64,000 nt of DNA from positions 1 through 64,000 of the forward strand of contig CAMOIJ010000008.1 in NCBI GenBank assembly GCA_946615865.1, read 5' to 3'. The notes beneath the pieces were generated by a model. It was not told the DNA's origin and made no database searches. It saw nothing but the letters and a program-made list of their open reading frames with translations. Shown here in pieces: positions 1 to 64,000 of the stretch. The stretch's first letter is position 1. Every line of letters starts with the position of its first letter. The DNA comes from an uncultured Lachnospiraceae bacterium. GTDB lineage: Bacteria > Bacillota > Clostridia > Lachnospirales > Lachnospiraceae. The translations under genes were made by a program, and so were the position numbers.

Positions 1-2207
1 AGAACGGAAGCCTGGACGTCTATGAAGACTGGAGAAAGCCCGCGGAAGAGCGCGCGCAGAGCCTCGCTGAAGCAATGAAGGGCGAGGAGAAAGCGCTCAT
101 GCTGGCACATGGCGGCTGGGACGGCGATTTCACAACAGAGCCTCTTATGGCGGACGACGCATCGGCTGTTTATCTCAAAGCCGGCGGACGCGGCGGCGTC
201 ACCCGCGCGATCAGTAACGGCGGCGGAGCCCACGCGAAATGGACGAACGCGCTTCAGGAAGTGGCAGAGAGCTGCTTCTATGGTATTCCCGCAATGATCT
301 CCATCGATCCCTGCAATATTTCGGGCCTTGTTGAGAGCGTTTCTCTCGCCTCTACGATGGATCCCGCACTTGCTGCTGAGATCGGCAAGCAGACCGCGAA
401 ACAGTACCGCGCAGCAGGCGTTACCGCTCTGCTCGGACCGCAGGTCGATATCTCTTCGCCAATCATGAGCCGCGCAGGCGGAACTTACGGCGAAGATCCG
501 CAGCTGACGCTTGACATTGCCACCGCATATGTCAATGCAATGCAGTCTACATACGATGAGAACGGCGAAGACCTCGGCTGGGGCAAAGAGTCCGTATACT
601 GCTTCACGAAGCACTACGGCGGCGCAGGCGCCACAGAAGGCGGGCGCGACGACCACACTTATGCCGGCAGATATACAGTATTCCCGGGAGAGAATCTGGA
701 AGCGCACCTGATCACCTATTTTGACGGCGTGTTCAACCTTCCCGGAAAGACCGGAAAATCCGGTATCATGACTGAGTACGCGATCAACGTCGACAAGGAA
801 GGCAATCCCTTCGGCGGAGAGTACGCGGGTGCTTACAATGAGTTTATGTACAGCCTTCTTGACGAAGTCGGTTATGACAGCCTCAAGATCACAGACTGGG
901 GCGTGTTCGGCGGACTCGGAGAGAAGACCGGAGGTCTGTGGGGAACAGAGAGCCTTAGCGAACCCGAGCGTGTAGCACTTGGATTTGAGCGCGGTGTGAA
1001 CATCCTGGGCGGCTATGGCGGCTACGGCGGAATCGGCGCGATCGCTGAAGGCTACAATGTACTTGCCGGCAGGATCGGCGAGGAGGAAGCGAACAAGATC
1101 CTCACAAAGGCAGCATATAACTACATCGTCGTGATGATGAACCTTGGAATGTTCGAGCAGCCTTATAATGACAGCGCCTATGCGGATTCCATTATCTTCA
1201 GCCCGGATTCGAATGCGTTTGGTCAGCAGACACAGGACGCCTCTGTCGTCATGATCAAGAATGACGGCGTGCTCACCGGAGAAGCTAAAACAGAGAAGCC
1301 GAAGGTCTATGTGCCTTACGTCTACAGCACGGGATTCTCCGCAAACTGGATGATGGGCGTCAATGAAGGCACACCTTCCTGGGCTCCCGGACTTGATCTC
1401 GAGATACTTGGTAAATATTTTGACGTAGTAACGGATAAACCCGGCACTGCAACCGGAGAGCCGGACGCGGAAGGAAAACCGAAGTTTACCAAGGATGATA
1501 TTACAAGAGCGACCGCAGAGGAGATCGCAGGCTGCGATTATATCCTCGTAGGAATGACAGGCGCTTTCAGCGCGTCCTACAACTCCCACCTGCAGGCAGC
1601 TTTCGGCGCTCCCAGAGACCTGACAGGAATAGAGGACTTCTATTATCCCGCTTCTCTGCAGTATGCCGAGTATACAGCAGATACCGCCCGTGATCCTTCG
1701 ATCAGCGGCAACACTGTCGACGGCGTGAAGGAAAACCGTTCCTACAAGGGAAGAACTGCTCCGGCAGATCCCAACTACGGACATCTTGAAGCGCTTCAGT
1801 ACGCTGATTCCGTTGCCGGCGACATCCCTGTGATCGCGGCAGTCAGCATGGAAAGAGGCATGGTCTGGACGGAAGTCGAGCCGCTCTGCGATGCGATCTT
1901 CGTATCCTATAACGCGCAGAAGACGGATTCCGTCGCACGGATGATCCTTGGCCAGATCGAGCCTTCAGGACTTCTTGTATTCCAGCAGCCGGCTTCTATG
2001 GAAGCGGTCGAAGCGCAGGTGGATGACGTTCCCCGCGATGTGGAAGTTTATAAAGACGCAGCCGGAAATGCCTATGATTTCGCATTCGGAATGAACTGGT
2101 CCGGCGTCATTGACGACGCGCGCACTTCCAAGTACTCTGCGGAGCCGCTCACAAAGGTGCAGAGCCACGACTTCGGCGACAAGTTAAAGACGGCGGCAGC
2201 AGAATAA
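1..2207 (+). CDS. Glycoside hydrolase family 3 protein (beta-glucosidase-like), 5' end truncated by window
   Basis: ORF 75-2207; the frame stays open upstream to position 3 (NGSLDVYEDWRKPAEERAQSLAEAMKGEEK), so the gene starts outside the window. GH3-like stretches include GPQVDISSPIMSRAGGTYGEDPQ, KHYGG and LKITDWG. Confidence 0.85.
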   Translation, partial: NGSLDVYEDWRKPAEERAQSLAEAMKGEEKALMLAHGGWDGDFTTEPLMADDASAVYLKAGGRGGVTRAISNGGGAHAKWTNALQEVAESCFYGIPAMISIDPCNISGLVESVSLASTMDPALAAEIGKQTAKQYRAAGVTALLGPQVDISSPIMSRAGGTYGEDPQLTLDIATAYVNAMQSTYDENGEDLGWGKESVYCFTKHYGGAGATEGGRDDHTYAGRYTVFPGENLEAHLITYFDGVFNLPGKTGKSGIMTEYAINVDKEGNPFGGEYAGAYNEFMYSLLDEVGYDSLKITDWGVFGGLGEKTGGLWGTESLSEPERVALGFERGVNILGGYGGYGGIGAIAEGYNVLAGRIGEEEANKILTKAAYNYIVVMMNLGMFEQPYNDSAYADSIIFSPDSNAFGQQTQDASVVMIKNDGVLTGEAKTEKPKVYVPYVYSTGFSANWMMGVNEGTPSWAPGLDLEILGKYFDVVTDKPGTATGEPDAEGKPKFTKDDITRATAEEIAGCDYILVGMTGAFSASYNSHLQAAFGAPRDLTGIEDFYYPASLQYAEYTADTARDPSISGNTVDGVKENRSYKGRTAPADPNYGHLEALQYADSVAGDIPVIAAVSMERGMVWTEVEPLCDAIFVSYNAQKTDSVARMILGQIEPSGLLVFQQPASMEAVEAQVDDVPRDVEVYKDAAGNAYDFAFGMNWSGVIDDARTSKYSAEPLTKVQSHDFGDKLKTAAAE

Positions 2208-2275
2208 CGGACGGCCGGGCAAGACCCGGACGTCCTGCTGCATCGAATTAATCAACATAGATAAGGAGGAAGAAA

Positions 2276-5200
2276 ATGCTTAATTTTCTGTCAACACTGC
2301 TGTCCCCGATATTTACGCCGATGGGAGTCAGCCAGGCGGACCTCAACGCATATCTGAATCAGCTGTCCGGCTATGTGTATGCGATCCTCTTCGTGATCAT
2401 CGCGATGATCGCTATCATGATCGGGGCACATTGGGCAAAAAAGGGAAAACGCGCGATCATCCGCCTGGTCGCCGGTCTCGGCGCGCTGGCGGCAGTAGTA
2501 GGAATCGTAAACGCGATCTGCTTCGGCCCTATGTACAATAACGTTTCCGGTTTCCTGAACGCTTCCAAGGTCAATCTTTCTGAGGAAACGGTAGCGCAGA
2601 GCCGCGCGACAGTACAGAAAGTCGGTGAAGAGGGCGTGGTCCTTTTAAAGAACAACGGGATCCTGCCCCTTAACGTGGAAGAGTCGAAGAAACTGAACGT
2701 GTTCGGCTGGTCTTCCACCAATCCGATCTACGGAGGAACCGGATCCGGATCCTCCAGTTCCGCAACCGCGGTCAGCATCCTGCAGTCCATGAAGGACGCC
2801 GGCTTTGAGCCCAACGAGGGCCTCTCCGGCATGTATGTGGAGTACCGCGCGGAGCGTCCCACGATCGCCATGGCGTCTCAGGACTGGACAGTTCCGGAGC
2901 CGCCGGTCAGCGTCTACAACGACAACATGATGAAAGCGATCCACGAGTATTCTGACACAGCTGTCATCGTTATCGGCCGAAGCGGCGGTGAAGGCGCAGA
3001 CCTTCCCACCGATATGAAGGCGGTCCTCGACGGAACTTATAATCCCGCGGAAAAGGTCTCTGCGGCGCCCGGCAACTACGGCTATATGAATGCGGTTGCA
3101 TGGAACAATGGCGCATATGATGACTTTGAGGCGGGCGAGTCCTACCTCGAACTCTCCGTGACTGAAGAGAATCTGGTCAAGAAGGTTTGCTCCGAGTTCG
3201 ATAAGGTCATCGTGATCATCAACGCGAACAACGCAATGGAACTGGGATGGGTAGATGAGTATCCTCAGATCGGTGCCGTTCTTCTGGCACCCGGCTCCGG
3301 TATCACAGGATTCGCTGCACTCGGCGAAGTCATGAGCGGCGCAGTGAACCCTTCCGGCAGAACAGTCGATACATTTGTAAAAGACCTGTTCGCTACACCT
3401 TATATCAACAATATCGGCCAAATGTCCTTCACCAATGTGGATGACCTGAAGGCACAGATCGCTGCCGCAGATCCTGCATATGAGGGAACACTCTCCTTCG
3501 TCAACTATGTCGAAGGCATCTATGTAGGCTACAAGTATTATGAGACCGCTTCCGACGATGGCGCGATCAAATATGAGGATCATGTCCAGTATCCTTTCGG
3601 CTACGGTCTCTCCTACACGACCTTTGAGCAGAAGATCGAGAACTTCAAGGCGGACGACAAGGCAGTCACTTTCGACGTCACTGTAACGAATACAGGCAGT
3701 GTCGCCGGCAAGGATGTCGTGGAAGTATACTTCACGCCTCCGTATACCGACGGCGGTATTGAGAAGGCTTCTGTTAACCTTATCGATTTCGCGAAGACCG
3801 ATGTGATCGAGCCCGGCGCTTCCCAGACGATCAATTTCGCGATCAATACCGAAGACATGGCGGCTTTTGACTCCGAAGGCATTAAGATTCAGGGCGGCGG
3901 CTATATCCTCGAAGCAGGAGAGTACAAGATCTCCCTTCGCGCCAATTCCCATACTGTTCTGGCTGAGCAGGCATTTACGATCGCTGCGGATGTCGACTAC
4001 AGCAAGAACGGAAGAGAAAGCGACAAGATCCCCGCTGTAAACCAGTTCCAGGAGTATGCGAGAGGTGATTTCGAAGTTCTCTCCCGTGCGGGTAAGTTCG
4101 CAAACTATGACGCTACATGCGGACGCAAGCTCACAGATGAGGATTTCCAGATGGATGACGCAACACGCGCCAAGATCGAGGAATACGCATTCGGCACCTA
4201 TGACAGTACAAAATATAATGATCCCGCAGATGAGATGCCTACTACCGGCGCCAAGAACGGCCTCAAGCTGGCAGACCTGACCGGAAAGCCTTACGATGAT
4301 CCCGCATGGGACCAGCTGCTCGATCAGCTCTCTTTTGAAGACATGGCGACCATGATCAACGTCGGCGGCTGGCAGACAGCACCGATCGAATCCGTCGGCA
4401 AGGTCGGAACTTCCGATTGCGACGGACCTGCAGGTCTGTCCAACTTCATCACCGGCGCTTACGGAAGCGCTTACCCGGCAGAGACATTGATGGCTATGAC
4501 ATGGAACAAGGATCTCGCTTACGAGATCGGAACCTCCATGGGCCAGGAGTATCAGGACGCCAACAACTACGGCTGGTACGGACCTGCGATGAACACGCAC
4601 AGAAGTGCATTTGCAGGAAGAAACTTCGAGTATTATTCCGAGGACGGCGTTCTGGCAGGCCTCATTGCGGCGGCTGAGATCAACGGCGCGTCCACAAAGG
4701 GCGTATATCCTTACATCAAGCATTTCGCGATGAATGACCAGGAAACCAACCGCTGCTCCTTCCTTCTGACTTATGCTCCCGAGCAGGCTTTCCGTGAGAT
4801 CTACTTAAAGCCTTTCGAGATCGCGGTTAAGAAGTACGAAGGAACTGCTCTCGCCGCCATGTCCGCGTTCAACTGGATCGGAACAGAGCCCGGCTGCGCG
4901 AACAACGAACTGCTCAACACAGTTCTGCGCGATGAGTGGGGATTCAAGGGAATGGTCGAGACGGACTACAACGGCTCTTACGGCTACCAGATCACCGATC
5001 ACTGCATCCGCAACGGCAACGACCTGATGCTCGGCTTCAACGGCGCGGCATCCAATGTACTTTCAGACCAGAGTGCAACTGCTGTCAAGGCCATGCGTCA
5101 GGCTTGCAAGAACATTCTCTACACCGTCGGCAACAGCGGATACTACACCATCAATGAACAGACGTCAGGCGGACTGACCCGTATGCAGAAGATCTTCTAT

Positions 5201-5281
5201 GGAATCGACGCCCTTACAGCAGCTATCGTAATCATCCCTCTGGTACTTGTATTTATGAACCGGAAGAAGAAAGCGGCTTAA
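2276..5281 (+). CDS. Membrane-associated GH3 glycosidase with inverted domain order (C-terminal/Fn3-like domains first, catalytic barrel last) and N- and C-terminal TM segments
   Basis: 1001 aa; RBS aaggagg upstream. EEGVVLLKNNGILPLN and YPFGYGLSYTTFE (normally C-terminal) precede DGPAGLSNF, GRNFEYYSEDG and METDYNGSYG (normally N-terminal). C-terminal TM IIPLVLVFMNRKKKAA. Confidence 0.9.
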   Translation: MLNFLSTLLSPIFTPMGVSQADLNAYLNQLSGYVYAILFVIIAMIAIMIGAHWAKKGKRAIIRLVAGLGALAAVVGIVNAICFGPMYNNVSGFLNASKVNLSEETVAQSRATVQKVGEEGVVLLKNNGILPLNVEESKKLNVFGWSSTNPIYGGTGSGSSSSATAVSILQSMKDAGFEPNEGLSGMYVEYRAERPTIAMASQDWTVPEPPVSVYNDNMMKAIHEYSDTAVIVIGRSGGEGADLPTDMKAVLDGTYNPAEKVSAAPGNYGYMNAVAWNNGAYDDFEAGESYLELSVTEENLVKKVCSEFDKVIVIINANNAMELGWVDEYPQIGAVLLAPGSGITGFAALGEVMSGAVNPSGRTVDTFVKDLFATPYINNIGQMSFTNVDDLKAQIAAADPAYEGTLSFVNYVEGIYVGYKYYETASDDGAIKYEDHVQYPFGYGLSYTTFEQKIENFKADDKAVTFDVTVTNTGSVAGKDVVEVYFTPPYTDGGIEKASVNLIDFAKTDVIEPGASQTINFAINTEDMAAFDSEGIKIQGGGYILEAGEYKISLRANSHTVLAEQAFTIAADVDYSKNGRESDKIPAVNQFQEYARGDFEVLSRAGKFANYDATCGRKLTDEDFQMDDATRAKIEEYAFGTYDSTKYNDPADEMPTTGAKNGLKLADLTGKPYDDPAWDQLLDQLSFEDMATMINVGGWQTAPIESVGKVGTSDCDGPAGLSNFITGAYGSAYPAETLMAMTWNKDLAYEIGTSMGQEYQDANNYGWYGPAMNTHRSAFAGRNFEYYSEDGVLAGLIAAAEINGASTKGVYPYIKHFAMNDQETNRCSFLLTYAPEQAFREIYLKPFEIAVKKYEGTALAAMSAFNWIGTEPGCANNELLNTVLRDEWGFKGMVETDYNGSYGYQITDHCIRNGNDLMLGFNGAASNVLSDQSATAVKAMRQACKNILYTVGNSGYYTINEQTSGGLTRMQKIFYGIDALTAAIVIIPLVLVFMNRKKKAA

Positions 5282-5293
5282 CAAGGAGGTTCA

Positions 5294-7723
5294 ATGAAGC
5301 ACAAAGAATTAATTGATCAGTTGACGCTGGAGGAAAAGGCAGCCCTGCTCGGAGGTAAGGGAGAGTGGGACTCCAGAGATATTCCCCGGCTGAACATCCC
5401 GTCGATGATCATGTCGGACGGCCCTCACGGGCTCAGGCGCCAGGCGGGAGCGGGAGATCACCTTGGTCTCAACGCATCCCTTCCTGCAACCTGTTTCCCG
5501 ACAGCCGCAACAATGGCGGGCAGCTGGGATAAGGACCTCGGAACAGAGGTCGGCGTCGCGCTGGGCGAAGAGGCCAAGGCGATGGGCGTCAATATTTTGC
5601 TCGGCCCCGGTATGAACATCAAGAGAAGTCCTCTGTGCGGACGAAACTTCGAGTATTTCTCGGAAGACCCTTATCTGGCGGGCAGGATGGCCGCTTCCTA
5701 CGTGAAGGGCATCCAGAGCCAGGGAGTATATTCCTGTATCAAGCACTTTGCGGTCAACTCCCAGGAGGAGCGCCGCATGGCGATGAACGCGGTCGTTGAT
5801 GAGCGCACCCTGCGCGAGATCTATCTGACCGGATTTGAAGTGGCAATTGATGAGTCGAAACCAGGCGCGGTCATGACTTCCTACAACCAGGTCAACGGCG
5901 AGTATGCCAACGAGAGTATGCATCTGCTTAAGGAAATCCTTCGCGGTGACTGGAATTACGACGGATTTGTGGTCTCCGACTGGGGCGGAGCGAATGATCA
6001 CGTGACGGCAGTCAAGGCCGGTTCTGATCTGGAAATGCCCGCTCCCGGACTCGGCTCCGCGAGGGAACTGGTGGAGGCAGTCAAGAACGGATCCCTTTCC
6101 ATGGAAGATCTGGACGCCCGCGTGGACGAGCTGCTGGACGCGGTATTGACTACCACAGAGGCTGCTAAGGGCCACAGCGAGGAGTTTGATGTCGAAGGAC
6201 ACCATGCGCTGGCGAGAAAAGCAGCGGCGCAGTGCGCGATCCTTCTCAAAAACGATGATGAGATCCTTCCGCTTAAGGCGGGGACCAAAGTCGCAGTAGT
6301 CGGCGATTTCGCTTTCCAGCCCAGGTACCAGGGAGCAGGCTCCTCCATGGTCAATTCCACGAAAGTGGAGACGATCGAGAAGCTGATCCGAGGGGAGAGA
6401 GATCTGGAAGTCAAAGCGATGTGCCACGGCTATAAGAGAAACGGAGAAGTGGATTCTGTGCTTCTCTCCGAAGCCGTCAAGGCGGCGCAGGATGCGGATG
6501 TGGTTCTCTACTTCTTCGGACTTGATGAAATGAGCGAGTCGGAAGGTCTGGACCGCACACATATGCGCATTCCGCAGGTGCAGGTCGATGTGCTCAGGGC
6601 TATGGCGAAAGTCAACTCCAACATTGTCGGCGTGATCAGCGCCGGATCCGCCATCGAGATGGAGTGGGAGGACAGCCTCAAGGCGATCCTGCACGGTTAT
6701 CTGACAGGCCAGGCGGGCGCGGGCGCTATGCTCGACCTGCTTACCGGGCGCGTCAATCCCTCCGGCAAACTGGCGGAGACCTATCCCATGGTTTACGAGG
6801 ACACGCCGTCCCAGCCTTACTATCCTGCCAAGGAGAGAAATTCCGATTACAGAGAGGCTCTGTTTGTCGGTTATCGCTATTTTGACACATTTGACAAAGA
6901 GGTCCGCTATCCCTTCGGATACGGCCTCTCCTACACGACCTTCGAGTACTCGGATCTTAAGGTGGACGAAAAGGGCGTGACCTTCACTGTGAAGAACACC
7001 GGCGCCTGCGCCGGAGCGGAAGTCGCGCAGCTCTATGTCGGGCTTCCGGATGCCAAAATCCTGCGGGCCCGCAAAGAGCTCAAGGGATTTGTAAAGGTAT
7101 TCCTGGAAGCAGGCGAGGCGGGGACAGTGACAATTCCGTTTGACAGCTACACCTTCCGTTATTGGAATGTGAAGAAGAACGGATGGGCAGTTGAGGGTGG
7201 AACTTATGCGGTATGCGTGGGCAGTTCTGTGGCGGATATCCGTCTTCAGGGAAGCCTCAAGGTTGCCGGCGAGGACGCGCCTGCGCCTTATGACGACGCA
7301 AAACTCGCTGCTTACAGAGAAGGAAAGATCCGGGAGATTCCGGATGAAGCGTTCGCTGAGCTTCTCGGCGGTCCGATCCCGGATGGCAGCTGGGGCAGCC
7401 TGCTCACGGAAAATGACGCGATCTGCCAGCTCGGAAACGCCAAGAGCGGCCTGGCCCGTTTCATCTACAAGCAGCTTGAGAAGAAAAAACAGGAAGCGGA
7501 CGCGGCGGGCAAGCCGGATCTGAATGTCCTGTTCATTTACAACATGCCCTTCAGAGCCATCGGCAAGATGACCGGCGGCCAGGTGGACAAGAAGATGGTG
7601 GACGGCATGGTGGACGCCGTGAACGGACACTTCTTCAGCGGACTCGGAAAGGTGATCGGAGGCTACTTCTCCAACAAGAGCGCCAATAAGAAGTACGAGG
7701 AATTACTGAAGGGAGACAAGTGA
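5294..7723 (+). CDS. GH3 beta-glucosidase, canonical domain order
   Basis: 809 aa; SDGPHGLRRQ, GPGMNIKRSPLCGRNFEYFSEDP, VVSDWGG, YPFGYGLSYTTFEYS; RBS caaggagg. Confidence 0.93.
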   Translation: MKHKELIDQLTLEEKAALLGGKGEWDSRDIPRLNIPSMIMSDGPHGLRRQAGAGDHLGLNASLPATCFPTAATMAGSWDKDLGTEVGVALGEEAKAMGVNILLGPGMNIKRSPLCGRNFEYFSEDPYLAGRMAASYVKGIQSQGVYSCIKHFAVNSQEERRMAMNAVVDERTLREIYLTGFEVAIDESKPGAVMTSYNQVNGEYANESMHLLKEILRGDWNYDGFVVSDWGGANDHVTAVKAGSDLEMPAPGLGSARELVEAVKNGSLSMEDLDARVDELLDAVLTTTEAAKGHSEEFDVEGHHALARKAAAQCAILLKNDDEILPLKAGTKVAVVGDFAFQPRYQGAGSSMVNSTKVETIEKLIRGERDLEVKAMCHGYKRNGEVDSVLLSEAVKAAQDADVVLYFFGLDEMSESEGLDRTHMRIPQVQVDVLRAMAKVNSNIVGVISAGSAIEMEWEDSLKAILHGYLTGQAGAGAMLDLLTGRVNPSGKLAETYPMVYEDTPSQPYYPAKERNSDYREALFVGYRYFDTFDKEVRYPFGYGLSYTTFEYSDLKVDEKGVTFTVKNTGACAGAEVAQLYVGLPDAKILRARKELKGFVKVFLEAGEAGTVTIPFDSYTFRYWNVKKNGWAVEGGTYAVCVGSSVADIRLQGSLKVAGEDAPAPYDDAKLAAYREGKIREIPDEAFAELLGGPIPDGSWGSLLTENDAICQLGNAKSGLARFIYKQLEKKKQEADAAGKPDLNVLFIYNMPFRAIGKMTGGQVDKKMVDGMVDAVNGHFFSGLGKVIGGYFSNKSANKKYEELLKGDK

Positions 7724-7725
7724 CA

Positions 7726-8289
7726 ATGAAAGATTTTATGGCAGACTTCGCGGAAAAGCATCCCAAGGCGGCGCAGTGGATCCGTGAGGGCGGACTGTTC
7801 GTACTGTTCAGCTACGTTGTTACCTTCATCAAGTATCTGCTGCTGACATTCCTGCCCGGCTTTTTCCACGGTATTGTCGGAGACGTAGAGTGGGTATGGC
7901 CCGGCATCAAAACAACGATGTTCGGCGTTCCCTTTACACTGGCGGTAATCGGAAACAGCCTGGCGGACGGCGGACTTGCCTTTACCCTGGCGAACTATAC
8001 ATCTATCATTCTGGGAGAGTGCATCAACTTCCCGCTTCAGAGAAACGTCACTTTCCGCAGCAAGGGCCCGGTCGGCCTGCAGATCTTTTTCCATGCGCTG
8101 GGAACGATCGGCGTCATGCTGGTCATGAATCTCTTTACCTGCATTTGGAATCCGGTCACGGCAGCCATCGGCATTCCTGACGCGGTCCGCAATATCGTTA
8201 CGACGATCGCAACCGGTGGTGTAGCAATGGTTATTATCTTTGCTATAGACAAGACAATTTTCGCACCCGGATTTGGTGAGAAGAAGTAA
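7726..8289 (+). CDS. GtrA-like polytopic membrane protein
   Basis: Four hydrophobic segments and GtrA-like motif ECINFPLQRNVTFRSKG; ATG at 7726 just after the GH3 stop. Confidence 0.7.
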   Translation: MKDFMADFAEKHPKAAQWIREGGLFVLFSYVVTFIKYLLLTFLPGFFHGIVGDVEWVWPGIKTTMFGVPFTLAVIGNSLADGGLAFTLANYTSIILGECINFPLQRNVTFRSKGPVGLQIFFHALGTIGVMLVMNLFTCIWNPVTAAIGIPDAVRNIVTTIATGGVAMVIIFAIDKTIFAPGFGEKK

Positions 8290-8321
8290 GCAGCGTTCCT
8301 GAAGGAACAAACATAAAAAAT

Positions 8322-8387
8322 GCAGCAAAGCACCCTTTCCCGCATCAAGGCAAAATGCGGAAAAAAGGGTGCTTGTTGCTTTTTTTG
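8322..8387 (+). terminator. Intrinsic terminator after the GH3/GtrA cluster
   Basis: Stem gcagcaaagcaccctttcccgcat / atgcggaaaaaagggtgcttgttgc followed by ttttttt. Confidence 0.9.
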
Positions 8388-8470
8388 GATTTAGGAGTAT
8401 GCTATAAAGAGTGAAAATATACATATTTGTATATGACCCAGTTTAACTCAGCTTAAAGACGGGAGACATT

Positions 8471-8929
8471 ATGGCGGTACTGCTGTTTCTTCTGTGGATC
8501 ATATGGAATGGAAAGGTGAATGCGGAAATTCTCCTTTTCGGCAGCGCGCTGACTGCGCTGGCACTTTTATTCGCGGTAAAGGTGCTGGGCTACAGCTTGG
8601 AAAGCGAACGCCGATTTTGGAGGAATTTTCCGCTTTTTTTGCGTTATACACTGGTCCTTATCAGAGAGATCTTTAAGGCGTCCCTGGCAGTAGCGAAGCT
8701 CGCCTGTAGTCCTGACGGCAAGCCTGATCCGGTCATTGTGGAGTTCCACTCGGGACTGCCGACGGATTTCCAGAATGCCCTTCTGGCAAATTCGATCACT
8801 CTGACTCCCGGAACATTTACGCTCATTCAGGAGGGGGACCGCTTTGTCGTGCATTGTCTGCGCCGGGAATACGCGGACGGAATTGAGGTCTCCACATTTG
8901 TGGAACTGCTCGGAAAGGTGAAACTGTGA
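8471..8929 (+). CDS. mrpE: Mrp/Mnh-type cation antiporter subunit E
   Basis: 152 aa; MnhE pattern LANSITLTPGTFTLIQEGDRFVVHCL; first gene of Mrp operon. Confidence 0.88.
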   Translation: MAVLLFLLWIIWNGKVNAEILLFGSALTALALLFAVKVLGYSLESERRFWRNFPLFLRYTLVLIREIFKASLAVAKLACSPDGKPDPVIVEFHSGLPTDFQNALLANSITLTPGTFTLIQEGDRFVVHCLRREYADGIEVSTFVELLGKVKL

Positions 8930-9279
8930 TGACGGTGGAACAAGCTTACCAGATCTTATACGGAGGAGTGCTGATCGTCCTGATCCTCCTTATAGGCGCG
9001 ATGGTCATACGCTCGATCATCGGACCGCGCAGCACGGACCGGATCGTGTCGGTTAACATGCTCGGGACAATGACGATCTGCTCGATCGCGGTTTTGTCGG
9101 TCCTGCTTGATGAGGGGTATCTCGCGGATGTGGCGATGATCTACGCGATGATCAGTTTCGTCGCGGTGCTGATGATGGCGTCCATGTTTGTGCCGTCGAA
9201 GCCTAAGGCGCCGGTACTGGACCGGGATAAGGATCATGAGGCAGCGGCCGAAGGAGAATCCGGAGGTGAACAGAAATGA
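8926..9279 (+). CDS. mrpF: Mrp antiporter subunit F
   Basis: 117 aa, three TM segments, RSIIGPRSTDRIVSVNMLGT typical of MrpF; 4-bp overlap with mrpE. Confidence 0.88.
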   Translation: MMTVEQAYQILYGGVLIVLILLIGAMVIRSIIGPRSTDRIVSVNMLGTMTICSIAVLSVLLDEGYLADVAMIYAMISFVAVLMMASMFVPSKPKAPVLDRDKDHEAAAEGESGGEQK

Positions 9280-9653
9280 TTTTGGAATGGATCAGATTTG
9301 CTATAGCGGCAGTTTTAGCCATACTGGGCCTGTGCTCTTTTGGCTCGGCGGTGCTCGGAGCGTATAGATTCGGATTTGTTTTGAACCGTATGCACGCCGC
9401 CGGAATCGGTGATACGGCGGGGATCTTTCTTATGATCGCGTCACTGGCCGTGGCGCGCGGACTGCACATGGACACGCTCAAACTTGTCGTGCTCGTTTTC
9501 TTTTTGTGGTTCACTTCGCCCGTTTCGACTCATTTTCTGGGGCAGGTGGAGTTCTATACCAACCCGCTGCTGGGCAGGCACGTGAAGCAGGCGGATCTCC
9601 CGGGACAGACCGGTGAGGATCAGACGAAAGGAGAAGGAGATGGCGCTGACTAA
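9276..9653 (+). CDS. mrpG: Mrp antiporter subunit G
   Basis: 125 aa; RMHAAGIGDTAGIFLMI and LVVLVFFLWFTSPVSTHFL typical of MnhG/PhaG. Confidence 0.88.
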   Translation: MILEWIRFAIAAVLAILGLCSFGSAVLGAYRFGFVLNRMHAAGIGDTAGIFLMIASLAVARGLHMDTLKLVVLVFFLWFTSPVSTHFLGQVEFYTNPLLGRHVKQADLPGQTGEDQTKGEGDGAD

Positions 9654-9990
9654 AATTGCCGAAATCATACTGCTGATCCTGCTGGTGGTCTGCGCTGTGG
9701 GCGTAAACTTCGGAAAAAGTCTTCTGCAGGCAGTGATCATATTTATGTCCTATAGTTCGATCATGTGTATTTTATGGGTGCTATTGGAGTCGCCGGACCT
9801 GGCGATCACGGAGGCGGCAGTCGGAGCGGGCGTCAGCAGTGTTCTGTTCATGCTGACGCTGCGGAGAATTCACACAGAAGACCTGAGAATGGAGGCGCTG
9901 CAGCAGGAGGCGGGGATGAGCGATCCCGTACAGATCGCTGAGGCCTCACAGGAAGAGGGCAGTTCGGAAGCGGGGATAACGGGAGAATAA
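9640..9990 (+). CDS. MbhD/DUF4040-like subunit (detached MrpA C-terminal module)
   Basis: ATG at 9640 behind aaaggagaaggag. SSIMCILWVLLESPDLAITEAAVGAGVSSVLFMLTL matches the MbhD/MrpA C-terminal pattern. The track start at 9613 is probably too early. Confidence 0.8.
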   Translation: MALTKIAEIILLILLVVCAVGVNFGKSLLQAVIIFMSYSSIMCILWVLLESPDLAITEAAVGAGVSSVLFMLTLRRIHTEDLRMEALQQEAGMSDPVQIAEASQEEGSSEAGITGE

Positions 9991-9992
9991 AC

Positions 9993-10964
9993 GTGAAGAT
10001 CTTCGATTTGAATTTTGATGTGGAAGAGGAGCCGATCCCTGACGGAGAGGACCATGATCTTCTCGAAAATATCATGGACGGTGAAGAAGTTCATGACAGT
10101 CCTAGGGAAAAGGTCAAAACAGAGAAAGAGTATTATAGAAATTATGTGCGCAGCACACAGTGGGTGCAGAAACTGATCCTGACAGAAAACAGAGGATTTA
10201 ACGTTTTTTATTTCTCTGTGGCGGTGGTCAGCTGTGTTCTGCTGATCGGCATGCTCCTGTTCACGATCTCATATCTGCCGCGCTACGGCGTGGAGAATCC
10301 GGAGAGCATTCTGGTGGTGAAGAGATATGTGGAGAACGGCCTTCAGGAGACGGGCGCGGTGAATATAATCTCGGGGATCATCCTGGACTACAGGGCGTTC
10401 GATACTCTGGGGGAGTCCCATGTATTGTTCACGGCGCTGATGTGTGTGACGGTGCTCCTGCGCAGAGATTCAAAGAACATGCGCACCCAGTATGAGGACT
10501 TCTATACGATCCGCGATGAGAAATATCACGAGCTCTACAGGGAGTCCATCATGAAATTTGTGGCGGCGGTTCTGCTTCCCTGCCTCCTTCTCTATGGAGC
10601 TTATGTGCTGCTGAACGGGCAGATCTCGCCCGGCGGCGGTTTCTCCGGCGGCGCGGTACTGGGGTCAGGCCTGATCATCTGCGCGGCCGCGTTTGGATTC
10701 AGGAGCACTGACAGAGTGATCACCAGAAAGACCGCGAATCTGATCGCCTTCTTTTCGCTCGGATTTTACAGTTTCGCGAAGGGATACGTATTCTTTACAG
10801 GAGCAAACGGGCTGGAGAACCACATTCCTAAGGGAACGCCCGGCGCGATCCTCAGCGGCGGCCTGATCCTTCCGCTGGATATTGCGGTGGGTCTTGTGGT
10901 GGCAACCACGATGTTCGGTTTTTACAGTCTGTTCCGCAGGGGCAGCATCGGAGGAAACAAGTGA
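9993..10964 (+). CDS. mrpB: MbhE-MrpB fusion-type subunit
   Basis: 323 aa; NIISGIILDYRAFDTLGESHVLFTALM (MbhE/MrpA-end motif) followed by LLYGAYVLLNGQISPGGGFSGGAVLGSGLI (MnhB motif). Confidence 0.82.
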   Translation: MKIFDLNFDVEEEPIPDGEDHDLLENIMDGEEVHDSPREKVKTEKEYYRNYVRSTQWVQKLILTENRGFNVFYFSVAVVSCVLLIGMLLFTISYLPRYGVENPESILVVKRYVENGLQETGAVNIISGIILDYRAFDTLGESHVLFTALMCVTVLLRRDSKNMRTQYEDFYTIRDEKYHELYRESIMKFVAAVLLPCLLLYGAYVLLNGQISPGGGFSGGAVLGSGLIICAAAFGFRSTDRVITRKTANLIAFFSLGFYSFAKGYVFFTGANGLENHIPKGTPGAILSGGLILPLDIAVGLVVATTMFGFYSLFRRGSIGGNK

Positions 10965-11341
10965 TGGAAAACCTGATCGCCAACAGCACGGAAGCCGTGG
11001 CTGTCATCTTATTCGGTATCGGATTTACGATGCTTCTCTTTCACAGAAACCTCTTCAGGAAACTGATCGGGCTCAACGTCATGGATACGGGCGTATTCCT
11101 GTTCCTGGCGTCCATGGGATATATCGAGGGCCGCAAAGCGCCGATCATCGTCAACGGCGTGCAGAGCACGGAGGCTTATATCAACCCGCTTCCGGCGTCC
11201 CTGGTCCTGACAGGTATTGTTGTATCCGTTTCGGTGACCGCGATCATGCTGTCACTGACAGTCCGCCTGTATATGCGCTATCACACGCTGAACCTGGACG
11301 AGATCTACAGAATGGCCGACCATCTGGAAGATGACCGGTAA
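10961..11341 (+). CDS. mrpC: Mrp antiporter subunit C (NuoK-like)
   Basis: 126 aa; LIGLNVMDTGVFLFLAS and NPLPASLVLTGIVVSVSVTAIMLSLTVRLY. Confidence 0.88.
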   Translation: MMENLIANSTEAVAVILFGIGFTMLLFHRNLFRKLIGLNVMDTGVFLFLASMGYIEGRKAPIIVNGVQSTEAYINPLPASLVLTGIVVSVSVTAIMLSLTVRLYMRYHTLNLDEIYRMADHLEDDR

Positions 11342-11356
11342 ACGAAGGAGCCGACA

Positions 11357-12844
11357 GTGGACTTTATCAGAAACTTTCCGATGTTCAGCGTTGTGCTGAG
11401 CCTGTTCTCAGGCGTTTTGTGCACTATGCTGAGCGGCAAAAAAGCAAGAATATACACGATCATCTACGAGTGCATTCTGTTAGTCATGGTTGCAGCGGTT
11501 CTCCGCTATACTGTGGTGACCGGGGAAGCCTTTACCTATGTGCTGGGAGAATTTCCTGCCCCCTGGGGGAATGAGCTTCGGGCCGGCACGCTGGAAGCGT
11601 CGATCGCGGTCCTGTTCATCGCAGTGATGCTGTGCGCGGTGCTGGCAGGTCAGCACTATGTCCGCAAGGATATTGACGAGAGCAAGGTCAATATCTATTA
11701 CGCGATCCTGAACCTGATGACAGCAGCCCTGATGGCGATGACCTGGACCAACGATATTTTCTCCGGGTACGTATTTCTGGAGATCCTGACGCTGACAAGC
11801 TGCGGCGTCCTGATAGTGCGCGAGATCGGCAGAACGACACTGGCGGCGGTGCGCTACATGATCCTCAATCTGGTGGGGTCGGGCCTGTTTCTTCTGGGCG
11901 TTGTGCTCCTGTACGATATCACGGGAAATCTTCTGATGGTGCCGATGCAGCGCGAGATCGCGATGCTGTACCAGGATCCGGGCGCCCGGGTCGTGCTGAT
12001 CATGGCGACAGGCATCCTGACCATCGGACTCTCGATCAAGAGCGGACTTTTCCCCTTCCACTACTGGATGCCGGACACTTACGGCTGGGCTACGCCTACC
12101 TCCGGAGCGGTGCTCTCGTCGCTGGTCTCCAAGTGCTACATCTTCTTGTTGATCAAAATATACTGGCGCGTGATCGGGATCGATATCTTTACGGATATGC
12201 CGATCCGCAACGTTTTGTTTGTGCTTGGACTGTGCGGAATGGTGTTCGGCTCGCTCTCGGCGATCCGGGCGGAGAATATAAACCGGATGGTGGCTTTCTC
12301 GTCTGCGGCACAGATCGGCTACATCTATATGGGGATCGGACTGGGCGGAACCGCGGGCTTTACCGCAGCGGTGTTCCACATCATGGCCCACGCGGTCACC
12401 AAATCCCAGCTGTTTCTGACAACGCCGAGACTTGCCGCGGTGTCCGGAAACAGCCTGCGGTTCAAGAATCTGCAGGGCTGCGCCCTCAGAGATCCCAATG
12501 CGGGACTGTTTTTCCTGCTGCCGAGCCTTTCGATGATCGGTATTCCTATTTTCGCGGGCTTTTCGTCCAAACTCTTTTTTGCCATGGCGGCCGCGGACAG
12601 GGGAGGGATCAAACTGATTCTGGTCATGCTGGTGCTGGCGGCAAGTTCACTGCTGAACGCGCTGTATTTTATGAGGACGCTGATCCGCATCTATACACCG
12701 TCTGATCCCTCGAATGAGAGAGTCAGACACCATCTGGATTACAATATTCCCATGACCGCCCTGACGCTGGCAAATCTGGCGATGGGGCTTTTCAGCGGTG
12801 TTTTCGCCGCTCTGATCGGGCAGGGATTTTCAATGTTCAACTGA
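11357..12844 (+). CDS. mrpD: Mrp antiporter subunit D-like (proton-pumping membrane subunit), GTG start
   Basis: 495 aa; SGLFPFHYWMPDTYGWATPTSGAVLSSLVSK and FSSAAQIGYIYMGIGLG. Confidence 0.87.
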   Translation: MDFIRNFPMFSVVLSLFSGVLCTMLSGKKARIYTIIYECILLVMVAAVLRYTVVTGEAFTYVLGEFPAPWGNELRAGTLEASIAVLFIAVMLCAVLAGQHYVRKDIDESKVNIYYAILNLMTAALMAMTWTNDIFSGYVFLEILTLTSCGVLIVREIGRTTLAAVRYMILNLVGSGLFLLGVVLLYDITGNLLMVPMQREIAMLYQDPGARVVLIMATGILTIGLSIKSGLFPFHYWMPDTYGWATPTSGAVLSSLVSKCYIFLLIKIYWRVIGIDIFTDMPIRNVLFVLGLCGMVFGSLSAIRAENINRMVAFSSAAQIGYIYMGIGLGGTAGFTAAVFHIMAHAVTKSQLFLTTPRLAAVSGNSLRFKNLQGCALRDPNAGLFFLLPSLSMIGIPIFAGFSSKLFFAMAAADRGGIKLILVMLVLAASSLLNALYFMRTLIRIYTPSDPSNERVRHHLDYNIPMTALTLANLAMGLFSGVFAALIGQGFSMFN

Positions 12845-12857
12845 GGGAGGTCAAGAC

Positions 12858-14300
12858 ATGCTGATGATTGCGGCAATACTGATACCTGTGGCGGCAGGAA
12901 TCGCGATATCTGCGATCCCTATGGAGGATCGTATGAGGAAGGCGCTGTATGCCTGCAGTGTTCTCCTGACAGACGCCGTCGCAGCCTTTGCAGCAATGGG
13001 CGGCGAAACGCTGCGCCTCTCGGAGCTGTCGGAAGGTGTAGCCATTATTTTCAGAGCGGACACACTGGGCAGGTGTTTTCTGGCGGTGACAATACTGCTG
13101 TACACCTCCGTGCTTTTTTATTCCTTCGAATATATGAAGATGGAAGAGCGGATCCCGACTTTCTACGCGTTCTACCTGATCTCAATGGGAGCGCTGATCG
13201 CGGAGTGCTTCGCGGGGAATCTGGTTACGATGTACCTGTGTTTCGAGTTCCTGACACTGACCTCCATGCCCCTGGTGCTTCATGAGAGGACCAAAGAGGC
13301 CGTCGCGGCAGGTCTCAAGTACCTGTTCTATTCGGTCGCGGGCGCTATGATGGGCCTTCTCGCCATTTTCTTCGTCTATCATTTTGCAAAGGACCCGGAA
13401 CTTTTCATCTACGGCGGATTCCTGGATCCGTCAAAATATACCGGCGCGGAGACCGTCCTTCTGGCAGCTGTCCTGGCAGGGATTGTCGGATTCGGCGCCA
13501 AAGCCGGCATGTACCCTCTTCACGGCTGGCTCCCGACCGCGCATCCCATCGCGCCGGCTCCCGCCTCCGCGCTGCTGTCCGCCATGATCGCCAAGGGAGG
13601 CGTTCTGGCGGTGATCAGGCTTGTATATTTCTCTGTGGGTGATCAGCTCCTGCGGGGGACCTGGGCGCAGCTTGCCTGGATGTGCCTCGCGACCCTGACG
13701 ATCCTCATGGGTTCCACCATGGCTTTCGGTGAGGAAAACCTCAAGAAGAGACTTGCTTATTCCACAGTCAGCCAGATCTCCTATATCATGCTCTCGCTCT
13801 CTCTTTTGACAGACGCGGGTTTGCGGGGAGGGCTTCTGCATGTGTTCAGCCACGCCTGCGCCAAAGGCTGCCTGTTCCTGGTGGCCGGCGTCTTTATCTA
13901 TAAGCTCAGGATACGCAGAGTTACTGAACTTATGGGGATCGGCAGGACAATGCCCCTCACACTGGCGTGTTTCACACTTGCCTCTATCTCCCTTGTGGGA
14001 ATACCGCCGATGGGCGGATTTACAAGTAAATGGGCCATCGCGACGGCGGCTATGGACAGCGGAGCGGGCGTTTTCGCGGTCCTGGGTCCTGTGGTCCTGC
14101 TGATCTCAGCGCTCCTGACCGCGGGCTATCTGCTTCCGGTCATGGTAGACGGTTACTTCCCGGGTATGGTGACGGGATACGAAGACGATGAGAAAGCTGA
14201 GCCCAATGCGCTTATGCTGATCCCGATGTTCATCCTGTGCGCGGGATCCCTGCTGGTAGGCGTATTCGGAAGTTCCTTTATGGGAGGACTGGTATTCTGA
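12858..14300 (+). CDS. Second MrpD/NuoM-like antiporter subunit
   Basis: 480 aa; FGAKAGMYPLHGWLPTAHPIAPAPASALLSAMIAKGG and AYSTVSQISYIMLSLSL. Confidence 0.87.
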   Translation: MLMIAAILIPVAAGIAISAIPMEDRMRKALYACSVLLTDAVAAFAAMGGETLRLSELSEGVAIIFRADTLGRCFLAVTILLYTSVLFYSFEYMKMEERIPTFYAFYLISMGALIAECFAGNLVTMYLCFEFLTLTSMPLVLHERTKEAVAAGLKYLFYSVAGAMMGLLAIFFVYHFAKDPELFIYGGFLDPSKYTGAETVLLAAVLAGIVGFGAKAGMYPLHGWLPTAHPIAPAPASALLSAMIAKGGVLAVIRLVYFSVGDQLLRGTWAQLAWMCLATLTILMGSTMAFGEENLKKRLAYSTVSQISYIMLSLSLLTDAGLRGGLLHVFSHACAKGCLFLVAGVFIYKLRIRRVTELMGIGRTMPLTLACFTLASISLVGIPPMGGFTSKWAIATAAMDSGAGVFAVLGPVVLLISALLTAGYLLPVMVDGYFPGMVTGYEDDEKAEPNALMLIPMFILCAGSLLVGVFGSSFMGGLVF

Positions 14301-14325
14301 CACTGAAAACGGGAGGAGATCGATC

Positions 14326-15843
14326 TTGAGCCCTGTATTTTTGCTGATCCCGATCCTGCTGCCCATTGCGGGCGGACTGGCGATGCTGATCAGACCTCTG
14401 AAAAAAGAAAAGAAAAGGAGAATCTGCTGCGAAACCCTGGCCCTTTTGACGTCTGCCTGTGTCTGGGCGGCCGCCTTTTGGGTACAGCGCGAGCCCGTGA
14501 CGATCTACAGTTTCACCCGGGGATTCGCGGTGAACTTCTGCGTGGACGGCATGGCGAATGTGTTCGCGCTCATGATCTCCGTGATGTGGCCGCTTGTCCT
14601 TCTGTACGCCTTTGAGTATATGAAAGGAGATGAAGGGCGCGATCGCTTTTTTGCCTTCTATGTCATGACTTACGGCGTGACGCTGGGCGTCTGCTACTCG
14701 GCGGACATGATCACGATGTATGTGTTCATTGAAATGCTGACGCTGGTGACGATCCCCCTGGTGTCTCACTACGGAGGGCACGAGAGCATGTATGCCGGGC
14801 GCAAGTATGCCGCCTATACCATCGGCGGCGCTTCACTGGGCTTTATGGCAGTGGTCCTGACTACGATGTTCGGCATGGCGGGGAGCTTCCGCTACGGCGG
14901 GAGCATTGACGTAACGTATGACGCGGTCATGATGCAGCTGGCTTTCGTGCTGGGATTCGTCGGATTTGGAGCCAAGGCCGCGGTATTTCCCCTGCACGAC
15001 TGGCTTCCGACAGCTTCGGTCGCACCGACCCCGGTCACTGCGCTTCTGCACGCGGTGGCTGTGGTCAATTCAGGCGTTTTTGCCGTCATGAGGATGACCT
15101 ATTATGTCTTCGGGGCGGACTATCTGCGGGGGACAACAGCGCAGGCGATCTGCCTGGCACTGGCGGTCTTTTCCCTTCTCTTCGGCGCCGTTCAGGCATT
15201 GAGAGAGCGTCATTTCAAGAGAAGGTTCGCTTACTCCACGATGAGCAACCTGTCTTATATGCTGTTGGGGGTCATGACACTGTCGCCTCAGGGGCTTAAA
15301 GCAGGACTGGCCCATATGGTATTCCACGGCGTCATCAAGATCAGCCTGTTCATGTGCGCAGGCGCCTTTATGCACCAGGCCCGCAAATCCTATATTTATG
15401 AACTGAACGGGATCGGCCGGCGGATGCCCGCGACTTTCACGGCCTACACTCTGTGCGCGCTGTCCCTTACGGGAATCCCGCCCTTCTGCGGGTTTGTCTC
15501 CAAGTGGCAGCTGCTGACAGCAGGACTCGGAGCTGCCACAGAGGCGGTACAAATGCGAACGGCAGGTTCCACTGTCTCACAGATCCTCCCGTATCTGCTG
15601 TACGGAGGAGTCGCGGCGCTGATCATCGCGGCTTTTCTGTGTGCGATGTACACGCTCAGTATTACGGTGAGAGCGTTCTTCCCCCTGGATGAAAAGGATC
15701 TGTATAAAGACAGCAATGTCAGGGAAGCGGGACCTCTCATGCTGGTTCCCCTCTATGTTTTCGGGGTGTGCAACATTCTGTTCGGCATGTTCCCGGGACC
15801 GATCCTGGCTGTACTGACAGCGATCGGAGAGGGAAGGCTTTGA
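14326..15843 (+). CDS. Third MrpD/NuoM-like antiporter subunit, TTG start
   Basis: 505 aa; FGAKAAVFPLHDWLPTASVAPTPVTALLHAVAVVNSG and AYSTMSNLSYMLLGV. Confidence 0.85.
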   Translation: MSPVFLLIPILLPIAGGLAMLIRPLKKEKKRRICCETLALLTSACVWAAAFWVQREPVTIYSFTRGFAVNFCVDGMANVFALMISVMWPLVLLYAFEYMKGDEGRDRFFAFYVMTYGVTLGVCYSADMITMYVFIEMLTLVTIPLVSHYGGHESMYAGRKYAAYTIGGASLGFMAVVLTTMFGMAGSFRYGGSIDVTYDAVMMQLAFVLGFVGFGAKAAVFPLHDWLPTASVAPTPVTALLHAVAVVNSGVFAVMRMTYYVFGADYLRGTTAQAICLALAVFSLLFGAVQALRERHFKRRFAYSTMSNLSYMLLGVMTLSPQGLKAGLAHMVFHGVIKISLFMCAGAFMHQARKSYIYELNGIGRRMPATFTAYTLCALSLTGIPPFCGFVSKWQLLTAGLGAATEAVQMRTAGSTVSQILPYLLYGGVAALIIAAFLCAMYTLSITVRAFFPLDEKDLYKDSNVREAGPLMLVPLYVFGVCNILFGMFPGPILAVLTAIGEGRL

Positions 15844-15870
15844 TGGCAAAATATCGATAACAATGAAATA

Positions 15871-18132
15871 ATGCGGAAAATTACGGCGTTAAAGAGCCGT
15901 TTTTCCGCGGAAGTGGAGCACAGGATGCTTATTGCGACCATCGTCTTCGGACCGTTTGCCGGAGCAGCAGCTGCGGCCGCCATAGGGAAAAAGAGTGAAA
16001 AAGCCGGAGAATATGCGGCTCTTTTCCTGACGCTCTGCATACTGGGACTGTCGCTGGCCCTTGTACCTCCGGCAGGTTCGGCAACACTTTATCCGTCCGC
16101 AGAAAGCGCGGGCGGGGCATCCCTTGTGATCCCGAAAATCCTGTCCGGGAGCGGCCTGACCTTCAGCGTTACGGGATTCAGGGCAGTGTACGCCGTGATC
16201 ACCGCGCTCATGTGGGTCGGGACAACGATGTTCTCCCCGGAATATTTTGCCCACGAGAGGGAAAATCTGGGCAGGTACAAGTTCTTCGTGCTGTTTACAC
16301 TCGGAGCCGTGGAGGGCGTCATGCTCTCAGCGGACCTGATGACGGCGTTTGTGTTCTTTGAGGTACTTTCCTTTACATCCTTCACCTGGGTCATCCACGA
16401 ACAGACCCGGGAAGCGATCCGGGCGGGGTACACTTATCTGTTTATCGCGGTGATTGGCGGTCTGTTAATGTTCATGGGCCTTGTGCTCCTGGAGCGCACA
16501 ACGGGAACTCTGTCCTTCGCGGGTCTGTCGGAGGCGCTGCAGGGAGCCGGCTCTTCGCCGGACAGCCTCGCGGAGCCCAAGGTGCTGGCGGCAGGCGTGC
16601 TGATTCTTCTCGGATTCGGCGCCAAAGCGGGCATGTTTCCGCTGCACGTATGGCTTCCCAAAGCCCATCCGGCGGCGCCTTCCCCTGCCTCGGCTCTTTT
16701 GTCGGGCATTCTGACGAAAGTTGGTGTCTACGGGATCCTGATGACGGCGCTCTATGTGCTGGCCGGAGATTTCCGCTTCGGCCTGATCGTGCTTGCAGCC
16801 GGTATGATCACCATGCTGCTGGGTGCAGTCCTGGCGCTGTTCTCCGTGAACCTCAAGCGCACTTTGGCCTGTTCTTCTATGTCTCAGATCGGCTTCATCC
16901 TGACCGGTATCGCAGTGACAGTGCTCATGGGAGCCGTGGGCGAGAAAGAAGCGGTGATGACAGCGCTTGCGGGTACGGTGCAGCACATGATCAACCACTC
17001 GCTGCTCAAGCTCACACTGTTTATGTGCGCGGGCGTGGTAGTCATGAACCTTCACAGCCTTACTTTGGACGAGATCAGGGGATGGGGCAGGAACAAGACG
17101 CCTCTCAAGACCGCTTTCGCCCTGGGAGGCCTTGGGATCAGCGGCGTACCGCTCTTTAACGGCTATATCAGTAAGACTTTACTCCACGAAGGAATAGTGG
17201 AAGCCATCCATGGGATGGCGGAGGCGCGGGAACTCGGACTTTCGACGGTTGACGCGGTGACTGCAGGGAACATCTCGAATATTCTTAAGATCGGTGAATG
17301 GATCTTCCTGTTTTCGGGCGGACTGACGTTTGCCTATATGCTCAAGCTCTTTATCTGTATCTTTGTGGAGAAGAACCGGGATGAGGACGTTCAGGAACGT
17401 TATGACAGCTCAACTAAGTGCATGAATCCCGTGAGTACAGCGGCGATCCTGGGATCGTCCCTGTTCATGGTGATCCTGGGAATGCCTCCGGTGACGAAGA
17501 GACTGATTGCTTTTGCCCTGGGCGAGAACGAGATCCTGGAATTCGCGGCTTTCACACCTGAGAATCTCAAGGGAAGCGCGATCTCTCTGGTGATCGGCGC
17601 GCTGGTCTATCTGACGGTCGTAAGGCACCTGCTGTACAGGGAGGGGTCTTATGTCAACCGCTGGCCGGAGAAACTGGACCTGGAGGAAGGCCTTTACAGG
17701 CCGGCCCTGACCAGATGGATTCCGCGAGTCCTTCTCACTATTGCTTCTGTATTCGGTGAGAACAAAATATTGAAGCCTGTGTGCCGATTCGGTCTTGATA
17801 CTGCGCTGAAAGCGGCGGCTGTATTCGGTGAGGACAAGATTTTGACCCCGGTCTGCACCTTCAGTTTCAGCCTGATGCAAAAGATAGCGTACTGCTTCAG
17901 TGTCAGCACGGACTATCTGATCCTGGAAATGAGACGCACTGCGCTGCGGGAGAAAAGAGTGCGCAGAGCCGGCGTGGGACAGGTCAGCCGTCTCCGCATG
18001 CTCCGGGAGGGCACAGCGGAGGCTGTGAACCCGATTTTGCGCAATTTTACGTTTGCTTTGCTGATGACTTGCCTTGGAATACTGATGATTTTGGGAGTTT
18101 TGCTGATTGCAATTGTGCATATTTCTCAATAG
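15871..18132 (+). CDS. NuoL/MrpA-N-terminal-like large antiporter subunit
   Basis: 753 aa; FGAKAGMFPLHVWLPKAHPAAPSPASALLSGILTKVG, HMINHSLLKLTLFMCAGVVV, long C-terminal extension with TM. Confidence 0.85.
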   Translation: MRKITALKSRFSAEVEHRMLIATIVFGPFAGAAAAAAIGKKSEKAGEYAALFLTLCILGLSLALVPPAGSATLYPSAESAGGASLVIPKILSGSGLTFSVTGFRAVYAVITALMWVGTTMFSPEYFAHERENLGRYKFFVLFTLGAVEGVMLSADLMTAFVFFEVLSFTSFTWVIHEQTREAIRAGYTYLFIAVIGGLLMFMGLVLLERTTGTLSFAGLSEALQGAGSSPDSLAEPKVLAAGVLILLGFGAKAGMFPLHVWLPKAHPAAPSPASALLSGILTKVGVYGILMTALYVLAGDFRFGLIVLAAGMITMLLGAVLALFSVNLKRTLACSSMSQIGFILTGIAVTVLMGAVGEKEAVMTALAGTVQHMINHSLLKLTLFMCAGVVVMNLHSLTLDEIRGWGRNKTPLKTAFALGGLGISGVPLFNGYISKTLLHEGIVEAIHGMAEARELGLSTVDAVTAGNISNILKIGEWIFLFSGGLTFAYMLKLFICIFVEKNRDEDVQERYDSSTKCMNPVSTAAILGSSLFMVILGMPPVTKRLIAFALGENEILEFAAFTPENLKGSAISLVIGALVYLTVVRHLLYREGSYVNRWPEKLDLEEGLYRPALTRWIPRVLLTIASVFGENKILKPVCRFGLDTALKAAAVFGEDKILTPVCTFSFSLMQKIAYCFSVSTDYLILEMRRTALREKRVRRAGVGQVSRLRMLREGTAEAVNPILRNFTFALLMTCLGILMILGVLLIAIVHISQ

Positions 18133-18190
18133 AATGGAAAGACAGGGTAAAAAATAGAAACAATACAGAGCAAGAAAAAAGGTATATTTA

Positions 18191-20002
18191 ATGAGCATAT
18201 TTGACTTCCTGACACTCTTTGGCGGTCTCGCTATGTTCCTTTACGGAATGCGGCTTATGGGAGACGGCCTCAAAGAGAGCTCCTCCGGAACCCTCAAGAA
18301 GGCAATGGAGTCGGTTACCAACAACCAGTTCAAGGCTTTTCTTCTGGGTTTGGGCATTACGGCGATCATTCAGTCGTCTACGGCTACGATCGTCATCACA
18401 TCAGGTCTGGTCGGAGCGGGTCTTCTCACTCTTCACCAGTCCATCGGTATCATTATCGGCGCTAACGTCGGTACTACCGTTACGGGCCAGATCATCAGAC
18501 TTCTGGATCTGGACACAGGAGGCGGAGCCACCTCCTGGCTGCAGCTTTTCAAACCGTCATCTTTGGCGCCCATCGCGCTGATCATCGGCATTATCATTAT
18601 CATGGGAGGCCGGCTCAAGAGTTCGCGGCAGATCGGAAATATCGCGATCGGCTTCGGTATTTTGTTCTCGGGCCTTATGAACATGACCGCCGCTGTCAAT
18701 GTTTTGACAGAGTCAGGCATGGTGGAAGGGCTGTTTACCGGCCTTGGCAACAACCCGGTCCTCGGCTATCTGACAGGAGCGGCCGTCGCGTTTGTGCTGC
18801 AGAGTTCATCGGCTACGATCGGTATTCTGCAGGCCTTCTCCGCATCGGGCATGATGACATTTAAAGCTGTGTATCCGGTCATCGTCGGCGTCTATCTCGG
18901 CGACAGTGTGACCACGGGTATTGTCTGCTTCATCGGCGCGAGCGCGGAGCAGAAGAGAGTAGGTATCGTCAATATTCTCTTCAATATCGGCAAGATGGCG
19001 CTGATCCTGATCGGCGTTGCGATCCTGCATCAGCTCGGTTTCCTGGACGGAATCTGGGACAAAATAGTGAATTCCGGTATAATCGCGAACACCAACACGG
19101 TTTTCAACCTGGCAGCAAGTATCCTGCTGTTCCCGGTAGTCGGGTTGTTTGAGAGGACCGGAGTCCGCCTTGTGCCCGACGACAAGGAAAAGCCGAACAA
19201 ATACCAGGACAAGCTGGACGCACTCAACCCCATGTTCTTCGATACGCCGGCTCTGGCGCTGCGAAGCTGCTACGATATCCTGCTTACTTTATGCCGTTCT
19301 TCCAGGGCCAATATTGAAAAGTCTTTCGGGCTTTTAGAAAATTATGACGAAAAAGTCTATGAGGAGATCGTGGAAGAAGAGGCGAATCTTGACCTGCTAA
19401 CAGACCGCGTCAGCCGCTATATTGTGGAATATCTTCCGCATATTCGGGACGCGCAGAACGCGGCGATCCTCGACCAGTACTACAAGGTTGTGACAGATTT
19501 CGAGCGCCTTGGCGACCACGCGGTGAATATTGCCGACAATGCCGGCAGTATGCACAGACTGCAGAAAAAGTTCACGAAGACCGCAATCAGCGAGCTGGAG
19601 ATCCTCGAGGACCTTCTAAGGGAGATCCTTGACAATGTGGACCTTGCGTTCGGAAAGAGGGACGTGGACGCGGCGTTCAGGATCGAACCGCTGCAGCAGG
19701 TTGCCACCGACATGGTCAGTAAACTCAAGAGACACCATCTTGACAGAATGAGTAAAGGCGAGTGCGATATTTTCACAGACGCCAACTTCGAGAACCTGAT
19801 GTCGGATATGCAGAGAATTGCTGACGTCAGCACCAACATCGGCGAGGCGACGCTGGTCCGCGTCAACCCTGAACTTGCCGAAAATGAGCATGATTACTTC
19901 GCAGCGCTGCGTTCGGGTCAGAACAAGGAATACAACGAACAGTTCAACAGCGCGTACGAGAAATATAAGGACCGTTTCAGAAAAGTGGCGGAGAACGGTT
20001 GA
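18191..20002 (+). CDS. Na/Pi cotransporter family protein with C-terminal PhoU-like domain
   Basis: 603 aa; GMRLMGDGLKESS, two QSSTAT/QSSSATIG repeats, GANVGTTVTGQ, PhoU-like C-terminus (DFERLGDHAVNIADNA). Confidence 0.92.
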   Translation: MSIFDFLTLFGGLAMFLYGMRLMGDGLKESSSGTLKKAMESVTNNQFKAFLLGLGITAIIQSSTATIVITSGLVGAGLLTLHQSIGIIIGANVGTTVTGQIIRLLDLDTGGGATSWLQLFKPSSLAPIALIIGIIIIMGGRLKSSRQIGNIAIGFGILFSGLMNMTAAVNVLTESGMVEGLFTGLGNNPVLGYLTGAAVAFVLQSSSATIGILQAFSASGMMTFKAVYPVIVGVYLGDSVTTGIVCFIGASAEQKRVGIVNILFNIGKMALILIGVAILHQLGFLDGIWDKIVNSGIIANTNTVFNLAASILLFPVVGLFERTGVRLVPDDKEKPNKYQDKLDALNPMFFDTPALALRSCYDILLTLCRSSRANIEKSFGLLENYDEKVYEEIVEEEANLDLLTDRVSRYIVEYLPHIRDAQNAAILDQYYKVVTDFERLGDHAVNIADNAGSMHRLQKKFTKTAISELEILEDLLREILDNVDLAFGKRDVDAAFRIEPLQQVATDMVSKLKRHHLDRMSKGECDIFTDANFENLMSDMQRIADVSTNIGEATLVRVNPELAENEHDYFAALRSGQNKEYNEQFNSAYEKYKDRFRKVAENG

Positions 20003-20044
20003 CAGAACCGTTACAATTTGGTAATAACATGTGTGTAGAATAAA

Positions 20045-20122
20045 GGTTTTCGGTTACTGACGGATTTGTGGAGCACCACATGGGAACCGGAAATTGTGAA
20101 GAAGTCGACCGTCTGGGCAGTG
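20045..20122 (+). promoter_or_regulatory. ZTP (pfl) riboswitch
   Basis: P1 ttttcggtt (20047-20055)/aaccggaaa (20085-20093); gtggagcaccac hairpin; conserved GACGG..GACCGTCTGGGCA 3' element with potential GACGG/CCGTC pseudoknot; upstream of folate gene fhs. Confidence 0.85.
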
Positions 20123-20170
20123 ATAGGTAGTGGAGCAGATACCGCGAGATTACCGTTACTGCCCTTTTTT
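20115..20170 (+). terminator. Riboswitch-controlled intrinsic terminator
   Basis: GGGCAGTgataGGTA...TACCgttACTGCCC followed by tttttt; the 5' arm overlaps the conserved GGGCA of the riboswitch. Confidence 0.8.
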
Positions 20171-20171
20171 G

Positions 20172-20330
20172 TAATTATTCAGCACCCCGGGAAAAAGCTC
20201 GGAAACTGACCGGGGAGCTCGTTCACCGGTCAGTTTCCGAGCTTTTTCCCGGGGCGGACAAGGCGCGCAGCGCCTCTGGACGCCTACAGTCCCGAATGCG
20301 AAGCATTCGGGACGAGATGCTGAATAATTA
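20172..20330. repeat. MITE-like multi-hairpin inverted-repeat element
   Basis: Outer 13-bp perfect IR taattattcagca/tgctgaataatta encloses a perfect 29-bp IR (20185-20213/20226-20254), a 6-bp hairpin (aggcgc gca gcgcct) and an 11-bp hairpin (20289-20299/20303-20313, loop gaa). Confidence 0.75.
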
Positions 20331-20362
20331 TGCAGTGTATTAACAAAAAACAGGAGGAAAGA

Positions 20363-22048
20363 ATGGGATACAAGAGTGATATCGAAATTGCGCAGGAATG
20401 TCAGATGCTTCCGATCACCGAGATCGCGGCAAAGGCAGGCATCAGTGACGAATATCTGGAACAGTACGGCAAATATAAAGCTAAGATCGACTATAAGCTT
20501 TTGAAGGATTCCGACAGGAAAGACGGCAAACTGATCCTTGTTACAGCGATGAACCCTACGCCCGCAGGAGAAGGAAAGACAACAACAACCATCGGTCTGG
20601 CTGATGGTCTTCAGAAGCTCGGCAAGAAGGTTATGGTAGCACTGCGCGAGCCCTCCCTCGGACCGGTTTTCGGCGTCAAGGGCGGCGCTGCAGGCGGCGG
20701 ATACGCTCAGGTCGTTCCCATGGAGGACATCAACCTTCACTTCACAGGTGATTTCCACGCGATCGGTGCCGCGAACAACCTGTTGGCAGCAATGATCGAC
20801 AACCACATCTATCAGGGAAATGAGCTGAATATCGATCCCCGCAAGATCACATGGAAGAGATGCGTGGACATGAACGACCGTCAGCTTCGCTTCGTAGTGG
20901 ACGGTCTTGGCGGAAGAGTCAACGGAACGCCCCGCGAGGACGGCTATGACATCACAGTTGCCTCCGAGATCATGGCAGTCCTTTGCCTTGCCAGCGACAT
21001 CAACGACCTCAAGGAGAGACTCTCCAGGATCATCGTCGGCTATACATACGGAAAAGTCAGCGAGCAGAAGCCCGTCACAGCAGGCGACCTGCACGCTCAG
21101 GGCGCTATGGCAGCTCTTCTCAAGGACGCCCTCAAGCCCAATCTGGTACAGACGCTTGAACACGTGCCCGCGATCGTACACGGCGGTCCTTTCGCCAACA
21201 TCGCTCACGGATGCAACTCTGTAACTGCTACAAAGATGGCTATGAAGCTTGCGGATTACGCTGTCACAGAAGCAGGATTCGGCGCTGACCTCGGCGCGGA
21301 GAAGTTCCTGGATATCAAGTGCCGTATGGCCGGTCTTCGTCCCAACGCGGTGGTCATTGTTTCCACTGTCAGAAGCCTTAAGTACAACGGCGGCGTTGCT
21401 AAGGCAGACCTGGGTGCTGAGAACCTTGAAGCTCTCGAGAAAGGTCTTCCCAACCTTCTCAAGCACGTCAGCAACATCCGCGACGTATACGGCCTTCCCT
21501 GCGTAGTTGCCATCAATGAGTTCCCTACTGACACCGCTGCGGAAGTCAAACTTGTGGAAGACAAGTGCAAAGAACTCGGTGTGAACGTTGTCCTCTCCCA
21601 GGTATGGGCCAAGGGCGGCGAAGGCGGCAAGGCCCTCGCCGAGGAGATCATCCGCCTCGTGGAGCAGCCCTCCGATTTCCGCTACTCCTATGAGCTGGAA
21701 GGAACCATCGAGGAGAAACTGACCAAGATCGCGACCAGGATCTACGGAGCGCGCGGTGTTGTGATGACTGCCGACGCGGCCAAGCAGGCGAAGCAGCTCG
21801 AGGCAATGGGATTCGGCAACTGCCCGATCTGCGTTGCCAAGACACAGTACAGCCTGACCGACGATCCGAAGAAGCTGGGCGCGCCCAAGGACTTCGATAT
21901 CACGGTCCGCGGAGTCAAAATATCGGCTGGCGCAGGCTTTGTCGTAGCGCTCACCGGCGATATCATGACCATGCCCGGCCTTCCCAAGGTACCTGCTGCG
22001 GTCAAGATTGACGTAGATGAAAACGGAAAAATTACAGGTTTGTTCTGA
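20363..22048 (+). CDS. fhs: Formate-tetrahydrofolate ligase
   Basis: ATG 20363 behind aggaggaaaga; [59 protein letters not shown]. Confidence 0.97.
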
Positions 22049-22187
22049 CAAAAAGTCGAAAATGTCCTAATTTATGTCGTTTTTCTGCCTGTTTTTCTAA
22101 AGGGGATTCGGGTATCATAACCATTGTCAGCAGAGAGCTGACACATTATCAATTACCCCCCTATACATTATTAACATCCCCTAAGAG

Positions 22188-22240
22188 ATGGAGCTCCGTT
22201 CTGAGGCTTAAGCCCGGAATGGGGCTTTGTTTCTTTCAGG
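22188..22240 (+). terminator. Possible terminator after fhs
   Basis: agctccgttctg aggcttaagcc cggaatggggct pairs with G-U wobble, followed by ttgtttcttt. Confidence 0.45.
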
Positions 22241-22368
22241 GGGTGTTTTTTTATCCCCTGAGAAGGAGATTTGTGGTATTGTAGTATATAGTCAGTAGTG
22301 CGATATTTTGACAGTAATGCAGCAGGATCGGTGCTTTGCAGGAGTGCCGGGGTTTTGGAAGGATAGAT

Positions 22369-23871
22369 ATGAAAACAGCGTATATTGGCGGTATTATACT
22401 GGACGGCACAAAGGATATGGTGCCGCAGAAGGGGAAGACAGTCATTGTGGAGAACGGCAGGATCGCGGATATTATCTCCACGGATGAGCTTGTGCCCTCA
22501 GACTGCAGGATCGTGAATCTCAGGGGCTGCTATCTGATGCCCGGATTGATCAACCTTCACGTACATCTCAACTCCGGCGGGAAGCCTTCCAAAAAGAAGA
22601 AAGAGCCGGAAGACTACGTGCGGCTTGCACAGATCGCCGCTTCCAATAAGATCGCCGGAGAGGGCGTGCGCGCGCTTATGCGGGGCTATGCCAATACTGC
22701 GCTTCACAGCGGCGTGACCACGATCAGGACTGTCGGAGGCATTTCTGATTTTGACGGGAGGCTGCGGGACGAGATCGAAAAGGGATGCAGAGCGAGACTT
22801 CAAGCCGAGAAGGAAGGGGCGAGCCGTACGAGCAGCCTGCCGGAGACGATCCGGAAGGCGAGAACGGGCATGTCCAGAATTCCTGTGGGTGCTGCGGCCC
22901 CGGAAGGGATCGGCGCGCTGCTGCGCGGAGGCACGTCCGGGGAGACTATGTCCGGTCCCAGGATTCTGACGAGCAATAAGGGAATCTCAGTGCCCGGCGG
23001 ACATATGGCCGGTTCGCTGGCTTACTCCGTTTCCACTCCGGAAGAGGCGGTCATGTGTGTGCGCAGGATCGCGGCGGAACGTCCTGACCTGATCAAGCTG
23101 ATGATCACCGGCGGGATCATGGACGCGGAGAAGGAGGGAGAGCCCGGAGTGATGAAGATGTCTCCGGAGATCATTGAGGCGGCCTGCAAGGAAGCACACA
23201 ATCGGAGGCTTCCGGTGGCGGCCCATGTGGAGAGCACGGAGGGAGTTGTCGCCGCTCTCAGGGCAGGTGTGGATACGATCGAACACGGCGCGATGCCTAC
23301 GGATGAGATGATGGAACTCTTTAAGGAGAATGGTTCCTGCCTTGTGACTACGATCTCACCGGTCATTCCCCTGGCGCTTTTTGACACAAGTATGACAAAT
23401 GCCCGGTCTATGGATCGATACAATGCGGGGATCGTACTGCGAGGCATCATTGAGTGCGCCAGAAGGGCGCTGAAGGAGGGAATTTCCGTAGGTCTGGGCA
23501 CGGATACGGGCTGCCCCTATGTCACCCACTATGATATGTGGCGCGAACTTCATTATTTTAATGTTTTCTGCGGCGTCTCAGAAGGTTTTGCGCTTTACAG
23601 CGCGACTCTCGGCAACGCGAAGATCGCCGGTATTGACGCTGAGACGGGAAGCATTGAGATTGGAAAGTCTGCTGATTTTCTTATCACAGCGGGCAATCCG
23701 CTGGAGAGTCTCCGCGCGCTGCGAAAGCCGAAGATGGTGGTCACCAGAGGTGTGGCGATCAAAGACCCTATCGTCAGAAAGAATGTGGAGATGGAGCAGT
23801 CTTTGGACAGCCTTCTCAGATACGGATATGAAGATCTGGATGTTCTGCTCAAGAAAGGAACAGGCAGATGA
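22369..23871 (+). CDS. Metal-dependent amidohydrolase family protein (imidazolonepropionase-like)
   Basis: GCYLMPGLINLHVHLNSGG (HxH), LPVAAHVESTEGVVAALRAGVDTIEHGA, GLGTDTGCPYV, IEIGKSADFLI. Confidence 0.85.
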   Translation: MKTAYIGGIILDGTKDMVPQKGKTVIVENGRIADIISTDELVPSDCRIVNLRGCYLMPGLINLHVHLNSGGKPSKKKKEPEDYVRLAQIAASNKIAGEGVRALMRGYANTALHSGVTTIRTVGGISDFDGRLRDEIEKGCRARLQAEKEGASRTSSLPETIRKARTGMSRIPVGAAAPEGIGALLRGGTSGETMSGPRILTSNKGISVPGGHMAGSLAYSVSTPEEAVMCVRRIAAERPDLIKLMITGGIMDAEKEGEPGVMKMSPEIIEAACKEAHNRRLPVAAHVESTEGVVAALRAGVDTIEHGAMPTDEMMELFKENGSCLVTTISPVIPLALFDTSMTNARSMDRYNAGIVLRGIIECARRALKEGISVGLGTDTGCPYVTHYDMWRELHYFNVFCGVSEGFALYSATLGNAKIAGIDAETGSIEIGKSADFLITAGNPLESLRALRKPKMVVTRGVAIKDPIVRKNVEMEQSLDSLLRYGYEDLDVLLKKGTGR

Positions 23872-24527
23872 GCGAAAGGACGGAAGGGACCCGGCGCCTT
23901 TACGGAGCCCAGGACATGGTCAGGATCTCGAGCAGTTCCTGCGCGGGCTGCGGTGCATGCTGCAGAGAGATGTCAGATACGATCGTCCTTGACCCTTACG
24001 ATGTGTGGCAGCTGGGCCTTATCACCGGGAGAACTTTTGAAGAGCTTATGGGAGCAGGTATTGACCTGCATGTGGAGGAAGGAGTGATCCTTCCTCACCT
24101 TATGATGAGAGAAGAAACAGGCGGCTGCTTCTTTTTGGGAGATGACGGGAGATGTACGATACACGCGTATCGTCCGGGCATCTGCAGGCTGTTCCCGCTC
24201 GGAAGGCATTATGACAAAGAAAAGACCTCCTACTTCATCGTCCCCGAGGGGTGCGTGAAGGGAGGCCTGTCTAAAGTCAGGATCGACAAATGGCTTGGGA
24301 TTCCCGATCTGCCCGCCTATGAGGACTACAAAGCCCGCTGGCACTCTTTGATCAGAACACTGTCGGCCAGAGTTGCCGCGGAAAAGTCCGATGAGACGCG
24401 CAGAAATATCAATCTGTATTTTCTTCGGCTGTTTTTTATGCTGCCCTACGGGAAGGCCCTGTCCGCTGACACTTTCTATGAGGAAGCGGGGGACAGAATG
24501 AAAAAATTCGCAGACGCTGTCCTGTGA
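23868..24527 (+). CDS. YkgJ-type cysteine cluster protein (putative Zn/Fe chelating)
   Basis: SSCAGCGACCREMSDTIVLDPYDVWQL...GGCFFLGDDGRCTIHAYRPGICRLFPLGRH; ATGA overlap with upstream gene. Confidence 0.8.
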   Translation: MSERTEGTRRLYGAQDMVRISSSSCAGCGACCREMSDTIVLDPYDVWQLGLITGRTFEELMGAGIDLHVEEGVILPHLMMREETGGCFFLGDDGRCTIHAYRPGICRLFPLGRHYDKEKTSYFIVPEGCVKGGLSKVRIDKWLGIPDLPAYEDYKARWHSLIRTLSARVAAEKSDETRRNINLYFLRLFFMLPYGKALSADTFYEEAGDRMKKFADAVL

Positions 24528-24529
24528 GG

Positions 24530-25714
24530 TCAGCGTCTGTCCACATATTCCGCATTCATTATCGGCATGCTCATGGAGGAGCCGTCCATCATTCGGGCGC
24601 TTACTTCCTTGTACATGCCGTATACTTTGCACGGGACTCCTTCCGGCGGAAGTTGTCCGTGCAGAGTCTTGGTATATGTGGCGCACAGCATGCCGGTGGT
24701 CAGTCCGAGGAAATCACCGCTCATTTCAATGAAAACCTCAGTGCTACCGTTCGTGCCGGGGCGGATCTCCACGATGGTTCCCTCCACAGCGACATTGGTG
24801 CCTGTATACTTGCCAGGGTTGCGGTAAAGAGAAGAGTAACTTGCGGATATGCAGCCGGCCTTGAATTCCTCGGGAGTAGGCGTAGTGCAGGTAACCTCCA
24901 GCGTACATACGCTGTCCTCGTAATGGATTTCCAAAATATAGCGCTGTTTCGGCTCCAGTGTCACGGACTCCGCCAGCGTCCATTTATCCACTTGTTCAGA
25001 AGTGCGGTCCGCGTATTTGGCAGTTACTGTCAGATCCTTGCAGCCGGTGGCGATCACAGTACCCTCCTCTGTGCTCCCCTTATAGGAAGCTGTCAGACGC
25101 ATGATTTCCCGGGTGGTGCACTGGATGGAAAGTGTACAGGAGAATCCCTCATATTCAATATTGACGGTAGTGATCTTCTCCTTCTCCAGTACTGAGGGGT
25201 TGGCGACACGCCATCCGCTCTCCACGGGGGTCTTGCTGCCGTCCCGGATCGCATAGACATGAATGCCCGGATTGGTATCCGAGATCTGTGTGCCGGCGGT
25301 GGTCTCGCCGTCGTACTCCGCGGTAATCGACTGGATCAGGCCTGTGGTGCATTGGACCTCACATTGAGTGCTGGCTTTCTCATAAGTGATCGTGACAACG
25401 CTGATCTCCGCGTCCTTGAGCGTTTGGGGCTCCGCAATGGTCCACCCTGTGACTTCTTCACTGTGATCATCCTTGAAATAGGCAGTCACTATAAACCCTT
25501 TGTTATTGTCGTCAAGAACAACACCGGCCTTGGTGTCTCCGGTGTACTTCGCGGTGATATGGTCAACGATCTTCCTCTTAGGTTTTGCCCCGATGACGAT
25601 GGCTGTAATAACTGCGGCTGCCAGCAGTATCGCCGCGGCAATCAGAATACACTTGCGGTGCTCTTCCAAAAAGGTATTATTGCCCGTACCGCCGGGCTTC
25701 GTGCCTTTGTTCAT
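24530..25714 (-). CDS. Membrane-anchored protein with three Ig-like repeats and a C-terminal OB-fold-like domain
   Basis: N-terminal TM ILIAAAILLAAAVITAIVIGA; three ~75-aa repeats ending in VQCTT/IQCTT/VTCTT; C-term GTNVAVEGTIVEIRPG..EVFIEMSGD. Confidence 0.65.
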   Translation of the reverse strand: MNKGTKPGGTGNNTFLEEHRKCILIAAAILLAAAVITAIVIGAKPKRKIVDHITAKYTGDTKAGVVLDDNNKGFIVTAYFKDDHSEEVTGWTIAEPQTLKDAEISVVTITYEKASTQCEVQCTTGLIQSITAEYDGETTAGTQISDTNPGIHVYAIRDGSKTPVESGWRVANPSVLEKEKITTVNIEYEGFSCTLSIQCTTREIMRLTASYKGSTEEGTVIATGCKDLTVTAKYADRTSEQVDKWTLAESVTLEPKQRYILEIHYEDSVCTLEVTCTTPTPEEFKAGCISASYSSLYRNPGKYTGTNVAVEGTIVEIRPGTNGSTEVFIEMSGDFLGLTTGMLCATYTKTLHGQLPPEGVPCKVYGMYKEVSARMMDGSSMSMPIMNAEYVDRR

Positions 25715-25845
25715 CTGTCCACCTCGCTTGTCATTTCTGTGTGGATGTCTTCAATTTCATTTCTAAAAACGGCAAAACATAGACCGCCTTACGTTCGCGC
25801 AAACCCGATATTTTTCCTTATAATAATATTATATCGGCTAAATGC

Positions 25846-25874
25846 TTGACAGAAAAGCAGAACAGGGATAACAT
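25846..25874 (+). promoter_or_regulatory. Sigma70-type promoter of the metal-efflux operon
   Basis: TTGACA (25846-25851), 17-bp spacer, TAACAT (25869-25874). Confidence 0.65.
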
Positions 25875-25882
25875 ATAAACAA

Positions 25883-25906
25883 ACATATGAATAAATGTTC
25901 AAATGT
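25883..25906 (+). promoter_or_regulatory. ArsR/SmtB-type operator
   Basis: ACATATGAA-TAAATG-TTCAAATGT; core TGAA-N6-TTCA, immediately downstream of the -10 and upstream of an ArsR gene. Confidence 0.75.
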
Positions 25907-25922
25907 TTGGAGTTTCACATAG

Positions 25923-26330
25923 TTGAAGAATTATAAGACCGGAAAGCAGGATATGGGGAAAATGAGAATTTATGCCGCGGCGGAAGCGCCGTGCTGTGAC
26001 GAGAAGGAAGTGCATGAGGACAGGGTGCGTTTTGTCCATGAGAACATGCCTTCAGAAGATGACTTATATGATCTGGCGGAACTGTTCAAGGCCTTTGGTG
26101 ATTCTACCAGAATACGTATATTGTTCGCGCTTTTCGAGGCGGATATCTGCGTATGTGATCTGGCGGAGTCGCTTAACATGACCCAGTCAGCAATCTCGCA
26201 TCAGCTGCGTCTGCTCAAACAGGCGGGGCTCGTGAACGGACGTCGGGAAGGCAAGCAGATCATCTATTACCTGGCGGATGAACACGTAAGGACTATCATC
26301 TCGATGGGATTGGAACACATCAACGAATGA
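25923..26330 (+). CDS. ArsR/SmtB family metal-responsive repressor
   Basis: LFKAFGDSTRIRILFALFEADICVCDLAESLNMTQSAISHQLRLLKQAGLVNGRREGKQIIYYLAD; start could be TTG 25923 or ATG 25953. Confidence 0.92.
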   Translation: MKNYKTGKQDMGKMRIYAAAEAPCCDEKEVHEDRVRFVHENMPSEDDLYDLAELFKAFGDSTRIRILFALFEADICVCDLAESLNMTQSAISHQLRLLKQAGLVNGRREGKQIIYYLADEHVRTIISMGLEHINE

Positions 26331-26406
26331 AAATCTTGCGTTTATAATGAGGAGCGCATGATCGGGAGCTGCGCCGGAGGCGCATCTGCAAAAAAGGAGA
26401 CAATCT

Positions 26407-26625
26407 ATGAAAAAGACTTACAAGATCGATGTGGACTGCGCAAACTGCGCGAACAAGATGGAGCAGGCAGCGAAGAAGACAGAGGGTGTCAAGGACGCGA
26501 CAGTCAACTTCATGGCGCTGAAGATGAAAGTGGAGTTCGAGGACGGCGCAGAGCCGGCAGCAGTTATGCAGGAAGTTCGAAAGAACTGCAAGATCGTCGA
26601 AGATGACTGCGAGATCTTCCTGTAA
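26407..26625 (+). CDS. Heavy-metal-associated (HMA) domain protein
   Basis: 72 aa; YKIDVDCANCANKMEQAAKKTEGVKDATVNFMALKMKVEF. Confidence 0.88.
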   Translation: MKKTYKIDVDCANCANKMEQAAKKTEGVKDATVNFMALKMKVEFEDGAEPAAVMQEVRKNCKIVEDDCEIFL

Positions 26626-26662
26626 AGAGACGTGACGGAGGCTCCGCAAGGAGATTATAAAA

Positions 26663-28612
26663 GTGACTAAACTGACTGAAAATCTGAATAAAAAACAGAA
26701 GAATCTGCTGCTGCGTATCATTGCGGCAGCAGTTATGCTTGTGATTCTATATCTCCTCCCTCTGGAGGATTACCCGGTGCTGCGGTTTCTGCTCTTTCTG
26801 ATCCCGTATTTCACCGTGGGATATGACGTTCTGCGCAAGGCCTGGAAGGGAATCCGGAACCATCAGGTTTTCGATGAGTGTTTCCTGATGGCTGTGGCTA
26901 CCATCGGCGCGATGATCCTGGGCGAGTATACCGAGGCCGTGGCGGTTATGCTGTTTTACCAGATCGGTGAGCTGTTTCAAAGCATTGCCGTCGGCAAGAG
27001 CCGGCGCAGCATCAGCGACCTGATGGATATCCGTCCTGACTACGCAAACCTCGAGCAGGACGGAGAAGTGGAGAGAGTAGACCCTGATGAGGTCGAAGTC
27101 GGCAGTATCATCGTGATCCGGCCGGGCGAGAAGGTCCCGATCGACGGTATAGTTGTAGAGGGAAATTCTTCACTTAATACCAGCGCCCTGACCGGCGAGA
27201 GCCTTCCCAGAGACGTCAAGCCGGGCGACGAGATCATCAGCGGTTCTGTAAATATGAGCGGCCTGCTGCGCGTCGAGACTACCAAAGAATTCGACGAATC
27301 AACCGCCTCCAAGATCCTGGAACTGGTGGAGAACGCGGGCGAGCGCAAGGCCAAGTCCGAGCAGTTCATCACCAAATTCGCGAGGTGGTATACGCCTGCG
27401 GTATGCTACAGCGCATTGGCGCTTGCAATCCTCGGGCCGCTGGTCAATATTTTGGTATTTCATAAGCCCGGCGACTGGGCGCTGTGGTCCGACTGGATCT
27501 ACAGGGCGCTCACCTTCCTGGTCATCAGCTGCCCCTGCGCGATCGTGGTCAGTGTGCCGCTGTCCTTCTTCGGCGGGATCGGCGGCGCGAGCAGCGAGGG
27601 CATCCTGATCAAGGGCTCTAACTTTATGGAGACCCTGGCTAATGTCAAATATCTGGTCATGGACAAGACCGGAACCATTACCAAAGGTAATTTCGAGGTG
27701 ACGGCGGTTCACGACGGACGGGATCAAAACATAGACTCTGCAGAAATCTTAGAGCTCGCCGCGTTGGCGGAGAGTCACTCCTCGCATCCTATCGCGTCCA
27801 GCATCCGGCGCGCGTATGAGGCCGGAGGTGCGGAGCTTGACAAGAGCCGCGTGGCGGATGTGCAGGAAGTCAGCGGCAAGGGCGTGATCGCAGTCGTTGA
27901 CGGGATGCAGGTTGCAGCAGGGAATCTCAAGCTGATAAAGATGCTTGAAGTCGACTGTGAGCCGTGCCATCATGTGGGGACTATTGTATATGTGGCGAAG
28001 GGCGCCGCGGGCGGACCGCTAACCTACATCGGCCATGTGGTCATCTCCGACGAGATCAAGCCGACTTCCGCGGAAGCAATCAGTGCATTGAAGAAGGCAG
28101 GCGTAGTGAAGACAGTCATGCTGACCGGTGATATTACTTCTATGGCGGAAAGTGTGGCGAAAGAAGTGGGCCTGGACGAGGTGCATGCAGAGCTCCTGCC
28201 GGAAGACAAAGTGATGCATGTGGAGAAACTCATTGCTGAGAAGAACGCGCAGGCAGGTCCCGGTGCCGCGCTTGCCTTTGTCGGCGACGGCATCAACGAC
28301 GCACCGGTCCTGGCTATTGCAGACCTGGGTATAGCGATGGGAGCCCTTGGCTCCGACGCGGCTATTGAGGCGGCAGATGTCGTCCTTATGGATGACGACC
28401 CGGCGAAGATCGTCAAGGCGATCCGCATTGCGCGCAAGTGCATCCGTATCGTCAATGAGAATATCTGGTTCGCCATCGGCGTGAAGTTCCTGTGCCTGAT
28501 CCTCGGTGCACTTGGCATCGCGAATATGTGGCTCGCGATCTTTGCGGACGTGGGCGTCATGGTGCTCTGCGTGCTGAACGCGGTAAGGGCGCTGTTTGTG
28601 AAGAATGTGTAA
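26663..28612 (+). CDS. Heavy-metal-translocating P1B-type ATPase (Zn/Cd/Pb type), GTG start
   Basis: SCPCAIVVSVPLSF (CPC), MDKTGTITKG, ESHSSHPIASS, VGDGINDAPVLAIADLG. Confidence 0.95.
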   Translation: MTKLTENLNKKQKNLLLRIIAAAVMLVILYLLPLEDYPVLRFLLFLIPYFTVGYDVLRKAWKGIRNHQVFDECFLMAVATIGAMILGEYTEAVAVMLFYQIGELFQSIAVGKSRRSISDLMDIRPDYANLEQDGEVERVDPDEVEVGSIIVIRPGEKVPIDGIVVEGNSSLNTSALTGESLPRDVKPGDEIISGSVNMSGLLRVETTKEFDESTASKILELVENAGERKAKSEQFITKFARWYTPAVCYSALALAILGPLVNILVFHKPGDWALWSDWIYRALTFLVISCPCAIVVSVPLSFFGGIGGASSEGILIKGSNFMETLANVKYLVMDKTGTITKGNFEVTAVHDGRDQNIDSAEILELAALAESHSSHPIASSIRRAYEAGGAELDKSRVADVQEVSGKGVIAVVDGMQVAAGNLKLIKMLEVDCEPCHHVGTIVYVAKGAAGGPLTYIGHVVISDEIKPTSAEAISALKKAGVVKTVMLTGDITSMAESVAKEVGLDEVHAELLPEDKVMHVEKLIAEKNAQAGPGAALAFVGDGINDAPVLAIADLGIAMGALGSDAAIEAADVVLMDDDPAKIVKAIRIARKCIRIVNENIWFAIGVKFLCLILGALGIANMWLAIFADVGVMVLCVLNAVRALFVKNV

Positions 28613-28630
28613 TATCTGATTTTATTGAAA

Positions 28631-28692
28631 GGCTGTCGCAAGATGATAAGCGGCCCGGTGGGGCGGTTTGTCGGCTTGCGGGGCCTTTTTTG
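28631..28692 (+). terminator. Probable terminator of the efflux operon
   Basis: ggctgtcgcaag ... cttgcggggcc followed by ttttttg. Confidence 0.5.
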
Positions 28693-28755
28693 TGTGCTCT
28701 GGTGTTATCTGCCTTCCTGGTTTGCCGGGTGTCTGGCTGAATGGGCAAAAAATTT

Positions 28756-29237
28756 CCATCCATTATGGGGCGTCGTCAAATTGGATGGTGTGGTTAAGGC
28801 TTGTTAGGCTTGAACGGGCACAAATTTTCCATCCTCTTTGGCGTGTCGTCAAAATTGGATGGTGCTTTATGACTTATCTGGCACAAGCTCTACATCCGAT
28901 TGCCGTCTCGATTGAATCCGATGGTGTGAAAAAAGCTTGTTGAGCACAAACTCTACATCCGATTACGTCTTCAGCCATATCCGATGGTATGCATGCTAAG
29001 GAAAGCTCAAATTTATTACATCCATCTACGCTTTCGATCAAATCCGATGGTATACCTGCCTGAAATGCTCAAATTCTCTACATCCGATCACGCTTTCAGC
29101 CATATCCGATGGTAGATTTTCGAATGAACGCTTTAAAACGCTACATCGACTTTAGGATATCGCCAAATCGGATGGTACGGTTCAAATATCTGGTACAAAC
29201 ACTACATCCATTCTTGTGTTCGTCAATATCAGATGGA
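28756..29237. repeat. Eight-unit degenerate tandem repeat (~63-bp period), each unit with a CATCC..GATGG dyad
   Basis: CATCC/CATCG anchors at 28757, 28830, 28893, 28956, 29019, 29081, 29144, 29205 (spacings 73, 63, 63, 63, 62, 63, 61). Confidence 0.8.
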
Positions 29238-29343
29238 TTGACCGAAAATAAGACTAATTATAGACATTTCAAATGAAAAGCGAGCTCAGAAAAAATGATA
29301 TAATAAACACATTATTTTCAATCATAACCGGAGAGACAAAACC

Positions 29344-32300
29344 ATGAGAAAAACTGTAATTGCTCTGGCAATGTGTGTAACCTTAGCCTTTTCGTCAAAA
29401 AGTGCCGCGTTTGCGGTATTTCAAACAACTACACCCGCTTCCGCAGCTGACGTGCAGAAATCATATGTCGAAGGGGAAGCCCTCGCGATCGTCAAAGGAG
29501 ATATACAGCTGAAAGGACCAGGCAAAGTCGAGCGCATTGCGCAGGTCAGCTCATTGGCTCTTCAGGACGTCCTTGAAGAGTGGGATGATAGCGAGGTCTT
29601 GACCAAAGAGAGCAGGCGACAGTTCGAAGAGGATGAGACCTTCGCGATCTGGAGCGTCAGTGACCGTAATCAGACGACAGAGGAAATTCTGCGAGAGCTT
29701 CGGACTGATCCGGATGTGATCGCCGCGGAACCGAATTATATCGCTTATGCCGCGAATGAAGAAGAGGCGGAAGCAGAGCCGGAAGAAGCGGTGGAAGCCG
29801 CGGAAGCGGAGACGGAAGAACCGGAAGCCGACAACACCGAACCCACAGTAACCAAGGGAGACCTCTCACCTATGCAGTGGTCAAATGGCAGCCCGGGTTC
29901 GGAAGCGCCCGCGATCTATACCACCCCTCTTTCGCCGACAGCCGGCTACACTATGGAGGTGCCCGGCTGGCAGGAAGGGCGGACGAACCTGAATGCCCCG
30001 GCTAACGCGGGAGGCACGATCTGCATAATGGATACCGGTGTTGATACGGACCACCCCGATCTGCAAGGCGTGCTCTACGAGTTTACGCCGGAGCAGCAGG
30101 CGAAGTATGGCTGCGGCAAGTACGGCTATAACGCCAGCGGCGACGGACGGCCGGAGAATGAGCAGAAAGCGACTGATTCCCACGGCACGCATGTGGCGGG
30201 CATTATTGCCGCGAACTGGAACGGTGAAGGAACATCCGGTATTGCCAACGGAGTCAAAATATTCTCCGTCAATGTATTTGGCGGAAACGGGACGGAGCAG
30301 GATTTGAGATCCGTCGTCAAAGGATTTCAGTTTCTTGTGGATGTGGCGCAGGAAGTCAACCTCAAGGCAGTCAACTGCTCCTGGGGCACGGCGCAGTCCA
30401 TATTTATTCTCTCTGTCATGATGGATGAGCTTGGCCGCAAAGGGGTTAATACCGTCATTGCCTCCGGAAACCGCTATTGCGACCTGGATGAGTCTATCGA
30501 CCTGGGCAGTATGACCAACAGTGAATACGTGATCGTTGTGGACGCCGCGTCTATGGATGGAAAGATGACGGATTTTTCATGCTGGGGCCAGGGCACGACG
30601 GATGTCTTTGCGCCGGGCGGCGGGATCCTCTCTTCTGTTACACAGATCATCCGAGAGGATATGATGGACGAGGTCTACAGCTATCAGGACAACACGCGCT
30701 TTATTCCCGAAGTGACGCCCGAGGAACATCTGCTGTCCGGGATCGAGCGCTTTGATGAAGAAGAGCCGGGCGTGCGCTTTTTTGACGCAAATCCGGCGCT
30801 GAGCGGGGAGGCCAAAGAGATCGGAGAGATCAATACAGCAAACGGCTTCGACGACAAACGGGCAGCGGCAGTGCACCTTTCTGATCTCAAGAAGGAGGCG
30901 CAGCGGGAGCACTCCGGCTTCTCCGCGATTAACGGATATGTATATATGGCGATCCCGGTGCCTTCCGGGGAAAACGCCGAGTGGATCAGTGTCAAAACAG
31001 CGATGAGCGACGGTTTTAAACCTAACGGCGGGATCGATTCGATCACCTGCAAAGGCGTGGACGGCGAGCCAGTCGAGATCGACTGCCTGTGCTCTGGCGC
31101 GCTGAAGAAGGGTTATGAGACAGGTGCCTTCAGCAATATTTATCAGTGTCAGTGGGCACAGCTCAGCTTCAATGTAAAGGGCTTTATCGATGCGTCGAAC
31201 GAGCTCCATGAAATGCTTCAGAAGGGCATGGAACAGGAGAAGATAAATAACCTCGGGATTGCCGATTACAAGGATCCCGGCGAGATCACAGGCATCTATG
31301 AGTGGGAGGACCAGGGACAGACTTACCTGATCGCGCGGATCGGGATCGGTCATGTCGCAAAGGACAGCCGATCATATGAGAGCACACAGGATACCACTCT
31401 CTATTTTGACAACGCGGCAGCTGGCGATGCAGATGCTTATACGGGCGCCTATATGTTCATGTCCGGCACATCGATGGCGGCGCCGGCGGTGACCGGGTGC
31501 CTTGGCGTGATCGCGAAGGATGAGCCCGCGAATGCTTCGCTTTCGGAGGAAGAACTCATGGAAGCGGCGCGCGGAAGAGCTGCCAAACTTCTTGCAGCAG
31601 TTGACTATGACGAGGCTCTCTCCGGGCTCTGCAGCACAGGCGGCAGGGTCAATCTGCACGGACAGTCGGAATTTGTCCGCAAGGCACCTTTGATCAGCAG
31701 GGCACAGGTGGAGGACCGTGTTCTGGAGCTGTCGGGATGGTATTTTGGCCAGGAAGGAACACTGGCAATAGACGGCGCAGAAATCGAAACGCAGACGTGG
31801 CAGGACAACATAATCACGGCGGATATCCGCGCACTTCCTAACGGATCGCATGTGGCGGCGGTCACAAATGCGGACGGCGCGGTGAACAGGGCAGTGTTCA
31901 GTACTTCCTCTCAGGACGCGGAAGGGCGCATGCTCTTTGAAAGATCCCACAGCCTTCCCATTAACGATCCTGCGTTTATCGCGGACCAAAGCGACCGCAT
32001 CTACGGACCGATGGCGATAAGCGGCGGAAAGATCTACACGATGGCGGAGACGGCCAAGTACAAAATAGCGCAGGCAATATGGTGCTATGATATCGAGGAG
32101 GACAGCTGGGCTCGGCTTCCATTGCCCGAAGGATGCGATCCGCAGTCGATCAGAGACGGGGACTTTGCTTCTTTGCGTGACAGACTATACCTGTATGGTA
32201 TACACCTTTCAACGGATGAATCCGGATTGAACGTGAGCAGAGGATGCCTGTGGCGCTATGAGCCTTACGGAGATTTTTGGGAACAACTGGAGATTCCTTT

Positions 32301-33156
32301 ACCTGATAACGCCGAAGGCATCTGCGCGCTGGGAGACGAACTCTTTGTGGTGGGCGGCAGTGTTTATGACATGCAGCTCGAAGGAGCGCCTGCCGATAGT
32401 GATGGAGCTTACAACGCCGGTTTCTACAAGGCGGACCTGGCACGCGGCGCGCTTGTCCGGGTCGGAGGGAAGCTTCCTGATGATGCCGCGATGGTCAACA
32501 CGAAGGTTGCATCGGGCAAAGACAGGATGTACATTTACGCGGAAATTGACGAAAGCTATTATGATGATACCGGGGAAACTCCGGCAAGTGGAGCAGAATA
32601 CAGCAAGACAGTTTCAGGTGGAGTGCTTTACCGCGTCGCCTATGATGGCGCTGAGAACAAGATCAGTTTCGAGGATCTGACGGGCACTCTCAATAAAACA
32701 TTGGGGGATGGCCTGCGCACGGAATATGAGTACAAGATGAGAGCGGATACACCGGGCGAGCACTTCGCGATCGCGGGCCTTGATACGGGTGTCGCGATCA
32801 TCGGATCTTCCGTAAACGGCGAAGATGTGCATATCATCTACGATACCGACGAGAAAGCTGTGCTTTACGACAGAGCTACTTGCTATCACAAGGCTTATGA
32901 TCCGATCGCAGCTTCCGACGGCAGAAGGCTTTACGTGATCGGTTACAATGGAACAGAGCCGGATGTGATGTATTTCCGGTCTCAGGAGATTACGCCGCAG
33001 GCAGCGGCGAACGAAAGCGGCGCGCCCGGAGGAACCGGCGGCGTCAGCAGCGGCGGAATGGACCCCACGGTCATCGGCGGAGTGACTATCGGATTGTTTG
33101 CAGCTATGGTCGTTGTGCTCTCGATCACGCGCAGGAAGAGCAGAACAGGGGAGTGA
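29344..33156 (+). CDS. Secreted, membrane-anchored S8 subtilase with Kelch-like C-terminal region
   Basis: Signal peptide; IMDTGVDTDHPDLQG, DSHGTHVAGIIAANWNGEGTSGIANG, MSGTSMAAPAVTG; Kelch-like WCYDIEEDSWARLPLP, ALGDELFVVGGSVYD; C-terminal TM then RRKSRTGE. Confidence 0.9.
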   Translation: MRKTVIALAMCVTLAFSSKSAAFAVFQTTTPASAADVQKSYVEGEALAIVKGDIQLKGPGKVERIAQVSSLALQDVLEEWDDSEVLTKESRRQFEEDETFAIWSVSDRNQTTEEILRELRTDPDVIAAEPNYIAYAANEEEAEAEPEEAVEAAEAETEEPEADNTEPTVTKGDLSPMQWSNGSPGSEAPAIYTTPLSPTAGYTMEVPGWQEGRTNLNAPANAGGTICIMDTGVDTDHPDLQGVLYEFTPEQQAKYGCGKYGYNASGDGRPENEQKATDSHGTHVAGIIAANWNGEGTSGIANGVKIFSVNVFGGNGTEQDLRSVVKGFQFLVDVAQEVNLKAVNCSWGTAQSIFILSVMMDELGRKGVNTVIASGNRYCDLDESIDLGSMTNSEYVIVVDAASMDGKMTDFSCWGQGTTDVFAPGGGILSSVTQIIREDMMDEVYSYQDNTRFIPEVTPEEHLLSGIERFDEEEPGVRFFDANPALSGEAKEIGEINTANGFDDKRAAAVHLSDLKKEAQREHSGFSAINGYVYMAIPVPSGENAEWISVKTAMSDGFKPNGGIDSITCKGVDGEPVEIDCLCSGALKKGYETGAFSNIYQCQWAQLSFNVKGFIDASNELHEMLQKGMEQEKINNLGIADYKDPGEITGIYEWEDQGQTYLIARIGIGHVAKDSRSYESTQDTTLYFDNAAAGDADAYTGAYMFMSGTSMAAPAVTGCLGVIAKDEPANASLSEEELMEAARGRAAKLLAAVDYDEALSGLCSTGGRVNLHGQSEFVRKAPLISRAQVEDRVLELSGWYFGQEGTLAIDGAEIETQTWQDNIITADIRALPNGSHVAAVTNADGAVNRAVFSTSSQDAEGRMLFERSHSLPINDPAFIADQSDRIYGPMAISGGKIYTMAETAKYKIAQAIWCYDIEEDSWARLPLPEGCDPQSIRDGDFASLRDRLYLYGIHLSTDESGLNVSRGCLWRYEPYGDFWEQLEIPLPDNAEGICALGDELFVVGGSVYDMQLEGAPADSDGAYNAGFYKADLARGALVRVGGKLPDDAAMVNTKVASGKDRMYIYAEIDESYYDDTGETPASGAEYSKTVSGGVLYRVAYDGAENKISFEDLTGTLNKTLGDGLRTEYEYKMRADTPGEHFAIAGLDTGVAIIGSSVNGEDVHIIYDTDEKAVLYDRATCYHKAYDPIAASDGRRLYVIGYNGTEPDVMYFRSQEITPQAAANESGAPGGTGGVSSGGMDPTVIGGVTIGLFAAMVVVLSITRRKSRTGE

Positions 33157-33215
33157 TCGGAGGCTCCTTGAACGAGTCAATCAAGGGAGAGAATTACGAT
33201 CCATAGTAGTAAGGT

Positions 33216-33277
33216 CAGGCGGAAAGGACACCGGCACTTTGTTAAAAAGTGCATTTAATGGTTGTTTTTTCCGCCTG
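33216..33277. repeat. Nested hairpin between subtilase and tRNA
   Basis: Outer perfect 10-bp IR CAGGCGGAAA/TTTCCGCCTG; inner GCACTTT/AAAGTGC. Confidence 0.55.
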
Positions 33278-33320
33278 TTTACAGTAAGATACTATTTGTC
33301 GAATGAAAATCATATGACAT

Positions 33321-33393
33321 GGGGGCGTAGCTCAGTTGGGAGAGCGCGACACTGGCAGTGTTGAGGTCATGGGTTCAAGTCCCACCGTCTCCA
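33321..33393 (+). tRNA. tRNA-Ala (GGC)
   Basis: Cloverleaf gggggcg/cgtctcc acceptor, gctc/gagc D arm, anticodon arm cgaca ctGGCag tgttg, T arm atggg ttcaagt cccac. Confidence 0.9.
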
Positions 33394-33447
33394 TTTTTGG
33401 GTTAATATGAAGTCCGAAAAGTGCTTTATTTAAAGGCTTTTCGGGCT

Positions 33448-34860
33448 TTATATTTTTGTAAAAACTTCCGGGTGACTCGAATCTGCGTCCGGGTGACTCT
33501 TGCCTGGAAATCTAATCACCTGACAGTTCAAATTCAAATCCGAAGCATCTTCTTTAACGGGATCAAGACGGAGTTCATCAATTTTTCCAAGTTTGCAGGA
33601 TTTTTCTTCCATACGGTTGCGGTTCTTAATATAAACATTTTCCGTAGTACTGATATCCGTATGCCCCATCTGCTCAATGATCATCTGATCGTCAATGTCA
33701 GCCGCCTTTAATATGGATGCGTATGTCTTCCGGAATTTGTGGGGAGGCTTATAGCTTATTCCCAATTCGGCACATATTTTCTTCAGATGTCTTCTTACCT
33801 GGCTGGCACGGACTCGTTCTCCTACATAGCGTTCTCTGTATCTCCCCGGTTCCTGCTTGAACAGATATCCACCGCCGGTTTTCTCGGAAATGTCTTTAAT
33901 TCCACGTACCCATTCAAGAGAGTTTTCAGGAATCGCAACACGCCTGACTCCTGCATCAGTTTTAGCCCCTTCTTTGATAGTCTCCCGCTGTCTTCCTGTT
34001 TCATCCGCTTGTGTTTCTGTACGTCGGACATAAATACAATGTTCATCAAGATCAATATCCTCTGCAAGCAGAGCCGCACACTCACCGATCCGTTCGCCAG
34101 TTATGATTGCCAGTAGGATACAGCGTGTATATGGATCAGGATTAGTAAGGCAGTAGGTTTTCAGTGCCTGTAGTTCATCGGGGTAGTATACCTCGTCCTC
34201 TGTGGAATGTTTTGAATGACGAAATCCATGCATATCTGTACGAACATGGGAGATGACCTCATCAGAAGTATATGAGATAATGCCTTCATCTTCTGCTTGG
34301 TCAATAATCCCTTTCACTATGCATTTGACACGCCCTAACTCCTTTGCAGAAATCTTTCTCTTAAGATCCTCTTTTGTTGGACTGCCTGCTTCATAAATGC
34401 CTTGGAGAAATGCGGTCCACTCTTTACGAGTGATCCTTCTCATAGGCATCTTATTGATGTCTGCGCTTTTTATATATTTATCACAGGTCTTGCGATACCG
34501 AAGGGCAGTTGCACCCTGGATCACGCCTTTTTCAAGTCGGGAGGTATTCCATTCAGTAAAGATATCTTCAGGCATTTTTCCTGTGAGTTCCTTCTCTTTT
34601 CTGATTCTTTCCTTTTGGATCTGTAGGATTTCTTTTTCTACATCTTCCCGATTCTTTCTTTTAATCCTCCTTCCACCTGGGAGTCGGCAATACCATCTGC
34701 CGCCACTTTCAAAAATCTTGTATTCATATGAATCTAATAAGTTCATTCGCTCAGTCTCCTCGTACTGCTGGCGAATGCTGCCAAGATTTATTATGCCTGT
34801 GTCAATGGCATATTTCAAGATTTCGGGGTTTATCGATAATTCCTTGGTCATCTTTTTCAC
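33448..34860 (-). CDS. int: Tyrosine recombinase/phage integrase
   Basis: 470 aa; CILLAIITGERIGECAALLAEDIDL, HKFRKTYASILKAADIDDQMIIEQMGHTDISTTENVYI (R..HxxR..H..Y). Confidence 0.95.
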   Translation of the reverse strand: MKKMTKELSINPEILKYAIDTGIINLGSIRQQYEETERMNLLDSYEYKIFESGGRWYCRLPGGRRIKRKNREDVEKEILQIQKERIRKEKELTGKMPEDIFTEWNTSRLEKGVIQGATALRYRKTCDKYIKSADINKMPMRRITRKEWTAFLQGIYEAGSPTKEDLKRKISAKELGRVKCIVKGIIDQAEDEGIISYTSDEVISHVRTDMHGFRHSKHSTEDEVYYPDELQALKTYCLTNPDPYTRCILLAIITGERIGECAALLAEDIDLDEHCIYVRRTETQADETGRQRETIKEGAKTDAGVRRVAIPENSLEWVRGIKDISEKTGGGYLFKQEPGRYRERYVGERVRASQVRRHLKKICAELGISYKPPHKFRKTYASILKAADIDDQMIIEQMGHTDISTTENVYIKNRNRMEEKSCKLGKIDELRLDPVKEDASDLNLNCQVIRFPGKSHPDADSSHPEVFTKI

Positions 34861-35308
34861 CTCCGTATGGAGGATGAAAGAAAAGGTAATAATTTTGCTA
34901 TTTATGAACGAAGCTACTTGTTTGATTACAAAAAGCTCGAATAGGCTTAAACGCTGTCAGAGGTGAAAGATGGATAGACACAATTAAAATCATCCAATTT
35001 CCAGGCTGACACGTAAATGTCTAATTAGACGATTCTGTACCGGATAATAGGTTCTCCAGAGAGAATGGGGGAGCACACTTGAGCAGAAATTATCCACTTT
35101 GCTAAAATAACAGAGTGTATACGGGCTAATATGATGCGAGTAATCTATGATCAGAAAACGACCAATATGATAACTGCGGAAAAGAAGAGTAAAAAAAGGG
35201 GAAGCCGAATGTGATTGGCGTCCCCGTTGTTATCTATTGTAATACGATACGAAGCATAATTCATGCATACTGTCCGCAGGTATATGATGAAAGCTATATT
35301 TCTTCAGT

Positions 35309-36637
35309 TTATGCACAGCGCTGCCAGGCACGCTGCTTCCCGTAGCGAGGGAAGCGGTATTTAGAATCCTTTGCGGTACCGTTGAGTCCGGCATATCGCT
35401 TCCATCCAATGATGCTTAAATTCATGACTTCAGCGATCCTGGATAGTTCTTTCTCATCTGGTAAAGCATCTTCGGAGTCCTTGAACAGGCGCTCCCAGAT
35501 CATTCGGCTGCAGACGAGGTCCTCTTCGCACGTGTCAAGGAAGTCTTGGATCATGCCGGCGTTGCTGTTATCGGGCATAAGGCCGGACCGGATCACATCC
35601 AATTCATCCTGATACTCTCTGTCAAGGTCTAAGAGAAACCCATCTGTCTTGCCGATTGCTATTGCTTCCGCATAGCACTGACGGATATACTCACGAGTCT
35701 CAGCCTCGTCAGCCAGAGGATGTACTTCAGCTCTGCTCCCATCGCAGATTACCGGCACAAAGCGTCGGTTTCCAGTTCGATCATTCGGGAGACATCGGAA
35801 AAGATTCGACGTCCCAATGAAGATCGCCTGTCTTGGGTACTTTTCAGAAAAAGTGCCGTGTGGCTGTCGATAGCTGTCATATTGCCGGCTGAGATACCCT
35901 TTGATCACATTTACGTCTTGTGTTCTCCGGATGGCGACCATTTCGCCAAGTTCACAGATCCATCGGCCCCGTATTTTCTCATATGCTGTTTTCGTATCTC
36001 CGAAATGATCCAGGTCATCGCAGAAGTACTCATCCTCCAAGGCCAAAAATCTGCACAGAGAGCTTTTCCCTGTCCCCTGCTTGTTATCGAGGAGCGTGAT
36101 GCAGTAGTCGAACTTGATCCCAGGGTTCATTACCCTCTGAATAGCTCCGTGAAACAGAAGCTTCGTGATCTCGGTCGTAAGGACAGACCTTGTTGCGCCA
36201 AGATATCTTGGGAGAAACTCGCTAAGTCGGGGTTTTCCATCCCATTCGAGATTGTTGAGAGCATCCAGGATCGGATGAAAGCCTGTCTTCTCAGCAATCA
36301 AAGCGACGGCATCTTTGATATCTTTGCCCGGACTAACTTCGTAAGCGCAGTCAATGAAGCGTCTGAGATTGGAGATGTCATTGTCACATAGAGTGTGTTC
36401 TTTCGGGTGCCAGTATACATCCTTGAGCGTAACCCGCTTGTTGAAGACGTTCATCCTGGATTTCCCTGAGAGATATGGATCCTTTTCCAGGATTTCGCAG
36501 TAGTTTGCAAAAGACTTGGCGATCATCCCGGATGAATTCTGTTTGAGCTCAATCTGTCCGCCATTCATTCTACTCAGCCCTACTGCCTGTTCCATAGTCG
36601 TAATATCGCTATTAACCGTATATAAATCCGAACTCAT
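35309..36637 (-). CDS. VapE-like (virulence-associated E) P-loop ATPase
   Basis: LLDNKQGTGKSSLCRFLA Walker A; GRWICELGEM; GTSNLFRCLPNDRTGNRRFVPV. Confidence 0.88.
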   Translation of the reverse strand: MSSDLYTVNSDITTMEQAVGLSRMNGGQIELKQNSSGMIAKSFANYCEILEKDPYLSGKSRMNVFNKRVTLKDVYWHPKEHTLCDNDISNLRRFIDCAYEVSPGKDIKDAVALIAEKTGFHPILDALNNLEWDGKPRLSEFLPRYLGATRSVLTTEITKLLFHGAIQRVMNPGIKFDYCITLLDNKQGTGKSSLCRFLALEDEYFCDDLDHFGDTKTAYEKIRGRWICELGEMVAIRRTQDVNVIKGYLSRQYDSYRQPHGTFSEKYPRQAIFIGTSNLFRCLPNDRTGNRRFVPVICDGSRAEVHPLADEAETREYIRQCYAEAIAIGKTDGFLLDLDREYQDELDVIRSGLMPDNSNAGMIQDFLDTCEEDLVCSRMIWERLFKDSEDALPDEKELSRIAEVMNLSIIGWKRYAGLNGTAKDSKYRFPRYGKQRAWQRCA

Positions 36638-36878
36638 ATTATGCCTCCATAAGTAATGTCATTGCTTAGCTATTAGTCACCAGTCCCCAGTCCCCGCTGT
36701 CCCCAGGGTATCGTTTCGATCTTTGTGCCTGTCAGGGAACCCGAGGCCTTTATGAGAACCCGAACCCACCGGGGACAATGGGGACACTCCAAGGAACAGG
36801 GCCTCCTTGGAACAGGAGACGGGGATATTACCCCGCCTCCTCCAGAATGGTTCCTTAAAAGTCCCATTCCCATCAGAC

Positions 36879-37667
36879 TTATTCTGTATAGAGCTTGAGA
36901 CCGATCCGGTTTGCCCAGGCCTGAGCCGCTTCTATCGTGGGGAATGTCATACAGTCGTCCTTGCCGAGTTCGAAATAATTGTCTTGCCTGTATCCGGCAG
37001 GTAAATAATAGATCAATTCTTCACGGTACCTTTCTTCATTTCCATCTCCGCATACAGGAAAACCATACCAGCTGTCACCGTAAAAAGCACAAAAAGCAAG
37101 TACAAATGAGCCGTTCACCAGCTTGTAAATATCTACATCTCCCCGATAGCAATAGCCCATCATCTCTTCGCTGCACTTAATATCGAATGCAGATAAAACG
37201 TAGTTCGCAGAACGGTCATAGACAGACCGAAAGCCTTCATGCGTAGGGTTCTCGGACAAAGGCATTGTGAATGCAGTTTCCTGTTCGCCGCCTTTAATCC
37301 AGCATTGTGCAATCAGACTATCTGATTCAGTGTCCCAGTCAGGGTCCCAATAGTAGTAGAGACTGAAATTATACTCGTCAACGACAACGCCATTGCTGTC
37401 CTTGAGCAAAAAGGGGACGGTAATCTTTTCTACGTCCAGGACATCAATAGAATCATATGTAATATGATTGCCGCGATCAGCATTCAAGATGAGAGCCCAT
37501 TCTTTGAAAGACGTAGAGATGAAGGGATTTCGTGGGCCCTTCTTGTACCCGCTCCGATCCAGCAGCGCGAACTGCTCGGGCACGGTCAGGCCCTTCAGCT
37601 CATCTAAGGAAACGATCCTGCGGATTTTGCCTTCTCTCGAATCAACAGTAACTTTCTTGTTCAACAT
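36879..37667 (-). CDS. Hypothetical protein, module A copy 1 (262 aa)
   Basis: N-terminal MLNKKVTVDSREGKIRRIVSLDELKGLTVPEQFALL identical to 38448-39260 product; bodies diverged but homologous. Confidence 0.75.
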   Translation of the reverse strand: MLNKKVTVDSREGKIRRIVSLDELKGLTVPEQFALLDRSGYKKGPRNPFISTSFKEWALILNADRGNHITYDSIDVLDVEKITVPFLLKDSNGVVVDEYNFSLYYYWDPDWDTESDSLIAQCWIKGGEQETAFTMPLSENPTHEGFRSVYDRSANYVLSAFDIKCSEEMMGYCYRGDVDIYKLVNGSFVLAFCAFYGDSWYGFPVCGDGNEERYREELIYYLPAGYRQDNYFELGKDDCMTFPTIEAAQAWANRIGLKLYTE

Positions 37668-37803
37668 AATGAACCTCCTTTTGATGGGGCAATTGCCCGT
37701 TTAATATGGCTTTGAGTGCCAATTTTCTCGTCAAATTGGCAAACGCAAATATTAAGTTGTAGTAGATGCCAGCCCCAAGTGGGGCTGACATCGTGCCGGG
37801 GCC

Positions 37804-38109
37804 TTATTCCTCCGGTTCTCCGAAGAGCTCGATATAGGTTTCGGCGGGCAGGTGGTCTTCGCTCCACTCTTTGGCTTCCTCGACGGTCAGCGGAGAGATC
37901 TTCTCTCCGGAAGACCAGGAATTTGTGTCGGTCTGCACACTGTACATCGACAGTGGACCGCCTTCCCCGCAGAGGAAGAACTCACCGTTGTTTTTTCGAT
38001 AGAGTTCTTCGCGCAGATAGTGGAAATCGCGGGGATTTGAGTATTCGTAGCTTCCGATACATGTAGCTGTTTCTGTGCTGTACAGCTTACCCTTGATGAT
38101 GCGCTTCAT
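37804..38109 (-). CDS. Conserved hypothetical small acidic protein, module B copy 1 (101 aa)
   Basis: MKRIIKGKLYSTETATCIGSYEYSN...FFLCGEGGPLSMY; identical protein at 39397-39702. Confidence 0.8.
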   Translation of the reverse strand: MKRIIKGKLYSTETATCIGSYEYSNPRDFHYLREELYRKNNGEFFLCGEGGPLSMYSVQTDTNSWSSGEKISPLTVEEAKEWSEDHLPAETYIELFGEPEE

Positions 38110-38206
38110 AGTTCTTACCTCCTATTTGGTTTTAGATGTTGTATATATAGAAGACCATATTGTTTCGGGAAAAGCGTTCCCTGACAGGCACAAGGTAATC
38201 CTGTCA

Positions 38207-38340
38207 TAAGGAATGCCAGCCCCAAGCGGGGCTGACATCGTGCCAGGGCTTTATTCCTCCGGTTCTCCGAAGACCTCGATATAGGCTTCGGCGGACAGGT
38301 GGTCTTCGCTCCACTCTTTGGCTTCCTCGACAGTCAGGGC
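38207..38340 (-). pseudogene. Truncated third copy of the module B gene
   Basis: gccagccccaagcggggctgacatcgtgcc...ttattcctccggttctccgaagacctcgatataggcttcggcggacagg matches the 3' end of both intact copies, then stops matching. Confidence 0.75.
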
Positions 38341-38447
38341 GCTTGCCGGCTTCTATGAAACTGAATGACGGGGAGGCGTTGACTATCCTCGAGTCTTTTA
38401 CAGATTCTCTTCAAGAATGGGGCAGTCATCTCGCCTGGCTTTAGAAC

Positions 38448-39260
38448 TTATGCCTGAGTGTACACATTACGCATGTTATTCCGTGTACTGCTGAGTTTGA
38501 CACTAATCCGATTAGCCCAGACTTGGGCTGCCTCATATGTTGTAAACGTCATGCTGTCGTCCCGATCGACTTCGTAAGATGCATCGTAATCAACCCCATG
38601 AAAAAGATAACGGATTACGACAGTCTTATACTGTGCCTCGTCACCATCTCCGCAAACGGGAAAGCCCTCCCAAGACTTGCCGTTGCCATAAACATGGGTT
38701 GCAAGTACGAAGCGCCCGTTCGACAATTGTGTGATTCTCGTCAGATTTGAAAAGCGGGAGGAGAGGCGTTCCTCGAAGCACCTGATATCATGCGCTGTCA
38801 GGATGTACTTCGCGGGATCATTGAATACACAGTGGAAGCCATTGATTACAGGAGCCTCAGTGAGCGGCATTGTGAATACAGTTTCTTCTTCGCCGCCCTT
38901 TATCCAGCATTGTGCGATCAGTCTGGCGGGGTAGGAATTATAATAGTAGATGAGATTGAAATTGTATTCATCAATCACAACTCCGCATCGGTTTCTAAGG
39001 ACGAATGGAACAGTCAGCTTTTCCGTGCTGAGCAGATCCACACATTGTTCCGCCACAAATTCTCCATCATCAGCATCCAGGATCATCCGCCATTCGTTTA
39101 CGAACGTGCGATTGAAGTTATTTTCCAGTCCTCTATGGTAGCCGTTCTTCTCCAACAGCGCGAACTGCTCGGGCACGGTCAGGCCCTTCAGCTCATCTAA
39201 GGAAACGATCCTGCGGATTTTGCCTTCTCTCGAATCAACAGTAACTTTCTTGTTCAACAT
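38448..39260 (-). CDS. Hypothetical protein, module A copy 2 (270 aa)
   Basis: Paralog of 36879-37667; shares the AQCWIKGGE.ET.FTMPL and FPVCGDG motifs. Confidence 0.75.
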   Translation of the reverse strand: MLNKKVTVDSREGKIRRIVSLDELKGLTVPEQFALLEKNGYHRGLENNFNRTFVNEWRMILDADDGEFVAEQCVDLLSTEKLTVPFVLRNRCGVVIDEYNFNLIYYYNSYPARLIAQCWIKGGEEETVFTMPLTEAPVINGFHCVFNDPAKYILTAHDIRCFEERLSSRFSNLTRITQLSNGRFVLATHVYGNGKSWEGFPVCGDGDEAQYKTVVIRYLFHGVDYDASYEVDRDDSMTFTTYEAAQVWANRISVKLSSTRNNMRNVYTQA

Positions 39261-39396
39261 AATGAACCTCCTTTTGATGGGGCAATTGCCCGTTTAATAT
39301 GGCTTTGAGTGCCAATTTTCTCGTCAAATTGGCAAACGCAAATATTAAGTTGTAGTAGATGCCAGCCCCAAGTGGGGCTGACATCGTGCCGGGGCC

Positions 39397-39702
39397 TTAT
39401 TCCTCCGGTTCTCCGAAGAGCTCGATATAGGTTTCGGCGGGCAGGTGGTCTTCGCTCCACTCTTTGGCTTCCTCGACGGTCAGCGGAGAGATCTTCTCTC
39501 CGGAAGACCAGGAATTTGTGTCGGTCTGCACACTGTACATCGACAGTGGACCGCCTTCCCCGCAGAGGAAGAACTCACCGTTGTTTTTTCGATAGAGTTC
39601 TTCGCGCAGATAGTGGAAATCGCGGGGATTTGAGTATTCGTAGCTTCCGATACATGTAGCTGTTTCTGTGCTGTACAGCTTACCCTTGATAATGCGTTTC
39701 AT
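39397..39702 (-). CDS. Conserved hypothetical small acidic protein, module B copy 2 (101 aa)
   Basis: Same protein as 37804-38109; the internal ATG matches copy 1. Confidence 0.8.
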   Translation of the reverse strand: MKRIIKGKLYSTETATCIGSYEYSNPRDFHYLREELYRKNNGEFFLCGEGGPLSMYSVQTDTNSWSSGEKISPLTVEEAKEWSEDHLPAETYIELFGEPEE

Positions 39703-39923
39703 AGTTTTTACCTCCTCGTTGGTTTTAGATGTTGCATATATAGAAGACCATATTTGTTTAGGGAAAGCGTTACCTGACAGGCACAGCATTAATTGGGCTC
39801 AGATAATGAGTTGTCATTTATTGTGAGACTTTCTATTATGGAGAAGGCCTTTGAAGCATGATACTATCATTAGAAGGAGCTATGCCCTATATATGGTCAG
39901 TGAATTCGACAAGGAGGACGGTT

Positions 39924-41066
39924 TTGAATACGAATTTGTTCAGAAAATTGAAGATTTCCAATCGGGATCTTTTAAACATAGTAGATGCGGATATCATAGT
40001 TAATTCAGCTATGGCAAAAGCCGCACATGGCAAATCCGGAAGCATAGATTTTATGATTCATAATGCTGCTGGAAAAGAGATGCTGAGAGAACGGAGAAGC
40101 TTTGAAAATGAAGGATATTTGAAGTGTTCTGAATGCTGTTCTACAGACGCTTATGGACTTAAGGATAAGGGGATTAGAAGGGTTATCCACGTAAACGTCC
40201 CTTCTTATTTTCGGAACAAAAACGCGGTAGTTGATACAAACGTCAAGTTGCTGGAGTGCTATTATAACGTCCTATGCGAGGCAGCTTCCGACGAGGAACC
40301 CCACGTAGTGGCTTTTCCTTTACTGGGAACAGGTGCAAAAGGGTTTCAATATCCTGCGGCTGTAGGACTCATGCAGATTGGAATCAGCTCTTTTTTTGAG
40401 GATCATCCCGATGCTCAAATCGGCGTGATTATTTCAATCATCGATCCGGCGGGTTTCCAATATGCTACTTTCTCGAACCAGGTTCTCGATCTTGTCAATC
40501 CGAAGGATAACAAATATTCTGTAGAGCAAGAATTCTCGAATGTCCACGCGACAGTTTCATCAGGTATCCCAGAATATAAACTGTTTGACGATCTTAAAAG
40601 ATATAGAGAACAGCTGGAAGAAGCGAAACAACAGTTTCAAGAGCAGAGACAGCAGATGCTAAAAGCGATAACAGAATCGTGGAGTAAGAATCAGCATTCA
40701 CTCGGCGCGAAGATATATTACTATGAAAAAAAATCAGAGATGACCAGGAAGGAGATAATTGAAGCAGCAAATATTTCCGCAAAACAGTATAACGATGCAG
40801 TCAACAAACCGCACCATAATTGTTCGTTTAATACGATTATTGGGCTATGCGTGGCATTTAACCTCACTTTAAATGAAAGCTATGATTTGTTAAAATCTGC
40901 AAGAATGACTTTTGATGAACATGATCAGGGATGCCAGATAATAATGAGAGGTATCGAAAACAGAGATCTATTACCGTTGAAGAAAAGAGATCAGATAAAC
41001 TATAATTTAAATGCGTGCGGAATTACTTATGTTTATGTTGGCAATGCTGAAGATGGGGGGATATAG
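39924..41066 (+). CDS. Macro-domain protein with coiled coil and C-terminal HTH-like region
   Basis: NIVDADIIVNSAMAKAAHGKSGSIDFMIHNAAG ... IRRVIHVNVPSYF ... HVVAFPLLGTGAKGFQYPAAVGL (macro-domain pattern); coiled coil; SFNTIIGLCVAFNLTLNESYDLLKSA. TTG start behind aaggagga; track start is 39858. Confidence 0.72.
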   Translation: MNTNLFRKLKISNRDLLNIVDADIIVNSAMAKAAHGKSGSIDFMIHNAAGKEMLRERRSFENEGYLKCSECCSTDAYGLKDKGIRRVIHVNVPSYFRNKNAVVDTNVKLLECYYNVLCEAASDEEPHVVAFPLLGTGAKGFQYPAAVGLMQIGISSFFEDHPDAQIGVIISIIDPAGFQYATFSNQVLDLVNPKDNKYSVEQEFSNVHATVSSGIPEYKLFDDLKRYREQLEEAKQQFQEQRQQMLKAITESWSKNQHSLGAKIYYYEKKSEMTRKEIIEAANISAKQYNDAVNKPHHNCSFNTIIGLCVAFNLTLNESYDLLKSARMTFDEHDQGCQIIMRGIENRDLLPLKKRDQINYNLNACGITYVYVGNAEDGGI

Positions 41067-41091
41067 ATTACATTTCCTTATATCAGAGCAA

Positions 41092-41119
41092 AAGCGGCAG
41101 CCCTTCCGGACTGCCGCTT
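41092..41119. terminator. Hairpin between convergent genes
   Basis: aagcggcag/ctgccgctt stem. Confidence 0.55.
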
Positions 41120-41141
41120 CAAGTTCGCATCTCTAAAATCT

Positions 41142-42002
41142 CTACATATTTAATATGAAACTCACAGCCTTCTCCGCCTGCCCGGCAGCCTGGATGATCA
41201 GGCGCCGGTCGTCGTGAAGGGCCTTCAGCCATCCACGGATATACGCCGTGTTGTTCTGGATACTATGATCTGTCTCAATCCCCAAGGTGTTCAACAGCGC
41301 AGCCGCGCCGATCTCGGCAATCAGTTCCTCCTTGCTATACGTCTCACTTCCAAAGGAAGCTTTTTTTAATCCGACACGGTTCAAGCGAGTTGTACTGCCG
41401 GTGCTATGTACGCATTCATGAAAGGCTGTGCTACAAAATTCGCTCGGATACTTATACTGACTCAGTTCCGGCAAATGAATCAAATCCTTCGAAGGAGAGT
41501 AGTACGCCTCGTTAGAAGGCTCCAGATCTACACGAATTCTCTCGCGACTGACATAGTTCCAGAATACCTTTTCGCCTATCGTAATAGGATCCGACGAATA
41601 CACCGGTATCTGCCTTTCACGAGGCGCAACGGATTCAATCTGCGAGATGTGGAATACTTTGTAGTACCGCAGTACCGGCCTTCGGGACCGGTCTTCTTCC
41701 TGTGTTTCTTCCTTATTATCATCCGCTGTCTGATCCTCCTTATCCTGGTCCGGCCACTTGAAGAAGACGACCATCTCGCCTTTTTCACCTTTTCGGACCT
41801 TCCCGCCGAGCTCTGTCCACTGGCGAAATGTAGCATACTCGCCGGTGTGAGACAAAAGCATCTGATTGATCAAGGAGTAGCGCTTCCCGGAGACGCGGTT
41901 AAACGCGCCCCCGTTTTCACTGCACCAGGGTTTCTGCCAGGGAATCTCCTCCATTTCGAGAGCGGTCATGATACGGTCCGTCACGATCTGATAGACGTCC
42001 AT
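41142..42002 (-). CDS. ArdC-like antirestriction protein (ssDNA-binding N-term + zincin-like domain)
   Basis: IPWQKPWCSENGGAFNRVSGKRYSLINQMLL; GGKVRKGEKGEMVVFFK; zincin-like AFHECVHSTGS. Confidence 0.88.
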   Translation of the reverse strand: MDVYQIVTDRIMTALEMEEIPWQKPWCSENGGAFNRVSGKRYSLINQMLLSHTGEYATFRQWTELGGKVRKGEKGEMVVFFKWPDQDKEDQTADDNKEETQEEDRSRRPVLRYYKVFHISQIESVAPRERQIPVYSSDPITIGEKVFWNYVSRERIRVDLEPSNEAYYSPSKDLIHLPELSQYKYPSEFCSTAFHECVHSTGSTTRLNRVGLKKASFGSETYSKEELIAEIGAAALLNTLGIETDHSIQNNTAYIRGWLKALHDDRRLIIQAAGQAEKAVSFILNM

Positions 42003-42014
42003 GATCTCACCCCC

Positions 42015-42869
42015 TTACAGCGTCGCGACGACATTGATCTCGTCAGAATCAATACTGTAACGATAAACCGCCGGTTCGAGCTGCAGGATAGGATCGACCT
42101 GATCTTCGTTAATGGTTTCAACCATACGAACGAGATCGTTTACCGTAAGACGCCCGTTGTCCAGAGAGGTTTCCCTCAACACGAGAATTTCCTCGGTTGA
42201 CGAGGGGAGCATGTAGCACGCTTCTTCGCCGTGGTCTTCGCAAAATGCATGGAAGATCTCCGGGAAGTACAAGACACTTGCTCCGCCGGTCAGCTGACCA
42301 GTCGTTGCTACATACAGGGACTGCTCGCCGTCTGTATCGGGAAGACCAAGGACTTCAGCCATGCTGCGGATACTTGCCTCTTTAAGACTGTTTGCTGCAG
42401 CGTAATCCCACAGATCATCTTCCATAATGCTAAGCTGTGCGACCAAGCCGGGCGTCACCTTTACAGATCCGGCACCTGCCGGTCCGCCCAGATCGAGCAT
42501 AATCCTCATAAAGAGCTCCAGGTTAAGATACTCCTTCTTTACGATTTCCTCCTTGCTCTGTTTCTGAACTGCCAGAAACACATTATTTCTCACATAGTTC
42601 AGATCATTGAGCAGCTTGATCGAGTCATGAGGCACATCGCTTTCAAGCGCGGTCTGAATGCGAAACATAATCTGCTCGTATGTATCCTGCTCCGAGTAGT
42701 ACACTACGGGGCAGATATTACTTCCCTCCTTACAGATGCGGATCCCTTTGCAGGGAATCCCGTTCTTCACGATTTCTATTTCTTCTGCTTCTACTTTAAT
42801 TCCCTCATTTCTCAGAGTTTCTACGATTCTGTTCTCAAAATTCCTCATTTTTCGATTGTTAAAGTACAT
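42015..42869 (-). CDS. DUF5688-like hypothetical protein
   Basis: 284 aa; NVFLAVQKQSKEEIVKKEYLNLELFMRIML; usual neighbour of ArdC-like genes in Firmicutes mobile elements (family name from memory). Confidence 0.6.
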   Translation of the reverse strand: MYFNNRKMRNFENRIVETLRNEGIKVEAEEIEIVKNGIPCKGIRICKEGSNICPVVYYSEQDTYEQIMFRIQTALESDVPHDSIKLLNDLNYVRNNVFLAVQKQSKEEIVKKEYLNLELFMRIMLDLGGPAGAGSVKVTPGLVAQLSIMEDDLWDYAAANSLKEASIRSMAEVLGLPDTDGEQSLYVATTGQLTGGASVLYFPEIFHAFCEDHGEEACYMLPSSTEEILVLRETSLDNGRLTVNDLVRMVETINEDQVDPILQLEPAVYRYSIDSDEINVVATL

Positions 42870-43130
42870 AATGATCCCTTTCCGCCCGTATTCACTGTGA
42901 ACGGGCTTTACAATAGTGTTTTGCCCGTTCTACGAACGGTGGTATCAAATTGTCGAGATGCGAATCTCGTTTTGTATGCGCCGGTAAAGGCCGGGGAGCA
43001 TACGATGGTCCAGATACATTTCGCAAAGGCTACTGTACCTGAACTGCTTTCATATAAATGAACGCAAACCCCGCCTCATAGGAGGCGGACGCTGCCGGCT
43101 TAATTGCCTATTTATCCTCGCCGGCACGAG

Positions 43131-43499
43131 TCACCATACATCGGCACTATCAGATGAGACCCTCCCTTTATTGATCTCGCGAAGACGAGCATCGATACCG
43201 AGCTGTTTCCTTTTTGTGCTTATACAGTATAAAATGTCATCTTTGAGGTCATCAGAAATATCCATGGCCTGTACTTCTGCACTTTTCGACTCGCAAATTG
43301 CAGCGAGAACTGGAATAGCTGCAAGAGCGTCGGGGTCTGCGAGGCTCTCGAATTCTGCTGCGATATTGCAGATGGACCCAATCCATGTTTCACCGAGGAC
43401 AAGTTTGTCCCCGGTAAAGAGCGTCGGACCAGTCCTCAGTTTGCTAACAATCATCTGATCGAAGGCATGACTCAGTCGTATATCCATTTTCCTAAGCAT
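43131..43499 (-). CDS. Hypothetical protein (122 aa)
   Basis: ORF in same operon direction as the downstream-encoded HTH gene. Confidence 0.5.
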   Translation of the reverse strand: MLRKMDIRLSHAFDQMIVSKLRTGPTLFTGDKLVLGETWIGSICNIAAEFESLADPDALAAIPVLAAICESKSAEVQAMDISDDLKDDILYCISTKRKQLGIDARLREINKGRVSSDSADVW

Positions 43500-43505
43500 T
43501 AGTAA

Positions 43506-43742
43506 TCACCTCTTCCCGTATGCGAGCTGCACGAGATCGATCCTTTCGCTGTCAGAAACTCCCAAGGCATCGAGATACCTGTGGTAAATTGATACCCGAG
43601 GCATCATGCCCCGCTCGTAATTTGAAATCGTGCGGGGATCGCAGAAAACAAGCTCGCTGATCTGTTCGATTGTCTTACCGCTTCTTGTCCGCAGTTCCTT
43701 GAGCTTGTCGCCGAGCTCAAAATTATAATCGTAGTATTTCAT
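43506..43742 (-). CDS. XRE-type HTH regulator
   Basis: LGDKLKELRTRSGKTIEQISELVFCDPRTISNYERGMMPRVSIYHRYLDALGV. Confidence 0.85.
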   Translation of the reverse strand: MKYYDYNFELGDKLKELRTRSGKTIEQISELVFCDPRTISNYERGMMPRVSIYHRYLDALGVSDSERIDLVQLAYGKR

Positions 43743-43830
43743 ATATTTTCCTTCCTGCCCACAGGGCGATTGCGTTTGTCACTCTGTGTATGCAGGAAGT
43801 AAAAAATAATAAAAAAAATCTTCTAAAGTC

Positions 43831-44298
43831 TCATCGAGCATCAATCGATCTACTCATCATCATGAGTAGCGCCCTCAGGAGACTGCCTGTGGACCTGCTC
43901 GCTTCCTTTGCATCATTCGAGGCAGCTCGCAGTACAGCGTCAAAACTTCGGCTGCCAATGTTCTTTGTGAGGCCGCTAACTTCTGTTATTTTCTGAGCTT
44001 TTTCTGTAGCAGTTTCCGGTCTACCGATCCCGTCGATATCAGCAATCGTAGCGGCTATTTTCTCCTCAGAAATCTCTTCATCATTGACAAACATCCTGAT
44101 TTTATCAGTGTCCCTATCAAGAGCGAACAGCACTTTTCCTTTCTTATGATCGATCTCGATTGAGTCCTTCTTCGTAGCTTTCATCGCCTGCCGGGCGGCA
44201 GAGAGTACGCGGTCCCGATATGACTCAGGGTCTGTATCTGCATCAGCTGCCTTCTTCTGCGCCTTCTTCAGTGTTTCTTCCAGAGTTATATTCACCAT
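43831..44298 (-). CDS. Hypothetical protein (155 aa)
   Basis: ORF; overlaps the 3' end of 44243-45070. Confidence 0.5.
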   Translation of the reverse strand: MVNITLEETLKKAQKKAADADTDPESYRDRVLSAARQAMKATKKDSIEIDHKKGKVLFALDRDTDKIRMFVNDEEISEEKIAATIADIDGIGRPETATEKAQKITEVSGLTKNIGSRSFDAVLRAASNDAKEASRSTGSLLRALLMMMSRSIDAR

Positions 44299-45070
44299 TT
44301 TGAGATCCTCCTCGATTTCTTGGTTTTTGCTGTGGTCTGCGGTGCGGCGGGACAGAGAGCGGCCCGGACGTGTATATCGTGACTGTCCAAAACCCCGACC
44401 CCGACCGATAGTCCGCTGTAAAGATCCAGCGATACATAGACATCTCTTCGATCGGCTCAGCAGGCCGGCCGTTGACCTGCTCGTAATATGGGCATCCTAG
44501 ATCCGCCAGCACGCCGTCGATGAGATCCTCGAAAATCTGTTTCTTAGCTGTCTCGTCGTCCATGCCGGCATCAAGAGGAGATTGGATTGTAGTTTTATAG
44601 CCGCGGATCAGTTTCCCGTTCTGGGCCTTCTCCCGCCACTCTTGGGAGACGAGGACGATGTAGCCATCGTCATTTTTGGATAGACCCCGGGCCTGGTTTG
44701 CACGCTCGCGGCAGATACGCTTCAGATTGACATTCAAGGATTCCGCATAAGCGAGATCATCGGTCAGCTTTGTGATTTCTTCTCTGAGTGTTGTAATTGA
44801 CTGCTCGAGCTCATCTTTTTGGCGAGAAAGCTCTTTTATCTTCTCTTCGGAAACAGAGAGTTGTGATCTGAGAGACCCTATCGTCTTGAGGTCGTCCTGC
44901 AGTTTGCAGTGCAGGTCCACACTCTCTTGGGAAAGGCGGCGGATGTCGTCGCGCAAAAAATGGAATATCTTGGTATTTTCGTGAAAATCTTCGTTTGTCA
45001 TGATGATGTGAGTTCCATCCCCATCGACAATTCGGTATGATCCGAAAGACGTCTTCACTGCTTCTTTCAT
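44243..45070 (-). CDS. Coiled-coil hypothetical protein (275 aa)
   Basis: Heptad-rich LRSQLSVSEEKIKELSRQKDELEQSITTLREEITKLTDDL. Confidence 0.6.
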   Translation of the reverse strand: MKEAVKTSFGSYRIVDGDGTHIIMTNEDFHENTKIFHFLRDDIRRLSQESVDLHCKLQDDLKTIGSLRSQLSVSEEKIKELSRQKDELEQSITTLREEITKLTDDLAYAESLNVNLKRICRERANQARGLSKNDDGYIVLVSQEWREKAQNGKLIRGYKTTIQSPLDAGMDDETAKKQIFEDLIDGVLADLGCPYYEQVNGRPAEPIEEMSMYRWIFTADYRSGSGFWTVTIYTSGPLSVPPHRRPQQKPRNRGGSQNGEYNSGRNTEEGAEEGS

Positions 45071-45252
45071 ACTTAATTCTCCAAGTAAATATCATCCTAA
45101 TAGTATGGTATCCCCTATCAAAGATCCTTTTAATGAAAGTAATTTTCTTTTTAACGTAGCAGAGAAGGTTATTTATTAAAGCAAAATAAAACACTTTTCT
45201 TTCATCCTAATCCAAAGAAGCGAAGGAACAGACACCATCTTCCGAGCCTCCT

Positions 45253-45410
45253 CCTGCGCCGAACGCCTATGCTTCTATATCGTCGCAGGAAGGCACTACT
45301 GACAGACCGACACCGAACGCCTATGCTCCTATGTCGGCGTCAATCTGTCAGGCAAGTTTCGCCTTTGGGCAAGCCAAAGGCGCCGGGATCTATCGATCCC
45401 TAAACTTGCC
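45253..45410. promoter_or_regulatory. Candidate oriT
   Basis: CCTGCG/CGCAGG; CTGACAGA/TCTGTCAG; GGCAAGTTT/AAACTTGCC enclosing CGCCTTTGG/CCAAAGGCG and GGGATC/GATCCC; near-identical cgaacgcctatgct(t/c)ctat(a/g)tcg in the first two hairpins; directly upstream of mobC-relaxase. Confidence 0.7.
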
Positions 45411-45474
45411 GTGGGCTCTGCCCCTCGGAACCCCGTGAAGGAAAGATACATTAACATCAGAAAGGATCATCATT

Positions 45475-45855
45475 ATGCGCAAACGGAACAAAGCAATCAC
45501 CGTCCGAATGACGGAACAGGAAAACGCGGTTTTGCAGAAACGAATCGCTGAATCTGGTCGCACACAGCAAGCCTACATCATCAACTCGGCTCTCAATGCT
45601 CAGATCTCCTCCGCGGAAGAGATCTCTACGTTGAAGGAGGTCAGCGCCTCGTTCGCGGATCTTGTACGGCAGCTTCGCGGTATCGCTACCAATATTAATC
45701 AGATGACTCGCATTGCTAACAGCGTCGGCATAATTCCGTCGTCACGGGAGCTGTCGAAAATTTCCGATCAAATTGCGGAGTACAGAAAGGAGAGTGAGAA
45801 CGAATGGCAATCAATAAGGTCGTTAATCACGGATCAAAATCACACAGTGGAATGA
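45475..45855 (+). CDS. mobC: MobC-like relaxosome accessory protein
   Basis: ITVRMTEQENAVLQKRIAESGRTQQAYIINSAL; ADLVRQLRGIATNINQMTRIAN. Confidence 0.88.
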   Translation: MRKRNKAITVRMTEQENAVLQKRIAESGRTQQAYIINSALNAQISSAEEISTLKEVSASFADLVRQLRGIATNINQMTRIANSVGIIPSSRELSKISDQIAEYRKESENEWQSIRSLITDQNHTVE

Positions 45856-46880
45856 AAAATGTGATTGGGTACGTTCTTCGGGACGATAAGGTCCGGGAAG
45901 GCTTTGTCATGATCACAGGCCCCTACTCAGAGGAGACGATTACTGCGGCAGGCGTGTATAAGGCTTTCTTGAGCGAGAAGAAACTCTGGGAAAAGGACTC
46001 CGGCAGGATGTATGCGCATAATGTCATCTCATTTCACGCAGAGGAACGAATCAGCCCGAAGGATTGTCTTGAAATAGGGGAGGCTTTCGCAGACCGGTTT
46101 TTCCCTGCGCACCAGTCCCTGATCGGAGTACATCAGGACAAGGATCATTTGCACTGTCATATTGTGACCAATACTGTTTCGTTCGTTGACGGCAGAAAAT
46201 TACACCAGTCGAAATTGGATCTCGAGCGTCAGAAGCGATTTACGAACGATCTTTGCCGGCAGCGTGGTCTCTCAGTCCCGGAGAAGGGACGGCACTTTGA
46301 CGGTACGGTGATCGAGGACGGTGAGATCCGCTCATGGGATAAGAACAAATACAACCTGATTGTCGATAAATCTAAAGGAAGTTACGTAGCTGACTGTGCC
46401 ATTGCCGTTATGGAAGTCGCCATGCTGTCGACAAGCAAAGAAGCCTTTATACGAGGTATGGAAGCAAGGGGCTGGACCGTACAGTGGAAGGACAACCGCA
46501 AGCACATTGTCTTCATGGATGGCAAAGGCCGCAAGGTTCGGGACAGCAACTTGGCGAGGACTTTTTCCATTGATATAGGAAAGGAGACGTTGAATGCCCA
46601 ATTTAAGAGACAGGCTGCCGACAAGGAGCGCCGTATCCAGGACATCGATTCAGCCGTCGCCGGAGCAGACGCTGCTATCAAAGACGCAGGAGATGCAGTC
46701 CGCAGTAGCCGAAATGAAAGACGAGCTCTCCGAGAGTCTGAGAATAAATCAGGTGATCACGGCGGAAAAGGAACAGCTCGCGCGAGAGAACGCCGATCTC
46801 AGACAAGAACATACTACTCAGGTTCAGCGGCTGATGGAGGCAGAACAGATCATACGCGATTTGGAGAAAGAGGTCGCTGA
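45804..46880 (+). CDS. Relaxase/mobilization nuclease (MobA/VirD2-like)
   Basis: VIGYVLRDDKV, VISFHAEE, VHQDKDHLHCHIVTNTVSFVDGRKLHQSK (HxDxxHxHxxxN). Confidence 0.92.
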   Translation: MAINKVVNHGSKSHSGMKNVIGYVLRDDKVREGFVMITGPYSEETITAAGVYKAFLSEKKLWEKDSGRMYAHNVISFHAEERISPKDCLEIGEAFADRFFPAHQSLIGVHQDKDHLHCHIVTNTVSFVDGRKLHQSKLDLERQKRFTNDLCRQRGLSVPEKGRHFDGTVIEDGEIRSWDKNKYNLIVDKSKGSYVADCAIAVMEVAMLSTSKEAFIRGMEARGWTVQWKDNRKHIVFMDGKGRKVRDSNLARTFSIDIGKETLNAQFKRQAADKERRIQDIDSAVAGADAAIKDAGDAVRSSRNERRALRESENKSGDHGGKGTARARERRSQTRTYYSGSAADGGRTDHTRFGERGR

Positions 46881-47148
46881 TCTACGTGATGTAGAGGACA
46901 TCGCCTGCATCGAGGCTGTCCGGCGGGCAAGGATGGAGATGCTGATCATCCGTAATGCGGCAGAGAAGAACGTCTCCCGTCAAAAGCATGAGTACGAAGC
47001 CAAAATACAGCAGATGTCCGTTGACTGCCGCAGCCAGATTAACGCTGCGAGGGAAGAAGCGAAAGCCGCGAAAGCCCGTGAGGACGTTTTAAGGAGATGT
47101 ATATTCTTGCTGATTATGATTATAGGTATCGCTTTTTGTGCATGTTGA
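46594..47148 (+). CDS. Coiled-coil protein with C-terminal TM, overlapping the relaxase 3' end in another frame
   Basis: 184 aa; heptad-rich; C-term CIFLLIMIIGIAFCAC; 287-nt overlap with relaxase. Confidence 0.7.
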   Translation: MPNLRDRLPTRSAVSRTSIQPSPEQTLLSKTQEMQSAVAEMKDELSESLRINQVITAEKEQLARENADLRQEHTTQVQRLMEAEQIIRDLEKEVADLRDVEDIACIEAVRRARMEMLIIRNAAEKNVSRQKHEYEAKIQQMSVDCRSQINAAREEAKAAKAREDVLRRCIFLLIMIIGIAFCAC

Positions 47149-47276
47149 ACAAAAACAACGCTATTATTACAGCTTATTTTGGAATCGCTTGAGTTTTCCC
47201 AGAAAAAATTTATTTTCCGCATTTCTTTCATACTCCCTACGAAAAAGAAATTCTGCAGTATCGAAAGGAGAATTAT

Positions 47277-49370
47277 ATGCAGTACAAAAAAGTAGTGGGT
47301 TTATTTAATGTTATACGGATGAAAGAAAGGACCGCGCAGTGCATCTGCCCGGCACACAAGGATGATCACGCGAGCCTGACCATCAGCGAAGAGAACGGAA
47401 GGATCCTCATGCACTGCCACGCAGGATGTGATACAAAAGACATCCTCGACAAAGTCGGACTTAAGATGCAGGATCTGTTCCAGGATGTAGAAGAACCGTC
47501 AGAGGAATCGAAGGCTTGGGTTAGGTATATCGAGTCGAGGGAAGGCGTGAAGGTAGAAAAGGCCTATCACTTCCATGATCTCCAAGGCAGATATGCCTTC
47601 AGCAGGATCCGTCTCGAAGGAAAACAGTTTATTCTCGGAAAGCTGGTTAATGGAGTATTTACCTACGGATTGGATGGACTGGACAGGAAGAAGACGGCCT
47701 GTTTTTATGGTAGTTCCATCGAAGAAATCTCATCAGCAGTGAAGAACGGAATTCCGGTATATTACTGCGAAGGTGAGAAGGATGTAGACAGTATGATTAG
47801 TAACGGCTTTGTTGCAGTGACCTGCGGATCAAGTGCCGACTGGCACCCTGGAATAGGGATGCTCTTCAGAGGAGCAGATGTGGTTGTGCTTGAGGACAAT
47901 GATGCAGCAGGAAGGAGATCCTCAGAAATCATTGCGAAGGACTTGGAGGAATACGCCAGAATAATCACTGTGTTCACTCCGACGCCAGACATTGAACATG
48001 GGGATGTGACAGACTATCTTGAGCGCAACAAAGCTGAATGGTTGTGGGACGCGGTCAAAGGGAGCGGGAGGATCACCTTTATTAATAAAAACCAGTTCCA
48101 TATATTTAAGGATGATAATATCTCCGGAGTATATGATTACAAGGTCTTTCGTTTTATAAAGATCCATGTCCCACTCTTTATTATGGGAGGTATCCCATAC
48201 ATTTATAAAGAAGGCGGTTACTGCGCTGATCTTTCGGGAGCAAAGCTGAAAACCATTATAAGGAAATGTATCTACCCGGTTGTGATGAAATACGCTGTGC
48301 TCAAGCGTATCTTTGACCTGATTCTGTCAGATGCGGATCTGCAGGTACAGTCTGGCGATCTTAACCAGTATCCGGCTGAATGGATCTGCTTCAAGAATGG
48401 ATTTTATGACCCTGTTAATAAGAGATTGCTCCCTCATAACCCCCGGTACATGGCAATGAATCAGATTCCTTTCTCCTACGACCCGGACTGTCATCCAGAA
48501 GGCCCCGTCATCAAAGAGTGGTTGGAGTATATGTTGGAGAAACCGGAGGACAGAGAGATGCTGCTACAGTATGTGGGCTATTGTATGACCCGGGACACAA
48601 GACAACAGAAATTCCTTATCCTCAACGGTAACGGTGGCACAGGGAAGTCTACTTTGATCAAACTGATCGAGGAGATGATCGGTAGCAGTAACATTTCTAA
48701 TGTGTCCCTTCTCCAGCTGTCCAAGAGGTTCACTGTATTTAATCTCCTGGGTAAGATCTTGAACAGCTGCGCTGATTTGGAAAATAAAGCATTGGACGAT
48801 ACATCCATCCTCAAGAAAGCTTTGGGGGAGGACAGCCTCATGGCAGAGGCGAAGGGAAAAGACATGGTTCCTTTCAAGAGCTATGCAAAACTGTTGTTCT
48901 CGACAAATGAGCTGCCTGCGGTCAAAGGGGAGAAGACCAATGCATTCTACCGACGGCTGCTGATACTGTCAATCAATAAAGCGCCTAAGAAAGTGGATTC
49001 CTGTTTCTATGACAAGATTCGAGCCGAAATGGACTTCTTCATTCATTTATGTGTGGAGGCGCTCGGGCGTATGTATGAGAATGGAACAATCATTGAATCA
49101 CCAAACTCCATTGAGGCAGTTCAGAAACTGCGTGAAGAATCGGATACCGTTTCCGCCTTCCTCAAGAACTGTGTGACATTCTCACCGGAAGGTAGATCAA
49201 AGCCCAAGGACACTTTCGCTCTGTATGAAGCATACTGCACACAGGAGGGGAAAACTCCTCTTAAGAAGAACGAATTCCTTAAGTCCGTGGAGATGAAGGG
49301 GTTCGGCAAAATTAAGTCATGCGGGTATGATTACTTCAAAGGCATCATACTGCCGGAAGACCGCACATAA
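47277..49370 (+). CDS. Phage/plasmid primase-helicase (CHC2 zinc finger, TOPRIM, D5-like helicase)
   Basis: CICPAHKDDHASLTISEENGRILMHCHAGC; YYCEGEKDVDSM; VVLEDNDAAGRR; ILNGNGGTGKSTLIKLIEEM. Confidence 0.92.
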   Translation: MQYKKVVGLFNVIRMKERTAQCICPAHKDDHASLTISEENGRILMHCHAGCDTKDILDKVGLKMQDLFQDVEEPSEESKAWVRYIESREGVKVEKAYHFHDLQGRYAFSRIRLEGKQFILGKLVNGVFTYGLDGLDRKKTACFYGSSIEEISSAVKNGIPVYYCEGEKDVDSMISNGFVAVTCGSSADWHPGIGMLFRGADVVVLEDNDAAGRRSSEIIAKDLEEYARIITVFTPTPDIEHGDVTDYLERNKAEWLWDAVKGSGRITFINKNQFHIFKDDNISGVYDYKVFRFIKIHVPLFIMGGIPYIYKEGGYCADLSGAKLKTIIRKCIYPVVMKYAVLKRIFDLILSDADLQVQSGDLNQYPAEWICFKNGFYDPVNKRLLPHNPRYMAMNQIPFSYDPDCHPEGPVIKEWLEYMLEKPEDREMLLQYVGYCMTRDTRQQKFLILNGNGGTGKSTLIKLIEEMIGSSNISNVSLLQLSKRFTVFNLLGKILNSCADLENKALDDTSILKKALGEDSLMAEAKGKDMVPFKSYAKLLFSTNELPAVKGEKTNAFYRRLLILSINKAPKKVDSCFYDKIRAEMDFFIHLCVEALGRMYENGTIIESPNSIEAVQKLREESDTVSAFLKNCVTFSPEGRSKPKDTFALYEAYCTQEGKTPLKKNEFLKSVEMKGFGKIKSCGYDYFKGIILPEDRT

Positions 49371-49389
49371 ATTCCAGCACATATTCCAA

Positions 49390-49434
49390 GGGATGCCCGT
49401 TCTGCGGAAACATAATCTGCAGAACGAGCATCCC
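49390..49434 (+). terminator. Strong hairpin after the primase gene
   Basis: GGGATGCCCGTTCTGC / GCAGAACGAGCATCCC, one mismatch in 16 bp; no T-tract. Confidence 0.5.
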
Positions 49435-49822
49435 ATGTGTTATGCGGGAAGAATAGCGTATTCCAAAAAGAGGACATTAAAATAAAACCTTCATGGGGCC
49501 TGCATGTGTTTCAAAAACCATAGGGAGTTTTCTTTTAATGATAGTTCTGTGGAATACGTTCCAGGGGATTTAGGGGATTTAGGGGGGCGTGATTTTTTGT
49601 TTGGAGTAAATGCTTACGGAAATATCAGCTAGGCTGGAATAGTGATTCCCTTTTTCCCCTGTTCCCCCTGCTACCTGTTGAAACTTCCCAATCACTGAAA
49701 TGATCTATAAAACTCCTGAGGTTCGATATTCTAAAGCCCTAAGACATGTCCGTACTTGACTTATAATTCAAGACACCCTTTGTCAAGACAGATCATTACG
49801 CTGGGGTTATGACGGTGGCGGA

Positions 49823-50272
49823 ATGGCCTGCGGTCCCGTGAGCGGCAGCATGATCGTTGAAGTTTGTGCGACAGATAAGGAAGGACACAACTTCTTCGTT
49901 ATCGTGAGCGAGATGGACGATTTCCAGAGGATCGGCGTATCGCCTATGCCGCTGTTCGATGTGCTCATGCATATGATGCATTACGACGTGAAGTTTGATG
50001 AGGAATTCGCCAAGTATGAGTCCAATGTGGTCGAGGATTACGACTTTGAGATTGGCGAGGAACCAGAGGAGATATCCGGGTCCAGGTTCGCGAAAGTGAT
50101 CCACCTGGCAAGGCTCGCCATGCAGGCCTACATCGACCTGGATGATGACGCCGGGTCCGAGGCGGAGGCTGCGGAGGAATTCATCGAACCCTATGTCGAC
50201 GAAGATGTCGATGAGATGGATCTTCCTGAACTTGAGGACAACGTTGACGAGGACGAGTGGGACGGGGAATAA
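49823..50272 (+). CDS. Highly acidic hypothetical protein (149 aa)
   Basis: Acidic C-terminus EAEAAEEFIEPYVDEDVDEMDLPELEDNVDEDEWDGE. Confidence 0.55.
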   Translation: MACGPVSGSMIVEVCATDKEGHNFFVIVSEMDDFQRIGVSPMPLFDVLMHMMHYDVKFDEEFAKYESNVVEDYDFEIGEEPEEISGSRFAKVIHLARLAMQAYIDLDDDAGSEAEAAEEFIEPYVDEDVDEMDLPELEDNVDEDEWDGE

Positions 50273-50297
50273 CTTGAGACACGGTAAAGAGAACATA

Positions 50298-50333
50298 GTA
50301 AGGCCGCAGTGACTGTGAACACTGCGGCCTTAC
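50298..50333. terminator. Bidirectional-type terminator hairpin between convergent genes
   Basis: Perfect 14-bp stem GTAAGGCCGCAGTG/CACTGCGGCCTTAC. Confidence 0.65.
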
Positions 50334-50362
50334 AGCATCTGTTTCTAATCAGCAAAAATGGT

Positions 50363-50809
50363 TCATGCTGCCTGCTTTTTAAGAAAAGAGGCAAATTTGA
50401 ATATCGTATATAAGCCCGATACTATGAGAACGACGCTTGTAACGATCATCTCCCCCATATCCGTGTCATGTACACGGTCAAGGGCTTCGCTGGCAAATTC
50501 ATCGGCCTCTCTACGGGTCTCGCTGATATCCTCAGAAACGGCTCCCATAAGATCGAGAAGCTCATCACGGCGTTCAGGCGATATGTCCTTGCGTTTGAGC
50601 TCGGTCTTGTACGCCTCAAACAGCGCCTGCTTCGTCTGGATATCTTCCGCAGCGAGTTTTTGGGTGTTGTCGGCCGCCTTTTTGTTTATGTCTCTTGACG
50701 CCTTTGCCGTGGCGCGGGCATTGTTGTAAATGACAAGCACATCGGTCTTCTGATCGTCTGTGCGGCCTGTCTGATCGTACTTTTTGGGGAACTCTTTCTT
50801 TGTACCCAT
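50363..50809 (-). CDS. Hypothetical protein with C-terminal TM (148 aa)
   Basis: Helical N-terminus; MIVTSVVLIVSGLYTIFKFASFL at C-term. Confidence 0.55.
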   Translation of the reverse strand: MGTKKEFPKKYDQTGRTDDQKTDVLVIYNNARATAKASRDINKKAADNTQKLAAEDIQTKQALFEAYKTELKRKDISPERRDELLDLMGAVSEDISETRREADEFASEALDRVHDTDMGEMIVTSVVLIVSGLYTIFKFASFLKKQAA

Positions 50810-50852
50810 ACTTATAATTCCTCCTATGCTATGTGGTTGCTTTGTAGTCCTG

Positions 50853-51662
50853 TCAGCTGAATATATATTTATAATCCCCGGCGTACCTGACCTGCGGATT
50901 AGCGATCAGGTATGTCTCTAATTTGGCGGCATCCGGTCCCGTCATTTCCAATATCAGTTTAGGCTCATCCAGATCCTCGCCCAGTCTCACTTCAAACATC
51001 TCCTTAACACGCGACACTTTGGCGATATTGAGCTTCCCCGGGGCTGCAAGAAACTCATAATCTTTCGGCACATCCGCAAGCCATGTATCCCATTCATACG
51101 TGGCGGACTGGTATCCGCGCTTTGTCGGTTCTGCCATGTCCGGGATCATCCACTTCTGGCCAAACTTTGTGGCGCTGCGGATCTTGCCGCGGCGGATCCA
51201 GATATTGACCGTAGACGGAGAACAGTCGTGTATCCGGGCATATTCCTCGATAGTGAGATACCGGCATTCCATCCTGATCAGGTGATACCTTGCGTTCAAT
51301 TCATCTATAGTATCGTAGAACCCGACGCTCTTATCTTCAGGGGCATGAAGCCAGACGTACGGAGTATACATTATGAACAGGGAGATCCCGGCAGAGCTTA
51401 TACAGATACCGTAGCTCCACCAGTCTTCGAGACGGCTGAACAGCGGGGCGTCGCTGATCAGTTTGAAGAACTGCCGGAGATAGCCGGCAACGGTCCTAAG
51501 ATAGGCCCCCGTTTCGGGATCCGTATCAGGCGATCCGGCCGCTTTTTCTTTGTCATCGGCCTCCCGGGCGATGACTTCGAGCAGCCGGTCTTTTGACGTT
51601 ATCCTTACTTCCCGGAATTCATCTGCGTTAGTGATTTGTTTGTTGTGATCCTGTTTGCTCAT
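50853..51662 (-). CDS. HTH (excisionase/MerR-like) domain protein (269 aa)
   Basis: RYLTIEEYARIHDCSPSTVNIWIRRGKIRSATKFGQKWMIP. Confidence 0.7.
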   Translation of the reverse strand: MSKQDHNKQITNADEFREVRITSKDRLLEVIAREADDKEKAAGSPDTDPETGAYLRTVAGYLRQFFKLISDAPLFSRLEDWWSYGICISSAGISLFIMYTPYVWLHAPEDKSVGFYDTIDELNARYHLIRMECRYLTIEEYARIHDCSPSTVNIWIRRGKIRSATKFGQKWMIPDMAEPTKRGYQSATYEWDTWLADVPKDYEFLAAPGKLNIAKVSRVKEMFEVRLGEDLDEPKLILEMTGPDAAKLETYLIANPQVRYAGDYKYIFS

Positions 51663-51682
51663 ATTTTCCTCCCTCTAAAGAG

Positions 51683-51734
51683 TGTACGATGATCGTTCGT
51701 TTTTTTGTTTACAAACAATGTACGATGGTCGTTC
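51683..51734. promoter_or_regulatory. Candidate operator pair upstream of the HTH gene
   Basis: TGTACGATGATCGTTC (51683-51698) and TGTACGATGGTCGTTC (51719-51734), 36 bp apart, flanking TTGTTT-AC-AAACAA. Confidence 0.6.
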
Positions 51735-51945
51735 AATTTTGTCAACACTTCTTTTGCACAATTTCTCTGATCTCTTTTCGCAAACTTAATCTATCTGCAT
51801 AACTGGTCTTCTTTTTGTCCAATACCCTTTATACGGCTCCTAAAAGACGGATTATGACTGTCTGCAGTATGTTCAGTCACCTCAAAAACTGATAAAATGA
51901 AATATTAGAAATCCTTCCAACACTTCGGGATAAGGAGCCGGCATC

Positions 51946-54900
51946 ATGTCAAACTTTGATTTCTTACAAGAAAGATTTCCCGTCCTTGCCAATTTCGGCA
52001 GCCTTGCGGAACAATACTGCTATTCAGATCCCAATTCTGCGCTCATAAAGTCAGGGATGATCGGAGAGACGATCGTCAACCTGATCTTCCGCTATGACCA
52101 TATTGAAGAGCCCTATGACAATACGGCTGTATACAGAATCGACAAGGTATACCGCGAAGGGCTGATCACAAAGGAGCTTTGCGATATCCTCCATACGCTC
52201 AGGAAAATGCGGAATAAAGCCGCACATGCGAATTACGGGACGGCTGAAGAGGCCAAGATGGTTCTGGAAATGGCCTATAGCCTTTGTGAATGGTTCATGC
52301 AGACATACGGCGATTGGGAATATAAGAACAGGCCATTCGTTATGCCTGCGGATCCCAAGACAGCTGTTCCTGTCACAGAAGAGATAAAGAAGGAAGAAAA
52401 GAGCAGGGAAGAGCAGCTCATCCTTGAGGCGGAACGCACCGCAGACGCTGCAGAGAAGGTCGATCCTGATATAAGGAAAGAAAGATCTAAGAAAGCGGCA
52501 AACCAAAGAATACGCCCTGAAGCAGAGACACGTTTACTGATCGACGAGCAGCTTCGCCAGGTCGGATGGGAAGCGGACACTTCAAATCTCCGTCATTCCA
52601 AAGGTACGCGTCCCGAAAAAGGCAGGAACATGGCGATTGCGGAATGGCCTACGGACTCTACTGTAGGAGACAGGGGCTTTGTTGACTACGCGCTCTTTAT
52701 CGATACAAAGATGGTCGCCACAGTGGAGGCGAAAGCGGAACATAAAGACATCCCGTCAGTGATAGACTTTCAATGTAAGGATTATTCCCGGAACATCCGC
52801 AAAAAGGACTACGAGTACCAGATCGATACATGGGGAGAGTTCAAGGTCCCCTTTACTTTTGCCACGAACGGACGGCCTTACCTCAAGCAGTATGAGACAA
52901 AATCCGGCGTCTGGTTCCTTGACCTGAGACGGCCTGACAATGCGCCTAAGGCTCTGCACGGATGGATCAGCCCGATCGGCATCAGTGAACTCATGGAAAA
53001 AGATCCGGTTGCAGGGAACAACCGTCTCGTTGCGACGCCCTACGACCTGCTCCAGGACCCGGACGGGCTGGCGCTGAGGGATTACCAGATCAAAGCAATC
53101 AAAGCTGTAGAGAATGCCATTTTCGAAGGAAAGCAGACGGCTCTTCTTGCCATGGCAACAGGAACCGGAAAGACAAGGACTGTACTTGGCATGATCTACC
53201 GTTTCCTGCAGTCGGACAGGTTCCGCAGGATCCTGTTCCTTGTCGACCGCACATCCCTTGGAGAACAGGCGGAGGACGTGTTTAAAGAGGTAAGGCTGGA
53301 AGACCTCAAAACCCTCGATAATATCTACAATATCAAAGATCTTGAGGAGTCTGTGATCGACAAGGAGACGCGGGTCCAGATCGCGACCGTCCAGAGCATG
53401 GTCAAACGCATCCTTTACAATGACGGTGAGAAAATGCCGGCGGTAACGGACTATGACCTCGTGATCATCGATGAGGCGCACCGCGGGTACATCCTTGACA
53501 AGGAAATGGATGAAACGGAAGCGCTGTACCGCGACCAGCATGATTTCCAGAGCAAGTACCGCAGCGTCGTCGAGTATTTTGACGCCGTGAAGATCGCGAT
53601 CACTGCTACGCCCGCACTGCACACGACGGAGATCTTCGGGCCGCCCGTTTTCACATATACATATGCGGAAGCCGTCATTGACGGCTGGCTTGTCGACCAC
53701 GATGTCCCGCATGAGCTCCATACAAAGCTCCGTGATGAGGGGATCCATTATACGAAGGGTGACGATATCGTCCTCTATGATCCGGTGACCGGACAGATCC
53801 TCAACAGTGAGATGCTGGAGGATGAGCTCAACTTTGACGTCGACAATTTCAACAAACAGGTCATTACGGAGGGCTTCAACAGGGCAGTCCTTGAAGAGAT
53901 TGCAAGGGATATCGACCCGACCAGCCCGGATATACAGGGAAAGACGCTGATCTATGCTGTGGATGACCAGCATGCCGATATGATCGTCAAGATTCTGAAA
54001 GAGATTTATTCGGAGTCGGGAGTGGACAATGACGCGATCATGAAGATCACGGGCAGTGTCGGTGGCGGCAACAAAAAGAAAATCCGGGAAGCGATCAACC
54101 GCTTCAAGAACGAGACTTATCCGAGTATAGTGGTGACGGTAGACCTTCTGACGACAGGCATTGACGTGCCGAGCATCACGACGCTTGTCTTCATGCGGCG
54201 GATCAGGAGCCGTATCCTTTTCGAGCAGATGCTGGGAAGGGCGACCAGGCTCTGCCCCGAGATCCATAAGACACATTTTGATATCTATGACCCGGTCGGC
54301 GTCTATGAGTCACTCGCAGACGTCAATACGATGAAGCCCGTCGTCGCTAATCCGAAAGCGACCTTTGAAGAGCTGCTGGACGGGCTTGATGAGATGGACG
54401 ATGAGCGCCATATGCAGTACCAGATCGACCAGATCGTCGCAAAGCTGCAGCGCCGCAGAAGGAGCATGGATGAAAAGACCATGGAACACTTTATGAGCAT
54501 GACCGGCGGCAAGGACCCTGCTGAGGTCGCGTCAGAAGTCAAGCATGCGGACCCGGAAACGGCAAGGGAAAAACTGCGCGCATACAGGGATGCCCTGAAA
54601 TGGCTGCAGGAGATCCGGATCAACCGGAACAGGGCAGTCGTCATCTCCGAAGAAGAGGATGAGCTCGTATCCCACACACGCGGATATGGCAAAGGGGAGA
54701 AGCCGGAGGATTATCTGCAGTCCTTTGAGACCTTTATCAAGACGCACCTTAACGAGATCGCAGCCCTGAATATCGTGTGCACAAGGCCGCGCGAGCTTAC
54801 GAGGGAGGCCCTCAAGGAACTAAGGCTCACGCTTGAGAGGGAGGGCTTTACAGCGACACGGCTCAACACGGCTGTATCACAGATGACAAATGAAGAGATG

Positions 54901-55218
54901 ACGGCGGATATCATCAGCCTGATCCGGCGCTACGCGATCGGCAGTCCCCTGCAGAGCCATGAGACGAGGGTGAAGAATGCGATACAGAAATTAAAGCGGG
55001 CACACCGCTTCTCAAAGCAGGAACTGAACTGGATCGACAGGATCGGGACATACCTTCTCAACGAGTCCGTCATCAGCACAAAGGTGTTTGACGAGGACGT
55101 TAGGTTCCGGTCACAGGGCGGATACGCAAGGATCAACAAAGCATTTCACGATCAGCTGGACAGCATTATCGCTGAGCTGAACGATTATCTGTATGATGAT
55201 GGAGGAAAGACAGCATGA
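51946..55218 (+). CDS. hsdR: Type I restriction endonuclease subunit R
   Basis: TVEAKAEHKDI nuclease region, MATGTGKTRT, IIDEAHRGY, ITATPALHT, LLTTGIDVPSI, QMLGRATRL; N-terminal DUF4145-like RKMRNKAAHANYG. Confidence 0.96.
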   Translation: MSNFDFLQERFPVLANFGSLAEQYCYSDPNSALIKSGMIGETIVNLIFRYDHIEEPYDNTAVYRIDKVYREGLITKELCDILHTLRKMRNKAAHANYGTAEEAKMVLEMAYSLCEWFMQTYGDWEYKNRPFVMPADPKTAVPVTEEIKKEEKSREEQLILEAERTADAAEKVDPDIRKERSKKAANQRIRPEAETRLLIDEQLRQVGWEADTSNLRHSKGTRPEKGRNMAIAEWPTDSTVGDRGFVDYALFIDTKMVATVEAKAEHKDIPSVIDFQCKDYSRNIRKKDYEYQIDTWGEFKVPFTFATNGRPYLKQYETKSGVWFLDLRRPDNAPKALHGWISPIGISELMEKDPVAGNNRLVATPYDLLQDPDGLALRDYQIKAIKAVENAIFEGKQTALLAMATGTGKTRTVLGMIYRFLQSDRFRRILFLVDRTSLGEQAEDVFKEVRLEDLKTLDNIYNIKDLEESVIDKETRVQIATVQSMVKRILYNDGEKMPAVTDYDLVIIDEAHRGYILDKEMDETEALYRDQHDFQSKYRSVVEYFDAVKIAITATPALHTTEIFGPPVFTYTYAEAVIDGWLVDHDVPHELHTKLRDEGIHYTKGDDIVLYDPVTGQILNSEMLEDELNFDVDNFNKQVITEGFNRAVLEEIARDIDPTSPDIQGKTLIYAVDDQHADMIVKILKEIYSESGVDNDAIMKITGSVGGGNKKKIREAINRFKNETYPSIVVTVDLLTTGIDVPSITTLVFMRRIRSRILFEQMLGRATRLCPEIHKTHFDIYDPVGVYESLADVNTMKPVVANPKATFEELLDGLDEMDDERHMQYQIDQIVAKLQRRRRSMDEKTMEHFMSMTGGKDPAEVASEVKHADPETAREKLRAYRDALKWLQEIRINRNRAVVISEEEDELVSHTRGYGKGEKPEDYLQSFETFIKTHLNEIAALNIVCTRPRELTREALKELRLTLEREGFTATRLNTAVSQMTNEEMTADIISLIRRYAIGSPLQSHETRVKNAIQKLKRAHRFSKQELNWIDRIGTYLLNESVISTKVFDEDVRFRSQGGYARINKAFHDQLDSIIAELNDYLYDDGGKTA

Positions 55219-56711
55219 CAACACAGGAGATTGTCTCAAAACTATGGAACCTATGCAACGTTCTGCGGGACGACGGCATTACATACCACCAGTATGTTAC
55301 GGAGCTGACCTATATTCTGTTCCTGAAGATGGCAAATGAGACCGGCGCGGAGGAGAATTTCTCCAAAGGGGTTACGCTCCTTGAAGGAGACAATCTGACT
55401 GCCGACCAGGAAGCAGCGAACAACGAGAAAAAGATAGTGCTTGACTACAGCTGGGAGACGCTCTGCGGGAAATCCGGCATCGAGCTGCATAAATACTATA
55501 AGGACCTCCTGAGACTCTTTGGCACATACTGCACTGGCCGCGTGCGGGAGATCTACCAGGGGTCTTCGACAAACATTGATGAGCCGAAGAACCTTGAAAA
55601 GATCATCACGACGATCGACGGCCTGGACTGGTTCTCCGCCCGTGAAGAGGGCCTTGGAAACCTGTACGAGGGGCTTCTGGAGAAGAATGCGAACGAGAAG
55701 AAATCCGGCGCCGGGCAGTACTTTACTCCCCGTGTCCTGATCGACGTTATTACCCGCCTGACGAAACCGCAGCCGGGAGAGCTGTGCAATGACCCTGCGT
55801 GCGGTACGTTCGGTTTCATGATCGCGGCACATCAGTATGTGAAAGACCATACCGATGATTTCTTTGACCTTGACGCGGATACAGCGGAGTTTGAAAGGAC
55901 GAAGGCCTTTACCGGTTGCGAGCTCGTACATGATACACACCGTCTGGCGCTGATGAACGCCATGCTCCATGATATCGACGGGAAGATCCTGCTCGGGGAT
56001 ACGCTTTCCAACCTCGGAAAGAGTATGAAGGGTTATGACCTCGTCGAAACGAACCCTCCATTCGGTACGAAAAAGGGAGGAGAACGGGCGACCCGTGACG
56101 ACTTTACCTTCCCTACCAGCAACAAACAGCTGAACTTCCTGCAGCACATATACAGGAGCCTCAAGTCGAACGGAAAAGCAAGAGCTGCTGTGGTCCTTCC
56201 TGACAATGTACTGTTTGCGGACGGTGAAGGCGAGAGGATCCGCGTTGACCTCATGGACAAGTGTGACCTGCACACAGTTCTTCGTCTTCCTACAGGCATC
56301 TTCTATGCTCAGGGCGTTAAGACAAATGTGCTGTTCTTTACCCGCGGAAAAACCGACAAGGGCAACACGAAGGAAGTCTGGTTCTATGACCTCAGGACCA
56401 ACATGCCCTCCTTCGGCAAGACGAACCCGCTGAAGAAAAGTGATTTCGAAAGCTTTGAGGCAGCGTATGAAGCAGAGGACCGTCATGCTGTAAGCGATGA
56501 ACGCTGGAGCGTATTTACCCGTGAACAGATCGCGGAAAGGGGCAACAGCCTGGACCTCGGCCTCATCCGTGACGACTCCATCGTAGATTATGAGGACCTG
56601 CCGGATCCCATCGAGAGCGGCGAGGAGGCGATCGCGCAGCTTGAAGAGGCCGTCGACCTTCTCATGAGTGTGGTGAAGGAGCTGAAATCCCTCCGGAAGA
56701 CGGAGGTGTGA
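55215..56711 (+). CDS. hsdM: Type I restriction-modification methyltransferase subunit M
   Basis: GAGQYFTPRVLIDVITRL, NDPACGTFGFMIAAHQYV, VETNPPFG (NPPF). Confidence 0.97.
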   Translation: MTTQEIVSKLWNLCNVLRDDGITYHQYVTELTYILFLKMANETGAEENFSKGVTLLEGDNLTADQEAANNEKKIVLDYSWETLCGKSGIELHKYYKDLLRLFGTYCTGRVREIYQGSSTNIDEPKNLEKIITTIDGLDWFSAREEGLGNLYEGLLEKNANEKKSGAGQYFTPRVLIDVITRLTKPQPGELCNDPACGTFGFMIAAHQYVKDHTDDFFDLDADTAEFERTKAFTGCELVHDTHRLALMNAMLHDIDGKILLGDTLSNLGKSMKGYDLVETNPPFGTKKGGERATRDDFTFPTSNKQLNFLQHIYRSLKSNGKARAAVVLPDNVLFADGEGERIRVDLMDKCDLHTVLRLPTGIFYAQGVKTNVLFFTRGKTDKGNTKEVWFYDLRTNMPSFGKTNPLKKSDFESFEAAYEAEDRHAVSDERWSVFTREQIAERGNSLDLGLIRDDSIVDYEDLPDPIESGEEAIAQLEEAVDLLMSVVKELKSLRKTEV

Positions 56712-58042
56712 TCATGGTGCGCGGAAAGAAGAAAGAAAAGATATTGACGCCGGAAAAGAAACTGCGGCAGGCACTGGTGCCGGAGAGTGAGTGGCCGTAC
56801 AAGGTGCCGGGAAATTGGCGGTGGGTGTATTTGACAAGTGGTTTTTCAGAATGTTTGGACAGCCATAGAAGCCCAATTAATGCAAGTGAACGCGCCAGTA
56901 GAACAGGTGATATTCCATATTACGGAGCAACAGGGCAAGTTGGATGGATAGACGATTATCTTACGGATGAAGAACTTGTTTTGCTAGGTGAAGATGGGGC
57001 TCCCTTTTTAGATTTGATCAAGGATAAAGCGTATATTATTACCGGGAAAGCGTGGGTTAATAACCATGCACATATCTTAAAATCTTATTTTGGTCACTTT
57101 GGAAACCTATATCTGTGCAACTACCTCAACATATTCAACTTTACAGGATATGTTAATGGAACTACGAGACTAAAACTAACACAAGCAAGTATGAACACAA
57201 TTCCTGTTCCCCTCCCTCCTCTCCCAGAACAACAGCGTATTGTCGACCGCATCGAGAGCCTATTTGAAAAATTGGATGAGGCGAAAGAAAAAGCGCAGGC
57301 GGTCGTGGACGGATTTGAGGACAGGAAAGCGGCGATCCTGCATAAGGCGTTCACGGGGGAGCTTACAGAAGTTTGGCGCAATGAAAATGGTCTTGATTTT
57401 GATAGTTGGAAAGATACAACGCTAAATGAGGTTCTAGATGTGCGAGATGGAACACATGATTCTCCTCAATACTATGAAGAAGGATTCCCGCTTGTCACCT
57501 CAAAAAATCTTAAGAATGGCAAAATCACGGACAAAGATATTAAGCTTATCTCAAAAGATGATTATGAGAAGATTAATGAAAGAAGTAAAGTTGATGTTGG
57601 AGATATCCTGTTTGCAATGATTGGTACTATTGGAAGTCCAGTTGTTGTTGAACAAGAGCCTACTTTTGCTATAAAGAATGTCGCATTATTTAAGAACATT
57701 GGGAAAGTTGATTCTTACTTTATAAAATACTATCTCGAAAGCAAAACTGTTATAAATAAAATGATAAGAGAGGCAAGGGGATCAACTCAAAAGTTTGTTT
57801 CCTTAGGTTATCTTAGAAACTTTCCTATCAAAATGCCGTCAGATTGTGAGCAGAAAGCTATTGTCAACCATGTTAATCGGCTTTTAGAAGCAGAGGTACA
57901 AGTAAAGGAAATTGCCAAGCAGGTCATCACCCAGATCGACACCATGAAGAAGTCCATCCTCGCCCGCGCCTTTCGCGGCGAACTTGGGACAAATGATTCT
58001 TCCGACGAGAGCGCGGAAGAACTGCTGAAAAGAATACTGTAA
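56708..58042 (+). CDS. hsdS: Type I restriction-modification specificity subunit S
   Basis: Two TRD halves with LPPLPEQQRIVDRIESLFEKLDEAKEKAQ and C-terminal KKSILARAFRGELGTND...SAEELLKRIL. Confidence 0.95.
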   Translation: MIMVRGKKKEKILTPEKKLRQALVPESEWPYKVPGNWRWVYLTSGFSECLDSHRSPINASERASRTGDIPYYGATGQVGWIDDYLTDEELVLLGEDGAPFLDLIKDKAYIITGKAWVNNHAHILKSYFGHFGNLYLCNYLNIFNFTGYVNGTTRLKLTQASMNTIPVPLPPLPEQQRIVDRIESLFEKLDEAKEKAQAVVDGFEDRKAAILHKAFTGELTEVWRNENGLDFDSWKDTTLNEVLDVRDGTHDSPQYYEEGFPLVTSKNLKNGKITDKDIKLISKDDYEKINERSKVDVGDILFAMIGTIGSPVVVEQEPTFAIKNVALFKNIGKVDSYFIKYYLESKTVINKMIREARGSTQKFVSLGYLRNFPIKMPSDCEQKAIVNHVNRLLEAEVQVKEIAKQVITQIDTMKKSILARAFRGELGTNDSSDESAEELLKRIL

Positions 58043-58300
58043 AACAAGAGGATGGTAGTGCCTGGAAAAGTTTGCTACCATCATATTATTATAGAAGTCC
58101 TTGTAATGTAATGGAGCATCAGCAGTATTACTGTCTAAGGCATTTTGCGGTGCCTTATAATAAAGCATAGGAAGAAGGGGGTACTTGAACAACCACTCGA
58201 TAACAGTCATGAGTGGTATTTAATCCAGAATTGAAGATATGCGTAATCGTATGATTATTATCATGACTAAGTATTATGATTTAGGAAGAATAGAGGCATC

Positions 58301-58750
58301 ATGAAGACCATAGCACTGCGCTTTGCAGACCATTTTGCTCCCGAATGCGGTACCATTGCAGCTCACGAACAAGTTATAAAAAAGATTGGGCATGTATGGT
58401 ATGGAAAACTGGGGAACAAAGTGTCCGATAAAATGCTTAAAACAATTATGGATGCAGAGGAGCCAAAGATACTTCTGATTCGGAGTGGTAAGGTAGAGAG
58501 ATATTGGGCCTATGTGTGTAAGGCTCAAAATGAACTGCCGGATTTAAATGAAGTACCGATGTATTACCGGAATAATCATGAAAAATTTCATACATGGTTT
58601 TGCGTGACTCGATTTGACAATGCACCGAAGAGTATCATGTCTGAATGCATCGTAACCTCATCTGGAGCATTATTGGGGCATGCATCCAAATATAGCATGA
58701 GTCCATATTTTATAATTGAAACAAAGAGTCAATATGAAAACAGTAAGTGA
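58301..58750 (+). CDS. Hypothetical protein (149 aa), possible partner of the HEPN-like gene
   Basis: ORF overlapping the next gene by 17 bp when that gene starts at 58734. Confidence 0.6.
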   Translation: MKTIALRFADHFAPECGTIAAHEQVIKKIGHVWYGKLGNKVSDKMLKTIMDAEEPKILLIRSGKVERYWAYVCKAQNELPDLNEVPMYYRNNHEKFHTWFCVTRFDNAPKSIMSECIVTSSGALLGHASKYSMSPYFIIETKSQYENSK

Positions 58751-59300
58751 AAAAGATTTTGAAGAGAGAATGTTGCGGATTCGAAGCGTTTTGAGAAATG
58801 CCTGGATTGATACATATGGCCTAGATGTAATTGACTCTTACATTAAAGACGTTGAAAAGGAGCATATGATTGATGGACATTTTGTATCAATACTAAACCA
58901 TTATAGGAAATTGATGCAGTATGACCTTTGTCTATCCGTAACGAGGATGTATGAAACTACAGGCAATAATTCGCTAAGAAATATACAGGCCATTGCTATT
59001 GGATTTAGAACTGGGAACTGGGGAAAGTTTCCAACGGTATCATTACCTGCATTGAAAAAAGCTGAAGCATATAGAAATAGTTATTTGGCGCATTTGGACG
59101 TTGAGGTTTCATCAACACCGATTACAAATGATGACATGACACAACTTTTGAAATCTGCAACAGCTTTTTACAATAGTATCTGTATCAATGTCAGCAAACC
59201 AGAATGGGCTCTGTCAGATAATGAATTGAACCTTTTACATTTGCAGCGATATTTTGATTTTATTGACGTTCTTCAACAGCATATTAAAGATAAAGAATGA
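58734..59300 (+). CDS. HEPN-like (AbiU2-like) protein
   Basis: All-helical; EAYRNSYLAHLDVEV carries an R-N-x4-H arrangement (RNSYLAH) as in HEPN RNases; ATG at 58734. Confidence 0.6.
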   Translation: MKTVSEKDFEERMLRIRSVLRNAWIDTYGLDVIDSYIKDVEKEHMIDGHFVSILNHYRKLMQYDLCLSVTRMYETTGNNSLRNIQAIAIGFRTGNWGKFPTVSLPALKKAEAYRNSYLAHLDVEVSSTPITNDDMTQLLKSATAFYNSICINVSKPEWALSDNELNLLHLQRYFDFIDVLQQHIKDKE

Positions 59301-59407
59301 TATGAACGAACAGATGTGACATATTTAATAATACCATTAGAAATTGCATCCTGATATTAAGGCTTTATGGTCAGCTATGTAAATGTCTAAAGTAACAGTG
59401 TCGAACT

Positions 59408-59474
59408 TTGTCCATAGAAACAAAATGATTTTGTGACAAAAGAGCAGAAGAACTGCTGAAGAGAATACTGTAAA
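59408..59474 (+). pseudogene. Relic of an hsdS 3' end
   Basis: aaaagagcagaagaactgctgaagagaatactgtaa reads KRAEELLKRIL*, matching HsdS C-terminus SAEELLKRIL* at 58012-58042. Confidence 0.75.
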
Positions 59475-59491
59475 TTCACAGGAGGAATAAG

Positions 59492-59956
59492 ATGGGTGTT
59501 TCGTTCAGGCATTCCGCAGGGTTCGGAAAAAGAATGGAATATAATCTGATCGGGAAAATGCTTATGGAAGGCCTGGATGTGTACGTCCCGCTCGTAGACG
59601 ACCACGGTGTCGACTGTGTTATTAAGAAAGATGACGGGACTTTTATCGAGGTTCAGATCAAGGCGCGGTCCAGCGAAGTCACTGAGGGTGACGCCGCCCT
59701 GTTTTCGGCTATAACACATGATCTGACAGAAAATTTCTATTTTGTGTTCTATTCCGAGCGGCTGGATATGATGTGGATCCTGTCGTCTGATGAATTCCTT
59801 AAAGAGTGCGTGACGAACAAGACAGGGAAGAATAAGGGTAAACGAGGGATCTGGTTCAACGGAAACAGAAGGGATAAGCAGACCGGCATCAAGAAGGAAT
59901 ACTGCAAAAAGCAGTTTGAGAAGTATATCGAGAAGGATTTTTCCCGGTTTCATTGA
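59492..59956 (+). CDS. PD-(D/E)XK nuclease-like protein (DUF4365-like)
   Basis: DDHGVDCVIKKDDGTFIEVQIKAR (D...ExQxK); RBS aggaggaa. Confidence 0.65.
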   Translation: MGVSFRHSAGFGKRMEYNLIGKMLMEGLDVYVPLVDDHGVDCVIKKDDGTFIEVQIKARSSEVTEGDAALFSAITHDLTENFYFVFYSERLDMMWILSSDEFLKECVTNKTGKNKGKRGIWFNGNRRDKQTGIKKEYCKKQFEKYIEKDFSRFH

Positions 59957-60004
59957 TAGTACGCTTTCATTTTGAGTGTATCTGTATATGATTAAGGAGC
60001 TGCC

Positions 60005-60859
60005 ATGTATAAGAATGCTGCGGTCAGACATATTAAATTCGGAAAGGGAGCGGTAACAAAGATTGTTAACGGTTCCAACTGCAGATTTATAAAAGTTAAA
60101 TTCAAAAGCAAAGAAGTCCAGTTTATATTCCCAGACGCATTTGAAAAGCATCTTCGTTTTGAAGACGAGAAACTGCAGGCGGCAGTCATGAAAGAATTGC
60201 GCGGCGAAGAAATAACGCAGGCACCGGTGAGACAGAGTGTGTCTACAGAAAGCAGCCATACATTAACAGGAAACAGACCAAAGTCATCGAAAAGAGCTGC
60301 CCCATCGAGGATCGGAGTGTATATTCTAAACTTTCAGGGACCATCAACATACGACGACTTAGTGTGGGTTTATAATGACTGTGACAAAAAGACGAATCTG
60401 GAAGAACTGTTTGAGGACGCTGAGACTGGCACGACATGCTGGAGTGTACCAACTTATGCCGGGATCGGTGATACCGTTCTGTTTATGCTCGCCTCTTCAT
60501 CAATCGACACGTACCATATGAACGGGGCCGTCAACGAAGCCGCTGAATTGTCGGACTGGAAGATATATGAGTTCGGCAAAGCGGAGAGAGAAAAGTACAG
60601 AAAATACGCTGGAAAGATCTTATGCGTTGGAAAAATCACTGGCTTTTCAAAAGAAGATGAGCCAGATGAGGAATTCAACCAGAGGCTGATCTATGCGGAT
60701 ATCGGAAATCTTCAGATGCTGGAAAATCCAGTCCCTCTAAAAGATTTCAGGGATTTCATTAATATAAACAGATTCTGGTCTGTGACAAGTTTGAAACAGG
60801 AGCAATGGGATAAGCTGAAGAAACTGTTGGTGTTAAGAAATCCTGATATTAGATTGTAA
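60005..60859 (+). CDS. Protein with N-terminal HxxFGxG-type small beta domain and C-terminal PUA/EVE-like region
   Basis: VRHIKFGKGAVTKIVNG...FIFPDAFEKHL; CWSVPTYAGIGDTVLFMLASS...GKILCVGKITGFS. Confidence 0.5.
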   Translation: MYKNAAVRHIKFGKGAVTKIVNGSNCRFIKVKFKSKEVQFIFPDAFEKHLRFEDEKLQAAVMKELRGEEITQAPVRQSVSTESSHTLTGNRPKSSKRAAPSRIGVYILNFQGPSTYDDLVWVYNDCDKKTNLEELFEDAETGTTCWSVPTYAGIGDTVLFMLASSSIDTYHMNGAVNEAAELSDWKIYEFGKAEREKYRKYAGKILCVGKITGFSKEDEPDEEFNQRLIYADIGNLQMLENPVPLKDFRDFININRFWSVTSLKQEQWDKLKKLLVLRNPDIRL

Positions 60860-60863
60860 AATA

Positions 60864-60903
60864 AGGCAGGCAGAAGAGCCGTAAACGGCCTCCTTGCTTG
60901 CCG
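60864..60903. terminator. Hairpin between convergent genes
   Basis: ggcaggca..GCCGT aa ACGGC..ttgcttgcc. Confidence 0.5.
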
Positions 60904-60928
60904 TATTATGTCCTATACAAAAATGGAT

Positions 60929-61639
60929 TTATACCGCCTTAATGAGAATACTTAGTCCGTCACGGATCCATGATGCTACCAGCTGTGGATATTTTTCTTC
61001 AATCTCATAATAAGGATTATCAATTCGATGATAGTCATCCTGGTCAGTAAGGAGAAGATCACATACGCTATCTTTGTATTTCGGATCGCTGACTTTTGGA
61101 AGATCCCATGAACCATGTGCGATATCTTCACCAAGATACAAGATCATCAGAACGTAAGCCATTGCGATTTTTCCGTTTTCCCTCACAAAGGCATCCAACT
61201 CCACCTTTTTCTTCAATATTACCTTATCAGCCAATCCTAGAGGATCCATCTCAGAAAGCGTCCTGAAGGGGCTGCTGATATCTACACCACGGCGTGCCAG
61301 TTCTTCATCTTCAAGATTCTTAATCTCAAGACCTTCCTGTTCCCATCTATCAAGTATTGCACACAACCTGTTGGCGACGGACGCATTTTCCAAGCATCTT
61401 TTTAAAAGCAGCTCTTTCTGTTCTTCAGGGTAAAATTCGAGGTTTTTCCCGTTGAATAATTCGTCGTAGCTTATTCCTATTGCCCTGCTTAAAAGGGGAA
61501 ACAGCGCAAGGTCGGGAACTCTTTCATTACGTTCCCAGTTTGACACCGCCTGCGGAGTGACATGTATGATCTCAGCAAGCTCATGTTGTGTATAACCCGT
61601 TTTTTTGCGGTAATTGCGTATCTTATCACCTAATTTCAT
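60929..61639 (-). CDS. XRE-family transcriptional regulator
   Basis: MKLGDKIRNYRKKTGYTQHELAEIIHVTPQAVSNWERNERVPDLALFPLLSRAIGISYDELFNG; RBS cggaggat upstream of ATG 61639. Confidence 0.9.
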   Translation of the reverse strand: MKLGDKIRNYRKKTGYTQHELAEIIHVTPQAVSNWERNERVPDLALFPLLSRAIGISYDELFNGKNLEFYPEEQKELLLKRCLENASVANRLCAILDRWEQEGLEIKNLEDEELARRGVDISSPFRTLSEMDPLGLADKVILKKKVELDAFVRENGKIAMAYVLMILYLGEDIAHGSWDLPKVSDPKYKDSVCDLLLTDQDDYHRIDNPYYEIEEKYPQLVASWIRDGLSILIKAV

Positions 61640-61870
61640 CCAATTTATCCTCCGAGTCTTTTTCTTGTGCAAATTATCTCGTTTATGACGGAATTTGTAA
61701 AACAACGCTCTGTTGAGCTTCGATAGATTAAAATTGGAGGGGATAATTAACGCGTAATGTGATAATAATGAAATAAGACAGGCAGAACTGTATATAATTC
61801 ATTTGCCGTTATAGAAGATGCGCACTATTTATGTCAACAACTGTCACCGATTGAATACATACAGCTTCTT

Positions 61871-62149
61871 CTATTTGTTGTAGTACCAAATATCGTGATT
61901 GTGTATATAATCTATTGCAGACTCGAGAGAACTATATCGTCCCCTCTGTTGATGGAAGGAATACCGTTCAGAATGCCTGTGCAGGATCTCGCAGGCCGAA
62001 CCATCATAAGGGGATATGATGATCCATTCGTGACTGGTCAGGCTGCTCTTCAGATGTATGTCGTGCCCGTTAGATGCAATTATGTTATAGCTAGCCCCTA
62101 GAGAATTCAAATAACTCAGCTCATCCCGGCTGAACATAATTGTCCTCAT
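61871..62149 (-). CDS. Small hypothetical protein (92 aa)
   Basis: ORF overlapping the upstream 82-aa gene by 29 bp. Confidence 0.5.
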   Translation of the reverse strand: MRTIMFSRDELSYLNSLGASYNIIASNGHDIHLKSSLTSHEWIIISPYDGSACEILHRHSERYSFHQQRGRYSSLESAIDYIHNHDIWYYNK

Positions 62150-62369
62150 TAATCAAGTCTTTTGCTCTAATTACCATTTCGAGTTTTGCAATGACTTCCT
62201 CCACCACATCCCGCATTATCGGTTCCACTGCCAAAGCTATGAGCCGAACAATCTCCCCTTCAGTATCCCAATCCCTGTTTTCATCAGCCATCAAAGCAAC
62301 CGATCGGATCGCCTGCAGATCCTCTGAGATGAATTTCAACTGCTGTCTGCTGTCTTCGAGTTCCATCAT
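62121..62369 (-). CDS. Small hypothetical protein (82 aa)
   Basis: ORF with ggaggtgag RBS on the minus strand. Confidence 0.55.
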   Translation of the reverse strand: MMELEDSRQQLKFISEDLQAIRSVALMADENRDWDTEGEIVRLIALAVEPIMRDVVEEVIAKLEMVIRAKDLINEDNYVQPG

Positions 62370-62429
62370 GTGTTCTCACCTCCTCAAGCGTCGTTATAGC
62401 ACAGAGAAAGAGGAAAAGAAATAGAATAG

Positions 62430-62772
62430 GCCACCGAAAATCCGAAAACGGCCATTCTTGTGATTTTCGTATAAGATATAGCAGTCACTTTTTATGAAAC
62501 CTCATTGGTTTAAAAAATGCCGTTCATTAAAATTACCAACTCTTTTTAATATCATTACATATACAAGCGATTCGATAGCGGTTTTTTGATATTCTGCTCA
62601 ACATTCCTCAGTAATACGATGCGATTTCTTATCATGTCTTGCTGATCGGTACTAATAATTACACTTTCAGCATTGTAGGCTGGCACTTTCCCCACATTAA
62701 GAACAACTCATAAGTAAAAATCAAGAGTTTTAGCCACCGAAAATCCGAAAGTCGCCATTCTTGTGATTTTCG
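62430..62772. repeat. Pair of 40-bp direct repeats (62430-62469, 62733-62772), each with a hairpin
   Basis: gccaccgaaaatccgaaa(acg/gtc)gccattcttgtgattttcg; 37/40 identical; internal CGAAAATC/GATTTTCG IR. Confidence 0.75.
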
Positions 62773-62956
62773 CACAAAGTGATTTGCCGAAAAATAGACC
62801 AGCATAGCGGAGAGGATTAATTAACTGTAACTGCTAAGAAAATGATGATATATAATCATGTTAGTGATTTATAAAAACACAAGCGCACATCGGTACTTCA
62901 TAAAACACGCATTACGGTCACGTTACCGTCATTAATCTGAAAGGCAGGTACACCAA

Positions 62957-64000
62957 TTGGAGAGCAGATTTATCGAGGTGAAGTCAAACGGAATAGTCTC
63001 TGCGAAACGGGGTAAAAACAAAAGGACGCCCTATGATCATCAGAAAAAGGCCATGAAGAACCTTGATATCATTGATGAATCCCCCAGTTACAGCACATTG
63101 GTGGTTCTGCCGACTGGCGGCGGAAAGACCTACACTGCTTCCATGTGGCTGCTGAGGCACGCTCTTAACAATCATAAGAAAATACTCTGGATCGCACACA
63201 GGCAGATGCTCCTTGACCAGGCGGCGGAGTCATTCCAGAAGTATGCCTACGCAGAGAACCTCCCGAATATATCATCCTTCTCTTACAGGATCGTATCCGG
63301 TTCTACGAGCCACGACAGGACTAAAGATATCATGCCGGACGATAACCTGCTTATCGCAAGCAAGGACAGCATCGGCAGGAACATGGAAGCCTTAGACAAG
63401 TGGATCAATGGAGACGATGAGATATATCTGGTCATTGATGAAGCACATCATTCCACAGCGAAAACATACAGGAAGATCATAGACCATGTTAGGGCGAAGG
63501 TAAAAAATACAAAGGTTATAGGCCTTACAGCGACGCCGCTCAGGACAGCGGCAAATGAACAAGGGCTTCTTGCGAAGCTGTTTACTGACGGTGTCAAGTC
63601 CGGAAGAGCTGTAAGGGGAGATATCGGCATCACCTACCAGATCGGCCTTAAGGACCTGATTAACAGGGGGATTCTGTCAAAGCCTATATTCGAAAGCCGT
63701 TATACCGATGAGGCTTTTGGAGATAACCTGGGACTGGATGACTGGGAGAAGATCTCACACTTAGATGTCCTTCCGGATTCCATCGCAGGACAGATGGCGA
63801 ACAGCGCGGTCAGGAACAAGCTGATCGTAGAAACATATAAGAAAAATCAGGATGTGTACGGTCAGACTATTGTGTTCGCCGTAAATGTTGTTCATGCGAT
63901 CACGCTCTGCAAGCTGTTCAACAGGGCCGGTATCCCTGCAGAGTTCGTTGTATCCGATGTTAAAGACTTGATCACCGGAGTAACCCTGAGCCGGGAAGAT
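62957..64000 (+). CDS. SF2 DEAD/DEAH-box helicase, 3' end truncated by window (absent from ORF track)
   Basis: Open frame from TTG 62957 (in-frame TAA upstream): PYDHQKKAMKNLD...LVVLPTGGGKTYTASMWLL, LWIAHRQMLLDQA, YLVIDEAHHSTA, VIGLTATPLRT. Confidence 0.85.
   Translation, partial: MESRFIEVKSNGIVSAKRGKNKRTPYDHQKKAMKNLDIIDESPSYSTLVVLPTGGGKTYTASMWLLRHALNNHKKILWIAHRQMLLDQAAESFQKYAYAENLPNISSFSYRIVSGSTSHDRTKDIMPDDNLLIASKDSIGRNMEALDKWINGDDEIYLVIDEAHHSTAKTYRKIIDHVRAKVKNTKVIGLTATPLRTAANEQGLLAKLFTDGVKSGRAVRGDIGITYQIGLKDLINRGILSKPIFESRYTDEAFGDNLGLDDWEKISHLDVLPDSIAGQMANSAVRNKLIVETYKKNQDVYGQTIVFAVNVVHAITLCKLFNRAGIPAEFVVSDVKDLITGVTLSRED

Follow-up and report, generated by a model that had tools for sequence, protein, structure and literature searches.

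The window, i.e., the whole stretch of DNA that was analysed, comprised 64,000 nt of an uncultured Lachnospiraceae bacterium (contig CAMOIJ010000008.1 of assembly GCA_946615865.1). The following features were located in it.

51946..55218, + strand: hsdR, EcoEI type, with an N-terminal DUF4145 (HEPN-like) domain (PF08463, 135.6 bits; PF13643, 24.2 bits at a cut-off of 23.1; NF008521, 1381 bits)
55215..56711, + strand: hsdM, N6-adenine DNA methyltransferase (PF02384, 242.6 bits; PF12161)
56708..58042, + strand: hsdS, specificity subunit (PF01420, 92.6 bits, in two stretches)
57989..58052, + strand: hsdS 3' tail, copy 1 of a direct repeat (repeat search, pair of 64-nt copies)
58301..58750, + strand: Pua-like gene, 149 aa, predicted modified-nucleic-acid reader with a YTH/EVE-like fold (PF24405, 45 bits at a cut-off of 27; AlphaFold2 pLDDT 82.5; weak Foldseek matches)
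58734..59300, + strand: HEPN gene, AbiU2-like, 188 aa, predicted RNase effector with R114-x5-H120 (PF18734, 24.1 bits at a cut-off of 26.8; 73% identity to the homologue in genome G235)
59420..59483, + strand: orphan copy 2 of the hsdS 3' tail, 75% identical, bounding the inserted stretch on its downstream side (repeat search; same arrangement in genome G233)

According to profile searches, the hsdR, hsdM and hsdS genes upstream of the Pua-like/HEPN pair constituted a complete type I restriction-modification (R-M) system of the EcoEI type. The two overlapping plus-strand ORFs reported in the preliminary description were both present, and their overlap covered 17 bp (58734-58750). The HEPN ORF encoded 188 aa when read from ATG and 194 aa when read from TTG at position 58716. 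The pair had been described as lying inside the R-M locus; this was true in the sense that it formed an appendage behind hsdS, which itself was not interrupted. Because 258 bp separated the end of hsdS from the start of the Pua-like gene, co-transcription of hsdS with the module is not assured. In this gap, no RNA family was found, and there was no promoter or terminator beyond chance expectation. Both ORFs could be regarded as genes rather than chance ORFs, since homologues were present in sister species (73% identity for HEPN in G235 and 52% for the Pua-like protein in G233) and the dN/dS ratios were about 0.10 for HEPN (against G235) and about 0.21 for the Pua-like gene, values that are approximate because dS was saturated.

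Several other proteins of the locus deserve mention. The DUF4145 domain of HsdR (51946-52350) carried the sequence RNKAAH, a HEPN-type Rx4H motif, so that a further HEPN-like domain was encoded in the locus as a fused part of the restriction subunit; the HsdR of G233 also gave a weak HepT-like match. After the orphan hsdS tail, a 154-aa protein (59492-59956) with weak PDDEXK_5/DUF4365/Mrr_cat similarity was encoded, which is possibly another nuclease of the island. A 284-aa protein (60005-60859) had no significant match in Pfam, NCBIfam or PADLOC; its C-terminal part appeared EVE-like by eye, and comparing it with the Pua-like family by profile returned nothing.

The 149-aa protein had been described as a protein of unknown fold, which proved to be wrong. 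It passed the cut-off of the PF24405 "Pua-like" family with 45.0 bits (E = 1.3e-11); the match spanned residues 6-120 and profile positions 3-129 of 176, the last quarter of the profile being absent. The protein also resembled the N-terminal 115 positions of the model for DS9_1, an anti-phage phosphoesterase. Ten members of the Pua-like family shared a helix with T-I-x-x-H followed by V-W-[WY], as well as P-x-Y-Y. The AlphaFold2 model, built from four relatives, had a mean pLDDT of 82.5 and alternating strands and helices. When this model was submitted to Foldseek, YTH domains dominated the top of the list, and the N-terminal domain of an archaeal McrB (6p0f) and the EVE protein 2eve were among the first eight; these matches were weak (E of 0.06-0.2, TM of about 0.3-0.4), and none had E < 0.001. 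When the profile of the Pua-like family was compared with a single YTH sequence, that of YTHDC1 (an exact match to PDB chains), nothing was found, and PDB sequence searches with the Pua-like and HEPN families gave no notable match. The model thus suggests a relation to YTH/EVE domains by fold only. YTH domains are readers of N6-methyladenosine.

The distribution of the two genes was studied. Across 62 genomes representing the genus, the HEPN gene was detected in two, one of them that of the window, and the Pua-like gene in three, again including that of the window. Both genes were also rare in the class and in the family (about 400 genomes each). A set of 289 genomes of the phylum added only a McrB fusion of the Pua-like domain, and plasmid records contained only Pua-calcineurin fusions, in alphaproteobacteria. 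No match was obtained by tblastn with the HEPN protein against plasmids and phages or with the Pua-like protein against phages. HEPN profile matches in two further genomes, G552 and G546, were rejected as spurious (a UvrD-type helicase and a frame with four stops). The intact pairing of the two genes was found only once, in the window.

A counterpart of the locus was contig C81 of G233, which carried an R-M system of the same type (HsdR 71%, HsdM 84% and HsdS 37% identical) and, 10 bp after hsdS, a Pua-like gene (52% identical) with no HEPN gene. On another contig of the same genome (C139), a Pua-like gene was flanked by hsdS and an EcoR124-type hsdR, and in G740 (C95), such a gene lay directly behind a HindI-type hsdR, the contig ending inside the Pua-like gene. 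In G257, the Pua-like gene adjoined a D12 adenine methyltransferase gene and two EcoRV-type endonuclease genes; at this locus (L012, 3647-5481), the endonuclease genes were in tandem, opposite the methyltransferase gene and the Pua-like gene, whose product had a cysteine-rich C-terminal tail. In G914, PF24405 formed the N-terminal part of a McrB-like AAA protein (L030, 8579-10243; 33.6 bits, above the cut-off), followed by a McrC-like nuclease; the cluster was BREX-like and also encoded PglZ, a DNA methylase and an SNF2 helicase. PF24405 is here at the reader position of type IV restriction. A gene for a Pua-calcineurin fusion with an HAD gene, the layout of the DS-9 system, was located right behind hsdS in G452. 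Of the remaining loci, that of G775 was DS-9-like, that of G828 encoded Pua-calcineurin alone, with no R-M genes in the stretch read around either, and that of G105 was at a contig end. At one DS-9-like locus (L025, 6062-7584), the Pua-like and calcineurin parts were in separate frames and perhaps represent a broken or split fusion. Because only about 0.7% of these genomes falls within 5 kb of an N6 methyltransferase, the link of the Pua-like gene to R-M is far from chance, albeit in a small sample.

DS-9 is an experimentally validated metallophosphatase and HAD system, in the description of which the word PUA does not appear (PMC13092281; NCBIfam NF053862). The first protein of DS-9-like loci starts with PF24405, and the G452 locus shares the position behind hsdS. 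In the window, however, the Pua-like domain stands alone beside HEPN, with neither a calcineurin phosphatase nor an HAD protein. Membership of the locus in DS-9 was rejected, given that the 149-aa protein ended after the Pua-like domain and the next gene encoded HEPN rather than a phosphatase or HAD protein.

The surroundings of the pair indicated how it might have been acquired. The GC content, about 0.52 in hsdRM, was lowered to 0.35-0.40 over the later portion of hsdS, the Pua-like gene and HEPN and rose again past the second hsdS tail. The Pua-like gene of G233 was likewise flanked by copies of the hsdS tail (L011, 6360-6434 and 6909-6983, 80% identical). This arrangement suggests that the stretch may have entered by recombination at conserved hsdS sequence, with the old tail left behind, and HEPN would be an optional part of this cargo.

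The only Pfam match of the 188-aa protein was to HEPN_AbiU2 (PF18734, E = 2.7e-5), with the best stretch over YRNSYLAHLD. This motif was present, as had been reported, and corresponded to R114-N-S-Y-L-A-H120, in agreement with the Rx4-6H motif of the HEPN superfamily; R and H were identical in the G235 homologue. The match fell 2.7 bits short of the cut-off (24.1 against 26.8 bits), and the G235 homologue scored 20.9 bits. The structure model was all helical, as proposed in the preliminary description; with only two sequences available, it reached a pLDDT of 47, a very low confidence that made it unusable for a fold search. The AbiU2-like HEPN assignment was thus borne out at the level of sequence, below the cut-off, and not by structure. 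The protein is probably an AbiU2-like HEPN, and its membership in the AbiU2 family itself is unproven.

It could be argued that this helical protein is not an active RNase and is instead an RNA-binding or regulatory subunit derived from HEPN, or a relic of hsdS recombination. The profile match below the threshold and the failed structure model would agree with this, and the module, which lies between two hsdS-tail copies in a low-GC stretch starting inside hsdS, may be a passenger of hsdS exchange. However, the R and H of the motif were retained in a relative with 73% identity, and a dN/dS of about 0.10 likewise points to a maintained protein, which makes an inactive HEPN very unlikely.

The relation between the two genes was considered on the basis of G235. 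The HEPN gene of this genome, 73% identical at the protein level, was located behind a different hsdS; comparison with the window gave a dN of 0.16 and a dS of 1.5. Upstream of it was a frameshifted remnant of the Pua-like gene (DNA alignment score of 77; 200 shuffles reached at most 66). Since the genes overlap in the window and a Pua-like remnant persists in G235, the sequences indicate that the common ancestor of the two copies already had Pua-like and HEPN as a pair. Near the G235 HEPN gene, a type I R-M system was also accompanied by a further PUA-superfamily member, namely a protein with PC4 and ASCH domains (L006, 5836-6525).

The preliminary description had left the choice between a toxin-antitoxin and a sensor-effector pair. 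In a type II toxin-antitoxin system, the Pua-like antitoxin would bind and silence the HEPN toxin, and the overlap would secure their co-expression. The 17-bp overlap with the non-HEPN gene in first place corresponds to a common antitoxin-toxin order, and HEPN proteins are the toxins of HEPN-MNT pairs (PMC7641770, PMC4621449). Against this, G235 retained an intact, conserved HEPN behind a broken Pua-like gene, where an antitoxin should have been kept intact with its toxin, and the Pua-like gene was found without HEPN in G233, G257 and G452 (in G740, the contig is cut within it). Because HEPN was tolerated and maintained in G235 without its Pua-like partner, a strict toxin-antitoxin relationship is argued against, and an obligate pair was set aside on this evidence. 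The decay of the Pua-like gene in G235 could be recent, so that this case is not proof against a toxin-antitoxin pair; such a pair was nevertheless considered unlikely. Since each gene occurs in relatives without an intact copy of the other, the sensor-effector option fits better.

The same separability would also be expected if two independent accessory genes shared one R-M island. The R-M enzyme would then be assisted by the Pua-like protein, which might tune restriction or methylation or extend the enzyme's reach to modified DNA. HEPN would be an abortive-infection gene in its own right and would perhaps be kept inactive by HsdRMS, as PrrC is by the type Ic system PrrI (PMC3710099). Consistent with this explanation, G233 had the Pua-like gene in the equivalent position but no HEPN, Pua-like genes also occurred without HEPN next to R-M systems of other types, and the G235 HEPN lay behind a different hsdS with no intact Pua-like gene. 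However, the overlap in the window and the remnant in G235 trace back to a pairing in the ancestor of both copies, and independence of the two genes was therefore regarded as possible but rather doubtful.

The preferred reading, tentative and given close to an even chance, is that a Pua-like reader and a HEPN RNase effector form an accessory module of the type I R-M locus. It starts from what was observed: the gene structure, the R-M context, the domain assignments by sequence, the repeated occurrence of the Pua-like domain with R-M and at the reader position of McrB and the separability of the genes. A reader function is suggested by the Pua-like family, the predicted fold and the McrB fusion in G914, an RNase function by the HEPN motif and profile match, and coupling of the two by the gene order. 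N6-methyladenine is the mark written by HsdM. As a YTH/EVE-type reader, the Pua-like protein would recognise modified bases, most plausibly N6-methyladenine, and would monitor DNA (or RNA) whose modification signals failed restriction or the presence of foreign methylated DNA. Its signal would license the HEPN protein, a putative metal-independent RNase related to the AbiU2 group, presumably through physical coupling; host or phage RNA would be cut, and the infection would be aborted. HEPN would in this way act as a second line of defence, much as PrrC does with EcoPrrI. The earlier suggestion that the module may guard against R-M inactivation is reasonable by analogy with PrrC, and the Pua-like gene was repeatedly found at R-M loci.

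Parts of this arrangement have precedents. R-M operons with AbiU2 HEPN genes were already tabulated in 2013 (PMC3710099); the window shares with them the match over the catalytic motif of PF18734 and the R-M neighbourhood known for the family, and differs in its score just under the cut-off and in its Pua-like partner, whereas Sel1-repeat partners and R-M operons are given in the table of that paper. PrrC, a second line of defence for the type I system PrrI (PMC3710099), is likewise a HEPN RNase encoded with type I R-M; its ABC-type NTPase sensor domain is fused to its HEPN, whereas in the window the putative sensor, the Pua-like protein, is encoded separately. Stand-alone EVE and ASCH readers, also of the PUA superfamily, occur with type I R-M and are encoded beside hsdRMS (PMC7641849), but PF24405 is another PUA-like family, and a HEPN partner is unmentioned there. 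CoCoNuT and other McrBC systems (PMC11090510) combine YTH/EVE-like readers with HEPN RNases, and PF24405 stands at the McrB N-terminus in G914; the module in the window, in contrast, lacks a McrB GTPase, a coiled coil and McrC. Neither a mention of PF24405 nor a description of its pairing with HEPN was found in the literature searched, which mostly excluded subscription journals.

A broader interpretation, speculative and somewhat improbable, is that PF24405 is a reader of N6-methyladenine or another modified base that has repeatedly been reused in bacterial immunity with varied effectors. These would include McrBC, the calcineurin-HAD pair of DS-9 and R-M systems of types I and II. In the window, the partner would be a HEPN RNase, and the two proteins, encoded together with the R-M enzyme, would make up an abortive system that senses modification. 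Should this hold, a single small reader domain would connect several defence systems without a known trigger, DS-9 included, and the pair in the window would provide a simple two-gene model for the passage from restriction failure to abortive infection.
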